A stretch of DNA of 64,000 bases from Candidatus Nanohalarchaeota archaeon (GTDB lineage Archaea; Nanohalarchaeota; Nanosalinia; Nanosalinales; Nanosalinaceae), in assembly GCA_022729235.1 (NCBI GenBank), contig JALDAJ010000001.1, forward strand, positions 576,442 to 640,441, in the 5' to 3' direction. The translations under genes were made by a program, and so were the position numbers. This document shows, piece by piece, positions 1 to 64,000 of this stretch (positions are counted from its first letter, which is position 1; each line of letters opens with the position of its first letter). The notes below the pieces were generated by a model. The model ran no database searches, was not told where the DNA came from, and worked only from the letters and a program-made list of their open reading frames with translations.

Positions 1-628
1 TGAACAGGTCAGGGAGAACGTAGCGGGAGAGCAGGAATGTGAGACCTCCGATAAGACTCATCATGACGAATATCTTGACAAGAGTAGTGCCGACAACCTG
101 TGGATCTGTAAGAGTTCCCGCGCTAAATAATGCGAGAATTATGACCAGGTAGATATCCTGGAGTATCAGGACACCGACATCGATTTTACCGGGTAAACTG
201 GTTATCTCATCCTTGTCGGTCAAGAGCTTGACGATGACCGGCGTGGCGCCGAAGACAGTACATAGCGCGATGACGATAGTCTCTATCATCGTAAAACCGA
301 GAACTAGCGGAACGATGAATGCGAGAGAGGTCTGGAGTATGGTCTGGAGTATAGCGATATTGGTGACAGGTCTAAGTATCTCCTTTATCTCTTCAAGGTT
401 CATCTCGATACCAAGGAGGAACAGCAGGAAACCGAGACCGAGTTCGGACATCAGCTCTATCAGCTGCGACTCCGTGACCACGTTAAGCATCACCGGACCG
501 AGAACAAGCCCTGTTGCGATGTAAGCTATGATAGTCGGCTGGTTGGTCTTCCTTGCGAAGAAGGCTAGCAACGTAGCGGTGATAAGCAAAAGCGCAAAGT
601 CCGTAGCTAGAGCTGTTTCAACCGCCAT
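1..628 (-). CDS. CPA2-family cation:proton antiporter, N-terminal part (cut by window edge)
   Basis: Integral membrane antiporter of the Kef/CPA2 type, exchanging Na+ or K+ for protons. Only the first 209 residues are in the window; the frame is open to base 2. At least five hydrophobic segments are visible (about residues 11-25, 33-50, 62-75, 92-110, 115-135). The family-like motifs GLVLGP (residues 40-45), LFLLGIE (69-75), GATPVIVKLL (127-136) and a QD pair in the segment near residues 150-170 (VGVLILQDIY) support CPA2. The start is the ATG at 628, one base after the stop of the upstream Sua5 gene, so the two genes probably share a transcript. Ion specificity cannot be told from this part. 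Confidence 0.85.
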   Translation of the reverse strand, partial: MAVETALATDFALLLITATLLAFFARKTNQPTIIAYIATGLVLGPVMLNVVTESQLIELMSELGLGFLLFLLGIEMNLEEIKEILRPVTNIAILQTILQTSLAFIVPLVLGFTMIETIVIALCTVFGATPVIVKLLTDKDEITSLPGKIDVGVLILQDIYLVIILALFSAGTLTDPQVVGTTLVKIFVMMSLIGGLTFLLSRYVLPDLF

Positions 629-629
629 A

Positions 630-1199
630 TCAGAAGATTTTCTCTATCTCATTTTTATTGATAGGTCCTTCCCGGTGGATCATGATATCTCCATCAACTA
701 CTTCCACGATGGTCGAAGTCGGCGACTCCTGGAGCTCGCCCACATCGATGATATAGTCGACATTCTCCCTCAACTCTGGACTGATGTCCTCAACCCGGTA
801 AGAGGTCTCTTCCCCCGAGATATTCGCGCTGGTCGCGGTTATTGGTCCTGCCTCTGCGAGTTCTGAGGCGACTTCTTCCGAAGAGATGCGGAACACGAAC
901 TTCTCATTCAGGTTGTCCGGCACTTTATCCTTCTTCTCCGCGACGAGAGTTAGAGGACCGGGCATGAACTCTTCTATAATCTTCCTCTCTGTATCGCTCA
1001 GTTTGGCGTATCTCTCAGCGGTTTCAAGGCTGTCTACGATAGCGGTCAGACCTTTCGACCGCGGTCTCTGCTTAACAGTGTACACCTTGTCGACCGCGTC
1101 CTCGTTCAATGCGTCCGCCGCGATCCCATAGGCAGTCTCAGTAGGGGCGATGACGAGCCCGCCGTCCTCTATGACTTCTTTTGCTTTCTTGGTGCTCAC
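630..1199 (-). CDS. Threonylcarbamoyl-AMP synthase (Sua5/YrdC/TsaC family)
   Basis: Cytoplasmic enzyme that makes threonylcarbamoyl-AMP from Thr, bicarbonate and ATP, the first step of t6A at position 37 of ANN-decoding tRNAs. The 189 residues match a stand-alone YrdC domain. The N-terminal PTETAYGIAADA and KQRPRSKG follow the family's PTdTvYGL and KxR patterns, and TATSANISGE is the conserved SAN segment. There is no C-terminal Sua5 domain, so it is the short form. The start is GTG at 1199. Kae1, which uses the product, lies one gene away (2202-3176), so two t6A genes are neighbours here. Confidence 0.9.
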   Translation of the reverse strand: MSTKKAKEVIEDGGLVIAPTETAYGIAADALNEDAVDKVYTVKQRPRSKGLTAIVDSLETAERYAKLSDTERKIIEEFMPGPLTLVAEKKDKVPDNLNEKFVFRISSEEVASELAEAGPITATSANISGEETSYRVEDISPELRENVDYIIDVGELQESPTSTIVEVVDGDIMIHREGPINKNEIEKIF

Positions 1200-1213
1200 G
1201 AGGAGAGAGCGTT

Positions 1214-2164
1214 TTATTCAAAGTTATATTCCTTGTCCTGGCGAGTGGAGGAGTAGATTTCGAAAAGCACCTGTTCATCTCTGCTAAGTTCATCGTAATC
1301 TACCTCGCCTGCCCTGACCTGCCTGTATTTTTCTTCGCTCAGAACTTTTTCCGGGCTTACGTAGAACTCCGGTTCGTGGAACTGTATATGTGATTTATTT
1401 CCGTCACAGACTGCGTCGAATGTGTTTCCGTGGTATACAAGGTTTCCGAAGAGATCTTCTTTTGAATGAGATATGAAGTCTGCGTTTGGAACTATTGCCT
1501 CTAGTCTACTGTCAGGCTCGTTTCTCTTATCATTGTACTCCATTATTGTGGCTTCTGCTGTTTCTGCATCTTCTTCGAGCATCCCCCATGTTTCGTCCCA
1601 GCTCTTACCTGATCGAATCATGGTCTCTCTAAGGACTTCTTTTACTTCATTTTCCAGTTCACTATAGGCTTGCTGGTCTAATGAACCGACTGCTGATTCT
1701 ACGAGTGTGTCGTTCTCGGGCAATTTATTTGCTATTTCTCTCAAAGGATGGTTTTCTGGTAGGTCCTGTAACGTGTCTTTATGAGCTACTACCTGTTTTG
1801 TGTCACTGTTATCTATTTGGGCGGTGACATTTCTTCCGGTTGTCGTCATATAATCTCCTGCTTCGGTAAGGACTATGGGATCTCCAGCTCCGAGTGTTTC
1901 TTCAAGAGGTTCGACTAGATCGAAGTATTTCATCTGGAAATAATCTGCGAAAGTGTCTTGAGGATGATTCGGATGAGTATTTATGTCAAACTGCAGGACT
2001 GCATCTTCTTCAGCAATAGCACGTATCTCGTCAGGCACCTCCTCCATAGCAGACTCGGGCTCAGAGGCGGCTCCGCCAAATATGCTAGAAAGTCTCAGAC
2101 TAATGCCCTTTGAGGCGGTCTCTTTCATGAACTCTCTTCGAGTTCTATCGGAACCATCAAACAT
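1214..2164 (-). CDS. Uncharacterised acidic protein with a Tat-like N-terminus
   Basis: I do not recognise this 316-residue protein. The N-terminus reads TRREFMKETASKG at residues 8-20, close to the twin-arginine pattern (S/T)RRxFLK. It is followed by a weakly hydrophobic stretch (ISLRLSSIFGGAAS), so Tat export is possible but the h-region is poor. The rest is very acidic and looks soluble, with a His-rich piece around FDINTHPNHPQDTFADYF. It sits between two t6A genes on the same strand, 14 bases upstream of sua5 and 37 bases after kae1, which says little about its role. No cysteine clusters or other catalytic signature were seen. Confidence 0.7.
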   Translation of the reverse strand: MFDGSDRTRREFMKETASKGISLRLSSIFGGAASEPESAMEEVPDEIRAIAEEDAVLQFDINTHPNHPQDTFADYFQMKYFDLVEPLEETLGAGDPIVLTEAGDYMTTTGRNVTAQIDNSDTKQVVAHKDTLQDLPENHPLREIANKLPENDTLVESAVGSLDQQAYSELENEVKEVLRETMIRSGKSWDETWGMLEEDAETAEATIMEYNDKRNEPDSRLEAIVPNADFISHSKEDLFGNLVYHGNTFDAVCDGNKSHIQFHEPEFYVSPEKVLSEEKYRQVRAGEVDYDELSRDEQVLFEIYSSTRQDKEYNFE

Positions 2165-2201
2165 GAATTGTTATTATCAGGTAGTAAATATAAGTCTTTC
2201 G

Positions 2202-3176
2202 TTATTTCCACGTAACCTCTGCCTCGTCAGGCCTCCACTTCGGCTTCTTTCCACTTTCTTCGATAACTGTTTCACGGCCTGCCTGTAGTTCAAGTAGTCC
2301 TTGGTGGGCAATCATCGCGCCGTTGTCCATGCAGTACTCTGGAGGAGGTACGTAAGCTTCTGCGCCCCGCTGTTCGCACATCGTCTCTATCATATCTCTC
2401 AGGCGGGAGTTCATCGCGACTCCTCCAGTCAGCAGCGCCTCGTCACTCTCCTCCTGCGCCATCGCCCGCTCCAGCGCCTCCACAACCGCTGAATATGCGT
2501 GTTCCTGGAAGCTGTTCGCGATTACCTCATCCTCCTCACTGTTCACTTTTCTTTCACACTCAGTAACTAGTCCAGAAAACGAGAAGTCCATCCCCTTGAT
2601 GGGGTATGTCAGTTCGATTATATCATCCGTCTTTTCTGCAAGTTTTTCAATCTCTGGTCCTCCTGGGTGAGGGTAGCCCATCTTTCTCGCGAGCTTGTCA
2701 AGCGCGTTCCCGAGCGCGATGTCTAGCGTCTCGCCTATCACACGGTATCTTCCGGAACGGAGCTCTAGTATCTGTGAGTTCCCTCCGGACAGGTATAGCG
2801 TGGTCGGGTCTTCCGCTCCGGTTGTCCTCGTCCCGATGGAGATGTGCGCGAGGCAGTGGTTGACGCCTACAAGTTTAGTGTCGTACCTCTTTGAGAGTGC
2901 TCGCGCCATAACCGCACCTACATCCAGGCACTGAGGGATTCCTGGTCCCTGGGCGAACGCAACTGCGTCTATCTCCTCTAGATCAATACCCGACTTCTGT
3001 TCTACCTGGTTGAGAAGATGCATAGCTTTCTGGTAGTGGTGCTCCGCCGCTTTCCGTGGATGTATTCCTCCTTCCTCCGGCTCGAACATCGACTTTACAT
3101 TCGCGTGTATCTCGTCTTCGTCAACTATTCCGATGCCGAGCGTGTGCGCAGTTGACTCTATTCCCAGGACTTTCAT
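2202..3176 (-). CDS. kae1: tRNA N6-adenosine threonylcarbamoyltransferase (Kae1/TsaD)
   Basis: Catalytic subunit of the KEOPS complex; transfers threonylcarbamoyl from TC-AMP to A37 of tRNA. The 324-residue ASKHA-fold protein starts with MKVLGIESTAHT. It has the metal-binding pair in NHCLAHISIG (His107, His111), the phosphate loop YLSGGNSQI and the C-terminal MDNGAMIAHQG. The length fits Kae1 alone: there is no C-terminal Bud32 kinase, which several archaea have fused. A separate bud32 gene is expected elsewhere. The start is ATG at 3176. Confidence 0.95.
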   Translation of the reverse strand: MKVLGIESTAHTLGIGIVDEDEIHANVKSMFEPEEGGIHPRKAAEHHYQKAMHLLNQVEQKSGIDLEEIDAVAFAQGPGIPQCLDVGAVMARALSKRYDTKLVGVNHCLAHISIGTRTTGAEDPTTLYLSGGNSQILELRSGRYRVIGETLDIALGNALDKLARKMGYPHPGGPEIEKLAEKTDDIIELTYPIKGMDFSFSGLVTECERKVNSEEDEVIANSFQEHAYSAVVEALERAMAQEESDEALLTGGVAMNSRLRDMIETMCEQRGAEAYVPPPEYCMDNGAMIAHQGLLELQAGRETVIEESGKKPKWRPDEAEVTWK

Positions 3177-3220
3177 GGTAGAAGGATAGTGCTGGAAAAG
3201 TTAAAAGAGAAAGCCGTGGT

Positions 3221-3523
3221 TTAAGCTTCTACGGGCTCGGCTGTTTCAGTGTCTTGTCTGATTTGCTGATCAAGCTTGTAGAGCTGTTTGACTATTTCTG
3301 AATCCTGGTTTAGCCGGTATAGCTGTGTCTTCCCGTACTTCCGAGTCTCTTCTACGGCATCTATCTCCTCTATCTTGTCCCAGGAGCGGTGGACTGTTGA
3401 TTCGGCTATTCCGGCTGTCTCTGCTAGATCCTTCTTCGAGTAGTCCATGCTTGGGTGCTCCATAAGTACGTCTAGAACCTTCAGAACTGCCGATTCTCCA
3501 AATACTTTTTCTAAGGGTGTCAT
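3221..3523 (-). CDS. Small winged-helix transcriptional regulator
   Basis: A 100-residue protein built as one winged helix-turn-helix. Helices cover roughly residues 5-25; the recognition unit is YSKKDLAETAGIAESTVHRS (residues 28-47); the wing follows around RKYGKTQLYRL, and a C-terminal helix DSEIVKQLYKLDQQIRQ may dimerise. This layout is common for MarR/ArsR-like archaeal regulators. Target unknown. It is transcribed away from the divergent gene at 3633; the 109-base space between them is AT-rich and probably holds both promoters, so autoregulation is possible but unproven. Confidence 0.75.
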   Translation of the reverse strand: MTPLEKVFGESAVLKVLDVLMEHPSMDYSKKDLAETAGIAESTVHRSWDKIEEIDAVEETRKYGKTQLYRLNQDSEIVKQLYKLDQQIRQDTETAEPVEA

Positions 3524-3632
3524 CGTCCTACATAAACACTTGTAGCATACACTTTTAAACTCTTGTCTATGGGTCTTTCAAGCTCCTATTAATGAAAGTT
3601 TTATTAGGTTGGGTTGAGAATAGGTTTCTAGA

Positions 3633-3818
3633 ATGGATGAACTATCGGATAAAAAGAGGAAAGCTGCACTTATCGAGGGTATGGTTCGTAGAAGACAGTG
3701 GAAAATGAGTTATAAGACCGTAGAGGATACTATATCCAAGCTTCCCAATCGTGAGAAGAAAAAGGCACTGGAAATTATAGATGAACTGGTTAATGAGGGA
3801 TGGGCGGAGTACCAATAA
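3633..3818 (+). CDS. Small uncharacterised helical protein
   Basis: Sixty-one residues, basic at the N-terminus (KKRKAALIEGMVRRRQWK) and predicted mostly helical, with a pattern reminiscent of a small winged-helix fragment (YKTVEDTISKLPNREKKKAL, then VNEGWAEYQ). Function not recognised. It is a single gene transcribed away from the regulator at 3221-3523. An AT-rich TATA-like stretch lies around 3597-3608, about 30 bases before the ATG, giving a near-leaderless start. Coding status rests on composition and promoter position only. Confidence 0.55.
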   Translation: MDELSDKKRKAALIEGMVRRRQWKMSYKTVEDTISKLPNREKKKALEIIDELVNEGWAEYQ

Positions 3819-3942
3819 GGGCGGGGACTGTGTTTCACTTAATTCTTCAAGAAAGTCAGAGATCAGAAAGTTTCTTGAGGAGTACAGCGAGATGGAGGTG
3901 TGGATGCTGGATTCCCTTTTCTAGTATCAGTCTGTGAAGGTT

Positions 3943-4503
3943 TTAGAGTCCTTTCAGGAACGCCTGCAGTTTTCCCAGGGCGTCATGTCTGTGGGAGTTC
4001 CGGTCCTTATAGTCCGGGTCTTCTCCCCATGTCCTGTCGTGGTCTTTCGGCAGGAATAACGGGTCGTATCCGAACCCTCCGTCTCCTCTCGGCTCGACTA
4101 TCTCACCGCGGGCTTTCCCAGTGAAGACTCTGATATCATCTCTTTCTGGCAGGTACAGGGCTATAGCTGCGCGGAATTCAGCTTTTGTATCGTCGTCGAG
4201 AAGCTTCATTATGTTTTCTTTTCCTACTTTGCGGTCGAAGAACGCTGTCTGTGGTCCGGGGAAACCGTTGAGAGAGTCTATGAAAAGTCCTGAGTCATCG
4301 GCGATTAGAAATGCGTCGTCTTCGATATCTGATTTCTCCAGCGCCTGCTCGACCTTAGACTCTGCGATTTCCTCGATTGAATCGATGCTGGGTTCTACAG
4401 TCTCTATGTCCAGCTGTTTGACTTCAAAGTTGTCAGGTAGAATGTTGCGTGCGTGCTCCACTTTCCCGCTGTTGCCAGTCGCAAAGTAGAGTCGGGTTGA
4501 CAT
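3943..4503 (-). CDS. XTP/dITP pyrophosphatase (Ham1/RdgB family)
   Basis: House-cleaning enzyme hydrolysing (d)ITP and XTP to the monophosphates so that deaminated purines are not incorporated. The 186 residues carry the family hallmarks: FATGNSGKVEHA at the N-terminus (substrate loop), the metal/catalytic acid in LIADDSGLFIDSLNGFPG, GFGYDPLF, and the C-terminal NSHRHDALGKL (family: S-HR-AL-KL). Length is normal. It starts at ATG 4503, one base after the stop of S27ae, so it is probably the last gene of the ribosomal transcript. Confidence 0.95.
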   Translation of the reverse strand: MSTRLYFATGNSGKVEHARNILPDNFEVKQLDIETVEPSIDSIEEIAESKVEQALEKSDIEDDAFLIADDSGLFIDSLNGFPGPQTAFFDRKVGKENIMKLLDDDTKAEFRAAIALYLPERDDIRVFTGKARGEIVEPRGDGGFGYDPLFLPKDHDRTWGEDPDYKDRNSHRHDALGKLQAFLKGL

Positions 4504-4504
4504 G

Positions 4505-4654
4505 TTATCCGTGCTTGGTGTATCCGCACTTTCCGCAGCTTACGCGGTCTTCGTGTTCTGCGAGGAAGCTTCCGCACCTTGGACATTTTTCGCCTTCGTA
4601 ACTGCCGTCTTCGCTGTATTTCTCCCAGAGCTGTACCTTGTCGTGCTTTGCCAT
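4505..4654 (-). CDS. rps27ae: 30S ribosomal protein S27ae (eS31)
   Basis: Small ribosomal zinc-ribbon protein. The 49 residues begin [13 protein letters not shown] and end with two Cys pairs (CPRCG and [10 protein letters not shown]) that bind zinc. The frame is open further upstream to 4714, but the ATG at 4654 is preceded by GGTGAT about 6 bases away and gives the length expected for the family, so the longer version, which would overlap rps3, is rejected. It lies 49 bases after rps3 and just before the pyrophosphatase gene. Confidence 0.9.
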
Positions 4655-4703
4655 TAAGCTATCACCTTGTGGTTGGTTAAGTCGAGAAAACTTGTTTTCG
4701 TCA

Positions 4704-5786
4704 TTACTCTTCAACTCTGGTCTCTAACCAGTCAATGAATGTTGTGCGGTTTTTGTTGTCTTTTTCTGCTTCGAGTGCTGCTTCGTAGTCTGGTTCGTCG
4801 AGTTCTTCGAGCGCGTCTTTGGCGTCGCTGATTGTGTTGTCGACGATGTCCTCGTAGTCGGCTCCGCTTGATGTCTCGTCCTCGTCTTTTGTCTCTTCTT
4901 CGTCTCCAGTTTCTTCTTCCTCTTCTGCTTCTTCAACATCTTCGTCTTCCGTCTCTGGTTCGTCCTCGACTTCCTCAGGTTCTGTTTCTTCGGCTTCTTC
5001 CTTGATTTCGTCTCCTCTTTCCTCGAATACGTCTCTTACTTCGTTTTTGGAGATATCTTCGGTTTCTACTTCGAGTTCTTCCATTGCTTCTTCGATTCCT
5101 GCCGAGGTCATGTCGTCTGCTTCCACTACTACTCTTTCGATTCTTTCTTCCTGTGGAAGTGTCTCACCGTGGTCAATGACCTCATGTAGTATCTCTTCTT
5201 CGACGTCGACGTCCCGGTGTTTGAACTCTGGCATAGATTCCATTATTCTTACCTTGACGCCGATTGCGCCGGGCTTTGTTTTTGCGAGTTCGTATGCCTC
5301 GTCAACGTTCTCTTTGGAAGTATTTCCACATCTTTTCACGTAGCCGAACGAGAATTTTTCTGTCCGCCCTCTGTTACCTGATAGTTTGCCGGCGATTTCG
5401 ATTTCTGCCCCTATGACTCCTGACTCCTTCATCCTGCGGAGGTAGGTGTATCCTACTCTCTTTGTTCTTCCGCCTTTTTCGAGCCATGAAGCCATCGATT
5501 TTGCGACTATCTCTGCGTCCCCGTCAGGATTCTCTATCTCGTTTACTTCTATCTGCGGGTTTTCAAATCCGAATTCTTCCTCCATATCCGCGGTGAGTTC
5601 ACGAATCCGGGATCCGCCTCTTCCGATTACGAGTCCTGGTCTCTGTGCGTATACGACTATCTTTGTTGATGTAGGTGTTCTTACGATTTCGGAGCGTGAG
5701 TATCCTGCTCCTTCTAGCTCTTCTTCCAGGTATTCATGCATCCTTACCTTTCTAGCGCCTTTGTCGATGAACTGTTTTTCCTGCAT
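4704..5786 (-). CDS. rps3: 30S ribosomal protein S3 (uS3) with a long acidic C-terminal tail
   Basis: Small-subunit protein at the mRNA entry site. The first ~205 residues are a complete archaeal S3: an N-terminal KH domain with the loop [12 protein letters not shown], then the C-terminal S3 domain with [18 protein letters not shown] and [12 protein letters not shown]. About 155 extra residues follow. They are dominated by Glu and Asp runs (around residues 255-305) and end in a short helix-rich piece ([15 protein letters not shown]). Archaeal S3 tails are usually shorter. The gene overlaps the stop of rpl22 by one base at 5786. Confidence 0.95.
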
Positions 5787-6199
5787 TATCGTTCACCTAC
5801 GATTATCTTTACGTGTGCTGCTTTCATGGTTCTTCCACGGTGTCTTTTCGGTGTTCTAAACTCTCTGCCCTGGTTGGTTATGAACTCCTGGATTTCCAGT
5901 TCGTCAATGTTCAGTCCTTCGTTTTCCGCGTTGTTCTTCGCGTTCCTTATGACGCCGAGTACTGCTTCTGCTGCCTTTACAGGGTAGCGTGCTTCTCCCT
6001 GTCCGGGTTTGTGTCCTGCACCTGAAAACTTTGTGTATGGTACAGGAAGCTCTTTTTCGATTACTCGTTCAAGTTTGTTCTCCGCTTTCTCCACGGAGTC
6101 TTCTTTCACGAAGCGCCCGATTTCGGTTACGTCCTTCCAGGACACTCTTAGGTTGTGTCCTTCTGCTCTTGCCTGGTGTGGCTGTGTTTCTAGCGTCAT
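5786..6199 (-). CDS. rpl22: 50S ribosomal protein L22 (uL22)
   Basis: Large-subunit protein lining the peptide exit tunnel. About 137 residues from ATG 6199 (MTLETQPHQ). Typical archaeal L22 segments are seen: ARAEGHNLRVSWKD, the central AAEAVLGVIRNAKNNAENEG and the extended hairpin with TPKRHRGRTMKAAHVKIIV. The frame could extend upstream to 6262, but that would overlap rps19 by about 53 bases, so the downstream ATG is chosen. The ribosome binding site before 6199 is weak. It is in the S10-type operon between S19 and S3. Confidence 0.92.
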   Translation of the reverse strand: MTLETQPHQARAEGHNLRVSWKDVTEIGRFVKEDSVEKAENKLERVIEKELPVPYTKFSGAGHKPGQGEARYPVKAAEAVLGVIRNAKNNAENEGLNIDELEIQEFITNQGREFRTPKRHRGRTMKAAHVKIIVGER

Positions 6200-6209
6200 T
6201 TTATCGTCT

Positions 6210-6593
6210 TTACTTGAGCGGTACGTGCTGTGAGGACCGTGTTGCTCCGAGTCCTGGTGCACTGTGCTGTACTTCTTTCCGGGTTTTTGCGAACTCTCCC
6301 AGGTAGTGTCCCAGCATCTCTTTTTCGATGTCTACTGGGACGAAGTCCTGTCCGTTGTATACGTGGACTGTTTTACCTACCATTTCTGGTACTACTATCA
6401 TCGACCTGAAATGCGTCTTGACCGAGTCCTTATCTTCAAGGTCTTCAAGTATTTTTTTCTCCTCTCTTCTAAGTCCTCTTTCGAGTTTCCTTTTCCCTCT
6501 TGAGTTAAGAAGTTCTGCAAACTCGTCTAGAGTCATTTCCTGTAGTTCTTCGAGCTTGTGTCCTCTGAACTTCCATTCCTCGTCATTACTCAT
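6210..6593 (-). CDS. rps19: 30S ribosomal protein S19 (uS19)
   Basis: Small-subunit head protein contacting S13 and the A-site region. The 127 residues match archaeal S19: an N-terminal archaeal extension with FRGHKLEELQEM, then IVVPEMVGKTVHVYNGQDFVPV and the C-terminal LGEFAKTRKEVQHSAPGLGATRSS. Its ATG at 6593 lies inside one copy of a 10-bp direct repeat bounding a hairpin insertion (see 6586-6651). The present ribosome binding site GAGGTG, 8 bases before the ATG, is supplied by the inserted hairpin itself. Confidence 0.95.
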   Translation of the reverse strand: MSNDEEWKFRGHKLEELQEMTLDEFAELLNSRGKRKLERGLRREEKKILEDLEDKDSVKTHFRSMIVVPEMVGKTVHVYNGQDFVPVDIEKEMLGHYLGEFAKTRKEVQHSAPGLGATRSSQHVPLK

Positions 6594-6651
6594 CTCGAAA
6601 ACACCTCTGATGTTTTCTGGGTTCTTGAAACTCTACGAGTTTTACTCATCT
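6586..6651. repeat. Two-hairpin insertion bounded by a 10-bp direct repeat, L2/S19 junction
   Basis: The sequence TTACTCATCT occurs exactly at 6586-6595 and again at 6642-6651. Between the copies lie 46 bases with two hairpins: 6597-6617 (stem GAAAACA/TGTTTTC) and 6628-6642 (stem AAACTC/GAGTTT, loop TAC). One repeat copy holds the stop region of L2, the other the start of S19. Removing one copy plus the insert would restore an 8-base overlap of the L2 stop with the S19 start, with GGTGA just upstream as ribosome binding site. This is what a target-site duplication would look like. The first hairpin belongs to the TCGAAA...TTTTCTG family seen elsewhere in the window. Confidence 0.75.
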
Positions 6652-7361
6652 GAATCACCTGAACTCTTCTTGTTACCTGTTCTCCGTGCAGAGATGCTTC
6701 CTACCTTGCTACCTGGTGAGGCGTGGCGCGAAACTGTCTTCGGCTGTCCTGGCTTTGCAGAACCTCCGAATGGGTGGTCGACCGCGTTCATTGCTACTGC
6801 GGAAACCGTTGGGTACTTCTTGCCTCTTGCCTTCATCGCCTTGCTCTTATTTCCTGCCTTGACGAATGGTTTGTCTTTTCTTCCGCCACCTGCAACCTTT
6901 CCGACAGTGGCTCTGCAGTTAGCATCCATCTTCTTGAACTCTTTACTTGGTAGCCTTATTCTTACACCGTCTTTCTCATGTGTTACAACGAAAGCGTATG
7001 TTCCAGAAGATCTAACGAGTTTACCTCCGTCATTCGGCTGTAATTCGATGTTGTGAATCGGTACTCCTTCAGGGATTTCCCCGAGTGGTAGTACGTTTCC
7101 TTCTTCGATTGGTGCGGAGATTCCGACTTCGATCTCGTCTCCGACGTGAAGGTTTTCAGGAGCAAGGATGTTTCTTACGTCACCGTCCTCGAACTCCACT
7201 GCTGCTACCGGCGCGGTTCTTGCGGGATCGTGGACTATATCTACGACTGTCCCTGTCGTTTCGGCGTTCTTGTGCTCCACATCGCCCTTACCCCTGTGGG
7301 TCTTGGCCTGCCACGTGGAGCTTCCTTTTCCTCTTCTCTGTTGTCTGATTGGTGATCCCAT
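6642..7361 (-). CDS. rpl2: 50S ribosomal protein L2 (uL2)
   Basis: Core protein near the peptidyl transferase centre. It has 239 residues, a normal archaeal length, beginning MGSPIRQQRRGKGSSTWQ. Conserved pieces include HDPARTAPVAAVEFEDG, the SH3-like IPEGVPIHNIELQPNDGGK and the C-terminal AMNAVDHPFGGSAKPGQPKT with the functionally important His. The acidic end (SSGDSDE) is typical of a halophile. The stop is at 6642-6644, within one copy of the direct repeat flanking the hairpin insertion. Confidence 0.97.
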   Translation of the reverse strand: MGSPIRQQRRGKGSSTWQAKTHRGKGDVEHKNAETTGTVVDIVHDPARTAPVAAVEFEDGDVRNILAPENLHVGDEIEVGISAPIEEGNVLPLGEIPEGVPIHNIELQPNDGGKLVRSSGTYAFVVTHEKDGVRIRLPSKEFKKMDANCRATVGKVAGGGRKDKPFVKAGNKSKAMKARGKKYPTVSAVAMNAVDHPFGGSAKPGQPKTVSRHASPGSKVGSISARRTGNKKSSGDSDE

Positions 7362-7374
7362 CTTGGTAACCTCT

Positions 7375-7644
7375 CTAAATCATGCCGAGCCGGGTCGCGA
7401 CATCCATCGCGTCGTCTTCCGCGCTCAGCCTGACGAAAGCCTTTTTCTTGGCCTGTGGTGTGATAGTAGTGTTTACTTTTTTAACCGTGACACCGAACAG
7501 TTCTTCGACCGCGTCTTCTACCTGGTTCTTGTTCGCGTCGATGTCAACCATCAGTACAAGCGTATTATCCTCGTCTACCTTGTCCATCGCTTTCTCTGTG
7601 AGGTGCGGGTTCTCGATTATGTTCCATGCCTGTTCTTCTTCCAT
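7375..7644 (-). CDS. rpl23: 50S ribosomal protein L23 (uL23)
   Basis: Large-subunit protein at the tunnel exit, a docking site for SRP and nascent-chain factors. The 89 residues include NPHLTEKAMDKVDEDNTLVL and FGVTVKKVNTTITPQAKKKAFVRL, matching archaeal L23 over its length. It lies between rpl4 (6 bases upstream) and rpl2 in the usual order of the S10-type operon. Confidence 0.95.
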   Translation of the reverse strand: MEEEQAWNIIENPHLTEKAMDKVDEDNTLVLMVDIDANKNQVEDAVEELFGVTVKKVNTTITPQAKKKAFVRLSAEDDAMDVATRLGMI

Positions 7645-7650
7645 TGTTTA

Positions 7651-8406
7651 TCAATCCACGAAGAGCTGTTCTTCTCGGAGTTTTTCGAGAGCTTCGTCGC
7701 TCCAGACGATAAGCCTTCCTGGTTGTGTGCCGGGTGCTAGAAGCTCTGCGTTAAGGTTTTCCACGCGGACTGTTTCGACTCCAGGAAGGTTGTTCGATGC
7801 CTGGAATACTCCGTTGTCGTCCGCGACAACTAGTAGAGGACCAACCTTTCTCTTGTATTTTCTTCCCCTATTGGCTCCTCTGCCGGCTCTTACTTTCTTC
7901 TCGCTGACACGTTCGAGTTCTTCTTCGAGCCCGAGGTCTTCAAGTGCCTCTTTCAGTTCTGCAGTCTTTTCTATTCCCTCGATATCTTCTACTATAGGCA
8001 GGTTGCCGTCGTATTCGTGTCTTTCCTGTACAAGTTCGGCGTCGTTTGATGCTGCGATTCCGGACCTGATGGCTTTTCTTCTCTCTTTGTCGTTGATTTC
8101 TTCGTCCCAGTCTTTCTTCGCTTTAGGTCCGTGCGCTCTTCTACCGCCTCTGGTGTTCGGTGATTCCGCGCCGATTCCAGAGATCTGGCTTCCTCTTCTG
8201 AATACGATTTTCCGCGGTGTCCTTGACTGTCCGCGCCCTTTCTGTCCTCTGTACGCGTTGTTTCTTTTCTTCCAGTACGTTACGTGCTGTAGCCCTGCTT
8301 CTTCTGCGTGACCGTATGGTTGACGGTTCTTGGACTGGATGGATAATACTGCGCGCTTTATGATATCCGGTCTTACTCTTTCGTTGAACTGCTCTGGTAG
8401 CTCCAT
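7651..8406 (-). CDS. rpl4: 50S ribosomal protein L4 (uL4)
   Basis: Assembly-initiating large-subunit protein whose loop reaches the exit tunnel. It has 251 residues of the archaeal/eukaryal L4 (L1e) type. RRGSQISGIGAESPNTRGGRRAHGPK and its neighbourhood form the tunnel extension; the C-terminal part has VVADDNGVFQASNNLPGVE and LNAELLAPGTQPGRLIVW. The start is ATG at 8406, seven bases after rpl3. In some prokaryotes L4 represses its own operon; the structured leader before rpl3 makes that worth considering here, but nothing in the sequence proves it. Confidence 0.95.
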   Translation of the reverse strand: MELPEQFNERVRPDIIKRAVLSIQSKNRQPYGHAEEAGLQHVTYWKKRNNAYRGQKGRGQSRTPRKIVFRRGSQISGIGAESPNTRGGRRAHGPKAKKDWDEEINDKERRKAIRSGIAASNDAELVQERHEYDGNLPIVEDIEGIEKTAELKEALEDLGLEEELERVSEKKVRAGRGANRGRKYKRKVGPLLVVADDNGVFQASNNLPGVETVRVENLNAELLAPGTQPGRLIVWSDEALEKLREEQLFVD

Positions 8407-8413
8407 TTTCTAT

Positions 8414-9385
8414 TCACCTGTCGATGTGTGTTATCTCTGGTTCTCCTGGGTTTTTGTCTTTCCTGAGTGCGGTTCTCAGCCTTACGAGTCTCTTTTCCGG
8501 TCCTGGAACAGAGCCCTTGATTATTATGTAGTTAGAATTGACTTCTCCATAGTTCTTGAACCCGCCTTCGCGCTGAACTTCTTCCGGGTCCTCTCCGTGG
8601 TCGATTATCCTCTTGTTGAGCTCTGTTCTATTGTTAAAGCCCTGTTGTCCGGGCAGTGGAACTCTCCATGAAAGTTTGTCAGGGTGCCACGGTCCGACGT
8701 TTCCCGCCTTTCTCCTCTTCTTCTGGGTCTTGTGACCGAGCTTCTTGATTCCGTAACGCTTGACAGGTCCTTCGACCCCTTTACCTTTGGTTACTGCGAC
8801 TACGTCCGAGTACTCTCCGGGCTCGAAAACGTCCGAGAACTCGATTTCCTTTCCAATCATTTCTTCCGCGTATTCCAGCTGTTCTTCTACGTCTCCGCCG
8901 AGCGCTACTTCAAAGTTCTCCGCTTTCTTCTTGGAGAGTCCTGCCTCCTGGGGCTGTGTGTGGACAAGTAGGCGGACCTCTGTAAGTTCGTCTTTGATTT
9001 CTTTAGCTGCTTCGAGGTTGTCCATATTTCCTTCTTTCGGAACGTCAGTTGCTCTCTGTAGCTCTTTTGCGGGCGAGTCTGTCCAGACCTCGGTGAAGAC
9101 CTGTTTGCCCGTGTTGATGTCTTCAGTGTAGAAGCGTGCACCGTAAACTCTGAGGGGCGGTGCTTCTAGTATCGTTACTGGTGTCGCGATTTCCTGACCC
9201 TGCGTGGCACCTTCTGTATCGTCTATCATCAGGACTCTGCTCATCCCTACCTTGTAGCCCGCGAATCCGAGCGGTTTCAGTTCACCTGTTTCTTCCCACG
9301 TATCTATCTCTGGGTAGATCCTTTCCGCCCTTACCTTGGGCTTGTATCCGAGTGATCCGCTTCTTGGTACGCTTGGGTCTGACAT
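8414..9385 (-). CDS. rpl3: 50S ribosomal protein L3 (uL3)
   Basis: First gene of the S10-type ribosomal operon. L3 reaches from the subunit surface to the peptidyl transferase centre. The 323 residues follow archaeal L3: PRSGSLGYKPKVRAERIYPE at the start, GFAGYKVGMSRVLMID, and the conserved core KRYGIKKLGHKTQKKRRKAG...VGPWHPDKLSWRVPLPGQQG. The start is ATG at 9385 with GAGGTGA about 10 bases upstream. The 5' leader of roughly 170 bases carries five hairpins (9399-9543). Confidence 0.96.
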   Translation of the reverse strand: MSDPSVPRSGSLGYKPKVRAERIYPEIDTWEETGELKPLGFAGYKVGMSRVLMIDDTEGATQGQEIATPVTILEAPPLRVYGARFYTEDINTGKQVFTEVWTDSPAKELQRATDVPKEGNMDNLEAAKEIKDELTEVRLLVHTQPQEAGLSKKKAENFEVALGGDVEEQLEYAEEMIGKEIEFSDVFEPGEYSDVVAVTKGKGVEGPVKRYGIKKLGHKTQKKRRKAGNVGPWHPDKLSWRVPLPGQQGFNNRTELNKRIIDHGEDPEEVQREGGFKNYGEVNSNYIIIKGSVPGPEKRLVRLRTALRKDKNPGEPEITHIDR

Positions 9386-9398
9386 AGTTGATTATTCA

Positions 9399-9543
9399 CC
9401 TCGAAACTGCCTGGCAGTTTCTGCGATTGCATGAACTCCTCAGGAGTTCAGCAAGTTCCATAGGCCTCGCAAGAGGCTTGTCCATCCGAGAACTCGAAAC
9501 TCCATATAGGAGTTTCTGCGACCCCGGAACCTTAGGCTCCGGG
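9399..9543. repeat. Chain of five short hairpins in the L3 operon leader
   Basis: Five perfect or near-perfect stem-loops lie end to end: 9401-9426 (stem GAAACTGCC/GGCAGTTTC with outer TCG/CGA), 9432-9450 (TGAACTCC/GGAGTTCA), 9462-9479 (GCCTC/GAGGC), 9493-9521 (AAACTCC/GGAGTTT with outer TCG/CTGCGA) and 9523-9543 (9-bp stem CCCGGAACC/GGCTCCGGG including one G-T pair). The first and fourth share the outer frame CTCGAAACT...AGTTTCTGCGA but have different inner stems. The chain lies between the operon TATA box (9577-9585) and the L3 ribosome binding site, so it should be transcribed as a structured leader. Role unknown: regulatory leader or inserted element. Confidence 0.7.
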
Positions 9544-9576
9544 CATCTAGATGGTAATTCAACAGTCACAACCAAG

Positions 9577-9585
9577 TTTTATAAA
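9577..9585 (-). promoter_or_regulatory. TATA box for the L3 ribosomal operon
   Basis: On the minus strand the sequence reads TTTATAAAA preceded by an AC-rich stretch. Transcription should start about 25 bases downstream near 9553, giving a leader of roughly 165-170 bases before the L3 ATG at 9385. That leader contains the five-hairpin chain. Confidence 0.65.
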
Positions 9586-9613
9586 GGGAGCGATAGGGTG
9601 ATTAGAAGCGCAA

Positions 9614-9808
9614 CTATGTATTGTAATCCAGGATGTCTTCGGCTATCTTTCTGAACTCCTCGCTGTCTAAATCTTCTATCTCTTCCCTGACTTCTTCCTC
9701 GGGAAGGTCGGCGAGCATGTCCTCTATCTCTTCCTGAAGTTTCTCCTCTATCTCCGCGTCGCCGGTGTTCGTCCTTGAGAACTCGTGCCGTATTTTTTCT
9801 AGGGACAT
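9614..9808 (-). CDS. Small acidic uncharacterised protein
   Basis: Sixty-four residues, extremely acidic and predicted helical throughout (EEKLQEEIEDMLADLPEEEV and EEIEDLDSEEFRKIAEDIL). It could be a helical hairpin adaptor or a small assembly factor; no family was recognised. It follows rtcB by 14 bases on the same strand and ends just before the promoter of the ribosomal operon, so it is probably cotranscribed with rtcB. The start ATG at 9808 is the only sensible one. Confidence 0.65.
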   Translation of the reverse strand: MSLEKIRHEFSRTNTGDAEIEEKLQEEIEDMLADLPEEEVREEIEDLDSEEFRKIAEDILDYNT

Positions 9809-9822
9809 GTATTCTACTGTAG

Positions 9823-12669
9823 CTAACCCTTTATGTTCGCGATGGGTGTTGTGCGCACGACTTTCTCTCCGATTCCGAGTTCGTCGGAGACCTTGATTAC
9901 CTCGTCCACGTCCTTGTAGGCGCCCGGCGCCTCCTCCGCGACGGTTGAGCCTGAGGCAGCCTTCACGTAGACTCCGTCGCGCTCTAGCTCCTGCATTAAG
10001 CGTTCGCCGTAGTAGTCCTGCTTCGCCTGCGTTCTTGACATGAGCCTTCCGGCGCCGTGTGCCGTAGAGCCGAACGATATCTCAAGCGATTCCTGTCCGC
10101 CAGACAGGATGTAGCTGGAGGTTCCCATAGTTCCTGGGATGAGGACGGGCTGTCCGACGTCTTGATACACGTCTGGCACCTCTTCACGCCCAGCAGGCAT
10201 CGCTCTAGTCGCGCCTTTACGGTGTACCAGAAGCTCCTTCTCCTCTCCGTCGACTTCATGCATCTCTTTCTTGGCGATGTTGTGGCACACGTCGTACACC
10301 AGGTCTACGGTTACGTCTTCAGCGATGAGGTTGAGCGCTTCCCTGACGGCCTCCGTCATGGCCTGCCTGTTTGCCCACGCGAAGTTGGCGGCGGCGTTCA
10401 TCGCGTTCCAGTAGTCCTGGCCGAGCCTATCTCCGAGTGGTGCGTAGATCAGCTCCTTATCAGGTATGGCATCAACTATTTCAGGGTAGTTCTCCTCGAA
10501 CTTTCTGAGGTACTCGGTGCAGGTCTGGTGGCCCAGTCCCCGTGACCCGGAGTGAATCATAACTACTATCTGGTCTTCTTCCAGGCCGTATGCCTCCGCC
10601 TTTTCATCGCTGTATACATCCTCGACTTTTTGAACCTCGAGGAAGTGGTTTCCGCTTCCAAGGGAGCCGAGCTGACCGACTCCTCTCTTTTTGGCTTTTT
10701 CTGGCACTTTGCTGGCATCTCCGTCCAGGCGACCGTTTTCCTCGCACCGTTCCAGGTCTTCCTCCTTTGCGTGTCCGTTCTCCAGCATCCATTCCATTCC
10801 TTTCTCCAGTATCTTTTCCAGGTCGTCGCGGTCGATTTCCAGGTATCCTCTACCACCAAGTCCGGTAGGTACCTTACTGAAGAGGACGTTTGCAAGTTGC
10901 TGTTCCTTGCCCTCTATGTCTTCGTAGGTCAGGCTGGTTCTGAGAACTCTTACTCCGCAGTTAGATACTATAAACTGGTTTGAAATGAAATTGTGTGCTT
11001 CATGTTTTACTCCGATGTCATAAACCTTTTCTTTTCCTGTTTTTTCTATGTGCTTAACTGTTGCTTTCACTGCTAGATTGTCTTTCACTTCTATATCTTC
11101 TGTGAATTCCTCGTAGCCGGGGAATTCTTTGGGCGGTCTTGAAGTGGTTTTCCTGCCCGAGTATATGCTTCTCTCTATAAACCTGTTGTTGATATCAAAT
11201 CTCTGCTTTAGTTCCTTAGGTGCTACATTATTTTCATAGAGTTCAACGCATTTCTCTGCGATTTTCTCTCTTCTCTCAATAGCTTTCTGCTTGGTCTTAA
11301 GGTACTGTGTTGCTTTAACTGCTTTCTTCTGTTTCTCAAGGTTGTATCTGTATCCGATTCTGGTGAAGAACCGGATCAGGTTTTCAGAGTCATTTTTTAT
11401 TCCGAGTCGGAACCTGATAACTTCTCCATTTTTGTTCTCGTTTGTTTCAAATTCTTCGATCTGGTTTGTTTCTATGTCCATCTGTTTCAGGACTCTCTTG
11501 ATTTCCTGCATAAACTTTCTTCCGGATTCCCTGGCTTCAATGTTCTTGTTCTGTGATACCTTGGGACAGTAAAGATTTTTGTCATGCTGCGCTTTAGGAG
11601 AACTCATTTCTGCACCGAAAAAGGCGGATAGATAAAGTGCGACCTGCCAGTCTGCAAGTTCTGAGAGTTGCTCTGGTGTTGTGAACTCTTCTTTCGTCTT
11701 AGTTCCTTCAGGAACTCCGATTTTGGTCAGTAGTTTCCTGAAGGCCTTCGATGTTGACTTGATACTGTATTCGGTTCTCTGGAATTCTCTGTCTTTTACC
11801 TCGTGTTTTCTTTCTCTTGAATAGATGGGGGAGGGCTTGAATCCGAGTTCTTCGATGTCTTTCTGTATCTGCTTCAGGTCTTTTTCCTTACCGTAGAAAG
11901 TAGTTTCTCCGTGATTGTTGAAAGACCCGTCACCTGTGTGGAATCCTGCCAGCTTCAGCAAGATGTTGAACTCTCTGTCAGTAGTTTTCAACGGCAGTAA
12001 ATCTCTTTTCTCCAGCGCCTGCACGAGCTGCTGGCTCTCGTCTTTGAAATCTTCTCTCGTGAGAACCTCTTTTTCTTTAGGGTCTTCGTCAGGAAGGCCC
12101 TTGAACGGTCGTAGGTATACTTGTGATCCTTCAGAGATCTTATCAAGTTTTTTCATACCTTCCGTTGTAAGGAAAGGATGGTCTCCTGTTGCCTTGATTT
12201 TCTCGCCAGTTTCTGTTTCGACTTTGTATACTTCTTTTTCTTCTTTTTCTGTGAATAACTGGATTCGTGACTCGACGGGTTTCTCGGCGGTTACAACCGC
12301 CTTTTCTTTATGGAAGTTATTCTTTAGTTTTTCAATCTCTGTAGATCTCCCGAACTCCAACAAAACCTCTGAATCGCCCGTTAAGCAGTTTATATCATAG
12401 CCGATTCCTCCGGGGCTTATAACTCCGTTTTCAGTGTCTACAGCTGCGACTCCTCCGATAGGGAAGCCGTAGCCCTGGTGGCCGTCTGGCATCACGATAG
12501 AGTATTTCTGGATGCCGGGCAGTGTCGCAACGTTTTTCACCTGTTCCAGGGTGTCGTCCTGTTTGATTTCTTCCAGCAGTTCTTCTGAGGCGTAAACTCT
12601 GCCAGGGACGTTCATTTTTCCCTCCTTCGGGATTTCGTAGACGTTCTCTGATACTTTGTTTAGTTCCAT
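9823..12669 (-). CDS. rtcB: tRNA-splicing ligase RtcB containing an intein
   Basis: Joins tRNA exon halves after intron removal, using Mn2+ and GTP (3'-phosphate/5'-OH ligation). The 948-residue frame is RtcB exteins of 94 + 378 residues around a 476-residue intein. The exteins carry MPDGHQGYGFPIGGVAA, GGIGYDIN / CGVRVLRT (the junction, next to a metal-binding Cys), GSGNHFLEVQ, VMIHSGSRGLGHQ and the C-terminal SFGSTAHGAGRLMSR with the GMP-accepting His. Extein total of 472 residues is normal for RtcB. Start ATG 12669 with GGAGA just upstream. Archease, its activator, is the next gene upstream (12763-13176). Confidence 0.97.
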   Translation of the reverse strand: MELNKVSENVYEIPKEGKMNVPGRVYASEELLEEIKQDDTLEQVKNVATLPGIQKYSIVMPDGHQGYGFPIGGVAAVDTENGVISPGGIGYDINCLTGDSEVLLEFGRSTEIEKLKNNFHKEKAVVTAEKPVESRIQLFTEKEEKEVYKVETETGEKIKATGDHPFLTTEGMKKLDKISEGSQVYLRPFKGLPDEDPKEKEVLTREDFKDESQQLVQALEKRDLLPLKTTDREFNILLKLAGFHTGDGSFNNHGETTFYGKEKDLKQIQKDIEELGFKPSPIYSRERKHEVKDREFQRTEYSIKSTSKAFRKLLTKIGVPEGTKTKEEFTTPEQLSELADWQVALYLSAFFGAEMSSPKAQHDKNLYCPKVSQNKNIEARESGRKFMQEIKRVLKQMDIETNQIEEFETNENKNGEVIRFRLGIKNDSENLIRFFTRIGYRYNLEKQKKAVKATQYLKTKQKAIERREKIAEKCVELYENNVAPKELKQRFDINNRFIERSIYSGRKTTSRPPKEFPGYEEFTEDIEVKDNLAVKATVKHIEKTGKEKVYDIGVKHEAHNFISNQFIVSNCGVRVLRTSLTYEDIEGKEQQLANVLFSKVPTGLGGRGYLEIDRDDLEKILEKGMEWMLENGHAKEEDLERCEENGRLDGDASKVPEKAKKRGVGQLGSLGSGNHFLEVQKVEDVYSDEKAEAYGLEEDQIVVMIHSGSRGLGHQTCTEYLRKFEENYPEIVDAIPDKELIYAPLGDRLGQDYWNAMNAAANFAWANRQAMTEAVREALNLIAEDVTVDLVYDVCHNIAKKEMHEVDGEEKELLVHRKGATRAMPAGREEVPDVYQDVGQPVLIPGTMGTSSYILSGGQESLEISFGSTAHGAGRLMSRTQAKQDYYGERLMQELERDGVYVKAASGSTVAEEAPGAYKDVDEVIKVSDELGIGEKVVRTTPIANIKG
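10960..12387 (-). mobile_element. Intein with LAGLIDADG homing endonuclease inside RtcB
   Basis: Residues 95-570 of the RtcB frame. It starts with the nucleophilic Cys (CLTGDSEVLL), has a block B Thr/His region (KATGDHPFLTTEG), two LAGLIDADG-type helices (LKLAGFHTGDGSF and LYLSAFFGAEMSS), and ends HNFISNQFIVSN followed by Cys+1 of the C-extein. All splicing residues (Cys1, block B His, penultimate Ser-terminal Asn, Cys+1) are present except that the residue before the last Asn is Ser, not His; HN of block F is intact. A DNA-binding helix-turn-helix-like piece lies near KELKQRFDINNRFIERS. The frame is intact, so splicing and possibly homing appear functional. Confidence 0.93.
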
Positions 12670-12686
12670 GTTATCTCCTTGGCGGG

Positions 12687-12699
12687 TAAGCTTTTTACA
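12687..12699 (-). promoter_or_regulatory. TATA-like box for rtcB
   Basis: On the minus strand the spacer before rtcB reads GTAAAAAGCTTAC, an A/T-rich promoter-like core 18-30 bases upstream of the ATG at 12669. The distance would give a very short leader that still could hold the GGAGA motif next to the ATG. Moderate confidence because the box is not canonical. Confidence 0.4.
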
Positions 12700-12762
12700 A
12701 ACTGAGGGGCTTTGTAATACAGATTAAGGATTAATCGGGTTATAAGGTGTTTTTGTATTACA

Positions 12763-13176
12763 TCAGATGTCCAGCACGGTTTCGATAACCCATTCGCCGT
12801 CTCCGTGTTCGACTTTCATCTCGTTGTAGGTCGGTCCCTTGACATCGAGATATGAGCCGCCGGGGTCGATGGTGTCGGTAAGTATGTCTGCTGTGAGTCG
12901 GTACCCTTTGTCTGTTTCTTCTATATCGGCGTTTTCGGCTTCACAGACTATGACTCCTTCGGTGTCTTGAAGGAATATCAGCTCGTCCATGAAGTCAAAC
13001 AGCAGCGCCTCCAGGTTCTCTGACTCTACCTCTATATCGTAACCTACCTGTCCGGTCTCGCCGTCGCCGACGACCGCCCCAAAACCTTTTACTGCCTCGG
13101 AGAAGACACCTTCCAGTGTTTCTCCTGTGGCGCGGAACTTGATATCTGCGGTGTGTTCAAGTATCTCGTACGGCAT
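12763..13176 (-). CDS. Archease (RtcB cofactor)
   Basis: Small protein that speeds guanylylation of RtcB and allows multiple turnover. It has 137 residues with family features: the N-terminal YEILEHTADIKFRATGETL, the internal LLFDFMDELIFLQDTEGV, and TYNEMKVEHGDGEWVIETVLDI with the metal-binding C-terminal acids. Length is normal. It is encoded directly upstream of rtcB in the same orientation, although rtcB has its own spacer of about 90 bases. The pairing supports a role in tRNA splicing or RNA repair. Confidence 0.95.
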   Translation of the reverse strand: MPYEILEHTADIKFRATGETLEGVFSEAVKGFGAVVGDGETGQVGYDIEVESENLEALLFDFMDELIFLQDTEGVIVCEAENADIEETDKGYRLTADILTDTIDPGGSYLDVKGPTYNEMKVEHGDGEWVIETVLDI

Positions 13177-13177
13177 C

Positions 13178-13765
13178 TCAGTTGAACCTCTCTGGAAACA
13201 GCTTTTCCAGGATTTCGTCTACAAGCTGGTTTTGTTCCTCGATACTTAATTCAGTGTTGTCCATTATGATGTCGTAGATATCCCTCTCTTCCGGGTTGAT
13301 GCCGTAGTAGTCCTCGTAGCGCTGGTAGTCCTCTGTATCCCGTTTCTCCACTATCTCTTCCGCCTCTTCTGGATCGTAACCATCACGTTCCGCTGTCCTT
13401 TTAGCTCTCTCGGAGAGATCTGCCTCCACGTAAATTCTGAGATCTGAGTAGTCGCCGAGCGCCCATGATGGAAGCCTGCCGTCTATCACACAAGATTTCT
13501 TGAGACCTCTCTCCAGGGTTCTCCGGTCGATTTCCAGGTCAATTTCTTTCTCCGCCTCTTCTGACAGTTCGTGATCTTCAAGCCCGCGTTCCTCCGCTAC
13601 CTGGTAGAAAACGTCGCTGGCAGAGAAATGTTCTATACCGAGTCTTTGCGCTATGTGTTCTGCAATAGTTCCCTTTCCCGCGCCTGCAGGACCGTCTACT
13701 GTGATGACGATATCTGATTCTTTCTCCCGGTCACTGTTCTGGAATTCTTCTATGTAACTTCCCAT
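13178..13765 (-). CDS. cmk: Archaeal-type cytidylate kinase
   Basis: Phosphorylates CMP/dCMP to the diphosphate in pyrimidine nucleotide supply. The P-loop is GPAGAGKGT at residues 25-33. The segment IEHFSASDVFYQVAEERG and the lid-like RDTEDYQRYEDYYGINPEERDIYDIIMDN match the archaeal Cmk type. The 195 residues include about 18 residues before the first strand; a later start is not obvious. Stop and archease start are one base apart, so the two genes are cotranscribed. Confidence 0.85.
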   Translation of the reverse strand: MGSYIEEFQNSDREKESDIVITVDGPAGAGKGTIAEHIAQRLGIEHFSASDVFYQVAEERGLEDHELSEEAEKEIDLEIDRRTLERGLKKSCVIDGRLPSWALGDYSDLRIYVEADLSERAKRTAERDGYDPEEAEEIVEKRDTEDYQRYEDYYGINPEERDIYDIIMDNTELSIEEQNQLVDEILEKLFPERFN

Positions 13766-13789
13766 GTCCTCGGATTCTCTCGCGGTATT

Positions 13790-14026
13790 TTATTCGTTCT
13801 GGTCAATCCACTTTTTGGCGCGGGAAATCATCTCTTCTTTCAGTCCGATGAAGACTCCGCCGTTCTTACCGCCGACAAACGTGTTCTCTCCCGGCTCTAT
13901 TATCTCGTTGAGTTCCTCGTGTTCGACGTCGATGTGGACGTTCTGCGACCCCGAGTCCTCGTCTTTTTTATGGACGTAAACTTTGGCGTCTTCCAGCTCA
14001 ATCTTGGACTTGTGTGGTCCTGCCAT
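13790..14026 (-). CDS. Small uncharacterised protein
   Basis: Seventy-eight residues, acidic, predicted mainly beta strands (KIELEDAKVYVHKKDE, NVHIDVEHEELNEIIEPGEN) followed by a helix (EEMISRAKKWIDQ). Family not recognised. It is 24 bases upstream of cmk on the same strand and downstream of the tRNA-Ser repeat region, so it may be the first gene of the cmk-archease group. Confidence 0.65.
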   Translation of the reverse strand: MAGPHKSKIELEDAKVYVHKKDEDSGSQNVHIDVEHEELNEIIEPGENTFVGGKNGGVFIGLKEEMISRAKKWIDQNE

Positions 14027-14057
14027 GAAGAATTATTAGTTGTAGAGTATGAAGAAT

Positions 14058-14482
14058 GTTCGCCGGGACTGTTCGAAGACTCTAGAGTTCCTGCATTGTG
14101 ACCGGTGTTGCCGGTCGACCACCGGAGGTGGTCACTATGATCGAACTTGGTAAAGTTCGCCGGGACTGGGTTCGAAAATCAAAAGATTTTCTGCAACTCG
14201 AAACCAGAACTTGGTTTCTCGGATTTGAACCCTGAACTTCTCGTGAGAGATGTGAGGATAATCAAATCCAGCAAGGCGTCAAAGACGCCGGGACTGGGAT
14301 TTGAACCCAGGAGGGCCGTCACAGCCCACTGGTTCTCAAGACCAGCGCGATCAGCCAGACTCCGCCATCCCGGCAGATTATAAATCTGCTGTGGATACAG
14401 AAACTCTTATGAGTTCCGAAGATTGTAAAATCTTCAGGACGTAGAAGATCCGTAGTGGATCTTCGAGTTTCGCATCCCGGCA
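14058..14482. repeat. Nested hairpin chains and duplicated tRNA ends around tRNA-Ser
   Basis: On the + strand, GTTCGCCGGGACTG occurs at 14058-14071 and 14155-14168. CGCCGGGACTGGG (tRNA-Ser 3' end) occurs at 14158-14170 and 14286-14298. GGATTTGAACCC (T arm) occurs at 14221-14232 and inside the tRNA. CATCCCGGCA (tRNA 5' end) occurs at 14366-14375 and 14473-14482. The spacers are chains of hairpins: 14100-14115, 14117-14133, 14142-14158, 14171-14195, 14199-14219 on one side; 14373-14387, 14400-14415, 14418-14435, 14443-14463 on the other. The copy at 14158-14232 is a tRNA end split by a two-hairpin insert. There is no protein gene between 14027 and 14559; this region holds only the tRNA and these repeats. 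Confidence 0.75.
14286..14374 (-). tRNA. tRNA-Ser (UGA)
   Basis: Class II tRNA of 89 bases. Acceptor stem GCCGGGA/TCCCGGC with discriminator G; anticodon loop CTTGAGA between stems CTGGT/ACCAG gives anticodon TGA; a long variable arm follows (GGGC/GCCC), then T arm CTGGG/CCCAG with loop TTCAAAT. CCA is not encoded. No intron. A 6-bp hairpin (GGCGTC/GACGCC) begins at its very 3' end. Both ends of the gene are partially duplicated in the flanks. Confidence 0.95.
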
Positions 14483-14559
14483 ATAAGTCTAGTAGAAGTT
14501 AGCTGCTGGAAGATTTAAATTAGAGGAGGTTTTTTAGCCCGGAAAAAGAAATCTGGCTT

Positions 14560-14928
14560 ATGAAGGATGTTAAAAGAACAGAGGCGGTTATCGGTCTTAC
14601 CTTTGCGTTTCTAGTTGTTCTGGGCTCTATAACTCTTTTCGGGGATATGGGTTACTACGTTATCTGGAGTTACGTTGGGCTAGTATTTTTGTCTGGATTC
14701 CTATCTTATGCAGTCGCTTTTAGGTTGACTGGAGATATAGTGAGAAGTGTCTACGCTTTTTTAGCTAGTTTGGTCGCAGTTATCTCTGTTTCAGTATTCT
14801 ATGGGCGGATGATTCTCGCTGAACCTTTCTATATAGATTTTGTGGCGTTTGTAACTTCCGCGGTCTTACTAGGTGCGGTAATAACAGGAGGTCTAGGAGC
14901 CTACTTGTTTTCTAGATGGAGAATGTAG
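14560..14928 (+). CDS. Four-segment integral membrane protein, uncharacterised
   Basis: A 122-residue protein made almost entirely of four hydrophobic helices (about residues 9-30, 32-52, 60-80 and 92-116), with short charged loops and a positive N-terminus (MKDVKRTEAV). No family signature was recognised. It is a lone gene on the + strand, convergent with rps10 (10 bases between stops). Coding status is supported by the regular transmembrane pattern. Confidence 0.7.
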   Translation: MKDVKRTEAVIGLTFAFLVVLGSITLFGDMGYYVIWSYVGLVFLSGFLSYAVAFRLTGDIVRSVYAFLASLVAVISVSVFYGRMILAEPFYIDFVAFVTSAVLLGAVITGGLGAYLFSRWRM

Positions 14929-14938
14929 TAAAGAAGAA

Positions 14939-15247
14939 TCACTCAGTCAGCTCGATTTCGATGTCGACGCCTTCCGGGACGTGGACACGCATGACCTGGC
15001 GTAGTGCGCGTTCGCTTTCCTTGATGTCGATCAGGCGGTTGTGGACGTGCATCTCGTAGCGTTCGATTGTCTCGCTTCCTTCTCCGTCGGGAGCTTTTCT
15101 AGTCGGGATCTCTAGAACGTTTGTTGGTAGAGGTACTGGTCCTGAAACTGTAGCGTTGTACTCCTTCCCGATCTCTACTACTTCTTCCGCCAGTTCGTCA
15201 ATCTTTCCCTGGTCGGTGCTCCGTAGTTTTACACGTGCCTTCTGCAT
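14939..15247 (-). CDS. rps10: 30S ribosomal protein S10 (uS10)
   Basis: Small-subunit head protein. It has 102 residues with the archaeal pattern KARVKLRSTDQGKIDELAEE, then VSGPVPLPTNVLEIPTRKAP and YEMHVHNRLIDIK. In many archaea rps10 follows the EF-1A gene directly; here two small membrane-protein genes (15288 and 15715) lie between them. A TATA box at 15269-15279 sits about 27 bases before the ATG at 15247, so the gene has its own promoter and an almost leaderless start. Confidence 0.96.
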   Translation of the reverse strand: MQKARVKLRSTDQGKIDELAEEVVEIGKEYNATVSGPVPLPTNVLEIPTRKAPDGEGSETIERYEMHVHNRLIDIKESERALRQVMRVHVPEGVDIEIELTE

Positions 15248-15268
15248 AGCAATCTAGTTGGAGTTAAA

Positions 15269-15279
15269 TCTTATAAATG
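15269..15279 (-). promoter_or_regulatory. TATA box for rps10
   Basis: The minus strand reads CATTTATAAGATTTAAC upstream of rps10. The box centre is about 27 bases from the ATG at 15247, so the transcript should begin at or within a few bases of the start codon. Confidence 0.65.
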
Positions 15280-15287
15280 GTGCAGAG

Positions 15288-15641
15288 CTACGGCAGATAT
15301 CTTTCTCTGTTGTTTTCTTTCCATACTTGGTAAGTACGTTGGGGTATTGAGGTTCCTGCAAGCATTGCAGATCCTCTAAGTAAAGCGGAAGAGGTTCCAA
15401 CGGCTAGACTGGTCTTAAGATATCCTTTTGCAGCAGATGCTCCTGTTATTATTGCACCCCAGTATGCCAGATTGTTCGCTAATTCGATACCTGCCTCTTT
15501 GACATCCATATTTTCTATCTCATCTCGCACTATGTCTGAGTATGTAGAATCTGTTTCTAGGGCTTCATGAGACGATATCTGTGATTCAAGCAGTTCTTCC
15601 CAGGATTCCTCTCCTGCTTTTTCAAGATAAACGGGGTCCAT
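15288..15641 (-). CDS. Uncharacterised membrane-associated protein
   Basis: A 117-residue protein: a soluble acidic N-terminal half (ESWEELLESQISSHEALETD) and a C-terminal half with hydrophobic stretches near residues 50-72 (IELANNLAYWGAIITGASAA) and 78-98 (LAVGTSSALLRGSAMLAGTS). Family unknown. It may be related in function to the neighbour at 15715-16170, which also has one or two membrane segments plus an acidic soluble part; both interrupt the EF-1A/S10 order. Confidence 0.6.
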   Translation of the reverse strand: MDPVYLEKAGEESWEELLESQISSHEALETDSTYSDIVRDEIENMDVKEAGIELANNLAYWGAIITGASAAKGYLKTSLAVGTSSALLRGSAMLAGTSIPQRTYQVWKENNRERYLP

Positions 15642-15714
15642 AAGGAAGATTTAGAGGATGGTATCGACTATTAGAATTTGTTCGGAAGAATGTAGGTCTC
15701 GGAGTAGAATAAGC

Positions 15715-16170
15715 CTATATCTGGTCTGGAGAGTCAATTTCTATTTCTCCGTCCGGGTCAGTCTCTATCTCTATTGTTATACCATACTCGTCTGGGTTAT
15801 ATTCCATTCCAACTTCTTTGTGAAGCTCGCGAAGACGTCTATCTATCTCCAGTTCGTCGTCCACAGTCTCGCCATCGTAAGCTTCAAGTTTCTCGTCGAT
15901 AGTTACAGAGGCGTCAAAATCTTCTGTCTGTCCGTACTGCTTTCTGGTTATTTCTGCTTCGCGTCTATGAGCGTATATTGCTCCGCCTGTACACACTACC
16001 GTGTTCAGTATCCAAATTCCTGCGGAATCTCCGTTCAGAAGTCTTTCTATAGCTACTATACTTGAGCCTGCGGCACCAACTCCTAATACGACTTCTGCTA
16101 AGGAATTAGGAGCGTAGTTTGTAGGTAAATACTCGAAGTAATTGTCAATAGGCTTACTTCCATTGTTCAT
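15715..16170 (-). CDS. Uncharacterised membrane protein with acidic cytoplasmic tail
   Basis: A 151-residue protein with hydrophobic segments near residues 24-42 (LAEVVLGVGAAGSSIVAIE) and 50-67 (AGIWILNTVVCTGGAIYA), followed by a long soluble C-terminal part rich in Asp and Glu (from RREAEITRKQYGQ onward, ending EIETDPDGEIEIDSPDQI). Topology suggests a membrane hairpin with the acidic tail on one side. No known family recognised. Encoded 47 bases after EF-1A on the same strand. Confidence 0.6.
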   Translation of the reverse strand: MNNGSKPIDNYFEYLPTNYAPNSLAEVVLGVGAAGSSIVAIERLLNGDSAGIWILNTVVCTGGAIYAHRREAEITRKQYGQTEDFDASVTIDEKLEAYDGETVDDELEIDRRLRELHKEVGMEYNPDEYGITIEIETDPDGEIEIDSPDQI

Positions 16171-16217
16171 TTTAACCAGATAAATAGAAATAGAAAGTAG
16201 GGGAAAGGAGAAGAAAC

Positions 16218-17486
16218 TTAGTTCTTCTCTTCGACGCTTAGAGCCATTCCGGCTCCGACTGTCTGTCCCATGTCCCTGATCGCGAAACGGCTCATCTGTG
16301 GGATTTCGTCGTTTTCTTCGATGACGAGTGGCTGCTGTGGTGTAATCTCCACGATCGCTGCCTGTCCCTGCTTGATGTAGTCAGGGTCTTCCTCGACTGT
16401 TTCGCCGGTCTTAGGGTTCATGGTCTTCTTCAGGTCTGTGAAGGTGCATGAAACCTGTGCTGTGTTAACGTGGAATACCGGCGTGTACCCTTCGCTGATG
16501 ACGTTAGGGTGGTTGAGGACGATGACCTGCGCCTCGAAGGAGTCAACGACTGTCGGAGGATTGTCTGCTGGTCCTGCAACGTCTCCTTTCTTGACATCGT
16601 CTGTTCCTACTCCTCTGGTGTTCCATCCGATGTTGTCCCCTGGCTCTGCAGATTCAACTTCTTCGTGGTGCATCTCGATTGTCTTAACTTCTCCGCCTAC
16701 ACCTGCGGGCTGGAATGTGAGGTCGTCTCCCTGGGAAATCTCTCCTGTCTCAACACGTCCTACGGATACAGCTCCGATTCCGGAGATGTTGTAGACGTCC
16801 TGGATAGGAATTCTTGTTGGGAGGTCGACAGCTCTTTCAGGTTCTTCGAAGTCGTCTAGAGCGTCGACAAGGGTTGGTCCGTCGTACCATCCTGTCTCGT
16901 CGCTCTCTGTTGCGACGTTCTCTCCTTCGAATGAGGAGATAGGTACGAAGTCGATGTCAGATGGATCGTATCCTACACCTTGAAGCATCTGGGATACTTC
17001 GTCCTTGATGTCGTTGTATGCTCCTTCCTCGTAGTCTTCGAGATCCATCTTGTTGATGGCGACAGCCAGCTGGTCGATTCCAAGGGTCTTTGCAAGGTAT
17101 GCGTGCTCCTTGGTCTGCGGCTGGATACCGTCGTCAGCAGCTACGACCAGTACGCCTGCATCCGCCTGGGATGCTCCTGTGATCATGTTTTTGATGAAGT
17201 CGCGGTGTCCGGGAGCGTCGATGATTGTGAAGTAGTAGTTGTCAGAGTCGAACTCCTGGTGTGCAAGGTCGATTGTTACTCCTCTTTCACGTTCTTCCTC
17301 GATGGTGTCCATCGCGAACGCGAAGGAGAATGTTTCCTTGCCTGCTTCTTCTGCTGCTTCTTCTAGCTTCCTCATCTCTTCTTGTGGAAGGTTTTCAGTC
17401 TCCCACAGTAGTCGTCCGATTGTGGTGGACTTTCCGTGGTCGACGTGACCGATAAATACTAGGTTAATGTGTGGTTTGTCTGCCAT
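16218..17486 (-). CDS. tuf: Translation elongation factor 1-alpha (aEF-1A)
   Basis: GTPase delivering aminoacyl-tRNA to the ribosome. The 422 residues include G1 GHVDHGKST (residues 13-21), G3 DAPGHRDF, G4 NKMD, and domains II/III ending [13 protein letters not shown]. The effector region [11 protein letters not shown] is archaeal. Normal length. ATG at 17486 has AGGTG 8 bases upstream and a TATA box at 17525-17536. The promoter faces a divergent one for the gene at 17591. Confidence 0.98.
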
Positions 17487-17524
17487 AGTTTTTGCACCTG
17501 CGTATATACCGGAATTAACCGGTT

Positions 17525-17573
17525 AAACTTTAAAAAGGGTGTCATATACTTGTTCTTAAACGATATTAAAGTT
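17525..17573. promoter_or_regulatory. Divergent promoters for EF-1A (-) and the gene at 17591 (+)
   Basis: Two TATA-like cores lie in the 104-base spacer. On the minus strand TTTTTAAAGTTT at 17525-17536 would start transcription near 17505, leaving a short leader with AGGTG before EF-1A. On the + strand GATATTAAAGTTTA at 17561-17573 is about 24 bases before the ATG at 17591, fitting a leaderless transcript. Confidence 0.6.
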
Positions 17574-17590
17574 TATGACTTAAGAGTTAC

Positions 17591-17944
17591 ATGATGGCTG
17601 AAGATCGGGTCCAGCGAGGTAATGTCGAGTATGGTGAACAGAGTGTAGTTTCGGAGAGAGAATTTTTTGACAGAAACACTCCTGACTCCGTAGGAACGCT
17701 AAAATATGAATTTACTGGGGAAAACGGACTTTGCTGTAGACTGACTCTTTTCGATGATGGCAGGGCTAATTTCTCTTATGAATGGGGTGCTTTGGATGTA
17801 GATGATTCGGTATCTCTTAAAAGAGGTAACGATTTAGCTGATAGTTATGGATGGAGATATGCTACAGACCAGTTAGATGATGACGACAGAGGACTGCTGG
17901 AAGACTTAGCATATGAGATTTTTGAAAATGAGATACTTAGATAA
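17591..17944 (+). CDS. Uncharacterised acidic protein
   Basis: A 117-residue soluble protein, very acidic. Strands are suggested by GTLKYEFTGENGLCCRLTLF and ANFSYEWGALDVDDS, and a C-terminal helix by RGLLEDLAYEIFENEIL. The translation could begin at either of two adjacent ATGs (17591 or 17594). No family recognised. A TATA box 24 bases upstream and a stop just before the convergent EF-2 gene support it being real. Confidence 0.65.
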   Translation: MMAEDRVQRGNVEYGEQSVVSEREFFDRNTPDSVGTLKYEFTGENGLCCRLTLFDDGRANFSYEWGALDVDDSVSLKRGNDLADSYGWRYATDQLDDDDRGLLEDLAYEIFENEILR

Positions 17945-17981
17945 TAACCTTTTCCGCAGATACTAGAAAAGAGGGAGGAGT

Positions 17982-20171
17982 TTACTCCTCTCCTGGGCTT
18001 GGCATCTCCTGTTTCATGCCTTTTCTCTCGCGGATGTCCATGATCTTTTCTTCCTGGAGGTTCATCGGTAGTGGTTCGAATACCACATCCTTCGGGTTGA
18101 AGAATCCTTTTCCTCCGGTCGCGGATTTCAGGTCGGCTTCGAACCCGAATGATTCATCCACAGGTAGTTTGCATGTGAGGACTGCTGAGTCTCCTTCCTC
18201 ATCCATGTCCATCACGTCACCACGTCTGTTAGAAATCTCTGTCATCGCGTCTCCCATGGTTGGGGAGGGTGTATCTATCCTGACTACTCTTACAGGTTCG
18301 ATGAGCTGTGGGGATGCCTGGAGGAAGGATTTTGTTATAGCGTCTTTTGTTGCAGGAATCATCTGTGCTGGACCTCTGTGGATTGCATCTTCGTGCAGCT
18401 TCGCGTCATGAAGCTTGACCTTGAGACCGATAACCGGTTCCGCTGCAAGTGGTCCTTCATCGCAGAACTCTTGGAACGCGTCTACTAAGTACTCCTTGAT
18501 CTCTCTGAGGTTTTTGATACCTCTGGAGTCATTGATGAAAAGGTTCTCTTCGTAGACTTCCATGATGTTGTCTGCTTCATCCTTGTCCATTCCTGCATCT
18601 ACAAGCGCGTCTCTTATCTCGTGTTGTTCATCTGCCTGCATTTTGACTTCTTCGTAGTCTTCCTTGATGAACTTGCGGACGTCTTCGTCGAGTGGTTCGA
18701 CTGAAATCTCGAGCTTGTTGTGCCGGTTTGGTGACTTACCTACTACTTCGGGCCCGTCATCGTCGATTCCTTCCCTGAATACGACAATCGGTTCGGAGAC
18801 ATCGATGTCGATTCCTTTCTCGTCAAGGTGGCGCTCGATTTTTGCCTCGATGTGTAGTTCACCGAGTCCGGAGACTAGAGTTTCTCCAGTCTCTTCGTCG
18901 ATGTCGACCTTGATGGTGTTGTCCTCCTTTGCCCGCTTTCTCAAGGTTTCGATGAGTTTCGGCAGGTCTGAGGTGCGTTTTGGTTCGATAGACTTTGTGA
19001 CGACAGGTTCGAACACGTGTTCGATTTGCTCGAAAGGTTCGATTTCGTCTTCTCCTGAAAGTACGAATGTTTCTCCTGTCGAGAAGTCAGGTCCTGTGAT
19101 CGCGGCGATGTTGCCCGCGGGAACTGAGTCAACTGTCAGTTTTCTCGGTCCAGAGTAGATACCTACCTGCTGCGCTCGCTCGGTTTTCTGCGAGCCGATG
19201 CCGTAGAGTTCGTCTCCTTCACTGACTGTTCCGGAGAACAGTCTTGCCGTAGCAATGGTTCCTGCGTGCTCATCATCTTCTACGTTAGTCACCACTCCGA
19301 TTAATGGTCCGTCCTGGTCCTGGTCTGCCATTGACTCTCCAACTTCTGTATCAGGTTCTCCGGGCCATACAGCAGGAATCCTGTAGTCTGCTGATGTCTG
19401 TGGGTCTTCGAGGTGTTTTACTACCATGTCAAGAACTACTTCTTCAATCGGTGCGTCTTGGGATAGTCCTTCGTGGTCTCCCTCGTTCACCCTGTCGATT
19501 ATTTCCTGGAAGCTGATCCCGGTTTCTTGCATGTAAGGAACTGAGATAGCCCAATTCTTGAGGGCGGAACCGAACGCTACTGTTCCGTCGTTTACAGCCA
19601 TCTTCCATTCTTCCGCGGTCTCTTCATCCGCGTATTTTCTTAGCGCGGTGTTAACTTCTCTTATGATTTTTGTAAAACGTTCCTGCATCTCTTCAGGTGT
19701 TAACTGCATCTCTTCGATAAGTCGGTCTACCTTGTTGATGAATAGTACTGGCTTAACTCCTTCCTGGAGCGCCTGCTTCATGACGGTCTCGGTCTGGGGC
19801 ATGACTCCGTCGACCGCGTCTACAAGTACTACTACGCCGTCAACCGCACGCATCGCGCGTGTAACGTCGCCACCGAAGTCAACGTGCCCGGGAGTATCGA
19901 TAAGGTTGATCAAGTAGTCATCGCCGTCAAATTCGTGGACCATCGAGATGTTCGCGGAGTAGATAGTGATACCTCTTTCCGCTTCCTGGTCGTCGAAGTC
20001 CATGAAGCGCTGGTCTCCAGCAAGCTTCTCCGAAATCATGCCTGCTCTCGCAAGCAGGTTGTCTGTTAGCGTTGTTTTTCCGTGGTCGATGTGCGCTGCG
20101 ATGGCGATGTTCCTGATTTGTTCCGGGTCGTTGATGACCTCTTTTATGGCGTCAAGCTCTTTGTCGCTCAT
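17982..20171 (-). CDS. fusA: Translation elongation factor 2 (aEF-2)
   Basis: Translocase GTPase. It has 729 residues, normal for archaea. G1 AAHIDHGKTT lies near residues 24-33; G3 DTPGHVDFGGDV and G4 NKVD follow. The domain IV loop has HEDAIHRGPAQ, whose second His is the diphthamide site; a Dph6-like amidation enzyme is encoded at 31640-33559. ATG at 20171 is preceded by GAGG and a TATA box at 20213-20223, so it can be transcribed separately from rps7. Confidence 0.98.
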   Translation of the reverse strand: MSDKELDAIKEVINDPEQIRNIAIAAHIDHGKTTLTDNLLARAGMISEKLAGDQRFMDFDDQEAERGITIYSANISMVHEFDGDDYLINLIDTPGHVDFGGDVTRAMRAVDGVVVLVDAVDGVMPQTETVMKQALQEGVKPVLFINKVDRLIEEMQLTPEEMQERFTKIIREVNTALRKYADEETAEEWKMAVNDGTVAFGSALKNWAISVPYMQETGISFQEIIDRVNEGDHEGLSQDAPIEEVVLDMVVKHLEDPQTSADYRIPAVWPGEPDTEVGESMADQDQDGPLIGVVTNVEDDEHAGTIATARLFSGTVSEGDELYGIGSQKTERAQQVGIYSGPRKLTVDSVPAGNIAAITGPDFSTGETFVLSGEDEIEPFEQIEHVFEPVVTKSIEPKRTSDLPKLIETLRKRAKEDNTIKVDIDEETGETLVSGLGELHIEAKIERHLDEKGIDIDVSEPIVVFREGIDDDGPEVVGKSPNRHNKLEISVEPLDEDVRKFIKEDYEEVKMQADEQHEIRDALVDAGMDKDEADNIMEVYEENLFINDSRGIKNLREIKEYLVDAFQEFCDEGPLAAEPVIGLKVKLHDAKLHEDAIHRGPAQMIPATKDAITKSFLQASPQLIEPVRVVRIDTPSPTMGDAMTEISNRRGDVMDMDEEGDSAVLTCKLPVDESFGFEADLKSATGGKGFFNPKDVVFEPLPMNLQEEKIMDIRERKGMKQEMPSPGEE

Positions 20172-20212
20172 TTTAGTTTAAACCTCGATTTATGTTGAAA
20201 GAAAGAGTTACA

Positions 20213-20223
20213 AGATTTAAAAG
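20213..20223 (-). promoter_or_regulatory. TATA box for EF-2
   Basis: The minus strand reads CCTTTTAAATC in the 103-base spacer between rps7 and EF-2. Start of transcription is expected near 20192, giving a leader of about 20 bases with GAGGTTT before the ATG. Confidence 0.55.
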
Positions 20224-20274
20224 GGCATCGTGAAAGTGCTTGCTGAATAGAATATAGTAAGTAAATGAGGGAGC

Positions 20275-20904
20275 TTACCGTGCTCCTTCTGCCTCGCGTT
20301 CTCTGCGTTCTTTCTCTCTGACTGCTCTGATTTCCGAGCTTTCGTTTGCGGCTTCCATTATCTCGTTCGCAAGTGTTTCGACCGCGTCGCTTGAGGAAGC
20401 AAGTCTGTTCTCGTACGCTCCCTGTACAAGTAGCCTGATCGCGAGGTCTACACGTCTCTGTGGGCTTACAAGTACTGCTTTCCGTGCTCTTACACCACCG
20501 CGTTGATAGGTAACTACTTCCTCTGTTGGAGCAGAGTTCTCGATAGCATCAACCAGGACTTGAATAGGGTTCTCTCCTGTCTCGTCTTCGATAGTCTCGA
20601 AGATTTCCTCTATCATGTTCCAGAGTTTCTGGCTGTCTCCGGTGTTGTGTCCGGAGTCCACCAGGTGTTTTCCACCCCTGTGTCCTGCGACGTACATCCT
20701 GTTGAGGAGTCTTTCAACTACTGGTGTGTCCGCCTTGTAGAACTGTCTTTCTGTGTGTCTTCCGCGGGAGCGTGGTGCAAGAATGTTTTCGAGATTGAGG
20801 TATCTTACTAGTCCATCGTCCTCGATTTCTACTTCTTCAGCATCCCATCTCCCGAAGGTTAGTATTTCGTCGTTGATTTCGATAGCTGCAGGATTGTCAG
20901 TCAC
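20275..20904 (-). CDS. rps7: 30S ribosomal protein S7 (uS7)
   Basis: Small-subunit head assembly protein. About 209 residues from GTG 20904 (first residues VTDNPAAIEIND, initiated with Met). The frame extends upstream into rps12 to 20955, but GGTGA 7 bases before the GTG, formed by the rps12 stop itself, decides for the short start. Conserved parts: RHTERQFYKADTPVVERLLN, GHRGGKHLVDSGHN, ENPIQVLVDAIENSAPTEEV and RRVDLAIRLLVQGA. Translation is probably coupled to rps12, whose stop lies 7 bases upstream. Confidence 0.95.
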   Translation of the reverse strand: MTDNPAAIEINDEILTFGRWDAEEVEIEDDGLVRYLNLENILAPRSRGRHTERQFYKADTPVVERLLNRMYVAGHRGGKHLVDSGHNTGDSQKLWNMIEEIFETIEDETGENPIQVLVDAIENSAPTEEVVTYQRGGVRARKAVLVSPQRRVDLAIRLLVQGAYENRLASSSDAVETLANEIMEAANESSEIRAVREKERREREAEGAR

Positions 20905-20911
20905 TCGAAAA

Positions 20912-21334
20912 TCACCGCGTTGGTTTCTCCGCGTCGCCTTCAACGAGTTGCTCAAGTGAGACGCCGTTGACTTTTACGACTTTGTACCGGACGGTTGGGA
21001 TATCTCCTTTCGGTCCTCCCTTTGCGCCTCCGATTCCTTCGATGAGTACTTCGTCGTGCTCGTCGATGAAGTCGATTGCACCGTCTCCTGGTACGAACGC
21101 GGTGAGTTGTTTACCGTTTTTGATCAGTTGCACGCGCACACATTTTCTCAGTGCGGAGTTCGGCTGTTTTGCCTCGATAACGCGTTTTTCAAGGACGATT
21201 CCGCGACCCTGTGGTGAGCCTTCTAGCGGGTCAGCTTTCTCCTTGAGATTCTCCATTCTGCGCTTGTAGTCGATGTCGCTCCAGCGCTGTTCCTGGCGCT
21301 TTTTCCGAAGCTTGCGTGCGTTGTAAAGTCCCAT
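20912..21334 (-). CDS. rps12: 30S ribosomal protein S12 (uS12)
   Basis: Decoding-centre protein. The 140 residues include [22 protein letters not shown], the family signature region, and [24 protein letters not shown]. Length fits archaeal S12. Its ATG at 21334 is about 27 bases downstream of a TATA box (21356-21367), so it begins a transcript with little or no leader as well as lying in the rpo-str gene order. Confidence 0.97.
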
Positions 21335-21355
21335 GTTCAGTGCCTCGAAGTTAAA

Positions 21356-21367
21356 CTTTTTATATAC
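21356..21367 (-). promoter_or_regulatory. TATA box for rps12-rps7
   Basis: The minus strand reads GTATATAAAAAG, a canonical archaeal TATA box, between the zinc-ribbon gene and rps12. The distance to the ATG at 21334 is about 27 bases, giving a start site within a few bases of the codon. Confidence 0.7.
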
Positions 21368-21383
21368 CCTGTAGTGTCAAAGG

Positions 21384-21557
21384 TTAGTTCTGTTCTCCAG
21401 GTTCTTCTCCTGAAGCCTTCTCTGGCATCGGCCCGCTGTAACCACAATTTCTACATATCCAGTCATTTATGTTGCCGTGGGAGAAAACAGTTGTCCCGGT
21501 GGTATCTGGTTTCACGTTCTTTGAGCCGCATTCCGGGCAGGAACGTTTGTTTGACAT
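21384..21557 (-). CDS. Small zinc-ribbon protein
   Basis: Fifty-seven residues from ATG 21557. It opens MSNKRSCPECGSKNVKPDTT and continues to WICRNCGYSGPMPEKASGEE, giving two CxxC pairs (CPEC and CRNC) about 27 residues apart, a typical rubredoxin-like or TFIIS-like zinc ribbon. It lies between nusA and rps12 in the transcription/translation gene cluster, on the same strand, with 37 bases after nusA. A general role in transcription or ribosome function is likely from context, but the family was not identified. Confidence 0.75.
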   Translation of the reverse strand: MSNKRSCPECGSKNVKPDTTGTTVFSHGNINDWICRNCGYSGPMPEKASGEEPGEQN

Positions 21558-21594
21558 GAAGAAATTATGTGGGGGTTCATGGTATTGTGTTTTT

Positions 21595-22017
21595 CTATTC
21601 TACAGTGACTTCATCGACGTCGTGTGTTCTTGCGAGGATGTTGCGGATGGATTCTATCTTGTTACCGTTTTTTCCTACTACTCTGCCCTTGTTTTCGCGT
21701 GAGACCTGGATTTCGACCTCTTTTTCTTCTCCGTTCTCTTCTACGTCGACCCCTCTTATATCTGCTGATAGTATGTTGTTGAGGAACTTGCCGATGTTGT
21801 CGCTGTACTCGTAAACTTTGATGTCCTTGTTGAGTTTTCTCTGAACCTTCTGGACTATTTTTCCGCCTTTTCCTATTGCCATCCCTGCTTTTCCTTCAGG
21901 GACTACGAAGTAGGCTTCGTCTTCTTTTATAACGCAGTCTACTGTGTCGACTCCGGTGACGTTTTCGAAGATGTTGATCGCCCGGAGCATGTCTGTGTCG
22001 TAGGTTACATTTCCCAT
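21595..22017 (-). CDS. nusA: NusA-like transcription factor (two KH domains)
   Basis: Short archaeal NusA of 140 residues: two KH RNA-binding domains without the bacterial N-terminal and S1 parts. The KH loops are GMAIGKGGKIVQKV and GRVVGKNGNKIESIR. It probably acts in transcription elongation or termination through RNA contacts. Located downstream of rpoA2 as in many archaea, but the rpl30e gene often found between the two is missing. A TATA box at 22054-22063 suggests an extra promoter. Confidence 0.93.
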   Translation of the reverse strand: MGNVTYDTDMLRAINIFENVTGVDTVDCVIKEDEAYFVVPEGKAGMAIGKGGKIVQKVQRKLNKDIKVYEYSDNIGKFLNNILSADIRGVDVEENGEEKEVEIQVSRENKGRVVGKNGNKIESIRNILARTHDVDEVTVE

Positions 22018-22039
22018 GCTGTTATCCTTGTTATCTATG

Positions 22040-22063
22040 CCTGAGAAGGCTTGTTTTATAAAG
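22040..22063 (-). promoter_or_regulatory. TATA box and short hairpin before nusA
   Basis: On the minus strand CTTTATAAAAC (22054-22063) is followed by the hairpin GCCT-TCTC-AGGC at 22040-22051, then AAGGATAAC before the ATG at 22017. The leader would be roughly 15-20 bases after the start near 22035, so the hairpin probably lies at or just before the transcript start. Confidence 0.5.
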
Positions 22064-22082
22064 GGTTTGTGGTTTCATGGCT

Positions 22083-23192
22083 TTACTCACTGCTGAATCC
22101 TGCCTTGAGGTCGATCATACCTGTTCCAACAGGTACCGACTGGCCAACTATTATATTTTCAACGATTCCTTCAAGTTCGTCTGTTTCTCCCTGGAGTGTT
22201 CCCTGGATGAGGTGTTTCTTCGTCTCCTCGAATGCGGATCTTGCCAGTATCGACTTCTTGTTCCCGACGATTCCGTAACGGGTGGTTCCGTTGAGTTCTC
22301 CTTCTTTGGTCATCATATCTGCGAGTAGCATGATGTGCCTGTCATCGACGCTGATTCCCTGGGCTGCCAGTGTTTCGTTTATCTCTTCTATAATCTGGTG
22401 TCTTAGTGCTTCTACTCCCAGGACTTTTTTGACTTCGAAGAGGTCGTTCGAGACGGTGCGGTTCTCATCTACTTCCTCTATCTTGAGTGTTTTCCTCAGG
22501 GAGGTTCCTGCAGTCTGCAGTCTCCATTCATCATTTTCTTCCTGGATAACGACCTGTTCGATTCCTTTTATCCCTTTTATCCGGGTTTCCTCTGCCTTTT
22601 CCTTTATGTCCTGTAGGTCTCTCAAGTCGTAGTCTTCTTCTGAAGAAGCGATTACGAGTTCGTTGTCTCCGGCTATCTCGATTTTCGCCTTTTTCGCTTT
22701 TTCCTGCACCCTGGATTTAACGTCTTCCATGTCAACGTCGTAGTCATCCAGTAGGTCGGCATTTAGGTTATAGGAGACTTCGAGTTGCATTATGTCGATA
22801 GTATCCTTTCTAACCAGGTCTTCCAGTGTTACTTCTCTGAGTTTCCTTGCGACTTTCTTTGCATCTTCTTCGCTACTGTAGTCTTCTTTCAGGTATACAT
22901 CCATGGACGGTGTGTCAGGGTTGCGCCTGGCGTCCACGATTTCGATGAGGCGCGGAAGTCCTGCAGTAAGTGATACCTGTGCAGCTCCTGCTGCGTGGTA
23001 TGTTTCCATTGTCAGCTGTGTAGCGGGTTCCGCGAGTGACTGTGCTGCAACGAGACCTATGGCTTCTCCCGGCTCGTACTGCATCTTCTCGTATCTTTCC
23101 TCTAGTTTTTCCTGTGTTTCAGCCTCTACTCCTAGTTCCCTGTATCTTGGAGGTAGTTCCTGTGCGCGATCTTTCCAGCTTATCTCGTTCAT
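22083..23192 (-). CDS. rpoA2: DNA-directed RNA polymerase subunit A''
   Basis: C-terminal part of the largest RNA polymerase subunit (369 residues from ATG 23192). It contains the bridge/trigger region EPGEAIGLVAAQSLAEPATQLTMETYH, the GLPRLIEIVDARRNPDTPSM segment and a C-terminal ILARSAFEETKKHL. The frame extends to 23264 but would overlap rpoA1; the ATG at 23192 has GAGGTGATC 8 bases upstream. Thirteen bases separate it from the rpoA1 stop. Confidence 0.97.
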   Translation of the reverse strand: MNEISWKDRAQELPPRYRELGVEAETQEKLEERYEKMQYEPGEAIGLVAAQSLAEPATQLTMETYHAAGAAQVSLTAGLPRLIEIVDARRNPDTPSMDVYLKEDYSSEEDAKKVARKLREVTLEDLVRKDTIDIMQLEVSYNLNADLLDDYDVDMEDVKSRVQEKAKKAKIEIAGDNELVIASSEEDYDLRDLQDIKEKAEETRIKGIKGIEQVVIQEENDEWRLQTAGTSLRKTLKIEEVDENRTVSNDLFEVKKVLGVEALRHQIIEEINETLAAQGISVDDRHIMLLADMMTKEGELNGTTRYGIVGNKKSILARSAFEETKKHLIQGTLQGETDELEGIVENIIVGQSVPVGTGMIDLKAGFSSE

Positions 23193-23205
23193 TTTTCGAT
23201 CACCT

Positions 23206-25674
23206 CTAGTCCGTCTGTATCTCGGTGGATAGTATTCCTCTGTCGGATTTTTGTGGGTCAACACCGTCTTCTCCTGCCCTGAACTGGATAATCTCTCCCT
23301 CTGCGTTCCTGACGGTCTGGTCGTACTCGACTTTCAGGTCTTGCAGAGAGTTTGATACACGGCGATACATGTATCCCGATGTTTTTGTTCTCAGCGACTT
23401 GTCCATCAGCGCCTTTCTCTGTGACATCTGGTGGAAGAACAGTTCCTGTGCGTCGAGTCCTTCAAGTATGCTTGAGGAAACGAAACCGTGTGCTTTAGGT
23501 GATAACTCTCCTTTCTTGAAGTGTGACGTTGTTCGTCCCTTGTATCCTCTGTTGATTCGCTGATCTCTTACAGAGTTCTGTCCCAGAAGACCTGCCATGG
23601 TTGTAACGTTCTGCATGGAACCTCTTGCTCCGGAGTCGGCCATGACCAGTGCGCTTGAGTCTTCATCTATCTCGTCTTCTATTATACTTCCTATATCTGT
23701 GAATACTTCGTTCAGGGTTGTCGTGATCTTGATTTCCCGGGTTTCCTCCAGGGTCTTTCCGGTTATAGCCTCCATCTCATCTCCCCTGTATCTTTCGATG
23801 ACCTCTTCGGCGTTTCCTACTGTGTTCTGGATAAGTTCATTGATTTCTTCGGTTGCTTCGTCAGGTATCTCCAGGTCGTCGAGGCTGATTGAGAACCCTC
23901 TCCGTGTGAGGTAGACCGAGCCTATCCTTGAAACACGGTTCAGGAATTCTGAGACTTTGTCGCTCCCGTACTCAATATTGAGTTGCTGTATGATTTCTCC
24001 TCCGTAGTCTCCGAGTGCGTCTTCGTCCAGTACCCCCTTCACGAGTTGACCGTCTTCGATCACCAATTCGTTGTCTTCTCCCTCGTTTATTGTCAGTGAG
24101 ATGTCGTCTGGTATGAAGAGCGATACCAGGTCTTCTCCCTTTATAGTTTCCTGGTCAGGAAGAGATTTTTCGTGTTCTCCTGCCTCTGCGAGCAGGTTGA
24201 ACGCTTCTTCCTGTGTTAGTTCAGTATCCCCGCGTGTCAGTAGGTACAGTCCTGACACGTAGTCCTGAAGCATGCCTAGAATCGGTGCTCCCATCTTCGG
24301 TGACTTGGCGTGTTCCTGCACCTTCATCAGTTCTTCTGCTTCCGCCCTTGCTTCCTCTGTCTGTGGCACGTGGAGGTTCATCTCGTCGCCGTCGAAGTCT
24401 GCGTTGTATGGTGCGCAGACGTTCGGGTTGATACGGAAGGTGCGTTGAGGTAGTACGCGCACCCGGTGTGCCATGATAGACATCCTGTGTAGAGATGGTT
24501 GTCGGTTGAATAGTACGACATCTTCGTCCTGGAGGTGCCGTTCGATTTTCCATCCTTCTCCAGGTTCTATCATTTCGAGTAGTTCTTCCTTGTTTTCCTC
24601 CGTTATCCTTCTTCTCCTCCCGTCAGGGTGGAAAACGTAGTTCGCGCCGGGATGTTCTTCAGGTCCGTTTTCGACCGCTTCGATCATTTCGTCGTAGTTT
24701 CTTTCATTGACTTTTCTGGCGATAGAGAGTTTCTGCGCTATTTCTTTGGGCACCCCGACCTCGTTGATCCCTATGTTCGGGTCTGGTGATATCACTGTTC
24801 TTGCGGAGAAGTTGACACGTTTTCCTATCAGGTTCTGTCGGAACCGTCCTTCCTTACCCTGGACGCGCTCGATAAGCGACTTGAGGCTTCTTCCTGATCT
24901 GTGCCGTGCCGGTGGTACGCCAGACATGTCGTTGTAGAATAGTGTTGATACGTGGTACTGCAGTAGCTCCCAGAGGTCGTCGATAATGAACTCCGGTGCC
25001 TCGATTTCGATGTTGTTCTGCAGTCTCTTGTTAATCCTGATAATATCGACTAGTTTGTGTGTGATGTCGTCCTCACTTCTTTCACCTGTTTCCAGTGTGA
25101 TGGAGGGTCTCATCGTTACAGGTGGTACCGGTACGTGTGTCAGGACGAGGTTCTTGGGGTCGCTTCCTTCGACACCCAGTACTGCCGCGTTTTCTTCCGG
25201 TATCATCGCCAGTCTTTCCCTTATTTCATCCGGCTTGATCTCGTTTCCTCCTTCGTAGAAGCTGTACGGCTTGTCGAGATCGATATCTTCCTGTTCTTCC
25301 CCGCATTCCGGGCATTCAGTCTTCAGGTTGCTTTTTCTGAGAGACTTGTCTTCATCCTTGATAAGCAGTGACTGGCATTCTGTACAGGTGAATCTGAGTA
25401 GGTTCCTGACTTTTTTGGTGTATAGTACGTGTACTACCGGTCTTGAAAGCCGGATTATACCGAAGTGTCCCTGGCATTCTCTTATTCTCCCGCCGCATGT
25501 CTGGCAGGTCATTCCTGGGTCGATTACACCCAGTGCAGGGTCCATAACCCCGTCTTCAACAGGGAATCCGTCTGCGTCGTATACTTCTGCCTTGTTGATT
25601 TCTTTTACAGCTATTTCCTGGAGTTTTTCCGAGCTTAGGATTCCGAAGTCAAGTTTTTCGATCTTTTTTGTCAT
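23206..25674 (-). CDS. rpoA1: DNA-directed RNA polymerase subunit A'
   Basis: N-terminal part of the largest subunit, 822 residues. N-terminal zinc site MTCQTCGGRIRECQGHFG; a second Cys group CTECQ...CPECG; the catalytic loop YNADFDGDEMNLHVP binding the active-site Mg2+; and VLFNRQPSLHRMSIMAH. The split from A'' is normal for archaea. Start ATG 25674, 14 bases after rpoB'. Confidence 0.98.
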   Translation of the reverse strand: MTKKIEKLDFGILSSEKLQEIAVKEINKAEVYDADGFPVEDGVMDPALGVIDPGMTCQTCGGRIRECQGHFGIIRLSRPVVHVLYTKKVRNLLRFTCTECQSLLIKDEDKSLRKSNLKTECPECGEEQEDIDLDKPYSFYEGGNEIKPDEIRERLAMIPEENAAVLGVEGSDPKNLVLTHVPVPPVTMRPSITLETGERSEDDITHKLVDIIRINKRLQNNIEIEAPEFIIDDLWELLQYHVSTLFYNDMSGVPPARHRSGRSLKSLIERVQGKEGRFRQNLIGKRVNFSARTVISPDPNIGINEVGVPKEIAQKLSIARKVNERNYDEMIEAVENGPEEHPGANYVFHPDGRRRRITEENKEELLEMIEPGEGWKIERHLQDEDVVLFNRQPSLHRMSIMAHRVRVLPQRTFRINPNVCAPYNADFDGDEMNLHVPQTEEARAEAEELMKVQEHAKSPKMGAPILGMLQDYVSGLYLLTRGDTELTQEEAFNLLAEAGEHEKSLPDQETIKGEDLVSLFIPDDISLTINEGEDNELVIEDGQLVKGVLDEDALGDYGGEIIQQLNIEYGSDKVSEFLNRVSRIGSVYLTRRGFSISLDDLEIPDEATEEINELIQNTVGNAEEVIERYRGDEMEAITGKTLEETREIKITTTLNEVFTDIGSIIEDEIDEDSSALVMADSGARGSMQNVTTMAGLLGQNSVRDQRINRGYKGRTTSHFKKGELSPKAHGFVSSSILEGLDAQELFFHQMSQRKALMDKSLRTKTSGYMYRRVSNSLQDLKVEYDQTVRNAEGEIIQFRAGEDGVDPQKSDRGILSTEIQTD

Positions 25675-25687
25675 TATTTGTTCACCT

Positions 25688-27490
25688 CTATTCCTCCTCT
25701 TCGAGCTCGATTTCAGTATCCATCATCATGGATTTTAGCTCGTTGAGCAGTAGCAGGAATGCGTGAGGCACCTGCGAGTCTTCAAGTTTTTCTGAGTCGC
25801 ATGCGGGGCAGTAGTCGCGGTTTTCTTCGTGATCGTGGATTCCTATCTCCCCACACTTTTCACATACTTTTATCTCGGTGTTATCCGCCCCGAACCGTTC
25901 CTTGAGCAGTAGTGAGGCTCCGTGTCCTACGAAGACATCTTTTTCCATCTCTCCGAGTCGGAGTCCACCTTCCTGGCTTCTTCCCTCGGTAGGCTGTTTT
26001 GTGAGGAGGGTGACGGGACCTCTTGCACGTCCGTGTATCTTGTCCGCGACCTGGTGGTCGAGTTTGAGGTAGTATCCTGGTCCTATGAGTATATCGGCTT
26101 CCATTTCTTCTCCTGTTACTCCGTTGTACATCGTTTCCTTGCCGTGTTTCTCAAACCCTATTTCTTCCAGTTGTTCTTTTATGTCGTCCTTGTCTTCATT
26201 GTGGAAAGCTGTCCCGTCAACAGGTTCGCCTCGTAGTGCGCCGGCTTTACCAGCTATTAGTTCGATCAGCTGTGACACGGTCATACGGCTGGGGATGGCG
26301 TGTGTTGATAGTATAACGTCAGGTGTGATTCCCTGTCTTGTGAAAGGCATGTTTTCCTCGGGGACCGTCATCCCGATAACTCCTTTCTGTCCGTGCCGGG
26401 TTGCGAACTTGTCTCCGAGTCCTGGTACACGGTACTCTCTTAGTTTTAGTTTAAGCAGTTTGTCTCCGTCTCCGGTCTCTGAAACCATGACCTTGTCTAT
26501 TCGTCCTTGTTCCCCGTGTCTTACGCTGAGCGAGGTCTCTCTTCTCTCTGCAAGCCCCATCTTGACCTCTTCTCCACCTCCGCTTCCAAGGAATTTTGGT
26601 GGTGAGGTCTTTCCTACTAGGACATCATCGGCTTCGACATCTGTTTCAGGGTTGACGATACCGTCGTCATCGAGGTGGTTGTATGCCTCTTCATTTCTGT
26701 ATCCTCTGACATCTTTATCCGGTATCTCGATTTCGTCTTTCTGTCCTCCCCAGAAACGCTGTGCCTCTGTCTTGTATGTCCGCATGTAGGTGGAGCGCGC
26801 CAGACCTCTGTCGATTGAGTCCTGATTCATTATGATGGCGTCCTCGATGTTGTAACCATCAAATGATGCGAGTGCGATTATCATGTTCTGTCCGATAGGG
26901 TGATTTCCTACAAGTGTATCATTTGTCTGTGTGTCAACGATAGGTTGCTGACCGTAGGTCAGGACGTTTGCGTTCGTGTCGAATCTCTGGTGGAACTCAC
27001 GTGAGTACATCCCGATTCCCTGCCCGCTCATCTTTGCCCCGAAGTTAACACGGTCTCCTCTGTTGTTCTCCGGGTAGACTACTAGCGAGGCGGAGAGCCC
27101 GTGCGTTATCGCAGGATCTACCTCCATATGGGTGTGGTCCTCTGTTACTTCTTCCTCGTTCATCGCAACGTACAGGTTTTCTTCTTCCTCGGCGTCGATG
27201 TATTCGATTATACCTTCTTCCTCAAGATCTCTGAGTGTTATCTCTCCTTCATCCAGTTTCTCCCTTTGCTTGTCGGTCAGTCTTGGTTCTCCGTCTTCAA
27301 CTATGATCAGAGGTCTCAGAACTCGTCCGGAGTCTGTGTTAATCCTGAGTTCGTCTTTGTCATCAGCATAGTAGACAGAGATTTCTTCATCGATTTCTCC
27401 AGATCTTCTTTTATCTATCAGGGATTCTCTAATTTCTTTAGAATCTTCTATTTCGTCGATAATTTCGCCGTCAAGGAAAACCTTTGTCAT
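25688..27490 (-). CDS. rpoB1: DNA-directed RNA polymerase subunit B'
   Basis: C-terminal half of the second-largest subunit, 600 residues. Key stretches: IALASFDGYNIEDAIIMNQ, GDKFATRHGQKGVIGM, GRARGPVTLLTKQPTEGRSQ with GGLRLGEMEKDVFVGHGA, and the zinc ribbon CEKCGEIG...CPAC near the end. The B'/B'' split is found in haloarchaea, methanogens and several DPANN. Start 27490, 15 bases after rpoB''. Confidence 0.98.
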   Translation of the reverse strand: MTKVFLDGEIIDEIEDSKEIRESLIDKRRSGEIDEEISVYYADDKDELRINTDSGRVLRPLIIVEDGEPRLTDKQREKLDEGEITLRDLEEEGIIEYIDAEEEENLYVAMNEEEVTEDHTHMEVDPAITHGLSASLVVYPENNRGDRVNFGAKMSGQGIGMYSREFHQRFDTNANVLTYGQQPIVDTQTNDTLVGNHPIGQNMIIALASFDGYNIEDAIIMNQDSIDRGLARSTYMRTYKTEAQRFWGGQKDEIEIPDKDVRGYRNEEAYNHLDDDGIVNPETDVEADDVLVGKTSPPKFLGSGGGEEVKMGLAERRETSLSVRHGEQGRIDKVMVSETGDGDKLLKLKLREYRVPGLGDKFATRHGQKGVIGMTVPEENMPFTRQGITPDVILSTHAIPSRMTVSQLIELIAGKAGALRGEPVDGTAFHNEDKDDIKEQLEEIGFEKHGKETMYNGVTGEEMEADILIGPGYYLKLDHQVADKIHGRARGPVTLLTKQPTEGRSQEGGLRLGEMEKDVFVGHGASLLLKERFGADNTEIKVCEKCGEIGIHDHEENRDYCPACDSEKLEDSQVPHAFLLLLNELKSMMMDTEIELEEEE

Positions 27491-27505
27491 TTTGTTATCA
27501 CCTTT

Positions 27506-28963
27506 TTACTGGGCTTCAAGCCCTTCTTCCTCAAGTTTTGCTCTAAGTGAGTTTTTCTCCATATCGTTCATTCCCGTGGAAACGTTCGCGCTCATAGCGA
27601 GATACGTTCTCAGTCCGATGTTCATACCCTCCGGTGTCTTGATAGGGTCGATGCGTCCCCACTGTGTCGGGTGCAGGTCACGCGCCTCGAAGTGCTGTCT
27701 CTCGCTTGAAAGAGGTGAGACAACATTTCTGAGGTGTGAAAGAGTCTTGATCCTGTTGTCTCTGTCAAGTCTCTGGCATACTCCTGTTCTACCTCCTACC
27801 CAGTTACCTGTCGCCATAGCTCCCATAATCTGCTTGCTGAGGGTGTCTGAGACGATTGTGGACTGGAGAGATGGTAGGCGTCCACGTTTCGCGCTCTTCC
27901 TGAAGTTGTACTTCATGCGGGCGAGCAGACCCCATTTCCCGAGGAACACTGACCTGAACTGCATCTCCAGCAGTTCTCCCGCCAGGTTGAGCCTCTTGTT
28001 TGCGTAATGGTCCATGTCGTCTTCATTGATGTCGCCCTTTCCTAACGCGATGGTGTTTCGTATCATGTTTGCGAGGAACTCTGCCTTTTCCTCGCGGTAC
28101 TCAGGTTCCTGCCCTAGGTGTGGTAGCAGGTAGTCGTCTAGTATGCTTTCTACACGTTCTTCGACATCCGATGTGATTCCTGCCTGGTTCGCCACGTATT
28201 CGTAGGCTTCTTCCTGGTTGCTCGCATCTGTTTCGTACATGTTCAGGTAGACATCGCTCGCGTACTCTTCTCCAATAGCCTGTACGATTTCACGGTCAGT
28301 CTCGTACCCGAGTGCCCTGATAAGTGCGACTGCCGGTGTTTTCTTCACGTTAGCGAACGAGATGTTGACGATGTCGTCATCGCGTCTGAGAACGTGTCGC
28401 TGTACGTAGCCTGCCTGTTCGGAGTTGATACGGCAGACCTGTTCTCCGTCGTCATCCTGGTAGATGGGCTTGTTGTCTGCCATCTCTTCCATGCAGATAA
28501 GCGTTTTCTCGGAGCCGTTGACTATAAAGTATCCGCCAGGGTCTTCAGGGTCTTCTCCTGCATCTCTTAACTCCTCGTCGTCCATGTCTGAGGTCCAGCA
28601 CAGGTCGCCTCCGATCATTACAGGTATCTGACCTATCGTTACTTCCTCAGATTCCTGCTGTACTCCCTCGAAAATCGGTGTCATCGTGACCTTGATCTCT
28701 GAGGAATAAGTGAGGTCTCGCATCCGTGCTTCTTTCGGAAGCACCTTTCTTACGGACCCGTCTGCCTCGTTGATATGAGGTCTCTTGATATTTACGTCTA
28801 CTATCTTGATAACCAGTTCCTCTCCTTCCGGGAGGTCGGGTTTAATCTCGCCTACCTCGTTTAGAATAGCCTGTATCCTGTCTTCAACAAAACGGTTGTA
28901 GGAGTCGATCTGGTGTTTAACCATGTTCTGCTCGATGAGCTGGGAGAGGAATTCTTCTTTCAC
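27506..28963 (-). CDS. rpoB2: DNA-directed RNA polymerase subunit B''
   Basis: N-terminal half of the second-largest subunit, 485 residues. Recognised by NMVKHQIDSYNRFVEDRI at the start, PHINEADGSVRKVLPKEARMRDLTYS, GYFIVNGSEKTLICMEEMA, and the C-terminal SPLSSERQHFEARDLHPTQWGRIDP. The start is taken as GTG 28963 with GAGGTG 9 bases upstream. That GAGGTG lies in the 3' arm of a strong hairpin (28966-28986), so the site may be masked when the hairpin forms. Confidence 0.96.
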   Translation of the reverse strand: MKEEFLSQLIEQNMVKHQIDSYNRFVEDRIQAILNEVGEIKPDLPEGEELVIKIVDVNIKRPHINEADGSVRKVLPKEARMRDLTYSSEIKVTMTPIFEGVQQESEEVTIGQIPVMIGGDLCWTSDMDDEELRDAGEDPEDPGGYFIVNGSEKTLICMEEMADNKPIYQDDDGEQVCRINSEQAGYVQRHVLRRDDDIVNISFANVKKTPAVALIRALGYETDREIVQAIGEEYASDVYLNMYETDASNQEEAYEYVANQAGITSDVEERVESILDDYLLPHLGQEPEYREEKAEFLANMIRNTIALGKGDINEDDMDHYANKRLNLAGELLEMQFRSVFLGKWGLLARMKYNFRKSAKRGRLPSLQSTIVSDTLSKQIMGAMATGNWVGGRTGVCQRLDRDNRIKTLSHLRNVVSPLSSERQHFEARDLHPTQWGRIDPIKTPEGMNIGLRTYLAMSANVSTGMNDMEKNSLRAKLEEEGLEAQ

Positions 28964-29026
28964 TCGAAAACACCTCGGGTGTTTTCTGCGAGTCCAGAAT
29001 CTCTTTTAGATTCGTTCATGATTGAT
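28964..29026. repeat. Two-hairpin chain between rpoH and rpoB''
   Basis: The 63-base spacer holds two stem-loops: 28966-28986 (stem GAAAACACC/GGTGTTTTC, loop TCG, with outer ACTC/GAGT separated by a CTG-type bulge) and 28997-29013 (GAATCT/AGATTC). The first has the same TCGAAA...TTTCTGCGA frame as hairpins before L3, between pheS and pheT, and near tRNA-Ser. It contains the ribosome binding site of rpoB'' on its 3' arm. Confidence 0.65.
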
Positions 29027-29263
29027 TCAGCCTTCGATTACGACTCTGTAATAAGTGGTTTTTCCTGCAGTAGGGCTTTCACGCTCGATCTCAATCACGT
29101 CACCGACCTCCGCGTCCATCTGTTTAAGCGCGGCATCAGTCCTCTCGATTCTCGGTAAATCCTCTTTTTGCGTACCGTATCTCTCAAAAACCTCTTCGGC
29201 TTCATCCTCGTCGAGTTTCCGGTGTTCGGGAACTGCTCGGTGGTCTGTGATGTCAATGGCCAT
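29027..29263 (-). CDS. rpoH: DNA-directed RNA polymerase subunit H
   Basis: Small RNA polymerase subunit (Rpb5 C-terminal domain homologue), 78 residues: MAIDITDHRAVPEHRKLDED, then LPRIERTDAALKQMDAEVGDV and TYYRVVIEG. First gene of the polymerase operon; a TATA box at 29311-29320 lies upstream. Length and sequence are typical of archaeal RpoH. Confidence 0.96.
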   Translation of the reverse strand: MAIDITDHRAVPEHRKLDEDEAEEVFERYGTQKEDLPRIERTDAALKQMDAEVGDVIEIERESPTAGKTTYYRVVIEG

Positions 29264-29310
29264 GTTATCCCTTTGTCGATAGAAGCTACATTCTACTAGA
29301 CTCGGGTAAC

Positions 29311-29320
29311 CTTTAAATAG
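29311..29320 (-). promoter_or_regulatory. TATA box for the RNA polymerase operon
   Basis: The minus strand reads CTATTTAAAG upstream of rpoH. Transcription should start near 29290, leaving a leader of about 27 bases that includes AAGGGATAAC before the ATG at 29263. Confidence 0.6.
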
Positions 29321-29356
29321 GTGGTGACCAGTTACCGAAAGGTATTAAAAAGGGTT

Positions 29357-30028
29357 CTAGATGTGGAAGTTTACCGCTCTAGAGCCTCTCATACTGGATA
29401 TGTTTTCTCCGACAATTACATGGTCCAGTACAGTTATTCCGACCTTTTTCGCCGCCTCAATTAACTGCTCTGTAACTTCGATATCTTGATCGGTTGCTTC
29501 ATCACGTCTTGAAGGATGATTATGGGCGAGGACTACGGCTGCCGCGTTTGTCTTCACACCTTTCCTCAATACTTCCTGGAAATCGATCTTCACCGAATCT
29601 ACTCCGCCAGCAAACTCTTTTTCACCAAGCAACTCGTTTCCCGAGGATAGGTAGAAAACACGTAGCTTTTCCTCTTCAAGATACTTCATGTCCTCGACAC
29701 GCGCTTTAACATCGGAAAGACTCTCCAGTTTCTCCCGTTCCTCTCTCTGCATCCTCCTCGCCAGCTCCCCGACCGCCTTCAGCTGCCCGGCTTTAACACG
29801 GGAGATGCCCTCGAATCCTTGCAGGTCTTCCAGCGACCTGTTTCCGAGTTCCGCCAGTGAGTAGTTGCGAAGTATCTCGCTCGAAAGCTCCTTCACGTTT
29901 TTCCCTTGAATCCCGGTTCTTAGAACTAGTGAAAGAAGTTCAACTTCTGTAAGAAGTTCTGCGCCATGTTCCTCAAGTTTTTCTCTTGGTCGCTCACTCT
30001 GAGGCAACTCTTTGATAGTATAGTCCAT
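29357..30028 (-). CDS. radC: RadC-like JAB-domain protein
   Basis: The 223 residues have the RadC layout: an N-terminal helix-hairpin-helix part (ELGNRSLEDLQGFEGISRVKAGQ, residues ~57-80) and a C-terminal JAMM/JAB metallo-domain with LAHNHPSRRDEATDQDIEVT, carrying HxHPS and the downstream Asp. RadC is historically linked to DNA repair but its biochemical role is unsettled. The family is mainly bacterial, so this may be an acquired gene, although DPANN genomes carry it too. It is divergent from nucS with about 50 bases between starts. Confidence 0.9.
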   Translation of the reverse strand: MDYTIKELPQSERPREKLEEHGAELLTEVELLSLVLRTGIQGKNVKELSSEILRNYSLAELGNRSLEDLQGFEGISRVKAGQLKAVGELARRMQREEREKLESLSDVKARVEDMKYLEEEKLRVFYLSSGNELLGEKEFAGGVDSVKIDFQEVLRKGVKTNAAAVVLAHNHPSRRDEATDQDIEVTEQLIEAAKKVGITVLDHVIVGENISSMRGSRAVNFHI

Positions 30029-30078
30029 ATATTAGGCTTTGATTCTTGCGGTAGTTAAAGGTTACAGCTAAAAAATTC

Positions 30079-30882
30079 GTGTCTAACTCAGTGGTCATGG
30101 AAGAACTTGTCGAAAACCCGGACGTCTCCACTGCGCGTGATATAATAGAGGAGTACGTCGCGCGGAAGTACACGCTCCAGATCAACGGTTTATGTAGCGT
30201 GAACTACCAGGGTCGTGCGAAGTCCAAGCTGGATCGAGGAGAGCGTATCGTAATCGTGAAGCAGTGCTCCGCGCTGCTGGTACACGGTCCGGAAAACTAC
30301 CAGCCGAAGAACTGGCAGCCCGAGGTTGATTCCTGGAGCGTTGAGGTCGATGATGAGAACGATGAACTCGTGCTGGAGGCGAGGCGTTCCAATCCGGAGG
30401 AGCTTGTGGAGATACGGTTCGAGGAGATAGATCTTGTTACCGTGAACAAGATGGTTGATAAGTCCGAGCTGAAGATAAGGGGTCACGAAGTTGATATTCA
30501 TGAGTCGATAGAGGACGACCCTGAGCTTGTGGAAGAAGGGCTCACGGTCATCGAGCGTGAACGGGAGACTCCTGCCGGTTTCATAGACGTCTTCGCGAGG
30601 GACGAGGACGACAACTACGTGGTTATAGAGGTCAAGCGCAACCCGGACTACAACACTGTCCTCCAGCTACAGCGTTACGTGGACGAGATAGAGGACGAGT
30701 TCCGCGGCGATATACGCGGGATATTGGTTGCGCCGAAGATGACGGAGAAAGTCCTCGCGTATCTTGAGGAGCGCGACCTCGAGTTCGTCGAGGTCGAGAT
30801 GGAGGACGTCATCGCCTCGTACGAAGCTATTGACAGGTCGCAGAAAGGATTGAGCGACTTCGGTCCTGAATACGAGACCTAA
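30079..30882 (+). CDS. nucS: Endonuclease NucS (EndoMS)
   Basis: Mismatch-directed DNA endonuclease used by archaea without MutS/MutL. The N-terminal DNA-binding domain has NGLCSVNYQGRAKSKLDRGE; the C-terminal nuclease domain has the D-ExK core GFIDVFARDEDDNYVVIEVK, with catalytic Asp, Glu and Lys visible. The frame opens with GTG 30079, giving 267 residues; an ATG at 30097 is an equally possible start. Divergent from radC, so two repair genes share a promoter region. Confidence 0.93.
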   Translation: MSNSVVMEELVENPDVSTARDIIEEYVARKYTLQINGLCSVNYQGRAKSKLDRGERIVIVKQCSALLVHGPENYQPKNWQPEVDSWSVEVDDENDELVLEARRSNPEELVEIRFEEIDLVTVNKMVDKSELKIRGHEVDIHESIEDDPELVEEGLTVIERERETPAGFIDVFARDEDDNYVVIEVKRNPDYNTVLQLQRYVDEIEDEFRGDIRGILVAPKMTEKVLAYLEERDLEFVEVEMEDVIASYEAIDRSQKGLSDFGPEYET

Positions 30883-30907
30883 CTCCTGTTTATTCAAAAG
30901 TTGCGAG

Positions 30908-31558
30908 CTATTCTTCCTGTAGTTCCCAGTGTTTTAAGCTCGGTGAAAGATCTCTAGTATAGCCTTCTGACGGCCAGGTTCTGTGAGAGCTATCAAAGAC
31001 TCCTACTCTAGTTAGAAGTCTTCCTATCCGACCTCTTTCAGCCCATTCATAGCCTGTGTCTAGGGCTCTACTATTAGTCCTCTCAAGGTAGTCTTTCTTA
31101 GAGAGTAGGGCTTCTCTTTTGTCTCCTACTACCTCATTCCCGGCGTCAAGACCTGTTACGTCCCTGAATTTCTGTATTTTATCTCGGTCTTTATCTTCTA
31201 GTACTTCTTCTGCAAGGGCTTCGGGACTTATCGGGAAACCGGTGGGGTTCGCATCTTTCAGATTCCATGCCTCTAGAGCTATCTGTTCAGTTAACCAACG
31301 GGCAGGTCTCAGAAGGTCTTCAAATCCTTCTTCGTATCCAACGTCTTGGAGATAGTTTATGACTTCATCCTCATATCCTTCCTCGTGCATGTTTTCATCT
31401 ATTATACGTTTGTGGATGTCCAGCGCGTCCTGCAAATGATATGCATGTTTTTCAGCGGTCTCTATGTCGTCCCAGAAATCTTCAAATCCGACATCTTTGA
31501 TTCTTGTACTCCAACCATAGTCTGGAAAATTACGTTCTGACCAGGAAAATTGGCTCAT
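30908..31558 (-). CDS. Uncharacterised acidic protein
   Basis: A 216-residue soluble protein rich in aromatic and acidic residues, mostly helical by composition (HAYHLQDALDIHKRIIDENM, ALLSKKDYLERTNSRALDTG). It begins MSQFSWSERNFPDYGWSTRI. No signal peptide, membrane segment, metal-binding cluster or known motif was recognised. It stands alone between nucS (convergent, 25 bases) and the divergent synthetase fusion, so context does not help. Confidence 0.65.
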   Translation of the reverse strand: MSQFSWSERNFPDYGWSTRIKDVGFEDFWDDIETAEKHAYHLQDALDIHKRIIDENMHEEGYEDEVINYLQDVGYEEGFEDLLRPARWLTEQIALEAWNLKDANPTGFPISPEALAEEVLEDKDRDKIQKFRDVTGLDAGNEVVGDKREALLSKKDYLERTNSRALDTGYEWAERGRIGRLLTRVGVFDSSHRTWPSEGYTRDLSPSLKHWELQEE

Positions 31559-31639
31559 AGATCATAAATGTGCGGTAGTTTTTATTTTTATGTTGGATTA
31601 CAGGTTATCCACAAAAATCTTGTTAGCCATCGGAGTATC

Positions 31640-33559
31640 ATGTGCGGCATATCTGGCGGAGAAAACGCGGAAGAACTGTTACGGAATCTCGAACATAGGG
31701 GTGATTCCTCAAGTGTCAGGGAGGGAGAGATAGACCTAGGTCACGTTCTGCACTCGGTTGTTGGTAATGTTGAGCAGCCGCTGGAGGGAGAGGGTGTTCT
31801 CGCCGCGAACTGTGAGATCTACAACTGGGAAGGGCTCGCGAGACAGCTCGGAACGGATGCCGAGAACGATGCAGAACTCCTGCTTTCACTTCTTGACAGG
31901 GAAGGTCTCGACGCGCTGGAACTTCTTGACGGGGTCTACGCGTTCGCCTACTATAATAATGGAGAGCTCGTGCTCGCACGCGACCTACTTGGAGTAAAAC
32001 CTCTGTGGTACTCCCGCGAGCCGTTCGCTTTCGCCTCGGAGAAACAGGCGCTGGAGAAAGAAGGACTGGAGGCGAAGGAGCTGCATCCCCGACGGGTTCT
32101 GAAGTATGATACTGAGACAGACAGCATCGAGTTCGAGCAGAGAGAATTCTTCGAGATCCCGAAGAACTCAGAGAGAGATATCGATCAGGTAGCGGAGGAG
32201 GTCAAGGAGCTGTTCCTGAAAGCTGTTGAGAAGCGTGTTCCTGAAGGCGACCTCGCACTGCTGTTTTCGGGGGGCGTCGACTCGACCATGGTGGCTACTG
32301 CGTTACAGGAACTTGGAGAGGACTTCACGTGCTACACCGCGGGTATCCAGCACGGAAACGTTAACGCACCGAGGGATATGGAGTGGGCGGAAAAAGTCGC
32401 CGAAGATATGGGTCTTGAACTTGAGTCGTACGAGGCATCGCTTGCGGAGGTCGAGGAAACACTTCCTGAGGTAGTTGACTGGATATCTTCTACTAGCGTC
32501 GTAAAGACAGGGGTCGCGTTACCGTTTCACTACGCGCTACAGGGAGATGAGAAGGTCGTGATGAGCGGGCTGGGTTCCGAACAGCTCTATGCAGGTTATT
32601 CGCGTATGAAGGAGGGCTACCTGAACCAGGAATGCTTGTCCGGTCTCCGCTCACTCTTCCACCGCGACCTTTACAGGGATGACGTGGTGGCTATGAGGAA
32701 CGGTTATGAGCTGAGACTTCCGTTTTTAGATCATGATTTAATTGAGCATGCGTTGTCAATTCCGGGAGACCAGAAAGTTAGTGATGATTACAAAAAATAT
32801 GTGCTCAGGAAGGCAGCGGAAAAACTGGGTGTTCCCGAGGAAGTAGCTTGGCGTGGAAAAACTGCGGCGCAATACGGCAGTAACTTCGACAAGGCTATAG
32901 CTAGGCTGGCGAGGGATAACGGCTTCGACCACAAACAGGGGTACATCAACTCTTTCAGAGACCGACCTAACAATAAAATCGCAGCTCTCACTTCAGGCGG
33001 TAAGGATTCTAACGCCGCACTCTATAGGATAAACCGTAGGAACAACGAGATCGCGTGCCTGGTCAACCTGCAGTCTGAGAACAGGGACAGCTACATGTTC
33101 GATTCCAAAGAGATGAGCATAGTTGAAGAGCAGGCTGAACAGCTCGGCATACCGCTGATAGTCCAGGAAACAGAAGGTGAGAAGGAGAAAGAGTTAGGAG
33201 ATTTGAAGAAGGGATTACAGAGAGCGGTTGAAGAGTACGGTATTGAAGGAGTTGTTGCTGGCGCTATCGCTTCCACTTACCAGCGTGACCGCGTGGAAAA
33301 TGTCGCGGAAGAGCTAGGTCTTAAGGTATTTGCGCCGCTGTGGATGGAGGACCAGGAGCGCTATATGCGGTGGCTGGTAAGAGAGGGCTTCGAGGTCGAG
33401 ATCACTGAGGTCGCGGCTAGAGGTCTAGAGGAGCGCTGGATAGGTAAAGTACTGGATGAAGAGTCGGTAGAGGAGCTTATCGATCTATCGCAGGAGTACG
33501 GTTTCAATGTTGCCGGTGAAGGCGGTGAGTACGAGACACGGGTACTGGAGTTTCCCTAG
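31640..33559 (+). CDS. Asparagine-synthetase-like / Dph6-like (DUF71) fusion protein
   Basis: A 639-residue fusion. Residues 1-~175: class II glutaminase domain with catalytic Cys2 (MCGISGG). Residues ~190-430: AsnB synthetase domain with PP-loop LLFSGGVDSTM (SGGVDS at 210-215). Residues ~446-639: second PP-loop ATPase of the Dph6/DUF71 type, with LTSGGKDSNAALY (SGGKDS at 452-457) and the C-terminal GEGGEYETRVLEF. Dph6 amidates diphthine on EF-2 and needs ammonia, which the glutaminase could supply. The frame opens 24 codons earlier at another ATGTGCGG, but GGAG before 31640 and the Cys2 requirement favour 31640. Asn synthesis activity is uncertain: NGEIYN of AsnB is NCEIYN here. Confidence 0.85.
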   Translation: MCGISGGENAEELLRNLEHRGDSSSVREGEIDLGHVLHSVVGNVEQPLEGEGVLAANCEIYNWEGLARQLGTDAENDAELLLSLLDREGLDALELLDGVYAFAYYNNGELVLARDLLGVKPLWYSREPFAFASEKQALEKEGLEAKELHPRRVLKYDTETDSIEFEQREFFEIPKNSERDIDQVAEEVKELFLKAVEKRVPEGDLALLFSGGVDSTMVATALQELGEDFTCYTAGIQHGNVNAPRDMEWAEKVAEDMGLELESYEASLAEVEETLPEVVDWISSTSVVKTGVALPFHYALQGDEKVVMSGLGSEQLYAGYSRMKEGYLNQECLSGLRSLFHRDLYRDDVVAMRNGYELRLPFLDHDLIEHALSIPGDQKVSDDYKKYVLRKAAEKLGVPEEVAWRGKTAAQYGSNFDKAIARLARDNGFDHKQGYINSFRDRPNNKIAALTSGGKDSNAALYRINRRNNEIACLVNLQSENRDSYMFDSKEMSIVEEQAEQLGIPLIVQETEGEKEKELGDLKKGLQRAVEEYGIEGVVAGAIASTYQRDRVENVAEELGLKVFAPLWMEDQERYMRWLVREGFEVEITEVAARGLEERWIGKVLDEESVEELIDLSQEYGFNVAGEGGEYETRVLEFP

Positions 33560-33864
33560 TCTCTCTTCAGTTCCTCTGCTATCTGCTTAGTGCTGTTATT
33601 CAAGCAGTAGATATCTTTTGACCTAACAGTCGGTCTCTTTAGCTTAATCAAACCTATCTGTTCGGCAGTATTCAACCAAGATCGGAATACTTCTTCTGTA
33701 ACTCCGGGACCGACTTTCTCGTAGAGCTCTTGAGGCGTAAGTTCTTCGTTATGGAGCTGGATAAGGGTCTCATCTCTCCAGTTTCGCTCATTATCTCTGT
33801 TGAGGGTTTTATCGGAGCTCTTTTTCCGGTATAGAAAGTTCTTCAAGGTTCTGAGGGAGGACAT
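33556..33864 (-). CDS. Winged-helix-like protein, uncharacterised
   Basis: A 102-residue protein. A basic N-terminus (MSSLRTLKNFLYRKKSS) precedes a probable winged helix-turn-helix (LTPQELYEKVGPGVTEEVFR, then AEQIGLIKLKRPTVRSKDIY). It resembles the proteins at 33988-34371 and 35892-36359 in layout: short basic or amphipathic N-terminus, linker, then one winged helix with an aromatic final strand (YCL, YYSL, YYRI). The stop overlaps the end of the convergent fusion gene by four bases. Confidence 0.65.
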   Translation of the reverse strand: MSSLRTLKNFLYRKKSSDKTLNRDNERNWRDETLIQLHNEELTPQELYEKVGPGVTEEVFRSWLNTAEQIGLIKLKRPTVRSKDIYCLNNSTKQIAEELKRD

Positions 33865-33987
33865 AATAAATTCGGACGAGACCTAGGTGCTTTAAATCCT
33901 CTACAGAGAAAAGTATAGGTTCAGATGAATAGGAAAAAGGTAAAGCGTGTAAGTTGTGGAGTACGAGACATGGTGTAAGGTTTCTTC

Positions 33988-34371
33988 TCAAGAGTAAATA
34001 CTCTGCGTTTCGAGTACTTTTCTCAGGTCCCCGGGCAAAGAATAGTATACATCGATGTCAGGGTTTTTGCCTGTTTTTTGTTTCTCCAGGTAGTCTAACT
34101 TTTCTTCCCTGTTAAGCCGGCTTCTGAAATGGTTCATACTTGGAGAGTCTCTATCCCCGATAGTTTCGTTATATAGCTCTTTTGCTTCGGTTTCTCCATT
34201 TTCGTAAAGGTGATCTATAACCTCTCGGAGCCAGCCCCCTTCTACGTGCTCAAGATACGCTATCAGTTCTTCCTCCCGTGGATTTTCTTCTTTATTCTCG
34301 CTTTCCGCGTCTGGTTTTCCACTGTTTTCTCCGTTTAGCAAATGTTTTACTTTCCTAAAACCTTCTAACAT
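33988..34371 (-). CDS. Winged-helix-like protein, uncharacterised
   Basis: A 127-residue protein, N-terminus MLEGFRKVKHLLNGEN, then a charged linker and a winged-helix-like region (EEELIAYLEHVEGGWLREVI, ...HFRSRLNREEKLDYLEKQ, ...DIDVYYSLPGDLRKVL). Similar layout to 33556-33864. Possibly DNA-binding regulators or small adaptors of the neighbouring TIP49-like ATPase; that link is inference from proximity only. Confidence 0.65.
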   Translation of the reverse strand: MLEGFRKVKHLLNGENSGKPDAESENKEENPREEELIAYLEHVEGGWLREVIDHLYENGETEAKELYNETIGDRDSPSMNHFRSRLNREEKLDYLEKQKTGKNPDIDVYYSLPGDLRKVLETQSIYS

Positions 34372-34440
34372 GAGGAAGAGATTCTATTAACGGTTTAAAC
34401 CTACTATTACAGCCTTCTGTAAGAAGAGATGTAAAGAAGG

Positions 34441-35799
34441 TCAGGACAGCATCCTGTCCTGGTACTCTTCTAGATGCTTCGAGGACTGGTTAACGTCTAT
34501 GAAGTGTTCTCTTGCCTTCTCAACGTGTTCTTTTGTAATTACTTCTTCACCTTGTTGCTCGGCTATGTCGTTTGCCGGTGCGATGAGGTGTGATGCGTAC
34601 CTGAGGGAGGATTCGTCGCCGATCTCTGCTAATGCGTCAAGCGCTTCATCTTCAAACTCTATGTCCTCGTTCTCAGCTCTGATCTCTACGATCTCCCTGA
34701 TTTCCTCTTCCCTGTATGGTTCTGTCTCAATGATCAGTAATCGGTCAAGTAGGTCGAGCGGTAGTCCGTGAGGTGATTCTATGTCTGTGCCTCTGATCTT
34801 GGTCTCTCCGCGGTTGGAAGCCATTACGATGATAGGTGAGAACTCGCGCTCCATCGCCCGGTTCAGGAATGATAGTGCCTCGATGTCCAGCATGTGGACT
34901 TCGTCGATGAAGAGTACTCCTGGCATTAGTTCTCCTTTTCCTTTCTCGATCATTTCCTTGACTTGTTCGTTGACCGCGTTCCTGATATCTTCATCGATTC
35001 CTGAGTCTCCTGCACCCAACATAGCTGCGAGTCCGCCACCACTTCTCTGGGCATTAACTTTGTCCATGTGGTGGAGAGTTAGGGTGTGGGTGAACTCTTT
35101 TTCCTGCTGCACGTGTCCAGTGGGTGTTGGAACTAGGTCTGCAACTGAGGCGTCTGCGGTGTCCTCCCAGTCTTCTTTCGCTTTACCAAGTCTCTGCACT
35201 TGACCTGATTCGGAGTCGATCCTGATAACGTCGCCCCTTGTGATGTTCTCCTGCTGTAGCTGTTGCGCCACTCTCCTACCAAGCCTCAGGTTGCGTGAGT
35301 CGTCCTGTGTCTCCAGGGTTACGGAGGCTTCCATGGCTCCTCCCTGAGCCATCGGGTTCATGCCCTGTCCCTGTTCGATATCGATGTCCACGACCTTACC
35401 TTCGTAGACTTCACGTTCTTCCTGTATCTTCACTCCTAGCGCACGCCGGAACTTCTCTTTTAGCACCTCGTTCTTGTCCTTGTCAGCGGAGAATATCTCG
35501 GAACCGGTCAGCTGGACGAAGGGGATGTCCTGCCCGAGTTCGTTCGCCATTCCAACTGCTAGAGCCGTTTTACCGGTTCCTGGAGGTCCTGAGAACAGGA
35601 CTGCACGACCCGCCAGTTTTCCCTTCTTCGCGAGGTTGACCACGTGTCCTGTGGATTCCCTCGCCTTCTGCTGACCGACCAGTCCGTCACCGGTTTTAGA
35701 TGCTTCACCGTTTTCATCGATTCCCAGACCCCTGATATGAGAGTGAGAACCGATTCTTTCGAAATCAACTTCTTCTGATACCTCTTCTATCTGAACCAT
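34441..35799 (-). CDS. TIP49/RuvB-like AAA+ ATPase
   Basis: Archaeal homologue of eukaryotic RuvBL1/2 (TBP-interacting protein 49), a hexameric AAA+ ATPase of chromatin-remodelling and snoRNP-assembly complexes in eukaryotes; the archaeal role is unclear. It has 452 residues. Walker A GPPGTGKTA at residues 71-79; an inserted OB-like domain II (about 125-245, with VTLETQDDSRNLRLGRRVAQ); Walker B VLFIDEVHMLDIEALSFLNR; sensor MASNRGETKIRGT; and arginine-containing SSLRYASHLI. Length matches the family. Winged-helix genes lie on both sides. Confidence 0.95.
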   Translation of the reverse strand: MVQIEEVSEEVDFERIGSHSHIRGLGIDENGEASKTGDGLVGQQKARESTGHVVNLAKKGKLAGRAVLFSGPPGTGKTALAVGMANELGQDIPFVQLTGSEIFSADKDKNEVLKEKFRRALGVKIQEEREVYEGKVVDIDIEQGQGMNPMAQGGAMEASVTLETQDDSRNLRLGRRVAQQLQQENITRGDVIRIDSESGQVQRLGKAKEDWEDTADASVADLVPTPTGHVQQEKEFTHTLTLHHMDKVNAQRSGGGLAAMLGAGDSGIDEDIRNAVNEQVKEMIEKGKGELMPGVLFIDEVHMLDIEALSFLNRAMEREFSPIIVMASNRGETKIRGTDIESPHGLPLDLLDRLLIIETEPYREEEIREIVEIRAENEDIEFEDEALDALAEIGDESSLRYASHLIAPANDIAEQQGEEVITKEHVEKAREHFIDVNQSSKHLEEYQDRMLS

Positions 35800-35891
35800 T
35801 TTGTATCGCCTCGAATTCGGAAGATAGAATTTAGATTTAAATATAGGATGGAATACGGAGTTGTATCGACAACGAAGTCTAGGAGGGATGT

Positions 35892-36359
35892 TTATCCTTC
35901 TCCGGGACGCCTATCATATTTTTCTAGACTGTCATCAGGAGGGAGGTATTCATCAAAATCTTCTAGCCTGACTTCTACCATGTCCCAGCGGTCTTCATCG
36001 CTCTCAATATCCTCTTCAAACACGGTCTCTCCAAAACCGGTTATTCGGTAATACTTTGCTGTAAAGTTTCCTCTTGTTGATTCAGCGAGACCTTTATTTT
36101 CGAGTCTCTTGAAAACAAGACTGTAAGAGCTTTCCGATTGATCTGTTAACCTGTCTAGTTCAGGCGACATGTGTAGTGGTCTTCTCTTTTCTGAACCTGC
36201 TGGAGGGCTGTTCTCGTGTTTTTCAAGGTAGTATAGAAACGCGAGAGCGTTATGGGCAACTGGCTTCTCTCCTAGATAGGTTAAAGCCTCCTCTAAAAGG
36301 TCTTCATTGTTCTCTTCGGGCTCCAGAAAGTGTCTTAAGTAACTCTTGATTCCGAACAT
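35892..36359 (-). CDS. Winged-helix-like protein, uncharacterised
   Basis: A 155-residue protein with N-terminus MFGIKSYLRHFLEPEENN, a helical region (ALTYLGEKPVAHNALAFLYY) and a winged helix-turn-helix (LDRLTDQSESSYSLVFKRLE, KGLAESTRGNFTAKYYRITG), then a long acidic tail. It lies directly upstream of the TIP49-like gene on the same strand. Third member of a local group with 33556-33864 and 33988-34371, judged by layout, not alignment. Confidence 0.65.
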   Translation of the reverse strand: MFGIKSYLRHFLEPEENNEDLLEEALTYLGEKPVAHNALAFLYYLEKHENSPPAGSEKRRPLHMSPELDRLTDQSESSYSLVFKRLENKGLAESTRGNFTAKYYRITGFGETVFEEDIESDEDRWDMVEVRLEDFDEYLPPDDSLEKYDRRPGEG

Positions 36360-36470
36360 AGGATGTTCTAAAGCTCTTCAGATAAAAGCAAAACTGGGAT
36401 TCGGTGGATGAAAGGATGTGTCTGGCAGGATTTGAAGTCGAAAACAAGTGTAGAACTTTTTAAGTCGTTA

Positions 36471-36827
36471 TCAGAACCGGATGCTTTTCCTGAGTCCTGC
36501 CTTTGCGGGGTCAGGTTCTACTAGCTGGTAGGCGTGGTCCTGGATTTCGGCGAATTTTCCGCACTGCGGACATCGCTGGTACCCGGAGTGGTCGCCTCCA
36601 ACTGTTTGCTGGTGACCGCAGCTCCCACAGGACATCAGTGTTTTTAGGTGTTCTACGTCAAGGTCGATGCGTTCCAGTATGGTGCCGCGGGCGAAGTGGT
36701 TGAAAAGTGATTCAAAGGTATCGGGGTCGCACAGGTTCTGGTTGATTCTAACTCTAGCTGATCCGTTGGTAGAAATGCGGGAGAGATCCTGCATGACTCC
36801 GATTACCACGTCGCCTACTTTGTCCAT
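36471..36827 (-). CDS. HypA-like zinc-ribbon protein without the nickel-binding N-terminus
   Basis: A 118-residue protein with a zinc ribbon CGSCGHQQ...CPQCGKF (two CxxC pairs, residues ~70-93) preceded by an alpha/beta part (ISTNGSARVRINQNLCDPDT, FNHFARGTILERIDLDVE), the order seen in HypA/HybF nickel chaperones. The HypA N-terminal MHE nickel ligand is absent: the protein starts MDKVGDVV. No hydrogenase or urease genes are visible. It could be a HypA-fold protein with another role. A TATA-like box lies near 36880. Confidence 0.55.
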   Translation of the reverse strand: MDKVGDVVIGVMQDLSRISTNGSARVRINQNLCDPDTFESLFNHFARGTILERIDLDVEHLKTLMSCGSCGHQQTVGGDHSGYQRCPQCGKFAEIQDHAYQLVEPDPAKAGLRKSIRF

Positions 36828-36931
36828 TAACTAACCCTCTTGGTATTCCCTTTCCCCCTAAGGATGCACTTCCTCACAACCTTTATTTAAGTTAACGGCT
36901 CCGGATATCGACGCCGGTTCTCCCGCTTTTT

Positions 36932-37357
36932 TTACGGCAGGACTGGTTCGAGGTATTCCCTGTTTTTCTTGATATACATCGCCGCGATTGATACCGTGAT
37001 TATGGCGGAATTTGCTTCAAGGCTGTATGCGGACACCAGTGAAAGAGAGAACTGATGTCCTAGAGGGAAGAGTAATGGGATGCTGGAGTATGTGAGAATG
37101 TCAAGGAACAGGTGCGAGCTATAGCCCAGGAAGCAGCTCTCAGCTGATACTCTATCTTCTGTATAGGTGTATACTAGTAGGGTGAAAACAGATGCGGCGA
37201 ATATAGAATGCATTATACCGTGGTATGTAAACGGGTAAGTGTGGTTGAGGAGGAAGTCAAAACTCGGGACTAGAGCAAAAATTACTGCTGTAACAAGTCT
37301 TTTATCAAGTATGTAGGCTAGAGACAGGGCGAAAACGGCATATGTTAAAGATATCAT
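36932..37357 (-). CDS. YdjM/DUF457-type membrane metal-dependent hydrolase
   Basis: A 141-residue membrane protein with about four hydrophobic segments and the conserved polar motifs of the family: YHGIMHSIFA (two His near residues 45-49) and GYSSHLFLDILT (His and Asp), followed by PLLFP. These His/Asp residues probably bind a metal at the membrane face. Substrate is unknown for the family. It follows the ROK kinase gene by four bases. Confidence 0.75.
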   Translation of the reverse strand: MISLTYAVFALSLAYILDKRLVTAVIFALVPSFDFLLNHTYPFTYHGIMHSIFAASVFTLLVYTYTEDRVSAESCFLGYSSHLFLDILTYSSIPLLFPLGHQFSLSLVSAYSLEANSAIITVSIAAMYIKKNREYLEPVLP

Positions 37358-37360
37358 GGT

Positions 37361-38425
37361 CTAAAAAGTATAGGTGCCGGGTAATTCAAATATATCCTCC
37401 ATGCCTCTTCTTTCCTGTTCGCGCCTTATTCTAGCAAGTTCTGCTGCGCCGTATACACCCGTATCATACTCATTTTTGGCTGTCTTTATCTCTGGTATGA
37501 AGAGGGCGTAACCTCCGAGGTGCTCTTTTGCGAGGTCAAGAAGATATGGTTGTTCTAGGATGACGGTTCCTCCTGTGGTCAGAAGATTTTCTTCTTCATC
37601 GTTTTCCAGAAATAAGTTTATCATGTTTCCGTAGCCGGAGGCATTTATATGTGAAAGCACATCTTCAGTGAATTCTTCCACTACTGGCTCTCCCTGATGG
37701 TAATGTTCAAAGATGTTGGCCGTGGTGAATTCTCCATCTATCACATATTCTGGATCTTTGTCTTTGTGTTCACAGTATTTCCGGAAGAATGGCGGTATAT
37801 TTTGGCCCGATGCGTAGGCCTCCCAGACGTTTCTCTTATCAAAGGTCTCCATACGGAGGCCTATTTGGGGGTTAACCTGACAATAGCCTAGCTCTGCGCC
37901 GCTAGATATTCTATTTCCCTTTATGACTCCGCCGCCGATACCCGTTCCGTGAACAACGTGAACTAGGTTATCGTAATTTCCTTCTTTCCCGTGTCCATGG
38001 GATATTTCACCTATGGCTGCGGTAATGCCGTCGTTCTCAAGGAAGAGAGGGACTCCATCAACTTCTTTTTCAAGTTCGAGGTCAGGGCTATTCGCTGCTG
38101 TCTCAACTGTCCTGTTTTCCCGGGCTTCCTGGTTTAGCGGTCCGGGGCAGCCAATGCCTATGCCAGAGAGCTGGTCAGGACCTATATCTTTCTCCTGTGA
38201 ATATTTCCTAAACGCACTCACTACTGAATCTGATGCTGACTCTGGGCCTGCTACTAATTCTTCTGTGAGATATTCTCGCGAATCCGGGACAAGTTCTCCT
38301 TTAGGTCTCAGGATCCCGAATCTACATGTAGTCCCGCCGAAGTCGATTCCTCCAAAAAAGTAGCCCTCTGCTTCTGAAGGAGGAGAACCGCGTTTCTGGT
38401 TTGTTGTGGTAGAGCTGACTCTCAT
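37361..38425 (-). CDS. ROK-family sugar kinase (glucokinase-like)
   Basis: Predicted cytoplasmic ATP-dependent hexokinase, 354 residues. The phosphate-binding loop is GGIDFGGTTCRFGI near residues 25-38; GIGIGCPGPLN, the catalytic Asp in LFLENDGITAAIGE and HGTGIGGGVI follow the ROK pattern. The usual GExGH and the CxCGxxGCxE zinc motif are not seen: the corresponding segment reads SSGAELGYCQVNP. So it is a divergent, zinc-free ROK protein, and substrate assignment is uncertain. About 25 residues precede the first strand. Confidence 0.8.
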   Translation of the reverse strand: MRVSSTTTNQKRGSPPSEAEGYFFGGIDFGGTTCRFGILRPKGELVPDSREYLTEELVAGPESASDSVVSAFRKYSQEKDIGPDQLSGIGIGCPGPLNQEARENRTVETAANSPDLELEKEVDGVPLFLENDGITAAIGEISHGHGKEGNYDNLVHVVHGTGIGGGVIKGNRISSGAELGYCQVNPQIGLRMETFDKRNVWEAYASGQNIPPFFRKYCEHKDKDPEYVIDGEFTTANIFEHYHQGEPVVEEFTEDVLSHINASGYGNMINLFLENDEEENLLTTGGTVILEQPYLLDLAKEHLGGYALFIPEIKTAKNEYDTGVYGAAELARIRREQERRGMEDIFELPGTYTF

Positions 38426-38556
38426 TTAACCTCATTAACAGATGTGTCGAGGAGCATATTTCAACAAATATGTGATGTAGGACATGTATCTAGTCTTTTC
38501 AGTAATTTCTATACCATGTAGAGAAAAGCGGACAGCGCTGAAAGACTAATTTGAGA

Positions 38557-38631
38557 TAGCGGGGCGTGGATTTGAACCACGGGCCTCCGGGTTATGAGCC
38601 CGACGAGCACTCCTGGCTGCTCTACCCCGCT
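38557..38631 (-). tRNA. Initiator tRNA-Met (CAU)
   Basis: A 75-base tRNA with acceptor stem AGCGGGG/CCCCGCT and discriminator A. Anticodon loop CTCATAA with stem TCGGG/CCCGG. The A1-U72 first pair and the run of three G-C pairs next to the anticodon loop are initiator features. T arm CGTGG/CCACG, loop TTCAAAT. D stem GAGC/GCTC. CCA not encoded, no intron. Confidence 0.93.
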
Positions 38632-38720
38632 AAGCTAGTATAGTTTGAAGGGTATGTCAGTTTTTTAAACCATCTTGATTCGGGCATAAGGATATTATTA
38701 TCAATGGTTGATTCTAAGGT

Positions 38721-39380
38721 ATGAAGGTTCTAGGAGTTGACGAGGCAGGTAGAGGTCCGGCGATAGGTTCGATGTTCGTCGGGGGTTTTCTTGTGGAGGA
38801 AGAAGATATAGAGAGGTTGGAAGAGCTCGGTGTCAAGGATTCGAAGAAGCTCTCTGACAGGAAAAGAGAGTCGATTCGCGAAGAATTGGGTGACGTTGGC
38901 GACTTCTCTATGCGAGAGGTTACTGCCTCGGAGATTGATGAGCTCCGCGAGGTTATGAACCTGAACGAGATAGAGATCAAGGCGTTCGTCGATGTCATAT
39001 CCAGAACAGATCCAGACAAGGTGATAGTTGATCTTCCGGAGCCGGATGGAGACCGTTTCATCAGGAAACTGAAGTCGGAACTACCTTCGGACTTTCAAGA
39101 CGTGGAGTTCGTGGCGGAGCACGGCGCGGACGACGAGTATCCTGTGGTTTCAGCCGCGTCGATAGTGGCGAAGAGCGCCCGGGAGGAGCACGTTGAGGAA
39201 CTGAAGCAGAAGTATGGCTTCGACTTCAAGTCAGGTTACGCGCACGACGAGGAGGTCTCGCAATTTCTGAGAAAGTACCTGGAAGAGTTTGGAGAACTAC
39301 CTCCAGAAGCAAGAGAGTCCTGGAAGACCTGTCAGCGCATAGTCAAGGAGTCAGAGCAGAGGGATCTGGATGAGTTCTGA
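38721..39380 (+). CDS. rnhB: Ribonuclease HII
   Basis: Cleaves RNA in RNA-DNA hybrids and at single ribonucleotides in DNA. The 219 residues start MKVLGVDEAGRGPAIG with catalytic Asp7-Glu8. LEELGVKDSKKLSDRKRE, the central VIVDLPEPDGD and EHGADDEYPVVSAASIVAKS are conserved, with the remaining active-site Asp residues. A TATA-like element near 38686-38698 is about 27 bases upstream of the ATG, so the transcript is probably leaderless. Confidence 0.96.
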   Translation: MKVLGVDEAGRGPAIGSMFVGGFLVEEEDIERLEELGVKDSKKLSDRKRESIREELGDVGDFSMREVTASEIDELREVMNLNEIEIKAFVDVISRTDPDKVIVDLPEPDGDRFIRKLKSELPSDFQDVEFVAEHGADDEYPVVSAASIVAKSAREEHVEELKQKYGFDFKSGYAHDEEVSQFLRKYLEEFGELPPEARESWKTCQRIVKESEQRDLDEF

Positions 39381-39421
39381 GAGGCTCACAAATATATATT
39401 TTATTACTAGTAAATAGTTAC

Positions 39422-40090
39422 ATGTCTCAGGTCGTCGAGAAAGGTAACTTATGCTCCCAGCTTGAACCACGGGAGACTACTGTAGAGGAGTTGTTCGAGT
39501 CTATACAGGATGATCCTGTGGCGAGTGAGAGGGACTTTGTCGAGCTGTTTTACGACCGTAGTTATTCACCTCCCGAAGAAGGTATTCTTGATGAGAAGGG
39601 TTATGACTTTGATGATAATGAAAAAGTGGTATATATCTCTCCAGAACACGTTTCAGAAGGGGTAGGTAAGAGTCCAATGGCGATACTCACCTTCCTGAGA
39701 GATAGGGAGCCTGTGCCGTATACCCCGAAGTGGTTCGGTTACAGTCGTGTTGACACAGAAAAGGACGATGAGGAACTATCCGCAGACTATCACGCGGCAT
39801 GTAGAGGAAAGAAATACGGTCCACTGGTACCTCTTGCAGGACTGTCGCTTGCGGGCGGACCTTCCGAAAGCGCGGTCTTCTATGAACTCCTGAACACGGA
39901 ACTGATCAGGAAGACCATGCTTGGAATAGGCGCACTGGTTGCCGTTGGAGGTATCATAGGGTGGCGGTATGAATCTGGGCGTTGCGATGCACTGGAGCCG
40001 GAGATGTACAAGAGGAGAGCCGAAGAACTTGTCAACCGCTTCGGAGACTACGGGATAGATGAACGGGAACTTAGCCTGGACGAGTTCTAG
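39422..40090 (+). CDS. Uncharacterised protein with one membrane segment
   Basis: A 222-residue protein: a soluble acidic region (1-155) with VVYISPEHVSEGVGKSPMAIL and a charged stretch, a single hydrophobic segment near residues 167-182 (TMLGIGALVAVGGIIGW), and an acidic C-terminus. No family recognised. A strong TATA sequence (AAATATATATTTTATT) about 25 bases upstream of the ATG indicates a leaderless transcript. Confidence 0.65.
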   Translation: MSQVVEKGNLCSQLEPRETTVEELFESIQDDPVASERDFVELFYDRSYSPPEEGILDEKGYDFDDNEKVVYISPEHVSEGVGKSPMAILTFLRDREPVPYTPKWFGYSRVDTEKDDEELSADYHAACRGKKYGPLVPLAGLSLAGGPSESAVFYELLNTELIRKTMLGIGALVAVGGIIGWRYESGRCDALEPEMYKRRAEELVNRFGDYGIDERELSLDEF

Positions 40091-40125
40091 CCAAGTTTAA
40101 AAGCTTCATACTGCTTTCTCTTGAT

Positions 40126-40671
40126 ATGATAACAGGAAAACTTGCAGAGTCCCGCGTAAGAATCGTTGACGAGGAGGATGCGGAAGAAGTTCATGATGAG
40201 TACTACTACGGAAAGTTTCAGGACGAGGAGGAAACAGTTCTTGAGCTTTCGCTTGTTGAGGCGCTGCACCTGGTTGACCGTGACGTGATAGAGGTAGAAG
40301 ATAGTGGAGAAACTCTCTCACGTGAGACTCTCTACGATCACTGCATCGAAGTTGACGACGAGTTCGACCAGAAATACAAGGTGTACGACGATTTAAGGGA
40401 TAGAGGCTACATCGTGAAGAGCGGTTTCAAGTTCGGTGCGCACTTCCGCGTCTACCCTGAGGGTGTGAACCCGTATAAGGAAGGACCGAAGAGTCAGAGA
40501 GAACACACACAGTGGGTGGTACACGCTGTTCCCGAGGACTACACGCTCAGTTTCCAGGAGATGTCCCGTGCAGTAAGGCTGGCGCACAACATCCGCGCCA
40601 CCATGTTATGGGGTATCGTCGACTCGGAAGGCGGAGTCACGTACTACGAAGTCGAAAGAGCTACTCCTTAG
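40126..40671 (+). CDS. endA: tRNA-intron endonuclease (EndA), catalytic lysine apparently replaced
   Basis: Single-unit splicing endonuclease, 181 residues, which should cut bulge-helix-bulge introns as an oligomer. The C-terminal nuclease domain is clear: YDDLRDRGYIVKSGFKFGAHFRVYP with Tyr110, SQREHTQWVVHAVPED with His127, and LAHNIRATMLWGIVDSEGGVTYYEV. Tyr and His of the Tyr-His-Lys triad are present; where the family has Lys after an Arg (S-V-R-K), this protein has Ala158 (N-I-R-A). It could be a non-catalytic subunit, or the Lys may be supplied otherwise. A TATA box near 40093 gives a leaderless start. The window has an intron-bearing tRNA-Val and RtcB. Confidence 0.88.
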   Translation: MITGKLAESRVRIVDEEDAEEVHDEYYYGKFQDEEETVLELSLVEALHLVDRDVIEVEDSGETLSRETLYDHCIEVDDEFDQKYKVYDDLRDRGYIVKSGFKFGAHFRVYPEGVNPYKEGPKSQREHTQWVVHAVPEDYTLSFQEMSRAVRLAHNIRATMLWGIVDSEGGVTYYEVERATP

Positions 40672-41260
40672 AATTTTTGTCTTCTTTCTCAGGAAATCCA
40701 AGTGGTTGCTGGTCTAAGTCAGATACGTATTTCCTCTTACTACCTCTTTCATGAATACCCAATCCTTCAGGTTCTTTTAATCCTGCTCTTCCTATAGAGG
40801 GCGGGATTGCATGGACACGGAGTTCTCCGGGGAATAGCTCTCTTACTTCTTCATCGCCTATCAGGGTTACTGTGCCTTTGTGTTCCTCAAATCCGAGCCA
40901 GCCTGTCCAGCTTTTGGGCTCTCCTCCGTATTGCTGGAAATTCATGTAGTAAACTGTTGTCTCGTTGGGGCTGTGTACTGCAGGTTTTAGATTCCAGTCA
41001 TCGGGTAAAACTATATCTGCGGCGGAGGGATCAACAAGTAGATCCGCGCGTCTGCTGCAGTAATCCTTGTTTCCAAGCGAGGGCGACCTCGTAGTTGGAA
41101 GTGAATTACCGTAGAACTGGTCAAATGTTTCATAATCCTCTGGTACTGCGTAACCGTTACCATCTCCTATGGACATGAATGTCCCATAATCGCCTGTTTG
41201 AGAATCATCATGAGTTGAGAGAAGTTCGTCCATTTCATCTGGACAGTCCATTGGATACAT
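40661..41260 (-). CDS. Uncharacterised acidic protein
   Basis: A 199-residue soluble protein, rich in Pro, Tyr and acidic residues, without signal peptide or membrane segment. Pieces include FMSIGDGNGYAVPEDYETFD, TTVYYMNFQQYGGEPKSWTG, TLIGDEEVRELFPGELRVHA. Predicted beta-rich, possibly one globular domain. No motif recognised. The stop overlaps the end of endA by 11 bases in a convergent arrangement. Confidence 0.65.
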   Translation of the reverse strand: MYPMDCPDEMDELLSTHDDSQTGDYGTFMSIGDGNGYAVPEDYETFDQFYGNSLPTTRSPSLGNKDYCSRRADLLVDPSAADIVLPDDWNLKPAVHSPNETTVYYMNFQQYGGEPKSWTGWLGFEEHKGTVTLIGDEEVRELFPGELRVHAIPPSIGRAGLKEPEGLGIHERGSKRKYVSDLDQQPLGFPEKEDKNSKE

Positions 41261-41287
41261 TGTTTGAAGTGAGTAATAAAAATGTTG

Positions 41288-42253
41288 TTAATATCCGAGC
41301 AAGTCCAGAACTCCCTGTCTGGGCTGATGTTTTTCTCTTAGTTTCTTTCCGTACCATACGCCTAGTATGAGTCCTGTCAGGTGGGCTGAGCTCGCAAAAT
41401 TCCCGATCACGGGCAGTGTTATGCCTACCATCTTTGTCAGCAGGTTGAATGTCTCTATTGATCCGAAAGCGTATAGTGCAGTCTTTATCTTCATAGGTAT
41501 CACGAAGAAGAGCAGTACTTCGGCACGCGGGTACAGTACGGCGACGGCTGCGAACACAGCTACTACGGCGCCCGAAGCACCTACGATAGGTGGTAGTGTG
41601 ACTGCGCCCCCGACTGCAGGTCCGTAGACCTGGAACAGTAAGTTCCGGAAAAGTACCACTGCTATACTGGCTGCGAGCCCTGCTGCTACGTAGAACTTCA
41701 GTAAACGTTTCGCACCTATCATCCTTTCCAGCGGTGTGCCGAAGAAGTAGAAGGTTATCATGTTCGCGAAGATGTGGAATCCTCCTCCGTGAACCAGCAT
41801 AACTGTGGCGAGAGCCCACGGCGATTCGAGAAGAGTCTTTGTCAGTAGCTCCGAGGAATAGCCCATCTCTGCCGCAGCCATGTTGGTCGCCTCCACTGCG
41901 CCAGTAGTAAGTGCGGGGGACAGGGTCAGGAAGTCTTTGAACGCGGGCGACGCCTCGTGAAGAAGGAATGCGGCTACTGTTACACCTATGATGGCTAACG
42001 TGGTACTGCTTGTTAAGGCGTCAATCGCGTCTCTGAATATGGACTGGTGTTTAACCTTTCGAGGTTTAAGCTCACCTCTCACCTCTTTCTCCTCAAACCA
42101 TTTCTGCGTCTCCTCCCGCTCCTCTTCAACTCCTTCCTCAAGACTGTCACAGTCATGGTTCTCGGGTAATCTGTGTGAGGAGCAGAACTTCTTCCCGCAG
42201 TACTTGCAGGTGAATGCCATCGACTCGTCTCCGCATTTTGAGCACTCGGCCAT
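41288..42253 (-). CDS. Rhomboid intramembrane protease with N-terminal AN1 zinc finger
   Basis: Membrane serine protease, 321 residues from ATG 42253. Residues 1-~40 are an AN1-type zinc finger (CSKCG, CKYCGKKFCSSHRLPENHDC). Six or more membrane segments follow, with the catalytic Ser in VGASGAVVAVFAA and the catalytic His in ASSAHLTGLILGVWYG; HGGGFHIFANM is the conserved HxxxxHxxxN segment. AN1-rhomboid fusions occur in haloarchaea and relatives. The frame reaches a GTG at 42325, but the AN1 finger at the downstream ATG sets the likely start. The gene begins about 75 bases after glyS. Confidence 0.92.
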   Translation of the reverse strand: MAECSKCGDESMAFTCKYCGKKFCSSHRLPENHDCDSLEEGVEEEREETQKWFEEKEVRGELKPRKVKHQSIFRDAIDALTSSTTLAIIGVTVAAFLLHEASPAFKDFLTLSPALTTGAVEATNMAAAEMGYSSELLTKTLLESPWALATVMLVHGGGFHIFANMITFYFFGTPLERMIGAKRLLKFYVAAGLAASIAVVLFRNLLFQVYGPAVGGAVTLPPIVGASGAVVAVFAAVAVLYPRAEVLLFFVIPMKIKTALYAFGSIETFNLLTKMVGITLPVIGNFASSAHLTGLILGVWYGKKLREKHQPRQGVLDLLGY

Positions 42254-42328
42254 GGAAGAACCTGCGGTACCGCTCTTTATCAAATTGTTATCGGTACAGC
42301 CTAACTTTCTCTGCGTCCGATTCACCGC

Positions 42329-44071
42329 TCAAAATTCTTTGAGGTCGTTTCCGTCCATGAAACCTTTGAGGCTCTTCTCTAACTCTTCAACATTTACTCT
42401 TACCTGTTCAGTGGAGTCCCTGTCCCGGAGAGTCACGGTCCCGTCTTCCAGGGTCTGGTGGTCCACGGTCGCGCATATCGGCGTACCGATCTCGTCCTGC
42501 CGCCTGTAACGGCGACCGATAGCGCCTGAATCATCATACTTCACGGAGAAACCGCTTTCTCTTAGGCTCCTGGCGACTTTTCGTGCGCGCTCTCCCATCC
42601 CGTCCTTATCCATCAATGGGAATACAGCCACTTCTACAGGTGCGACTTCCGCGGGTAAGCGGAGAACGGTTCTCTCCTCTCCATCTACTTCGTCTTCCTC
42701 AAGGTTATGCGCTAGAACCGTGTAGAGTATTCGGTCGACACCGAACGACGGTTCTACAGTTTCAGGCATGATATGTTCTCCGGTCTCCTCAACTTCTTTT
42801 CGTGTAAATCCTGTTTTCTCCACGGGAACATTTACAGTCTCGCCATCGATTTCCAAGCTGATGCTTTCCTGCTCCTCGAACCTCTCCGGTTCTTCCTCCG
42901 CGATTCTCCCGAGTTCGTCCGCGATATCTGAGGCGCGGTCACCGTATTCAGGTCCAAGGACGCTCATGTCTGGACTGACGGTTGCTTTCTCCACGGTCTT
43001 GGGCTCGTCGTATGGCTTGAAAACAGTGAAGTCTTCGCCCGAGTGCTCCTGGTGCTTCTTGAGGTCGTAGCATCCTCTGTACGCGAAACCTGTGATTTCA
43101 ATCCAGTCACCTCCGACTTCAGATTCGGCGTCCCAGCAGTCGCTCGCGTAGTGCGACCTCTCGTCCTCCAGGTGCTGCCGGAACCTGAACCGGTCCATAT
43201 CGATACCTATCCGCTCGTACCACTTCTTTGAGATACCGAGATAGTATGCTATCCAGTCGCTCGCGACCACGCCGTTTTCGACTGCTTCCGCCACGGTCAT
43301 CTCGAGTACTTCTCCGCCGTCTTTATCCTGCTCGTTGATAGGGTAAAGGCGGAGCTCGACGTCTTCCACGTCCTCCATTTCCGGTTCGTCTTTTTCTGGA
43401 TCGATAAAGAACTCCAGCTCTGCCTGCGTGAACTCTCTGACGCGGACAATCGATTTCCGCGGTGATATCTCGTTCCTGTAAGCCTTTCCTATCTGTGTAA
43501 CCCCGAACGGCAGCTGGTTGCGGGCGTATTCTTTCCACTGAGGGAACTCGACGAAGATTCCCTGAGCTGTTTCAGGTCGTAAGTAGCCGGGTGAGGAATC
43601 TCCTGGACCGATGTTTGTGCCGAACATCAGGTTGAAATCGTCGACTTCCACGTCTGCCAGTTCCTCGCCGCAGTTCGGACACTGGAGGCTGTTTTCTTCG
43701 ATTATCTCCATTATCCTATCGGTGGAGAAGCTCTCCGCCTCCTCGATATCCGTGTTATCCTCGACCAGATGGTCTGCCCTGATGGATTCGCCGCACTCGG
43801 GGCATTCTATTATCATGTCGTCGAAGGTCTCAAGGTGCCCGGATGCCTCGAACACGTCTTCAGGCATGATTGTCGGTGCTTCTATCTCCATGTTGCCTTC
43901 CTGGTAGGTGAACCGGTCTCTCCATACATCCTCCAGGTTTCTCTTCAAGGCGGTACCGTGGGGTCCGAACGTGTAGAAACCGGCTGTACCTCCGTAAATC
44001 TCATTGGAGGGAATAAAAAATCCGCGTCTCTTCGCCAGTTCTTTCAGGCTCTGTGTGGTATTCTGGGTCAC
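42329..44071 (-). CDS. glyS: Glycyl-tRNA synthetase
   Basis: Class II synthetase charging tRNA-Gly, about 580 residues. Archaeal/eukaryal alpha2 type: KRRGFFIPSNEIYGGTAGFYTFGPHGT, motif 2 region GQIGKAYRNEISPRKSIVRVREFTQAE-like stretch (VTQIGKAYRNEISPR, REFTQAELEFF), and a C-terminal anticodon-binding domain with VAVFPLMDKDGMGERAR and RYRRQDEIGTPICATVDH. The GTG at 44071 is chosen over 44080 because GAGGTG lies 7 bases before it. Two TATA boxes precede it, one (44106-44117) just upstream and one (44264-44274) before the leader ORF at 44150-44233. Confidence 0.96.
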   Translation of the reverse strand: MTQNTTQSLKELAKRRGFFIPSNEIYGGTAGFYTFGPHGTALKRNLEDVWRDRFTYQEGNMEIEAPTIMPEDVFEASGHLETFDDMIIECPECGESIRADHLVEDNTDIEEAESFSTDRIMEIIEENSLQCPNCGEELADVEVDDFNLMFGTNIGPGDSSPGYLRPETAQGIFVEFPQWKEYARNQLPFGVTQIGKAYRNEISPRKSIVRVREFTQAELEFFIDPEKDEPEMEDVEDVELRLYPINEQDKDGGEVLEMTVAEAVENGVVASDWIAYYLGISKKWYERIGIDMDRFRFRQHLEDERSHYASDCWDAESEVGGDWIEITGFAYRGCYDLKKHQEHSGEDFTVFKPYDEPKTVEKATVSPDMSVLGPEYGDRASDIADELGRIAEEEPERFEEQESISLEIDGETVNVPVEKTGFTRKEVEETGEHIMPETVEPSFGVDRILYTVLAHNLEEDEVDGEERTVLRLPAEVAPVEVAVFPLMDKDGMGERARKVARSLRESGFSVKYDDSGAIGRRYRRQDEIGTPICATVDHQTLEDGTVTLRDRDSTEQVRVNVEELEKSLKGFMDGNDLKEF

Positions 44072-44105
44072 TTTTGACACCTCTGGAAAAGTTGTCGATT
44101 AGAAG

Positions 44106-44117
44106 CCTTAAAAACCG
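44106..44117 (-). promoter_or_regulatory. Proximal TATA box of glyS
   Basis: The minus strand reads CGGTTTTTAAGG. It nearly repeats the distal box at 44264-44274 (CGGTTTTTAAGC). Transcription should start near 44085, just before GAGGTG (44078-44083) and the GTG at 44071. Thus glyS may be transcribed both with and without the leader ORF. The T5 run here could also serve as a termination tract for the upstream transcript. Confidence 0.55.
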
Positions 44118-44149
44118 ACAGGACGAAAGAGCTAGAACTGGTTAAAGGG

Positions 44150-44233
44150 TTATTCGAAACACGTGAAGTGTTTCTCAACGCAACTTCCTGGAGAAAGCTG
44201 CGAGAGTCCAAAGTAGCCACCCTTGATTGACAT
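44150..44233 (-). CDS. Candidate leader peptide of glyS (GG-Y-F-G)
   Basis: Twenty-seven codons starting ATG 44233. The first residues are MSIKGGYFGLSQLSPG, with the motif GGYFG whose last residue is the amino acid charged by the downstream synthetase. A TATA box (44264-44274, minus sense) is about 35 bases upstream and GTGAT lies shortly before the ATG. Directly after the motif the RNA can form a 9-bp hairpin (GCAGCTTTC/GGAAGTTGC) and then a 7-bp hairpin (GAAACAC/GTGTTTC) within the last codons. Same design as the ORFs before trpS and pheS. Translation has not been shown. Confidence 0.6.
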   Translation of the reverse strand: MSIKGGYFGLSQLSPGSCVEKHFTCFE

Positions 44234-44263
44234 AGATATCACAGTTGGTTCTGCTCGTGGAAA

Positions 44264-44274
44264 GCTTAAAAACC
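44264..44274. promoter_or_regulatory. Shared divergent TATA box: pgk (+) and glyS leader (-)
   Basis: GCTTAAAAACC on the + strand fits a TATA box about 30 bases before the pgk ATG at 44299, for a nearly leaderless transcript. Read on the minus strand the same bases (GGTTTTTAAGC) would start the glyS leader transcript near 44243. The AAGCTT palindrome makes the site two-sided. Confidence 0.6.
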
Positions 44275-44298
44275 GTCCGAGTATTACGATGTAATATA

Positions 44299-45486
44299 AT
44301 GCCGGGTTCTGGAATGAAGAGTTTGGAAGATGCAGAGTTGGAAGGTAAAAGCGTGGTTCTCAGGACTGATCTAAACCTTCCTGTCGAGGACGGCGAGCCG
44401 CAGAAGACGGTCCGGTTTGAACGCTACATTGAAACAGTGAAGGAGCTCAGTGACGAAGGTGCGAGGACGATGGTAATCGCGCACCAGGGGAGACCGGCGA
44501 GGAAGGATTTCATGTCGCTGGAAAGACACGCAGAACTGATGTCGGAAGAGCTAGGGCAGGACGTTAACTTCGTACGGAGCTTCTTCGGACCGGAGCTTGG
44601 AGATGCAGTCGCCTCGATGGAGGACGGCGATGTAGTACTGCTTGAAAACATACGTTTCCTCTCCGAGGAGCTTCAAAACTTGCCCTCCGAGAGGCATTCT
44701 GATGATTATTTTATTGAGAATCTCTCCAGGTACTTCGATATTTTTGTAGACGATGCGTTCTCTGCATCACACCGCTCCCACGGATCGATAGTTGGATTCG
44801 TACCGCGCCTCGAATCCTATGCAGGACCTGTTATGCAGCGTGAACTGGAGAACTGTGGCAGGGTAAGAGATGAGCTTGACAATCCGTTGCTGGTTCTAGG
44901 AGGGGAGAAACCTTCCGATTTGATAGGTATGATGGAGCAGGTAATTGACCGGGCTGAGAAAGTACTGCTGGGCGGTATCCCTGGCGAACTTGCACTCAAG
45001 CTCCAGGGAAACGATCTCGGCGGGAAATCCGAGTGGATAGAGGAGCAGGGCTTTGACGGTAAGAGCAAGGAGCTTCAAAGAATCATCGAAGAACACGAGG
45101 AAAAGATAGTTCTGCCTGTAGATGTCAGAACGGACTCAGGTAACCACAAGATCGGTGAAGTCCCGGAAGGAGAGATGACATGGGATATCGGAGAGGAGAC
45201 GCGGGAAAGGTTCGTGGAAGAGATAGGTGACGCGGAATCGATTGTCATGAAAGGTCCTATGGGTGCGTTCGAGGATTATCCTGAGGGCACGCGAGCGGTA
45301 ATCGATGCGATAGCAGAAAACGATGGCTTTACAGTACTCGGCGGAGGACACACATCTTCACTTATACACCGATTCGGTCATGACCTCGACGAGTTCACAC
45401 ACGTCTCCATCGCGGGCGGAGCATTTGTCCGGTACATGAGCGGGGAAGAACTGCCCGCGGTCGAAGCGCTCAGGGAGTATTCTTAG
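44299..45486 (+). CDS. pgk: Phosphoglycerate kinase
   Basis: Glycolysis/gluconeogenesis enzyme transferring phosphate between 1,3-bisphosphoglycerate and ADP. About 395 residues from ATG 44299 (MPGSGMKSLEDAEL); a second ATG at 44314 is possible. N-domain: VVLRTDLNLPVEDG, AHQGRPARKDF; C-domain: LLENIRFLSEE, LVLGGEKPSDLIGMMEQ, MKGPMGAFEDYPEGT and the nucleotide site VLGGGHTSSLIHRFG. Length is normal for an archaeal Pgk. Divergent from glyS with a shared TATA element. Confidence 0.95.
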   Translation: MPGSGMKSLEDAELEGKSVVLRTDLNLPVEDGEPQKTVRFERYIETVKELSDEGARTMVIAHQGRPARKDFMSLERHAELMSEELGQDVNFVRSFFGPELGDAVASMEDGDVVLLENIRFLSEELQNLPSERHSDDYFIENLSRYFDIFVDDAFSASHRSHGSIVGFVPRLESYAGPVMQRELENCGRVRDELDNPLLVLGGEKPSDLIGMMEQVIDRAEKVLLGGIPGELALKLQGNDLGGKSEWIEEQGFDGKSKELQRIIEEHEEKIVLPVDVRTDSGNHKIGEVPEGEMTWDIGEETRERFVEEIGDAESIVMKGPMGAFEDYPEGTRAVIDAIAENDGFTVLGGGHTSSLIHRFGHDLDEFTHVSIAGGAFVRYMSGEELPAVEALREYS

Positions 45487-45510
45487 GGTCCGGATGTTGC
45501 TGACTGTCGA

Positions 45511-45519
45511 AATATACTT
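45511..45519 (+). promoter_or_regulatory. TATA box before the first trp leader ORF
   Basis: AATATACTTA preceded by GTCGA lies about 26-30 bases before two ATGs at 45538 and 45545, fitting a leaderless transcript. There is no larger gene for 400 bases downstream, so the promoter serves the small leader ORFs or the whole trpS leader region. Confidence 0.5.
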
Positions 45520-45544
45520 AACGCAGACTTCACAATAATGACGT

Positions 45545-45586
45545 ATGCAGCAAGGTGGCTGTTTTTGGACTTTTGCATCTGAATGA
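45545..45586 (+). CDS. Candidate trp leader peptide 1 (GG-C-F-W)
   Basis: Thirteen codons, MQQGGCFWTFASE, stop TGA at 45584. Starts close to the predicted transcript start (TATA at 45511-45519). The motif GGCFW ends in Trp, matching trpS downstream at 46346. A second, in a different frame, follows at once (45555-45635). Very short, so its support is the motif, the promoter spacing and the parallel with glyS and pheS. Confidence 0.45.
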   Translation: MQQGGCFWTFASE

Positions 45587-45635
45587 TTTAGACAGCAGTA
45601 TTTCTATTCCGGGTGGATGTTTTTGGGCCATCTAG
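45555..45635 (+). CDS. Candidate trp leader peptide 2 (GG-C-F-W), start uncertain
   Basis: A frame open from GTG 45555 to TAG 45633-45635 ends IPGGCFWAI. It overlaps leader ORF 1 in another frame, and no independent TATA box or binding site is seen, so the start is a guess; the GGTGGATGTTTTTGGG coding the motif is nearly the same DNA as in ORFs 1 and 3. A 6-bp stem (TGGATG/CATCTA) encloses the Phe-Trp codons. Could be a decayed copy. Confidence 0.3.
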   Translation: MAVFGLLHLNDLDSSISIPGGCFWAI

Positions 45636-45751
45636 TCTTCTAAAGGACAGGTTACGCTTTTCCCTGAACTATCTCAGAATCTGCTCAGTAAGGGAGCTTT
45701 CATGGCTTTAATCAATTAAATCGGTTTTTATACACTTCAACATATTTTCTA

Positions 45752-45793
45752 AGTCTTTTAGATAGAAATAGTCATTATTCTATCTTTTTAGAC
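45752..45793 (+). promoter_or_regulatory. AT-rich inverted repeat upstream of the third trp leader ORF
   Basis: AGTCTTTTAGATAGAAATA and TATTCTATCTTTTTAGACT form an imperfect hairpin (core GATAGAAATA/TATTCTATC with one bulged A, outer AGTC/GACT) around a GTCAT loop. It lies about 20 bases before the TATA box at 45811-45821, where an operator for a dimeric regulator would sit; as RNA its T5 run could also end transcription from the upstream promoter. The 45487-45853 stretch otherwise holds only the two short leader ORFs. Confidence 0.5.
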
Positions 45794-45810
45794 TCTAAAA
45801 ACCTCTAAAA

Positions 45811-45821
45811 GCTATTTAAAA
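45811..45821 (+). promoter_or_regulatory. TATA box before the third trp leader ORF
   Basis: GCTATTTAAAAG; expected transcript start near 45841. GTGAT at 45845-45849 then acts as ribosome binding site for the ATG at 45854. Confidence 0.6.
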
Positions 45822-45853
45822 GTTTTCTAACAACTGGAAAACACGTGATTAAA

Positions 45854-45928
45854 ATGACAAACGACACACAAGACGAAACACAGGCAGAAGCCCGACAGGG
45901 GGGATGTTTTTGGAGAACAAAATCTTGA
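45854..45928 (+). CDS. Candidate trp leader peptide 3 (GG-C-F-W)
   Basis: Twenty-four codons from ATG 45854. A polar, acidic leader of 15 residues (MTNDTQDETQAEARQ) is followed by GGCFWRTKS and TGA. GTGAT lies 4 bases before the ATG and a TATA box 33-43 bases upstream. The GGGGGG run coding the two Gly is a possible slippage site: losing one G here and one in a second G6 run (45941-45946) would join this ORF to 45949-46284 in a single frame. So two readings exist: a leader peptide, or the start of a frameshifted longer gene. Confidence 0.5.
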   Translation: MTNDTQDETQAEARQGGCFWRTKS

Positions 45929-45948
45929 AGAAGTTGTAAAGGGGGGCA

Positions 45949-46284
45949 TTGCTGGAGCAGGGTAGAGAAAGGGCTGTTTCGGTAATTGATAACTGTCTAA
46001 CGATTGATGTAGACTCTTTCGATGAGGAAGTCTATTCAGAGGTTTTTGAGGTGCTGTTTTCTCCTGAAGAAGGATATCTAAGAGATGTTCCAGAGGACTT
46101 CCAATTCCGGCTCAGAAAAATATCGAGGTTCACTGTCGGCTGGGGTACGGAGTACTCGGAAACATATTCCAATGAACTAACTGGCCGTGATATCCGGGAG
46201 ATGCAGAGGAAGGCGGTTGAAGAATCGTACACAGTTGGCTATTCCTCTGAAAAGTTCATCGAACTGTACGAGGAGGTGATGTAG
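45949..46284 (+). CDS. Uncharacterised protein upstream of trpS
   Basis: A 111-residue frame starting TTG 45949 behind a GGGGGG run. Soluble, acidic: RERAVSVIDNCLTIDVDSFD, VFEVLFSPEEGYLRDVPEDF, SRFTVGWGTEYSETYSNELT, IREMQRKAVEESYTVGYSSE. No family recognised. The weak start and the two G6 runs upstream suggest either translation coupled to leader ORF 3 or a 5' part lost to frameshifts; deleting one base in each run would give a continuous protein of about 148 residues from 45854. It lies 61 bases before trpS. Confidence 0.55.
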   Translation: MLEQGRERAVSVIDNCLTIDVDSFDEEVYSEVFEVLFSPEEGYLRDVPEDFQFRLRKISRFTVGWGTEYSETYSNELTGRDIREMQRKAVEESYTVGYSSEKFIELYEEVM

Positions 46285-46345
46285 TATCGCGGTAAGTGAG
46301 AAAGATTCCACCGGATATAAGAGCGCTAGGGAGGAATGATTAACC

Positions 46346-47449
46346 ATGCCAGAGATAGATCCGTGGGGAGACGTTGAAGTCGGAGAGTACCGTGAAAAGA
46401 TGGAGAAGTTTGGTATCGAGCCGATCGAAGAGATAGCAGATAAGCTCCCTGACCACCGATACATAAGAAGAGGGATAATCTTCGGTCACCGCGGGATGGA
46501 CGAGTACCTGGACGCGCTCGACGACGGCGAGGACGTGGCGATGATAACTGGTATAATGCCGTCCGGCATGTTCCACCTCGGGCACAAGATAGTGGTCGAC
46601 CAGGTGCTGATGTACCAGGAGATGGGCGCAGACGTAACTCTCACTGCGGCGGACATCGAAGCGCACAACACCCGCGGTATCTCGCTGGAAGACGCGCGTG
46701 AGATGGTTATCGAGCAGTACCTGACCAATTACGTCGCTCTGGGTCTCGACCTGGAGAACGTTGATTTCTACTTCCAGAGCCAGGCAGGCAACGACCACCT
46801 TGCCCGCTCCAAACTTTTCGCGAAGCACCTGACACGGAACGAGATGGACGCCACCTACGGAGAACCAAGTCCTGGTAAGATAGCGTCCGCATTAATGCAG
46901 TACGCCGACATACTGAGACCGCAGTTCCCGGAGAACGGCGGACCGAAACCAACTGTTGTTCCTGTTGGTATCGACCAGGACCCTCACATAAGACTGACCC
47001 GGGAGGTCGCGCGGAAGGCGTCTCAAGACTTCTACAAGCCCGCATCCATTTACAACAAGTTCATGCGCGGGCTTCAGGGTGGGAAGATGTCGAGCAGCGA
47101 TCCGAAGAGCTACATCGCGCTTACAGATTCTGTTGAAGAGGAGAAACAGAAGATCGACGAGGCGAAGACTGGTGGTCGTGACACGCTGGAGGAGCACCGT
47201 GAGAAAGGTGCGGACGTTGAAGAGGACATGGTCTTCGAACTACTTGCTTTCCACCTTATCGAGGACGACTCCGAGCTTGAACGTATCCGTGAAGAGTATG
47301 AGTCGGGCGAGATGCTGTCCGGAGAACTCAAGCAGATAGCGAAGGAGAAACTGGAGGAGTTCCTCCTCGCGCATAAAGAGAGGAGAGAAGACGCGCGTGA
47401 AGAAGTCGAACAGTTCGTCGAGGAGAACGTAGAGTCAGAACTTGTTTAA
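46346..47449 (+). CDS. trpS: Tryptophanyl-tRNA synthetase
   Basis: Class I synthetase charging tRNA-Trp, 367 residues, archaeal/eukaryal type. The HIGH-like motif is MPSGMFHLGHK at residues 71-81; the KMSKS-like motif is GGKMSSSDP near residue 249. TLTAADIEAHNTRGISLEDA and VPVGIDQDPHIRLTREVA are conserved. Start ATG 46346, with GGAGGAAT 11 bases upstream; a TATA-like GGATATAAGAG at 46313-46323 may also allow a leaderless transcript. The three GG-C-F-W leader ORFs lie upstream (45545-45928). Confidence 0.96.
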   Translation: MPEIDPWGDVEVGEYREKMEKFGIEPIEEIADKLPDHRYIRRGIIFGHRGMDEYLDALDDGEDVAMITGIMPSGMFHLGHKIVVDQVLMYQEMGADVTLTAADIEAHNTRGISLEDAREMVIEQYLTNYVALGLDLENVDFYFQSQAGNDHLARSKLFAKHLTRNEMDATYGEPSPGKIASALMQYADILRPQFPENGGPKPTVVPVGIDQDPHIRLTREVARKASQDFYKPASIYNKFMRGLQGGKMSSSDPKSYIALTDSVEEEKQKIDEAKTGGRDTLEEHREKGADVEEDMVFELLAFHLIEDDSELERIREEYESGEMLSGELKQIAKEKLEEFLLAHKERREDAREEVEQFVEENVESELV

Positions 47450-47473
47450 GTCCGGCTCCAGTATTTCTGACTT

Positions 47474-48169
47474 ATGTTGCCCGAGTTGATACTGCGTGAG
47501 GAGGAAGAGGAGAACCTTCCTCTGCTTGCAGTTCTAGGTCTCGCATCAGGTCTGGCAGGATTTATTGCTGCAAGAGCTCTTTTTCCATCGCAGATAGATC
47601 TTCTTACGGTGATTTTTGCCTCGATACCGCTTGTATACCCTCTCGTGACGTATTTCCTGGAGCGTGAGAACGAGTCGCGACCCCATCTCCCGGAGATACA
47701 GGTCTACGGTTCGATTTTCCTTGGAATGGCGGCAGCATTCTTTATCCTGGGCTTGTATAATCCTGAGTTATTCTCATTGCAGAATGCTATTATAGGTGCT
47801 GCAGGGCATGCAGTCAATCCAGTATCCTTCACCACGGTCTTATCCAATAACCTGATGGTGTTCCTGGGGATTCTGGCTGTCGCGTCGATTATAGGGTCGG
47901 CAGGAGCCTTTATACTGACCTGGAATGCCTCAGTCTTAGGAGTCTTCATGGCAGGGCTTGTACGTGACTCTATTCTCATGCCGTTCGCCTACATCCCCCA
48001 CGCGTCTCTGGAGATGGCAGGGTTCATAGTCGCAGGAGTTGCAGGTACAATGATCTCTGCCGCAGTCTACAGAGAGCATTTCGATAAGGATACATGGCTC
48101 GACCTCTCAAAGCTGGTCGCCACGGGTGTTGGACTGATAGTCATCGCGGCGGTGCTGGAGACTGCGTAG
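47474..48169 (+). CDS. SpoIIM-family membrane protein
   Basis: A 231-residue integral membrane protein with about six segments. The segment NNLMVFLGILAVASIIGSAG and the conserved PHASLEMAGF before a late membrane helix match the stage II sporulation protein M family (archaeal members have no sporulation role). In bacteria and archaea this family is often a membrane partner in envelope processes. It follows trpS by 24 bases and precedes the pheS leader region. Confidence 0.85.
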   Translation: MLPELILREEEEENLPLLAVLGLASGLAGFIAARALFPSQIDLLTVIFASIPLVYPLVTYFLERENESRPHLPEIQVYGSIFLGMAAAFFILGLYNPELFSLQNAIIGAAGHAVNPVSFTTVLSNNLMVFLGILAVASIIGSAGAFILTWNASVLGVFMAGLVRDSILMPFAYIPHASLEMAGFIVAGVAGTMISAAVYREHFDKDTWLDLSKLVATGVGLIVIAAVLETA

Positions 48170-48178
48170 ATATTAAAA
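48168..48178 (+). promoter_or_regulatory. TATA box before the phe leader ORF
   Basis: AGATATTAAAA, centred about 27 bases before the ATG at 48201, indicates a leaderless leader-ORF transcript. A very similar AGATATTAAA recurs at 48320-48329, nearer pheS. Confidence 0.6.
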
Positions 48179-48200
48179 TCTGTGGTACAAGAAGAGAGTT

Positions 48201-48257
48201 ATGTCACCATCCGAAGCACAGGGAACACTGAAGGGTGGACGTTTTTTCCGCCTGTGA
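48201..48257 (+). CDS. Candidate leader peptide of pheS (GG-R-F-F)
   Basis: Eighteen codons, MSPSEAQGTLKGGRFFRL, stop TGA at 48255. The ATG sits at the predicted transcript start. The motif GGRFF ends in Phe, the amino acid of the downstream PheRS. The motif codons lie in a hairpin (GGTGGA/TCCGCC with a T-rich loop); GCCT-GTGAA-AGGC follows, then a T6 tract near 48287. This order (short ORF with cognate codons, alternative hairpins, T tract, synthetase gene) is what a leader-peptide attenuator would show. Confidence 0.6.
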   Translation: MSPSEAQGTLKGGRFFRL

Positions 48258-48353
48258 AAGGCAGATTAACAGCTCTATTTCTGGATTGGTTTTTTCGAGG
48301 TCTCGGACAGGTATCGCTCAGATATTAAAGTTTAATTTGGGAGGTGTAAACCT
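48258..48353 (+). promoter_or_regulatory. Leader region between the phe leader ORF and pheS
   Basis: Contains the T6 tract in GGTTTTTTCG (48285-48293), a possible archaeal termination signal, a second TATA-like GATATTAAAG (48321-48330), and GGGAGGTG (48339-48346) as the pheS ribosome binding site. If the second TATA box were used, transcription would start near 48350, after the binding site, so the GGAGGTG seems to serve the longer transcript. Confidence 0.5.
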
Positions 48354-49745
48354 GTGAGACTTTCAAGCCAGTCAATACAGGTTCTGGAAGAACTGAGAGA
48401 ACAGAGCCCACGCACGGTCGAAGATCTGGAAAAAGAGGGATACGACCAGTCGATGGTTCACCGTGCCGCGATGGAACTTGAAGAAAAAGGAATTGTTAAC
48501 TACAGGGAGGAGGAAGAGGTAGAATGGGTCATAACTCCTGCCGGCGAAGAAGTAATTCAAGAAGGCTCGCCCGAGCACCAGCTAATAGAGAGGCTTGCGG
48601 ATGGAGCTGTACCGCTCTCCGAACTTGAAGATCTCGACCTGGATGTCGCGCTTGGAAAGGCGCGGGAGAAGGGATGGGTCCGTATCAAGGAGGGCGAGGT
48701 CTCGCTTACCGAACAGGGACGGCAGGGTCTCGGCTCGGACCGTGTTCAAAACAAGTTAAAGGACCAGGAATACGACGAAGAGGTCCGTGAGAGAGGGCTG
48801 GTCGCGCCGCAGGAAAGAACTGAACGAATACTGGATTTGACTGGTGAAGGAGAAGCCATAGATACAGGAGAGCTAGGAGAGGAGTTCAACGTCGAGGCGC
48901 GGGTGAAAACACCGCGGACAGGTAAGAAACATTTCTACCGCGAGATAATGGACTACGCCCGCCGTGTGTGGAAAGACATGGGCTTCGAGGAGATGAGCGG
49001 TGACTACGTCACCTCCGGACTGATGAACTTCGACGCGCTTTACATCCCGCAAGACCACCCTGCCAGAGAGCTCCAGGACTCGTTCTTCATGGAGACTCCG
49101 GCGAAAACAGATTTATCCATTTATGGGGGAAAGGTGCAGGAAGTGAAAGACGTCCACGAGTTTGGTGGTGATGCCGGCGGTAAGGGATGGCAGTACGATT
49201 GGTCGCGTGAAGACGCGGAAAGAAACGTGCTGAGAACACATACAACTGACGTTTCCGCGAAGAGGCTCCACGAGATGGAGATTAACGAGGAGGAGCTACC
49301 GAAAAAGTTCTTCTGTCTTGGTAGAGCGTTCAGGAATGAGACGGTTGACAGGACTCACAACGCAGAGTTCTACCAGACCGACGGTATCGTCGTAGGAAAA
49401 GACCTGAGCTTCCGCAACCTGAAAGGTTACCTGAGCGAGTTCTTCGAGAAGATGGGTTACAGCGAGTTCCGGCTTATCCCCTCCTACTACCCCTACACGG
49501 AGATGAGCGTAGAGGTACAGGTCTGGGACGATGAAGACGAGGAATGGCTCGGGATGGGTGGAGCAGGTATGTTCCGCCCGGAAGTTGTGAAACCGATGCT
49601 GGGCTTCGAGGCGACAGTACTGGCATGGGGTCTAGGAATCGGGAGGATAGCCATGATAAACGCCGAACTCAACGATATAAGAGAGCTTTACAGGAACGAT
49701 ATCGAAATCCTGGAACAGACACCTGTATGGAGGCCTGATCAGTAA
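48354..49745 (+). CDS. pheS: Phenylalanyl-tRNA synthetase alpha subunit
   Basis: Catalytic alpha chain of the (alpha-beta)2 class II synthetase, 463 residues from GTG 48354. The N-terminal winged-helix repeats (residues ~1-140, e.g. SQSIQVLEELREQSPRTVED and DLDVALGKAREKGWVRIKEG) are archaeal/eukaryal. The catalytic core includes FFMETPAKTDLS-like LQDSFFMETPAK, RTHTTDVSAKRLHEM, FFCLGRAFRNETVDRTHNAEFYQ (motif 2) and the C-terminal LAWGLGIGRIAMI (motif 3). Followed by pheT after a 100-base hairpin-rich spacer. Confidence 0.97.
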   Translation: MRLSSQSIQVLEELREQSPRTVEDLEKEGYDQSMVHRAAMELEEKGIVNYREEEEVEWVITPAGEEVIQEGSPEHQLIERLADGAVPLSELEDLDLDVALGKAREKGWVRIKEGEVSLTEQGRQGLGSDRVQNKLKDQEYDEEVRERGLVAPQERTERILDLTGEGEAIDTGELGEEFNVEARVKTPRTGKKHFYREIMDYARRVWKDMGFEEMSGDYVTSGLMNFDALYIPQDHPARELQDSFFMETPAKTDLSIYGGKVQEVKDVHEFGGDAGGKGWQYDWSREDAERNVLRTHTTDVSAKRLHEMEINEEELPKKFFCLGRAFRNETVDRTHNAEFYQTDGIVVGKDLSFRNLKGYLSEFFEKMGYSEFRLIPSYYPYTEMSVEVQVWDDEDEEWLGMGGAGMFRPEVVKPMLGFEATVLAWGLGIGRIAMINAELNDIRELYRNDIEILEQTPVWRPDQ

Positions 49746-49845
49746 TGACGAAAACAAGTTTTCTTAAGCTCGAAAACCGTAGGTTTTCTGCAGTCGAGAA
49801 GACTCATAGAGTCTTCGACCTCGCCAACCACGAGGTGGTAGCCGA
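49746..49845. repeat. Chain of four hairpins between pheS and pheT
   Basis: Stem-loops at 49750-49763 (GAAAAC/GTTTTC), 49772-49788 (GAAAACC/GGTTTTC, within the TCGAAA...TTTTCTGC frame), 49793-49819 (GTCGA..AGACTC/GAGTCTTCGAC with a small bulge) and 49827-49839 (ACCAC/GTGGT). The last one contains the pheT ribosome binding site GAGGTGG in its loop and 3' arm. Same class of hairpin chain as before L3 and near tRNA-Ser; here genes run on the opposite strand relative to the element frame. Confidence 0.65.
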
Positions 49846-51495
49846 GTGCCTCACGTAAAAATAGACAAGAGAGAGTTCGATGAACTCGTCGGTAGAGAGG
49901 TCGATGAAGAACTACTGTACGAGAAGGCTTCTTTCCTCGGCGTCCACTGGAACCATGAAGAGGGTCCAGAATGGGATGTAGAAGTCTATCCAAACCGACC
50001 TGATTTACTCAGTGTAGAAGGCTTGGCTCGTGCGTACAGAGGTTTCTTCGGCGTGAAGACTGGGTCGGAGAGTTACACTCCTTCAGGAGGCTCCATTGAG
50101 GTCGATATCGATTCTTCAGTCGAGGAAGTAAGACCTCACATCGCCTGCGCAGTCGTGAGGGATGTTGATGTATCAGAAAAGATACTGAACGGCTGGATAC
50201 AGCTACAGGAGAAGCTCCACGAGTCGATGGGGCGGAAGAGGGATAAACTGGCGATAGGTCTTCACGACCTTGGACAGGTTGAGCCACCGTTCACCTACAG
50301 GGCGGTGGAGCCGGATAGAGTATCATTCACTCCTCTCGAACATGACAGGGAGATGCAGTTAGGGGAGATACTGGATGAGCACGAGAAGGGGCAGGAATAC
50401 GCGTGGATACTCGAAGACGAGGACAGATACCCGGTGATAGAAGATTCGGAAGGAAGAGTTATCTCTTTCCCTCCTATAATCAACAACCAGCTGACCGAGG
50501 TAACAGCCGGGACAAGCGACATATTCATCGACGTGACTGGAAAGGATCGCAGGACAGTACTTAAAGTACTAAACATCCTCACCACGGCTCTCTCCGAGAG
50601 GGGAGGTTACGTGGAAACGGTACTGGTCAACGGAGAGGAGATGCCTGACCTGGAACCTGATGAATGGAAACTAGACCCGGAATATTTCCGGGACATCTCT
50701 GGTCTCGAACTTGATGACAGTCAAATCATCGAACGGCTGGAGAAGATGAAGTTCGGGGCGGAGAAGAAAAACGATGCTATAGAAGTCAGGGTCCCGGCTT
50801 ACAGGAACGACGTGATGCACCAGTACGACCTGATAGAGGACGTGGTGATCGCACACGGCTACGACAATATAGAACCGGAGATACCTGAGATCGACCAGGT
50901 CGCAGAGGAAAGACCTGTCGAGGATTACACGCGTATAATGAGAGATATACTACAGGGTACGGGGGCGCTGGAAACTCATACCTATGTGCTCTCCAACCGC
51001 GAGAAACTGTTCCACAGGATGAACCTTGAGGGGGAAGAGATCGCAGAGATGTCGAATGCGTTGACAGAGGACTACACCGCGGTAAGAAACTGGCTCCTTC
51101 CCTCCTTGATGAATGTGCTTCGGAGGAACAGGCACCGATCCTACCCGCAGAAGTTCTTCGAGGTCGCCGATGTCTCGGTGCTGGACGACTCTGCAACAGG
51201 CGCGTCCAACAGGAGAAAGCTGGCGTACGTCCACTCAGGCAACAGCGCGGATTATACAGATGTCCGGCAGGTACTCCAGGTGCTGGAACGTGATCTTGGA
51301 GTTGAGTTCCGTATAGATTCTGGATCAGGAAACTGCTTCGACCCTGAACGCTCCGGCGACATCTACCTGGGAGAGGAAAAGATAGGTATTATAGGTGAGT
51401 TCTCCAGCAGTGTCATAGAGAACTGGGACCTGGACCGCGGCGTTGCGGGCTTCGAGCTGGACGTGGAGAAATTGCTGGAGATCATCAGGAACTAG
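49846..51495 (+). CDS. pheT: Phenylalanyl-tRNA synthetase beta subunit
   Basis: Beta chain of PheRS with editing (B3/B4) activity, 549 residues, archaeal length. Start GTG 49846 with GAGGTGG about 7 bases upstream. Recognised by WDVEVYPNRPDLLSVEGLAR, the B3/B4 part IGLHDLGQVEPPFTYRAVEP and FPPIINNQLTEVTAGTSDIFIDVTG, B5 PAYRNDVMHQYDLIEDVVIAHGYD-type stretch (VPAYRNDVMHQYDLIEDV) and the C-terminal PQKFFEVADVSVLD. The stop overlaps the convergent pspC gene by four bases. Confidence 0.96.
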   Translation: MPHVKIDKREFDELVGREVDEELLYEKASFLGVHWNHEEGPEWDVEVYPNRPDLLSVEGLARAYRGFFGVKTGSESYTPSGGSIEVDIDSSVEEVRPHIACAVVRDVDVSEKILNGWIQLQEKLHESMGRKRDKLAIGLHDLGQVEPPFTYRAVEPDRVSFTPLEHDREMQLGEILDEHEKGQEYAWILEDEDRYPVIEDSEGRVISFPPIINNQLTEVTAGTSDIFIDVTGKDRRTVLKVLNILTTALSERGGYVETVLVNGEEMPDLEPDEWKLDPEYFRDISGLELDDSQIIERLEKMKFGAEKKNDAIEVRVPAYRNDVMHQYDLIEDVVIAHGYDNIEPEIPEIDQVAEERPVEDYTRIMRDILQGTGALETHTYVLSNREKLFHRMNLEGEEIAEMSNALTEDYTAVRNWLLPSLMNVLRRNRHRSYPQKFFEVADVSVLDDSATGASNRRKLAYVHSGNSADYTDVRQVLQVLERDLGVEFRIDSGSGNCFDPERSGDIYLGEEKIGIIGEFSSSVIENWDLDRGVAGFELDVEKLLEIIRN

Positions 51496-51695
51496 CTGTC
51501 GTCTTTAACCTCGCTCTCTGTCGGTATTATTAACCAGGCAATCAGGTAGAGAAGGATTCCGGAGCCTATTCCAAACAGGACTAATGCTATCAGGAGTAAT
51601 CTTACCAGCGTCGGTTCTAGGTCATAAACCTCGGCGATACCGCCACAGACTCCTCCGAGGACTCTATCGGTTTCTGACCTGTAAAGCTTCGTCAT
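51492..51695 (-). CDS. PspC-domain membrane protein
   Basis: Sixty-seven residues: MTKLYRSETDRVLGGVCGGI is the typical PspC N-terminus, followed by YDLEPTLVRLLLIALVLFG and one long or two short membrane helices ending IAWLIIPTE. PspC proteins sit in the membrane and take part in envelope-stress responses in bacteria; the archaeal role is unknown. It follows ndk by one base, so the two are cotranscribed. Confidence 0.88.
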   Translation of the reverse strand: MTKLYRSETDRVLGGVCGGIAEVYDLEPTLVRLLLIALVLFGIGSGILLYLIAWLIIPTESEVKDDS

Positions 51696-51696
51696 T

Positions 51697-52188
51697 TCAC
51701 ATCACTTCGTCTTCGTGTGCGTGCCTGTAGTCGTGTAGCTCTTCGTCTGAGAACCAGATGCCGAGTTCTTTTTTAGCTTCTTCAAGTGTGGCTGATGCGT
51801 GGATGATGTTCTTGTAATGAGTTCCTGATTCGTCAGCGTGGTCCATCGACATGTGTGCGAAACGTCCCCTGATAGTTGAAGGATGAGCGTCTTTCGCACT
51901 GGTATCACCGACTATTTTCCGTAGGTTCTCGACTGCGTGGACACCTTCGATAGCGAGCGCGACTATAGGTCCCTGCTTCATGTACTCTGCTAGTCCTTCG
52001 TAGAACGGTTTGTCAACGTGCTCCTCGTAGTGCTGCTCCAGGAGCTGGTCGGTTGCCTGTACCATCTTCATGCCGGAGATCTTGAACCCGGCGTTCTCGA
52101 TAGTGGCGATTATGTCGCCTACTATACCTCTTTTAACTGCATCGGGTTTCAGCGCTACAAAGGTGGTTTCCACATAGTCATCTGCCAT
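51697..52188 (-). CDS. ndk: Nucleoside diphosphate kinase
   Basis: Keeps NTP and dNTP pools balanced through a phospho-His intermediate. The 163 residues have FVALKPDAVKRGIVGDII, the Arg-containing GDTSAKDAHPSTIRGRFA and the active-site His in NIIHASATLEEAKKEL. Slightly longer than the usual ~150 residues owing to the C-terminal acidic end (EELHDYRHAHEDEVM), as expected for a halophile. Confidence 0.97.
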   Translation of the reverse strand: MADDYVETTFVALKPDAVKRGIVGDIIATIENAGFKISGMKMVQATDQLLEQHYEEHVDKPFYEGLAEYMKQGPIVALAIEGVHAVENLRKIVGDTSAKDAHPSTIRGRFAHMSMDHADESGTHYKNIIHASATLEEAKKELGIWFSDEELHDYRHAHEDEVM

Positions 52189-52252
52189 TTTCGATTACCT
52201 CTTATCCATTCAATTTGGCGCAACATTTTTTAACTTGTTAAAAACCAGGGAT

Positions 52253-52702
52253 TCAGCTCGAAGCTTCGAGGTGGCGGTAAGTAGTTTCTTCGCATGGCAG
52301 CAGGTTCACGTTCTCGTTCTCCAGCCATTCATCGCCGGACTGTCCTTCATACTCTGCCCCGGAGGTCCATTCCATGCCGCTGATGTCTTCACCGCAGATA
52401 TCGTACGCCTGGACCATAAGCTCTGCCTCGACAAGGCGGTAATAGTTCTCGGTACCTTCTTCAGGTGTCTCGTAGTCGTCGTAGTTGTATACCTCGTAAG
52501 TTTGTCTCTCGACACCCAGACAGATACCTACGTCCAGTCCGGCACAGTAAGTATCGACCTCCACAAACCCTACCTCGACGGGGTCGCTGTCAGTTATGAG
52601 GTTGTTGCCGGCGATAACCGCGACTACTATTGCTATACATGCTCCGAGAAATTTTAGGTCGCGCCTGAAGTCGTCGCTGAGGTTGATTTCGCCTAAATCC
52701 AT
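52253..52702 (-). CDS. Uncharacterised single-pass membrane protein
   Basis: About 149 residues from ATG 52702 (MDLGEINLSDDFRRDLKF). One membrane segment near residues 19-35 (LGACIAIVVAVIAGNN) is followed by an outside-facing acidic domain with four or five Cys (DTYCAGLDVGICLGVER, YDICGED, LLPCEET) that may form disulfides. A frame extension to 52855 would run into the promoter and start of herA and is rejected. Function unknown. Divergent from herA. Confidence 0.65.
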   Translation of the reverse strand: MDLGEINLSDDFRRDLKFLGACIAIVVAVIAGNNLITDSDPVEVGFVEVDTYCAGLDVGICLGVERQTYEVYNYDDYETPEEGTENYYRLVEAELMVQAYDICGEDISGMEWTSGAEYEGQSGDEWLENENVNLLPCEETTYRHLEASS

Positions 52703-52784
52703 AATCTGTGGTTGAGTATGTAGACTCTTAAAATGGTGTGATGCGGGAAATTTATGAACCTGAGCATCGACCCTCATTATAGGG

Positions 52785-54647
52785 ATGCAGCTAGGGACTA
52801 TACAGGGAGAAGTCAACACTTCTTCATTCACTTTCAGAGCGACTGAGGAGGTCAAGAAGTTCGACTTCGTATCGGTGAAAAGTAACGACCAGTGGATACT
52901 CGGTCAGGTAGAGGAAGTGACGAAACACCCTGACGGTGAAACGGTAGCGAACGCGAACATCATAGGTTACCGTGACAAGGGATTGACCAAGGCTCCTCGG
53001 CGTGTTATAGAGCCGGATTCGATTGTCTACAGGGCGGACCAGGAGCTTATATCGGAGACACTGGGGCTTGAAGACTCAGGTTTACAGGTCGGTACCCTGG
53101 AGACGAACCCCGACATCGATATCCATGTGGACGCGGAGGATTTCTACAAGCACTTCGCGGTGCTAGCTCAAACTGGCGCCGGAAAGAGCTATCTTACTGG
53201 AGTATTGATCGAGGAGATGCTGGAGCAGGACTTACCGGTGCTGATAATAGATCCTCACGGGGAGTACTCCTCGCTGAGGCAGCATAACGAAGACTCTGAC
53301 AACCCGAAGGGTTACGACGTGAAAGAGTACTCGCCTAACACAGACATCAACCAGGACGCGATTCCGATGTCGTTCTCGTCAGTCAACCTGGAGAAGAAGG
53401 AGTTGATGGATGTTATCCCGGACTCACTGACTAATTCGCAGATGGGTGTGCTTTACAACGCGTTGAAGCGTCTCCGCGAGAAAGATGAAGACTATAATCT
53501 CAACGATCTTATGGACGCGGTTTCGCACGAAGAGTCGACCGCGAAGTGGAACCTGTTGAATTCTCTGGAGCAGATAGAGCAGTCAGGACTGTTATCCGAG
53601 AGCCCGGTGGATCTGGAGTCACTGGTGGACCCGGGTGAGGCGACTATAATCAATCTCAAGGCGGTTGAACCAGAACCCGCGGAGATGACGATGTACCTGC
53701 TCGCGAAGAAGCTTTTCGACCTACGGAAGAAGAACCATATTCCGCCGTTCCTGATGGTGATTGAGGAGGCGCACAACTTCGCTCCGGAGAAAGGGTTCCA
53801 GCAGGCGCTGTCAAACGATATACTGAGAAAAATCGCGTCGGAGGGAAGAAAGTTTGGTCTTGGTATCGGCGTCATCTCACAGAGACCGGCGAGAATCGAC
53901 AAGAATGTGCTCTCCCAGTGCAACACCCAGTTCATATTAAGGGTGACTAATCCGAACGATCTCAAGGCTATCTCCAAGTCTTTCGAGGGAGTCACCTCGG
54001 AAGTTGAATCGATGATAAAGTCGCTGCCTCCGGGCGTGTCTTTCGTTCTCGGAAATGAGTATCCTGTCATGACTGATGTACGCACCAGGAAATCAAAGCA
54101 CGGTGGCGAGACACAGACCTCGGAGGAGTATACTGAGCGGAGAGAGATAGAGGTGTTCCCGCCCCGTAAGGATATCAGGGAGCTAGAGTCGGAGCGCGGG
54201 GAGAAGTATTCCCTGGCGCATTATCCTCTTTATCTACTGGAGAACGATGAGAAGAAGCTGCTTCTCGATGGCACATCGGGTGATGTCAAGGCGGAGCGCG
54301 AAAGTCTTTCTGGACAGGAGAAGAAGATTCTCGAGATGATAGGGAACGGGAAGTCAAAGAGCAATATAGTCGAGGAACTGGAGCTTGGGGTGGCGAAGGT
54401 GACAAATGTGATTGAGGGGTTGAAGGAGAAGGATAGGATAGATGATGAGGAAGAGATAGAGAGTTCTGTGCTTGATATAGATATAGAGGAGAAGAGGGTC
54501 GAGGAAGATAAGCTGATAGATTTTGAGCTTGCTAAAAGCGAAATAAAGGATAGGATGGGAGATGCATCGGTCAGGCGCGTCTATTACCCGTATTATTCCC
54601 GGGATGATGAAGTCTATGATCCTATATTGGAAAAGGAAGTAGGGTGA
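52785..54647 (+). CDS. herA: HerA-type DNA helicase/translocase
   Basis: Bipolar hexameric DNA translocase of the FtsK-HerA superfamily, active in double-strand break end resection with NurA. The 620 residues have an N-terminal HAS barrel (GQVEEVTKHPDGETVANANI), Walker A QTGAGKSY at residues ~129-136, DPHGEYSSLR, Walker B FLMVIEEAHNFAPEKGF, SEGRKFGLGIGVISQRPARI and the arginine region. Normal partner genes nurA, mre11 and rad50 are not next to it. TATA-like AAATTTATG near 52747 is about 30 bases before a near-leaderless ATG. The C-terminal ~80 residues contain a helix-turn-helix-like piece (KSKSNIVEELELGVAKVTNV). Confidence 0.95.
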   Translation: MQLGTIQGEVNTSSFTFRATEEVKKFDFVSVKSNDQWILGQVEEVTKHPDGETVANANIIGYRDKGLTKAPRRVIEPDSIVYRADQELISETLGLEDSGLQVGTLETNPDIDIHVDAEDFYKHFAVLAQTGAGKSYLTGVLIEEMLEQDLPVLIIDPHGEYSSLRQHNEDSDNPKGYDVKEYSPNTDINQDAIPMSFSSVNLEKKELMDVIPDSLTNSQMGVLYNALKRLREKDEDYNLNDLMDAVSHEESTAKWNLLNSLEQIEQSGLLSESPVDLESLVDPGEATIINLKAVEPEPAEMTMYLLAKKLFDLRKKNHIPPFLMVIEEAHNFAPEKGFQQALSNDILRKIASEGRKFGLGIGVISQRPARIDKNVLSQCNTQFILRVTNPNDLKAISKSFEGVTSEVESMIKSLPPGVSFVLGNEYPVMTDVRTRKSKHGGETQTSEEYTERREIEVFPPRKDIRELESERGEKYSLAHYPLYLLENDEKKLLLDGTSGDVKAERESLSGQEKKILEMIGNGKSKSNIVEELELGVAKVTNVIEGLKEKDRIDDEEEIESSVLDIDIEEKRVEEDKLIDFELAKSEIKDRMGDASVRRVYYPYYSRDDEVYDPILEKEVG

Positions 54648-54683
54648 TGTTTAAAGAAATTTACCGTCGCTTACTTTATTCGC

Positions 54684-54810
54684 GGGTCCGTGGTCTAGCT
54701 TGGTTATGACGTCGCCCTTACAACCGCACCGCGTGTGACGCGTTGCTTGAACCCGCACGCAGAGCGAGTGAGTGAGGCGAAGATCCCCAGTTCGAATCTG
54801 GGCGGACCCA
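54684..54810 (+). tRNA. tRNA-Val (UAC) with an intron
   Basis: Acceptor GGGTCCG/CGGACCC, discriminator A; D arm GGTCTAGCTTGGTTATGAC; anticodon stem TCGCC/GGCGA with loop CTTACA + A, anticodon TAC at 54719-54721. An intron of about 52 bases (54723-54774) interrupts the loop at the canonical position 37/38. T arm CCCAG/CTGGG with TTCGAAT. CCA not encoded. The intron is GC-rich and can fold, as needed for a bulge-helix-bulge substrate of EndA. A TATA-like TGTTTAAAG lies near 54649. Confidence 0.93.
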
Positions 54811-54929
54811 CTAATTCCTGTCTGGGGAGGAATAACTCCGGAACATGAGTGTTGTTACCAGAAGGTACTTAAACAATGATGAGTAATTTTGTGTTAATAC
54901 CTTAAAGCCTCGCGAGGAAGAATCAGTTT

Positions 54930-55277
54930 ATGACCGACTTTAAACAGGCGATAATTGTGAGAGAAGATATCGGGATGTCACGTGGAAAGATGGTAGCGCA
55001 GGCGTGCCACGCATCTCTAGGTGTATACAGGAAAACACCCGAGACGCAGAGACAGAGATGGGAGGAGCAAGGTGCTAAAAAGATAGTGCTCGAAGCTGGT
55101 GACACAGACCTTATCGAGATACATGAGCAGGCGAAAAGTAATGGTGTGCCATCGTATCTTGTCCAGGACGCAGGGATGACTGAGCTGGAACCTGGAACAA
55201 AGACTGCTGTCGGGATAGGTCCTGCAGAGGAGGATAAAATCGATAATATAACTGGCGAACTGAGATTGGTAGAGTAA
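54930..55277 (+). CDS. pth2: Peptidyl-tRNA hydrolase (Pth2 type)
   Basis: Releases tRNA from peptidyl-tRNA dropped by the ribosome. The 115 residues match archaeal/eukaryal Pth2: FKQAIIVREDIGMSRGKMVA, QACHASLG with the catalytic-site His, VLEAGDTDLIEIHEQAKSNG, and the C-terminal LEPGTKTAVGIGPAEEDKID. Normal length. It starts 120 bases after tRNA-Val and is followed after 16 bases by truD. Confidence 0.97.
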   Translation: MTDFKQAIIVREDIGMSRGKMVAQACHASLGVYRKTPETQRQRWEEQGAKKIVLEAGDTDLIEIHEQAKSNGVPSYLVQDAGMTELEPGTKTAVGIGPAEEDKIDNITGELRLVE

Positions 55278-55293
55278 AGAGGTGAAAATAAAG

Positions 55294-56457
55294 ATGGAAG
55301 AGATACCAGAATGGGATTATTACTCCGATACACCCGGGATCAAGGGAAGTATCAAGGAGCAGGTGAGCGACTTCATAGTTACAGAGCTAGCTTCTCATGA
55401 GACTGATGAAGAAGGCGATCATCTTATAGTGAAGCTCAGGAAGCAAAACATGACTACGATGGAGGCGGTCGACACCCTGTCAAATATCCTCCATATCTCA
55501 AAAGACCGTGTAGGGTACGCAGGAAACAAGGATAAGAGAGCTGTGACAGAGCAGTACATCTCCATCCAGGGCGTCTCCGAGGCAGATGTGAACCAGATAT
55601 TCACGGACGAGTTCGATCTTGAGGTCGTAGGTAGAAACGGTTATATCGGTCTAGGAAATCTTAATGCAAACCGGTTCGAAATCACTGTAAGAGACCTTAA
55701 TATCCCGTTAGAAGACATCCGGAACCGCACGCTGAAGATAGTGGACGAACTGGACGGTAAGTTCCCCAATTATTTCGGCAAACAGCGTTTTGGGTCATCC
55801 CGACCTATCACCCACCAGGTCGGACGACACATACTGAAGGGCGACTTCGAAGAGGCAGTATGGACGTACATCGCCAAGCCTTATGACCACGAGTACAAGT
55901 CGATAAGAAAGGTCAGAGAAGAGCTGTGGGAAACACGGCAGGTAGAGGACATGGCAGAGAAGTTCCCCAAGCATTACCGGTACGAGAAAGCACTGCTTTA
56001 TCATCTGACGAAGAACGAAGACGACTACAAGGGAGCTATCAAAAGACTGCCTGAAGGTCTCCAGAGGCTTTTCATCCACGCCTACCAGTCCTGGGTTTTC
56101 AACCGCGTTCTTTCAGAGCTTATCGGTGAGGGATGGTATGATGCCGAATACGAAATCCCGCTAGTAGGTTACAAAACAGAGCTCAAGGACAACAAGCCTG
56201 GTAACCTGGTCAAGGAAGTTCTGGAGGAGGAAGGTATAAGCCAGGAAGATTTCAGGCTACAGGAGTTCCCGGAGCTCAGGAGCGAAGGCAGTTACAGGCG
56301 CGCATTCGCAGATTTCAGGAACTTTGAAATCCAGGATATAGGGGAGGACGACCTTAACATGGCAAAGAACAAGATGAGGGTTAAATTCGACCTGCCCAAG
56401 GGTGCTTACGCAACAGTGCTACTAAGGGAGATAAGAAAGACCGGACCTAATAACTGA
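55294..56457 (+). CDS. truD: tRNA pseudouridine(13) synthase TruD
   Basis: Makes pseudouridine at position 13 of certain tRNAs. About 387 residues from ATG 55294, which has GAGGTGA 8 bases upstream; a GTG at 55282 in frame is less likely. Key motif VGYAGNKDKRAVTEQ with catalytic Asp80 in GNKDK (77-81). Also FPNYFGKQRFGSSRPITHQVG and LFIHAYQSWVFNRVLSE. Residues ~145-330 form the TRUD insertion. Archaeal length. Confidence 0.96.
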   Translation: MEEIPEWDYYSDTPGIKGSIKEQVSDFIVTELASHETDEEGDHLIVKLRKQNMTTMEAVDTLSNILHISKDRVGYAGNKDKRAVTEQYISIQGVSEADVNQIFTDEFDLEVVGRNGYIGLGNLNANRFEITVRDLNIPLEDIRNRTLKIVDELDGKFPNYFGKQRFGSSRPITHQVGRHILKGDFEEAVWTYIAKPYDHEYKSIRKVREELWETRQVEDMAEKFPKHYRYEKALLYHLTKNEDDYKGAIKRLPEGLQRLFIHAYQSWVFNRVLSELIGEGWYDAEYEIPLVGYKTELKDNKPGNLVKEVLEEEGISQEDFRLQEFPELRSEGSYRRAFADFRNFEIQDIGEDDLNMAKNKMRVKFDLPKGAYATVLLREIRKTGPNN

Positions 56458-56461
56458 TAAC

Positions 56462-57694
56462 ATGATACTTTACGTCGCATGGCTGCTGATTTTTTCATCA
56501 GTATTTATCGCGATATTTTACTTAAGCATCTATTCTAACGTTAAAGGCACAAGACAGGAAGAGCTCCTGGATTTTGAAAACCCTCCCAAGGTCACAGTTC
56601 TGATGCCTGCCTTTAACGAAGAAAAAGTGGTAGAAGAGGCTCTAGAGTCAGTTAAAACCCTGGACTACCCGGACTATGAAGTTATCTTCATCGATGACGC
56701 ATCCACTGACTCCACGCTGGAGAAGGCGAGGGACAATTCCTTTGAGGACATGACAATCCTCCGGCACGAACAAAACAAAGGGAAAGCTGCGGCACTGAAC
56801 ACCGGGATTGAGGAATCCGAGGGAGAATACGTAGTTGTACAGGATGCTGACTCGAAAATCGAGGCTAACCTGATCTACAAGGCTTTAAGTCGGATGGAGA
56901 GGGATGACTCCCTTGGTGCGGTGATAGCGTCTATAAAACCTCTGGATACGGATACGTTTCTCAGGAAGATACAGGCGGTCGAGTACCAGGTTATGAACTT
57001 TTACAGGATGCTGATGACAGAGATAAATACCCTGAATGTAACCCCGGGAGCTTTCTCTATCTATAACGCATCGAACCTCAGGGAAGTAGGTGGATTTGAT
57101 GAAGGCAATATAACGGAGGACCTGGAGATGGCGTTCAGACTAAGGAAAAATGGGAAGATGTTTGAGATGGTTTACTTCGACTCGTCTCACACCGAGTTCC
57201 CTGCTACTCTTAAACAACTCTACAACCAGAGGGTGAGATGGGCTAGAGGATTCATCTACAACGGATTAAAATACAGGGAGATGTTTCTAAACCCGGATTA
57301 CGGGTACTTCGGGACTTTGCAGCTGCCTATGCTGGTCTTGATGCCGGCGCTGATCGTGACTTCGTTTGTCCTGGTCATAACCGGTATCTTACAGATGAGT
57401 TACCAGTTCGCCCTCCAGGTCTCTGCTGTAGGATTATGGATGCCTGAATTATCTCTGGAAAGTATTCACATCGCCTTTCTAGGTGCAAACATGAAAATCT
57501 ATATACCTCTCCTGCTCAGTCTGGTCCTGATAGCCTACATCATAAAGACAGCGTATAGTTACTCTGGTGAAAAGCCCAAGAACATCCCGGCACTGATGTT
57601 ATACTTCTTCACATACTTCCTGCTACAGTCCGGGTTCTGGGTTTCAGCACTTTTAAAAGAAATAGCCAGGAGTGAAAAAGTATGGACTTCGTGA
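56462..57694 (+). CDS. Membrane-bound family 2 glycosyltransferase
   Basis: A 410-residue processive-type GT2 enzyme. N-terminal membrane helix (residues 1-25); GT-A domain with VTVLMPAFNEEKVVEEALES, FIDDASTDST (first Asp), VVQDADSKI (DxD-like), ITEDLEMAFRL (catalytic base region ED) and QRVRWARGFIYNG (Q/RxxRW). Three or four C-terminal membrane segments follow. Such enzymes make extracellular or cell-wall polysaccharides; the product here is unknown. Starts four bases after truD and overlaps the next gene by 13 bases. Confidence 0.9.
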   Translation: MILYVAWLLIFSSVFIAIFYLSIYSNVKGTRQEELLDFENPPKVTVLMPAFNEEKVVEEALESVKTLDYPDYEVIFIDDASTDSTLEKARDNSFEDMTILRHEQNKGKAAALNTGIEESEGEYVVVQDADSKIEANLIYKALSRMERDDSLGAVIASIKPLDTDTFLRKIQAVEYQVMNFYRMLMTEINTLNVTPGAFSIYNASNLREVGGFDEGNITEDLEMAFRLRKNGKMFEMVYFDSSHTEFPATLKQLYNQRVRWARGFIYNGLKYREMFLNPDYGYFGTLQLPMLVLMPALIVTSFVLVITGILQMSYQFALQVSAVGLWMPELSLESIHIAFLGANMKIYIPLLLSLVLIAYIIKTAYSYSGEKPKNIPALMLYFFTYFLLQSGFWVSALLKEIARSEKVWTS

Positions 57695-58323
57695 AAGAAT
57701 CCTTCTTGACAGCAGTAGGGTTCACATTTTTGATGATAAGCCTGGGTGTCCTGATAGGCTTACAAATGGACGATTTCAGAGGAGACCACCTTTCCGACGA
57801 ACTGAGACAGTCACAGCTGGATTCGGAGACGTTCTCAGTGATCGAATCATACTCTGGCGCATCCGGGAATAATTACTGTGGACTTCTAGAAGTCCAAATC
57901 CCTGAAATAGGGGAGAGAAACGCAGAACTAGGCTCGAGACTGGAGCGGTTCGATGCACAGAGCCTGGGAGATGACTCTGAGTACGTTTACATACGTGACC
58001 GGTACTACAATAACCAGCTCCGGCTTTACATGGCGCTGGAGAGCTACCAGAACGACTGCAGTGATAACCAGACCAGGATACTCTACTTTTTCGATGACTC
58101 TTCGAACAGTGAGAGACAGGGCGCGGTGCTTGATGAAGTTGTAGAAGATAAAGGCGTACAGGTCTTCAGTTTCAACGTCAAAGCGGATTCGCCGGTTGTA
58201 CAGGTACTGGTCCAGAACTACAATATAACAGAACAGCCGACTCTGATTATTAATGGAGAGACGAAACTGGAGGGATTCATCTCGAGAGGAGAACTCTTGA
58301 ATGACGTAATCGATAACTCCTAG
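57682..58323 (+). CDS. Membrane-anchored thioredoxin-fold protein without CxxC
   Basis: A 213-residue protein anchored by one N-terminal segment (about residues 7-27, FLTAVGFTFLMISLGVLIGL). After an acidic helical region comes a thioredoxin-like C-terminal domain: RILYFFDDSSNSERQGAVLD, VQVFSFNVKADSPVVQVLVQ, then the cis-Pro strand TEQPTLIINGETKLEGF. The CxxC redox site is replaced by DSSN, so it is probably not a thiol oxidoreductase. Overlaps the glycosyltransferase gene, suggesting a shared envelope role. Confidence 0.7.
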   Translation: MDFVKESFLTAVGFTFLMISLGVLIGLQMDDFRGDHLSDELRQSQLDSETFSVIESYSGASGNNYCGLLEVQIPEIGERNAELGSRLERFDAQSLGDDSEYVYIRDRYYNNQLRLYMALESYQNDCSDNQTRILYFFDDSSNSERQGAVLDEVVEDKGVQVFSFNVKADSPVVQVLVQNYNITEQPTLIINGETKLEGFISRGELLNDVIDNS

Positions 58324-58381
58324 CGCTATTTCACTTTCTATCAGATACCTTAAAAACTTTCAGTAAAAACCAGGATAAGTA

Positions 58382-58690
58382 ATGGAGCTACCCAGAATTG
58401 TGGTCGCGGCTGTTCTTGCAGGTCTCTTCCTGGGGCTTATAGCCTATAACTACAGTCCTGGGAACGGTCCGGACCTTGATGACGGCTACTGCCAGGACGT
58501 CGAGGAGAACATACGGGCGAATGCCACGTTTGAAGGCTCTATAGCATGTCATCCTCCTGATGCTGAAGAGGTAAGAGGAATCAATGTCTCTCATGATGTA
58601 GAGGACAGGACCGACTTAGCATGTGTATGCGTGAACAGTTTCGAGGATAACAGGGAACCTAATATATTCACGATAAATATCGCGGGCTAA
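58382..58690 (+). CDS. Small secreted or membrane-anchored protein
   Basis: A 102-residue protein with an N-terminal hydrophobic helix (residues 7-22, VVAAVLAGLFLGLIAYN) and an outside domain containing four Cys (GYCQDVEE, IACHPPD, LACVCVN) that may form two disulfides, and several Asn-x-Ser/Thr sequons. No known family. TATA-like TTAAAAACTTT near 58350 lies about 30 bases upstream. Convergent with the next gene (overlap of 4 bases). Confidence 0.65.
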   Translation: MELPRIVVAAVLAGLFLGLIAYNYSPGNGPDLDDGYCQDVEENIRANATFEGSIACHPPDAEEVRGINVSHDVEDRTDLACVCVNSFEDNREPNIFTINIAG

Positions 58691-59574
58691 CCCCTGTAAC
58701 TTCTTGATATCGACAACCTGTTACTTCTCCCTTCTTTCTCCTTAACTACTACCTCATTTTCCACCAGGTTGGAAACTATGCCCGACACCTTTGCCTTGGA
58801 GTAGTCAAGCTCACCGACGATATCTTTCTGCAGCATCGTTCCATCATTATCTCTCAACAGCTCCAGAACCTCCACCTCATCATGACCTAGATCGCCGTAT
58901 ACGTTTTCTATATCCTCCTGCCTCATACGGCGGAAGGAAAAATAGCCCGTAAGAGCTACGAGTGCCGCGACAGTCGCCAGTGCTACCCCTTCATAAAGGT
59001 TTATCGGTGTGGAGAAGCGCTCGTAGGCGATCTGGAAATTGACTGTTTCTCCCAGGCTTGGCTCTGTTTCCCATTCTACAAATATCCGCTGTCCATCACT
59101 GTTCGTATTTGCACCAGGGGGCTCGATTACTGACATAGAAACATTTTCCTCGTCAGGCAGTCCTGCCCCGCGTGGAAGCAGAACCCTGAGACTGAACTCT
59201 TCTGTACGGCGGTAAAAATTCTGCGTGTATTCGAAAAGCCTGATGTCCTGTCTCTCAGTTACAGTATCCGACACCTTGAAACCCATTTGAACGTTGAAAC
59301 TTTCCTCTGGAGGAGGTTCGCAGCTTATCTCAGACCCTATCTGTAAGCGGGTTACCTCACAGTCAGCAGTCGCCCCGTCGATGGCGACCTCTACATCATC
59401 TATAGGATAATTGACAAGGTATGTGAAGCGGTTAGCGGTTAAATCGCTTACAGTCATATCAACTTCAACGGACTGATCTGCGAGATCGATCAGAACATCC
59501 TCGTTCTGTATGGTTGTGGCGGCAGCTGAAGATACCATGAAGACGGCAAAACATGCCGCGATGAACTTTCTCAT
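58687..59574 (-). CDS. Membrane protein with extracytoplasmic domain and C-terminal winged helix
   Basis: About 295 residues from ATG 59574 (MRKFIAACFAVFMVSSAAATT, a signal peptide). An outside beta-rich domain (EVDMTVSDLTANRFTYLVNY etc.) leads to one membrane segment near residues 197-215 (YEGVALATVAALVALTGYFSF) and a cytoplasmic winged helix-turn-helix (NDGTMLQKDIVGELDYSKAK, SGIVSNLVENEVVVKEKEGR). This is the architecture of membrane-bound transcriptional regulators known in haloarchaea: it could relay an envelope signal to DNA. The frame reaches 59679, but the signal peptide fixes the start. Confidence 0.75.
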   Translation of the reverse strand: MRKFIAACFAVFMVSSAAATTIQNEDVLIDLADQSVEVDMTVSDLTANRFTYLVNYPIDDVEVAIDGATADCEVTRLQIGSEISCEPPPEESFNVQMGFKVSDTVTERQDIRLFEYTQNFYRRTEEFSLRVLLPRGAGLPDEENVSMSVIEPPGANTNSDGQRIFVEWETEPSLGETVNFQIAYERFSTPINLYEGVALATVAALVALTGYFSFRRMRQEDIENVYGDLGHDEVEVLELLRDNDGTMLQKDIVGELDYSKAKVSGIVSNLVENEVVVKEKEGRSNRLSISRSYRG

Positions 59575-59608
59575 GAATTTCTTTCCCGTTTTCAACGTTA
59601 AATAGGTT

Positions 59609-60010
59609 TTACTCGTTTGCCCTTGAGATAAGAACTCCTCCAGGACCCATCTGCGCGTACTGGTGCATGGTGCTTGCAACGTTCTGCAGTGCTTCCTGGG
59701 CTTCTCTCAACTTCATCTCGTAGTCATCCGGACCCTCAATCTGCACGTAAGTAGGTCCGTAATTGATGACTGTCTGGATAGCCCTGTCGAACCCGTCCAG
59801 CTTTACTCTTACCTCTGCGATCTGGGAGTAACCAATATCCATGTCCGGGTGAGGATTTTCCACTTCTGATACTTCATCGACTTCAGATTCAATTATTTCA
59901 ACGCGTTCCTCAGTACCAAGCGCCTCCACATGGTCTTCCAGCGCACCCTCAAGCGCTTTTCTTTCAGGGGCGACAGCCTCAAAAGCCATCCAAAGCTTCA
60001 GTTTCTCCAT
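59609..60010 (-). CDS. Conserved-looking cytoplasmic protein, uncharacterised
   Basis: A 133-residue acidic protein with an alpha/beta pattern: LKLWMAFEAVAPERKALEGA, GYSQIAEVRVKLDGFDRAIQ, TVINYGPTYVQIEGPDDYEM, then a helix LREAQEALQNVASTMHQYAQ. I recall no function for it. It is 34 bases upstream of the membrane winged-helix gene on the same strand. Confidence 0.65.
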   Translation of the reverse strand: MEKLKLWMAFEAVAPERKALEGALEDHVEALGTEERVEIIESEVDEVSEVENPHPDMDIGYSQIAEVRVKLDGFDRAIQTVINYGPTYVQIEGPDDYEMKLREAQEALQNVASTMHQYAQMGPGGVLISRANE

Positions 60011-60090
60011 GTTTCCTGGCTTAACCCTGAATCTTTAAAGCCGTACCGACCTGTCGAACCAATTTAAACCGCCAGTACGATTCTAAAACT

Positions 60091-60522
60091 ATGGAAGAAC
60101 AGGAGAAAATCGAGGAAGTAAGGCACAGGCTTGAAGAGATAGGAGGAGAGTATGGCATAGACCAGATAGAGCTCGGTAAACTCCTTATAGTGGTTTCTGC
60201 CTCTGTTCTGATGGTTTCAATCCCTGCAGCAATGGCTTTTCACAGCGCTCTAGGTAGTGTAGAATCGACCCAGGAAAACATGAGCCAGGCAGCAGATTTC
60301 GTCCAGTCCAGCAGCTTCCAGTCAGAACTCGATAACCTGGTCATGCAGGAGGACGGAGACCAGTTTCTCTGGGCGTACCAAGGGTTTCAGAGGGCGGGAG
60401 ATGCAGCTGAAGGGCTTGAAGAAACTTCTGATGACATGGAGGAGAGATACACGGTCTTCCAGTGGATAAGTCTCCTCGCCATACTCGGGCTTGTATCTGG
60501 AATCACCATCATCTATTTGTAA
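60091..60522 (+). CDS. Two-segment membrane protein
   Basis: A 143-residue protein: a charged helical N-terminus (EKIEEVRHRLEEIGGEYGID), membrane segment near residues 29-49 (KLLIVVSASVLMVSIPAAMA), a helical outside loop (STQENMSQAADFVQSSSFQS and following) and a C-terminal membrane segment (QWISLLAILGLVSGITIIYL). It may be a coiled-coil membrane-spanning sensor or structural part. It opens the + strand envelope cluster that runs to the window edge. Confidence 0.65.
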   Translation: MEEQEKIEEVRHRLEEIGGEYGIDQIELGKLLIVVSASVLMVSIPAAMAFHSALGSVESTQENMSQAADFVQSSSFQSELDNLVMQEDGDQFLWAYQGFQRAGDAAEGLEETSDDMEERYTVFQWISLLAILGLVSGITIIYL

Positions 60523-60547
60523 ACCGCTAAAAAATCTAGTTTTAAGG

Positions 60548-61870
60548 ATGAGAAGACTCTTCCCGGTCCTGTTCCTGGTTTTCTTTATCCTGGGAGCAGC
60601 AGGACAGGAAACACCGCAACCTACGCTGCAGGAGATAGAGATTTATGACGTGGAAGGCTTGAGCGCCTCGGACCGTGAGACCGGGGGATACCTGGTAACT
60701 TCAGGTATCAATCAGACTTTCAGTATCAACCACTCGGAGAGGTACCACGAGTACAGGTTCGAGTTTATAATAGAAAATGAGGGAGATGGAGAATGGAATC
60801 TGGATGATGGAGACGTTATGGAGCACGAGAACCTTGACCCTGGGTGGGGAATCGATGAAAGCGGTGATGTCTGGTACAACACTACCAGTGAACGGTACTT
60901 CGGCGGGGCTTTCCAGGACGGGGACATAGAGTGGGACACCTCCCCGGGGGGAACAGTTGGAACAGGAGAAACACTTTTCGCGAAGTACGTGGTCAACATC
61001 TCCACGGAAGCTGAGGATCTCAGAGACCAGTACTTCCTGGTCAACACGACGGATGATGAATACGAGGGTAGTGAGGACTACCATGAGCTTGATGTGAAAC
61101 GGTTCGGCGCCCTATACCCTGTACTGGTAGAACCTCCAAATGACACTAAAGTCCAGAAAAACAGGTTCTTCGAGATGATGGCGGAAGTAACGTGTCTCGA
61201 AGGAGTATGCGGAGAGGTTGACACCTCCATAAGATACAATGAGACCGGTGATGCTGACACCCTGGTACAGGAAAACAGTGCAGAACCGTTCTACACCAAC
61301 GCATCCAACACGGCGACATGTTCCGCGGATTTAGGGCTTGACGAGACCTGCTCGGAGAGATTCTTCGTGAACGCCACGGGTGAGACTGAGTCCTACCACC
61401 TGCTCGACACCAATGCGAGTTCGAGCTACAGCGACATCGATAACAACAGCTCTGATGACAACCAGGTGCAGATAAACGAGGTCCTTATGGTTGATGCACA
61501 GTTCGATGCTGTTGAATTCGGGTTACTGGACCCGGGAACTGAGAACAGCTCCGCGACAGGTAACGAAGACCTGGCTTACAACATCAGTATACCCGAAGAG
61601 AGCAACACAGTTGACAACCTCTGGATAAGGGCTACCGAGATGGAGTCGCAGGAACGCGAGGATTACAACATCCAGCCCGGGAACGCCTCCTACAGCACCG
61701 AGAACGATGTAGATACGTCTGAAAGACTTTCAAGTAGCTACCAGTTACTGGCTAATAACCTGGTTCCTGGTAGCGTGCTCACAACTTTTTACTGGCTTGA
61801 CGTACCGTACGGCATATATCAGGGAGGATACAACGGGACGCTTTACTTCAAGGTGAATTCCACGGGGTGA
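60548..61870 (+). CDS. Secreted surface protein
   Basis: About 440 residues from ATG 60548. Signal peptide MRRLFPVLFLVFFILGAAGQ, then an acidic beta-rich ectodomain with many Asn-x-Ser/Thr sequons (for example NTTSERY, NISTEAED, NASNTATCS, NATGETES) and pairs of Cys (TCLEGVCGEV, CSADLGLDETCSE). No C-terminal membrane anchor is visible. It looks like a cell-surface or S-layer-associated glycoprotein with tandem immunoglobulin-like domains. The frame opens earlier at 60491, but the signal peptide sets the start. Five bases before the next gene. Confidence 0.75.
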   Translation: MRRLFPVLFLVFFILGAAGQETPQPTLQEIEIYDVEGLSASDRETGGYLVTSGINQTFSINHSERYHEYRFEFIIENEGDGEWNLDDGDVMEHENLDPGWGIDESGDVWYNTTSERYFGGAFQDGDIEWDTSPGGTVGTGETLFAKYVVNISTEAEDLRDQYFLVNTTDDEYEGSEDYHELDVKRFGALYPVLVEPPNDTKVQKNRFFEMMAEVTCLEGVCGEVDTSIRYNETGDADTLVQENSAEPFYTNASNTATCSADLGLDETCSERFFVNATGETESYHLLDTNASSSYSDIDNNSSDDNQVQINEVLMVDAQFDAVEFGLLDPGTENSSATGNEDLAYNISIPEESNTVDNLWIRATEMESQEREDYNIQPGNASYSTENDVDTSERLSSSYQLLANNLVPGSVLTTFYWLDVPYGIYQGGYNGTLYFKVNSTG

Positions 61871-61874
61871 TCCA

Positions 61875-62558
61875 GTGAGGAAACCGATTCTTATCCTGGT
61901 CCTGTTAATGTTCACCTTACAGGTATCCGCATTCGGCACCATGATAGAGACCTCGGAGAAAACTGTTGAAGGTCTTTCCGCTGATTACACGGTCTACCTC
62001 TTTAATATGGGTGAGGAAGAGATCGAAGTAGAATTTGAGGTGTCGGGTCTGGAGAGAGCAGACTACTCCGGTCTAGAGAACATTCTGGTCGGACCTTCTA
62101 ACGTCAGCGAAGAGCCGAGGGAAGGATGGAGCTACATCGATGGGAGGTACGTTGAGCCTGCAGAGGAAAGCTTTACGGTCCAGATGGATAGACAACGGGA
62201 AAATAGTTCGATGGACTTCCAGCTTGAGGTGACGGCACGCCTCCCGGATGACGCGGAGAGAACTATTCGCCAGGAAATAGTGCATGAACGCGTGCATGAC
62301 CTCCGGATGGAGACCCGGACCGTGATAATAGACCCAGAGGATGAAGAGGAGCAGGAGCTGTGGAGAGAGGTTAACGCTACAGAAAGAGAGGGAATGGAAG
62401 AATTCCGGGGTGAGAGGGAGGAAGAAAATGGAGAACTTGTAGAGAATAATATGACAGGTGAAGACACTGAAGGTAGTGATAGAGGCTCTGTAAACACGCT
62501 AACGTTTGTATTAGTCGCAGGGATACTGCTTATGTCAGCCTACCTGTTGACTGTGTAG
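61875..62558 (+). CDS. Surface protein with signal peptide and C-terminal anchor
   Basis: A 227-residue protein from GTG 61875 with GGGGTGATC just upstream. Signal peptide (MRKPILILVLLMFTLQVSAF), an acidic ectodomain with sequons (NVSEEP, NSSMDF, NATERE, NNMTGE) and Cys-free beta pattern, a Glu-rich linker, and a C-terminal membrane helix (TLTFVLVAGILLMSAYLLTV). Translationally coupled to the preceding secreted protein. Probably part of the same surface structure. Confidence 0.75.
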   Translation: MRKPILILVLLMFTLQVSAFGTMIETSEKTVEGLSADYTVYLFNMGEEEIEVEFEVSGLERADYSGLENILVGPSNVSEEPREGWSYIDGRYVEPAEESFTVQMDRQRENSSMDFQLEVTARLPDDAERTIRQEIVHERVHDLRMETRTVIIDPEDEEEQELWREVNATEREGMEEFRGEREEENGELVENNMTGEDTEGSDRGSVNTLTFVLVAGILLMSAYLLTV

Positions 62559-62664
62559 TTTGGAAACATCTTTTAACCGGAAATACAAAGCATAGAGTGA
62601 GGGGGAGGGAAAAATAGTAGCCGGTAGATCCTGGGAAGACTTCCGGTTCCGGAGAGGTCTAAAA

Positions 62665-64000
62665 ATGGAGAACAACTTATTCACGCTGGGCTTAGCCGCC
62701 CTTCTACTGGTAGCTGCAGCCGCAGCTGTAGATACATTTGATGATTCAGAGATCCATGTGAACGTTAATGATTCCTGCCAGGTCTCCCTTTACAACTTTG
62801 AACAACCCGGTTTCGGGTTTGAACACCACCGGAAGATAGGTTTCGGAGGTAACGGGACATGGGGAAATGATGGTCCGGTAACTGTCGTAAACACCGGGAA
62901 CCAGAACGCGAGCTACCTTTTTAACCTGTCGATATATCCTTCCACAAAACCGGAGATAGAAACTATTGCTCCGGAGCAGAACGATACCTTCAGCATCGAG
63001 GACGGGGAGGAGACAGAGGTGACCTTTGAATACAGGTTTGAGGCATTCTCGGGAGAAGAGGCGGTTGCGGATTTGCTGATAAAGGAGGACTCTGAGGAAG
63101 AATACTCTACCATAGATACACAGAACCAGACAGCGAGCGATGGCTCCGTCCTGTACGAACAAACACAGGATCTGCCGGAGGGGGAGCACTTTTACATGGT
63201 AGAGGTGGAGTCAGCCCACGGAAAGGTGTATCACACAGAGCCGGTTGGTTTCGCGGTTGGAGACGATAATAACGCGTCTATGCCTGATAAAGGTGCGGAC
63301 ATGGATTTCAAACCAATGGATATCAACGTGCAGCCAAATCCTGAAGAGTACACTGACAACACGACATTATCCGCTAACTGGGCGGCAAACGAGTCTATCC
63401 CCGGGGATTTCCCTCCCCGTGAAAATCTGGGTATAGACTTCACGGCTAACTACCCGCCCGCGAACTACACAGGAAACGCGACTGTTGAATACGTATGCGG
63501 AGACTTGGCAGAACTGGAGGATGACAGGCAGAATGATACCATAACTTATGACTACAGTTTCGAGAGGATGACAGGGATACTTGAGATAGTTGAGATAGAG
63601 GAGGATGGTGAGGCGCCTGACGAGGCGGGTGAAGAAGATGAAACTGACTACGAACTACCTCCTGAGCTGGAGTCGATACTGGAGGATGCAGAGATAGACC
63701 TGGATGATCCAGATGTAGAGGAGGATGTCGAGTTAAACCTGAGCGCTGTCGTCGAATACCTGAATGAGACGGGTGAAATAGACATAGATGACCCGGACAG
63801 GGAGGAAGACGCTAGACTGGAACTGGACGCCATACTTGAACACTTCGAAGAGGATGCTGAACCGAGGGAGGGAGACGACCCGGAATTCCCGGGAGAAACA
63901 CCAGTACCTGACCCGTCTCCTGAACTCGTCGTGGAGATGACGCCTGTAGAAAGCAGTTACAACGCCACGCCGGGACAGTTTGCGCCCATGGAGCTCAGTG
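62665..64000 (+). CDS. Large acidic surface protein, N-terminal part (cut by window edge)
   Basis: Open from ATG 62665 (MENNLFTLGLAALLLVAAAAAV, signal peptide) to the last base, 445 codons visible. GGAGAGGTC lies before the ATG. The ectodomain has repeated acidic stretches (EDGEAPDEAGEEDETDYELP; EEDVELNLSAVVEYL), many sequons (NDSCQ, NGTW, NASY, NDTF, NQTA, NTTL, NESI) and beta-sandwich-like strands. Proline-rich linkers near the end (PGETPVPDPSPEL) suggest further domains beyond the window. Probably a glycosylated cell-surface protein. Confidence 0.75.
   Translation, partial: MENNLFTLGLAALLLVAAAAAVDTFDDSEIHVNVNDSCQVSLYNFEQPGFGFEHHRKIGFGGNGTWGNDGPVTVVNTGNQNASYLFNLSIYPSTKPEIETIAPEQNDTFSIEDGEETEVTFEYRFEAFSGEEAVADLLIKEDSEEEYSTIDTQNQTASDGSVLYEQTQDLPEGEHFYMVEVESAHGKVYHTEPVGFAVGDDNNASMPDKGADMDFKPMDINVQPNPEEYTDNTTLSANWAANESIPGDFPPRENLGIDFTANYPPANYTGNATVEYVCGDLAELEDDRQNDTITYDYSFERMTGILEIVEIEEDGEAPDEAGEEDETDYELPPELESILEDAEIDLDDPDVEEDVELNLSAVVEYLNETGEIDIDDPDREEDARLELDAILEHFEEDAEPREGDDPEFPGETPVPDPSPELVVEMTPVESSYNATPGQFAPMELS

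Follow-up and report, generated by a model that had tools for sequence, protein, structure and literature searches.

Double-hairpin elements nested around a tRNA-Ser gene of a nanohaloarchaeon

The repeated ends of a serine tRNA gene in a nanohaloarchaeal genome mark places where short double-hairpin DNA elements (DHEs) appear to have inserted one into another. Elements of the same family, with the consensus GAAAn..nTTTC-TGnGAnnnCA-GAAAn..nTTTC and a length of ~45-57 bp, lie next to tRNA genes and exactly at the start codons of ribosomal-protein genes across this group of archaea, and seem not to have been described. DHEs were found in 15 of 28 genomes of the phylum, with a patchy distribution. 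Successive insertion with target duplication is supported for the tRNA-Ser locus, although the units on the 3' side of the tRNA are less clear and no mobilising enzyme has been identified.

Results

Ends of tRNA-Ser(UGA) are repeated on both sides of the gene

The window, a stretch of 64,000 nucleotides, covers positions 576442-640441 of the 1,027,595-bp, single-contig genome of a Candidatus Nanohalarchaeota archaeon (GCA_022729235.1, JALDAJ010000001.1; here G000, other G-numbers denoting other genomes and L-numbers individual sequence stretches). ARAGORN placed an intact tRNA-Ser(UGA) on the minus strand at 14284-14375 and Rfam at 14286-14374 (53.3 bits). The 3' end of this tRNA (CGCCGGGACTGGG on the plus strand) is found at 14286-14298, which is the tRNA itself, and again at 14158-14170 (identical) and 14061-14073 (85%); the outer two copies share 16 of 17 bp at 14055-14071 and 14152-14168, so that the repeat runs past the tRNA into its 3' flank. 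Part of the T-arm, CTCGGATTTGAACCC, recurs at 14218-14232 (against 14294-14308) and is separated from its acceptor part by a 50-bp two-hairpin insert at 14171-14220. The 5' end, CATCCCGGCA, is present at 14366-14375 and at 14473-14482 (10/10). None of 200 dinucleotide shuffles of the flanks reached either match. The initial annotation had reported that the tRNA 3' end is present three times and the 5' end twice, separated by hairpins; this observation is confirmed, with the refinements that one of the three 3' ends is the functional tRNA and that the phenomenon is genome-wide. The features of the locus, and the other DHEs of the window, are as follows; bit scores refer to a covariance model, R1, described below.

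14286-14375, minus: intact tRNA-Ser(UGA), whose 3' acceptor strand and 5' strand are the duplicated targets.
14473-14482, minus: duplicated tRNA 5' end (TGCCGGGATG), the target duplication of the outer 5'-side DHE; p<0.005 against shuffles.
14376-14472, plus: outer 5'-side DHE (hairpin 1 at 14373-14389; spacer; hairpin 2 beginning GAAACTC at 14400-14406 and ending GAGTTTC at 14465-14471), interrupted by a second element; R1 match 14370-14420, 33.3 bits; fold z -6.8 for 14366-14490.
14416-14464, minus: second DHE, nested in hairpin 2 of the outer one, with a 5-bp target duplication GAGTT at 14411-14415 and 14465-14469; R1 match 14415-14467, 29.4 bits.
14221-14285, minus: 3'-side unit, with a hairpin abutting the tRNA end (GGCGTC..GACGCC) and an inverted T-arm hairpin GGATTTGA...TCAAATCC; related units in L006 and L054.
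14171-14220, minus: DHE splitting the T-arm copy from the acceptor copy; R1 match 14171-14221, 37.9 bits; same position occupied in L006.
14158-14170, minus: second copy of the tRNA 3' end, 13/13 identical to 14286-14298.
14072-14157, minus: outer 3'-side hairpin insert (AAGTTCG/CGAACTT, GACCACC/GGTGGTC and GACCGG/CCGGTC hairpins).
14055-14071, minus: outermost copy of the tRNA 3' end plus original 3' flank (CAGTCCCGGCGAACATT).
6594-6646, minus: start-site DHE before the uS19 gene (6210-6593, minus); 8-9 bp target repeat (T)ACTCATCT; mini-ORF MSKTRRVSRTQKTSEVFSR, then stop; 43.6 bits.
9400-9453, minus: DHE in the leader of the uL3 gene (8414-9385, minus; Pfam Ribosomal_L3); 47.8 bits.
9493-9543, minus: weaker DHE in the same uL3 leader; 24.4 bits, E 0.01.
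28963-29016, minus: start-site DHE before the RNA polymerase Rpb2 gene (27506-28963, minus), with Shine-Dalgarno hairpin and mini-ORF MNESKRDSGLAENTRGVFE, then stop; 56.6 bits; RNA fold z -3.65.
49769-49818, plus: DHE upstream of the PheRS beta gene (49846-51495, assigned by Pfam); 43.5 bits.

On the 5' side, when the inner DHE is left out of consideration, the outer one has the form seen at the orthologous site in G012 and G016. On the 3' side, the unit abutting the tRNA is followed by a DHE and the acceptor copy, then by a further hairpin insert and finally by the original 3' end with its flank. In tRNA-Ser(CGA), the 3'-side T-arm copy is split by a DHE at the same position. The 3'-side repeats are longer (17 bp here and 35 bp in G001) and the inverted T-arm is unexplained. 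The whole transcript folds far better than shuffles (z -9.0), with nested acceptor-like pairing whose importance in the cell is not known. Read in the sense of the acceptor 3' strand, the 5'-side element has the same orientation as the 3'-side ones; hairpin 1 starts on the last bases of ...CCGGC and the target copy follows hairpin 2. The acceptor stem is an inverted repeat, so one sequence on opposite strands can explain both ends, although this is inferred from the sequences. The window also carries an RtcB RNA ligase gene of 948 aa (9823-12669, minus) containing an intein (Intein_splicing and a weak LAGLIDADG match).

Copies of tRNA ends occur throughout the genome

In order to determine whether the repeats are particular to this locus, every tRNA end was scored against its own flank and against the flanks of the other tRNAs. 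A 3'-end copy of at least 12/14 was found downstream in 9 of 32 tRNAs of this genome, whereas such matches occurred in 0.7% of cross-tRNA pairs; Gly, Glu, Lys, Phe, Cys, Pro, Trp and Ser genes are among the cases. Leu (two), Tyr, Thr and Ser genes have 5'-end copies upstream, and about a third of the tRNA genes carry copies of their own ends; the copies match the local tRNA. Genome-wide statements here rest on searches and on individual stretches of sequence. Two complete relatives showed the same to a lesser degree (own-end copies were found in G000, G005 and G009); the single strong hits in a distant archaeon, G036, are neighbouring tRNA genes, and none was left once these were set aside. 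The two tRNA-Leu genes, tRNA-Leu(UAG) in L012 and tRNA-Leu(GAG) in L034, both carry a 5'-end copy (12/12) and nearly the same ~50-bp insert, of a form different from the DHE. The intron of a tRNA-Met in L009 (elongator type, judged by the intron) is 203 nt long with chained hairpins, against 113 nt in G009, and possibly contains hairpin elements.

The unit downstream of tRNA-Ser(UGA) is 96% identical over 156 bp to that beside tRNA-Ser(GGA) (G000, 227753-227908), though the tRNA bodies differ, and its core was also found beside tRNA-Phe in another family of the phylum.

Related genomes contain empty and occupied sites

Identical structure in all relatives, with no empty site, had been named at the outset as the outcome that would overturn an insertion origin; the tRNA-Ser site was compared across relatives, and this was not what was found. 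G003 and G012 belong to one genus and are ~91% identical around this locus. At tRNA-Ser(UGA), G003 reads ...GGTTCG/TGCCGGAGTGACT, whereas G012 reads ...AGTTCG/TGCCGGAG/ATCGAAAACTCATAAGAGTTTTCTCGATCAGAAGCAAATCCAAGATT/TGCCGGAG/TGACT, that is, an exact 47-bp DHE and an 8-bp repeat. The same site is occupied in G002, G009 and G016, and empty in G008, G015 and others. Gains of ~300-400 bp between G003 and G012 were gene differences, not hairpins.

When ~122 kb of G008 and G015 were aligned, 9 insertions of 33-57 bp were seen in G015 and one in G008, nearly all of them double or single hairpins, between genes or in RNA genes. One lies inside the RNase P RNA gene; another, at 6948-6989 of L185 (G015), lies just upstream of 16S rRNA, in the presumed processing stem, and is missing in G008. 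A DHE also lies inside a 668-aa ORF in G008 (L175, 12716-12764) and in G018 (L195), apparently in frame, but is absent at that place in G015.

The elements form a family with a patchy distribution

Parsed copies have the form (CTC)GAAAnnn-loop-nnnTTTC-TGnGAnnnCA-GAAAnnn-loop-nnnTTTC-(GA), with two perfect hairpins with GAAA...TTTC bases joined by a ~10-nt spacer. The covariance model R1 returned 8 matches in the window, none in 89 kb of G036, and matches in 16 of 28 genomes of the phylum at E 0.01 (15 at E 0.001). The model was built from copies chosen for perfect hairpins, so the covariation observed is partly by construction; match counts include both strands of one element, and the inspected copies are the higher-scoring ones. 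Distribution is patchy within genera, with 25 matches in G015 and 3 in G008, and 10 in G001 and 0 in G017 and G011. Of 32 other archaea, only G046 had matches, at 13 places (for example L251-L254); these belong to a separate family of near-identical double hairpins, GCAAAAC..GTTTTGC-GAGGCCC-GCAAAATC..GATTTTGC, flanked by CCTT and TTGGG. Rfam found only tRNAs in the window, even at E up to 5, arguing against a known RNA family, and pattern scans of IMG/VR for viral carriers gave no match. A BHB-intron or kink-turn reading of the hairpin bulge was tried by eye and did not fit.

To examine target duplication, the left and right flanks of each copy were compared with permuted partners. Perfect flanking repeats of 6-10 bp exceeded expectation, with p=0.0005 for copies away from start codons and p=0.014 for those at start codons; examples are TACTCATCT at window position 6594, and CATTGTCC, GTGGTGTA, AAGTCATT and CGGACGCCGC elsewhere. 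Only about a fifth of copies have a repeat of 6 bp or more, so most repeats are short, absent or decayed. A minority of copies have perfect repeats of 7-10 bp, while the best-defined sites have 5 and 8 bp and the 3' side has longer ones, observations which do not decide whether the duplication has the fixed length expected of a MITE.

DHEs at start codons carry a Shine-Dalgarno hairpin and a mini-ORF

Of 79 DHEs inspected in the phylum, 35 sit exactly at the start of a gene. In gene sense, each of these has an upstream ATG, hairpin 2, spacer and hairpin 1; hairpin 1 carries a Shine-Dalgarno-like motif in 34 of 35, usually GGTG 7-10 nt before the start codon. In 32 of 35, a mini-ORF of 16-21 codons ends on the start codon (offsets +1, -2 or -3 in 28). 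All three reading frames of the same DNA are used and the amino acids change with paired bases, because of which a conserved leader peptide was rejected. Of 22 such genes tested, 19 encode ribosomal proteins, translation GTPases or an aminoacyl-tRNA synthetase; the others encode RNA polymerase Rpb2, a proteasome subunit and a dehydrogenase. Copies not at start codons are often next to tRNAs (12 of 29 examined).

No candidate mobilising enzyme was identified

A search of this genome for Cas1 (PF01867) gave no match, and Y1 transposases (PF01797) were absent from all 27 genomes searched, although control genomes were positive. Two tyrosine recombinase genes are present, but nothing ties them to DHEs. 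One of these, an ORF of 461-472 aa (L068, 1249-2634; G000, near 862,700), has its match about 0.7 kb from tRNA-Thr(GGT) and, read by eye, a RadC-like ORF beside it; it is a possible integrated element.

Discussion

Together these data are best explained by a stack of independent insertions of a short, non-coding DHE into the two ends of a tRNA-Ser gene, a reading to which we assign a probability of approximately 0.68. In this view, insertion copies a few bases of the target to both sides (most often 7-10 bp, range 3-15 on the 5' side), and a tRNA end, or a start codon, is therefore rebuilt beside the element while the gene stays intact. The repeats, the empty and occupied sites in related species, the DHE nested inside a DHE with its own target duplication and the patchy distribution were observed directly; that the reaction is a staggered-cut insertion, carried out by an as yet unidentified enzyme acting in trans and probably favouring strongly transcribed translation genes, is our inference. 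Translational coupling at start codons is likewise inferred: ribosomes reading the mini-ORF would open the hairpin which holds the Shine-Dalgarno sequence of the next gene. Weighing against this explanation, copies within a genome are rarely alike in stem sequence (mostly under 87%), unlike a recently spreading transposon, structure rather than sequence being kept; several start-site DHEs lie at the same gene in several genera, so that many are inherited and perhaps useful; and some empty sites may be precise losses of a hairpin between short repeats rather than sites never hit. The nested copies, the tRNA-end repeats, the scattered new sites in G015 and the patchiness argue that gains occur too.

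The initial annotation had proposed successive insertions, each with target duplication, and had argued from the 5'-side copy for a mechanism other than that of classical tRNA-site integrases. This interpretation is partly supported: the nested insertions are supported by the empty site in a related species and by the 5-bp duplication of the nested element, and the 5'-side copy is indeed not explained by a classical tRNA integrase. That the inserts belong to a genome-wide and phylum-wide family, also present at start codons of translation genes, was not foreseen. The larger 3'-side units have 12-35 bp repeats and an inverted T-arm, which a simple 8-bp insertion does not explain; whether they arise by the same reaction was not settled. 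The other possibility raised against it, that the copies are tRNA pseudogenes, was rejected because the tRNA is complete and the copies are of ends only.

An alternative, which we consider unlikely, is that DHEs are not mobile but constitute an ancient family of RNA control elements shared by genes of the translation machinery, with copies around tRNAs and start codons kept by selection and absences produced by hairpin-promoted slippage between short repeats. The predominance of translation genes among start-site genes, the nearly constant Shine-Dalgarno and mini-ORF architecture, and the occupancy of the same gene in several genera (uS3 in G008, G012, G015 and G018; S24e in G003, G005, G015 and G016) favor such a regulon. 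However, the nested DHE with a target repeat, DHEs inside tRNA-end copies and in an RNase P RNA loop, target repeats made of tRNA ends, and an opposite orientation at uL24 in G000 all point to the arrival of new copies, and many genomes of the phylum have none.

Less likely still, replication slippage or template switching at hairpins could have made tandem partial duplications of the tRNA ends without movement between loci; the 3'-side units do carry an inverted copy of the local T-arm, the hairpin next to the tRNA uses the tRNA's own last bases, and stems vary while staying perfectly paired, but related inserts with the same core occur beside different tRNAs and genes, and the 47-57 bp inserts at start codons are not copies of their surroundings. 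Remnants of a tyrosine integrase, with the repeats as attL/attR, would fit the recombinase gene near tRNA-Thr(GGT) and the 3'-side repeats that run past the tRNA end, but are very unlikely given the 5'-end copies at Ser, Leu and Tyr, the many different tRNAs each with its own local copy, the elements at start codons and in RNase P RNA, and the lack of an integrase gene inside any unit.

A further reading, which the data allow but which we hold only tentatively, is that nanohaloarchaea carry a mobile element that inserts into genes of the translation machinery (tRNA ends, rRNA leader, RNase P RNA, start codons of ribosomal-protein genes), duplicates the target so that the gene survives, and at start codons supplies its own Shine-Dalgarno hairpin plus a mini-ORF in any reading frame; it would be a portable translational coupler that can be gained and lost and may tune the whole translation apparatus together. 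The locus is an entry point to an apparently undescribed family of tiny insertion elements in a symbiotic archaeal phylum. These concentrate on the most conserved and most expressed genes, where insertions are normally fatal, and seem built to be tolerated there, since target duplication restores tRNA ends and start codons and a built-in ribosome-binding hairpin keeps the next gene translated. They raise the questions of how small palindromic elements move without a known transposase and how gene-expression signals arise from insertions.

Several known systems were compared with the element. Split, permuted or intron-containing tRNAs are excluded, as the tRNA-Ser is complete and intron-less in the DNA. 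tRNA-site tyrosine integrases of archaeal viruses and plasmids likewise leave direct repeats of the tRNA 3' end, but insertion here is not confined to 3' ends with one conserved core; 5' ends, start codons and many different tRNAs are used, each repeat matching the local gene. Casposons (PMC6614799, PMC6977970, PMC10359463) duplicate their target and have tRNA 3' ends as known targets, but depend on Cas1, which is absent from this genome, whereas the inserts are ~50 bp without genes and 5' ends and start codons are also used. With regard to MITEs, the element ends share only GAAA..TTTC; no parent transposon was found, nor was one sought systematically, and terminal inverted repeats shared with a full-length transposon were not tested for.

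In behaviour, the element resembles the small palindromic repeats of bacteria. Rickettsia palindromic elements, REP/BIME, ERIC and similar small bacterial repeats are also short, palindromic, non-autonomous and present in many copies, mostly between genes and sometimes inside genes. REP/BIME depend on a Y1 transposase, which is absent from the 27 genomes searched. The single apparent in-frame case, in the 668-aa ORF, is too little to say whether DHEs share the in-frame insertion into protein genes of the Rickettsia elements. None of these repeats is described as sitting at start codons of translation genes with its own Shine-Dalgarno sequence, and literature searches for such elements in Nanohaloarchaeota found nothing relevant; the link to translation genes and the built-in Shine-Dalgarno/mini-ORF form appear new. 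In form, the closest counterparts are the double-hairpin elements of fungal mitochondrial DNA (Allomyces, Schizosaccharomyces; PMC10085805 and references there), which also consist of two adjacent hairpins in a compact unit of tens of bp, lie between genes and inside RNA genes, and have been proposed to be mobile with no known enzyme. The fission yeast elements were found by GC above 75%, whereas the full-length matches here have a GC content of 0.29-0.57; the archaeal elements show target repeats, carry the Shine-Dalgarno/mini-ORF form at start codons, and work like a DHE without being assigned to the same family.
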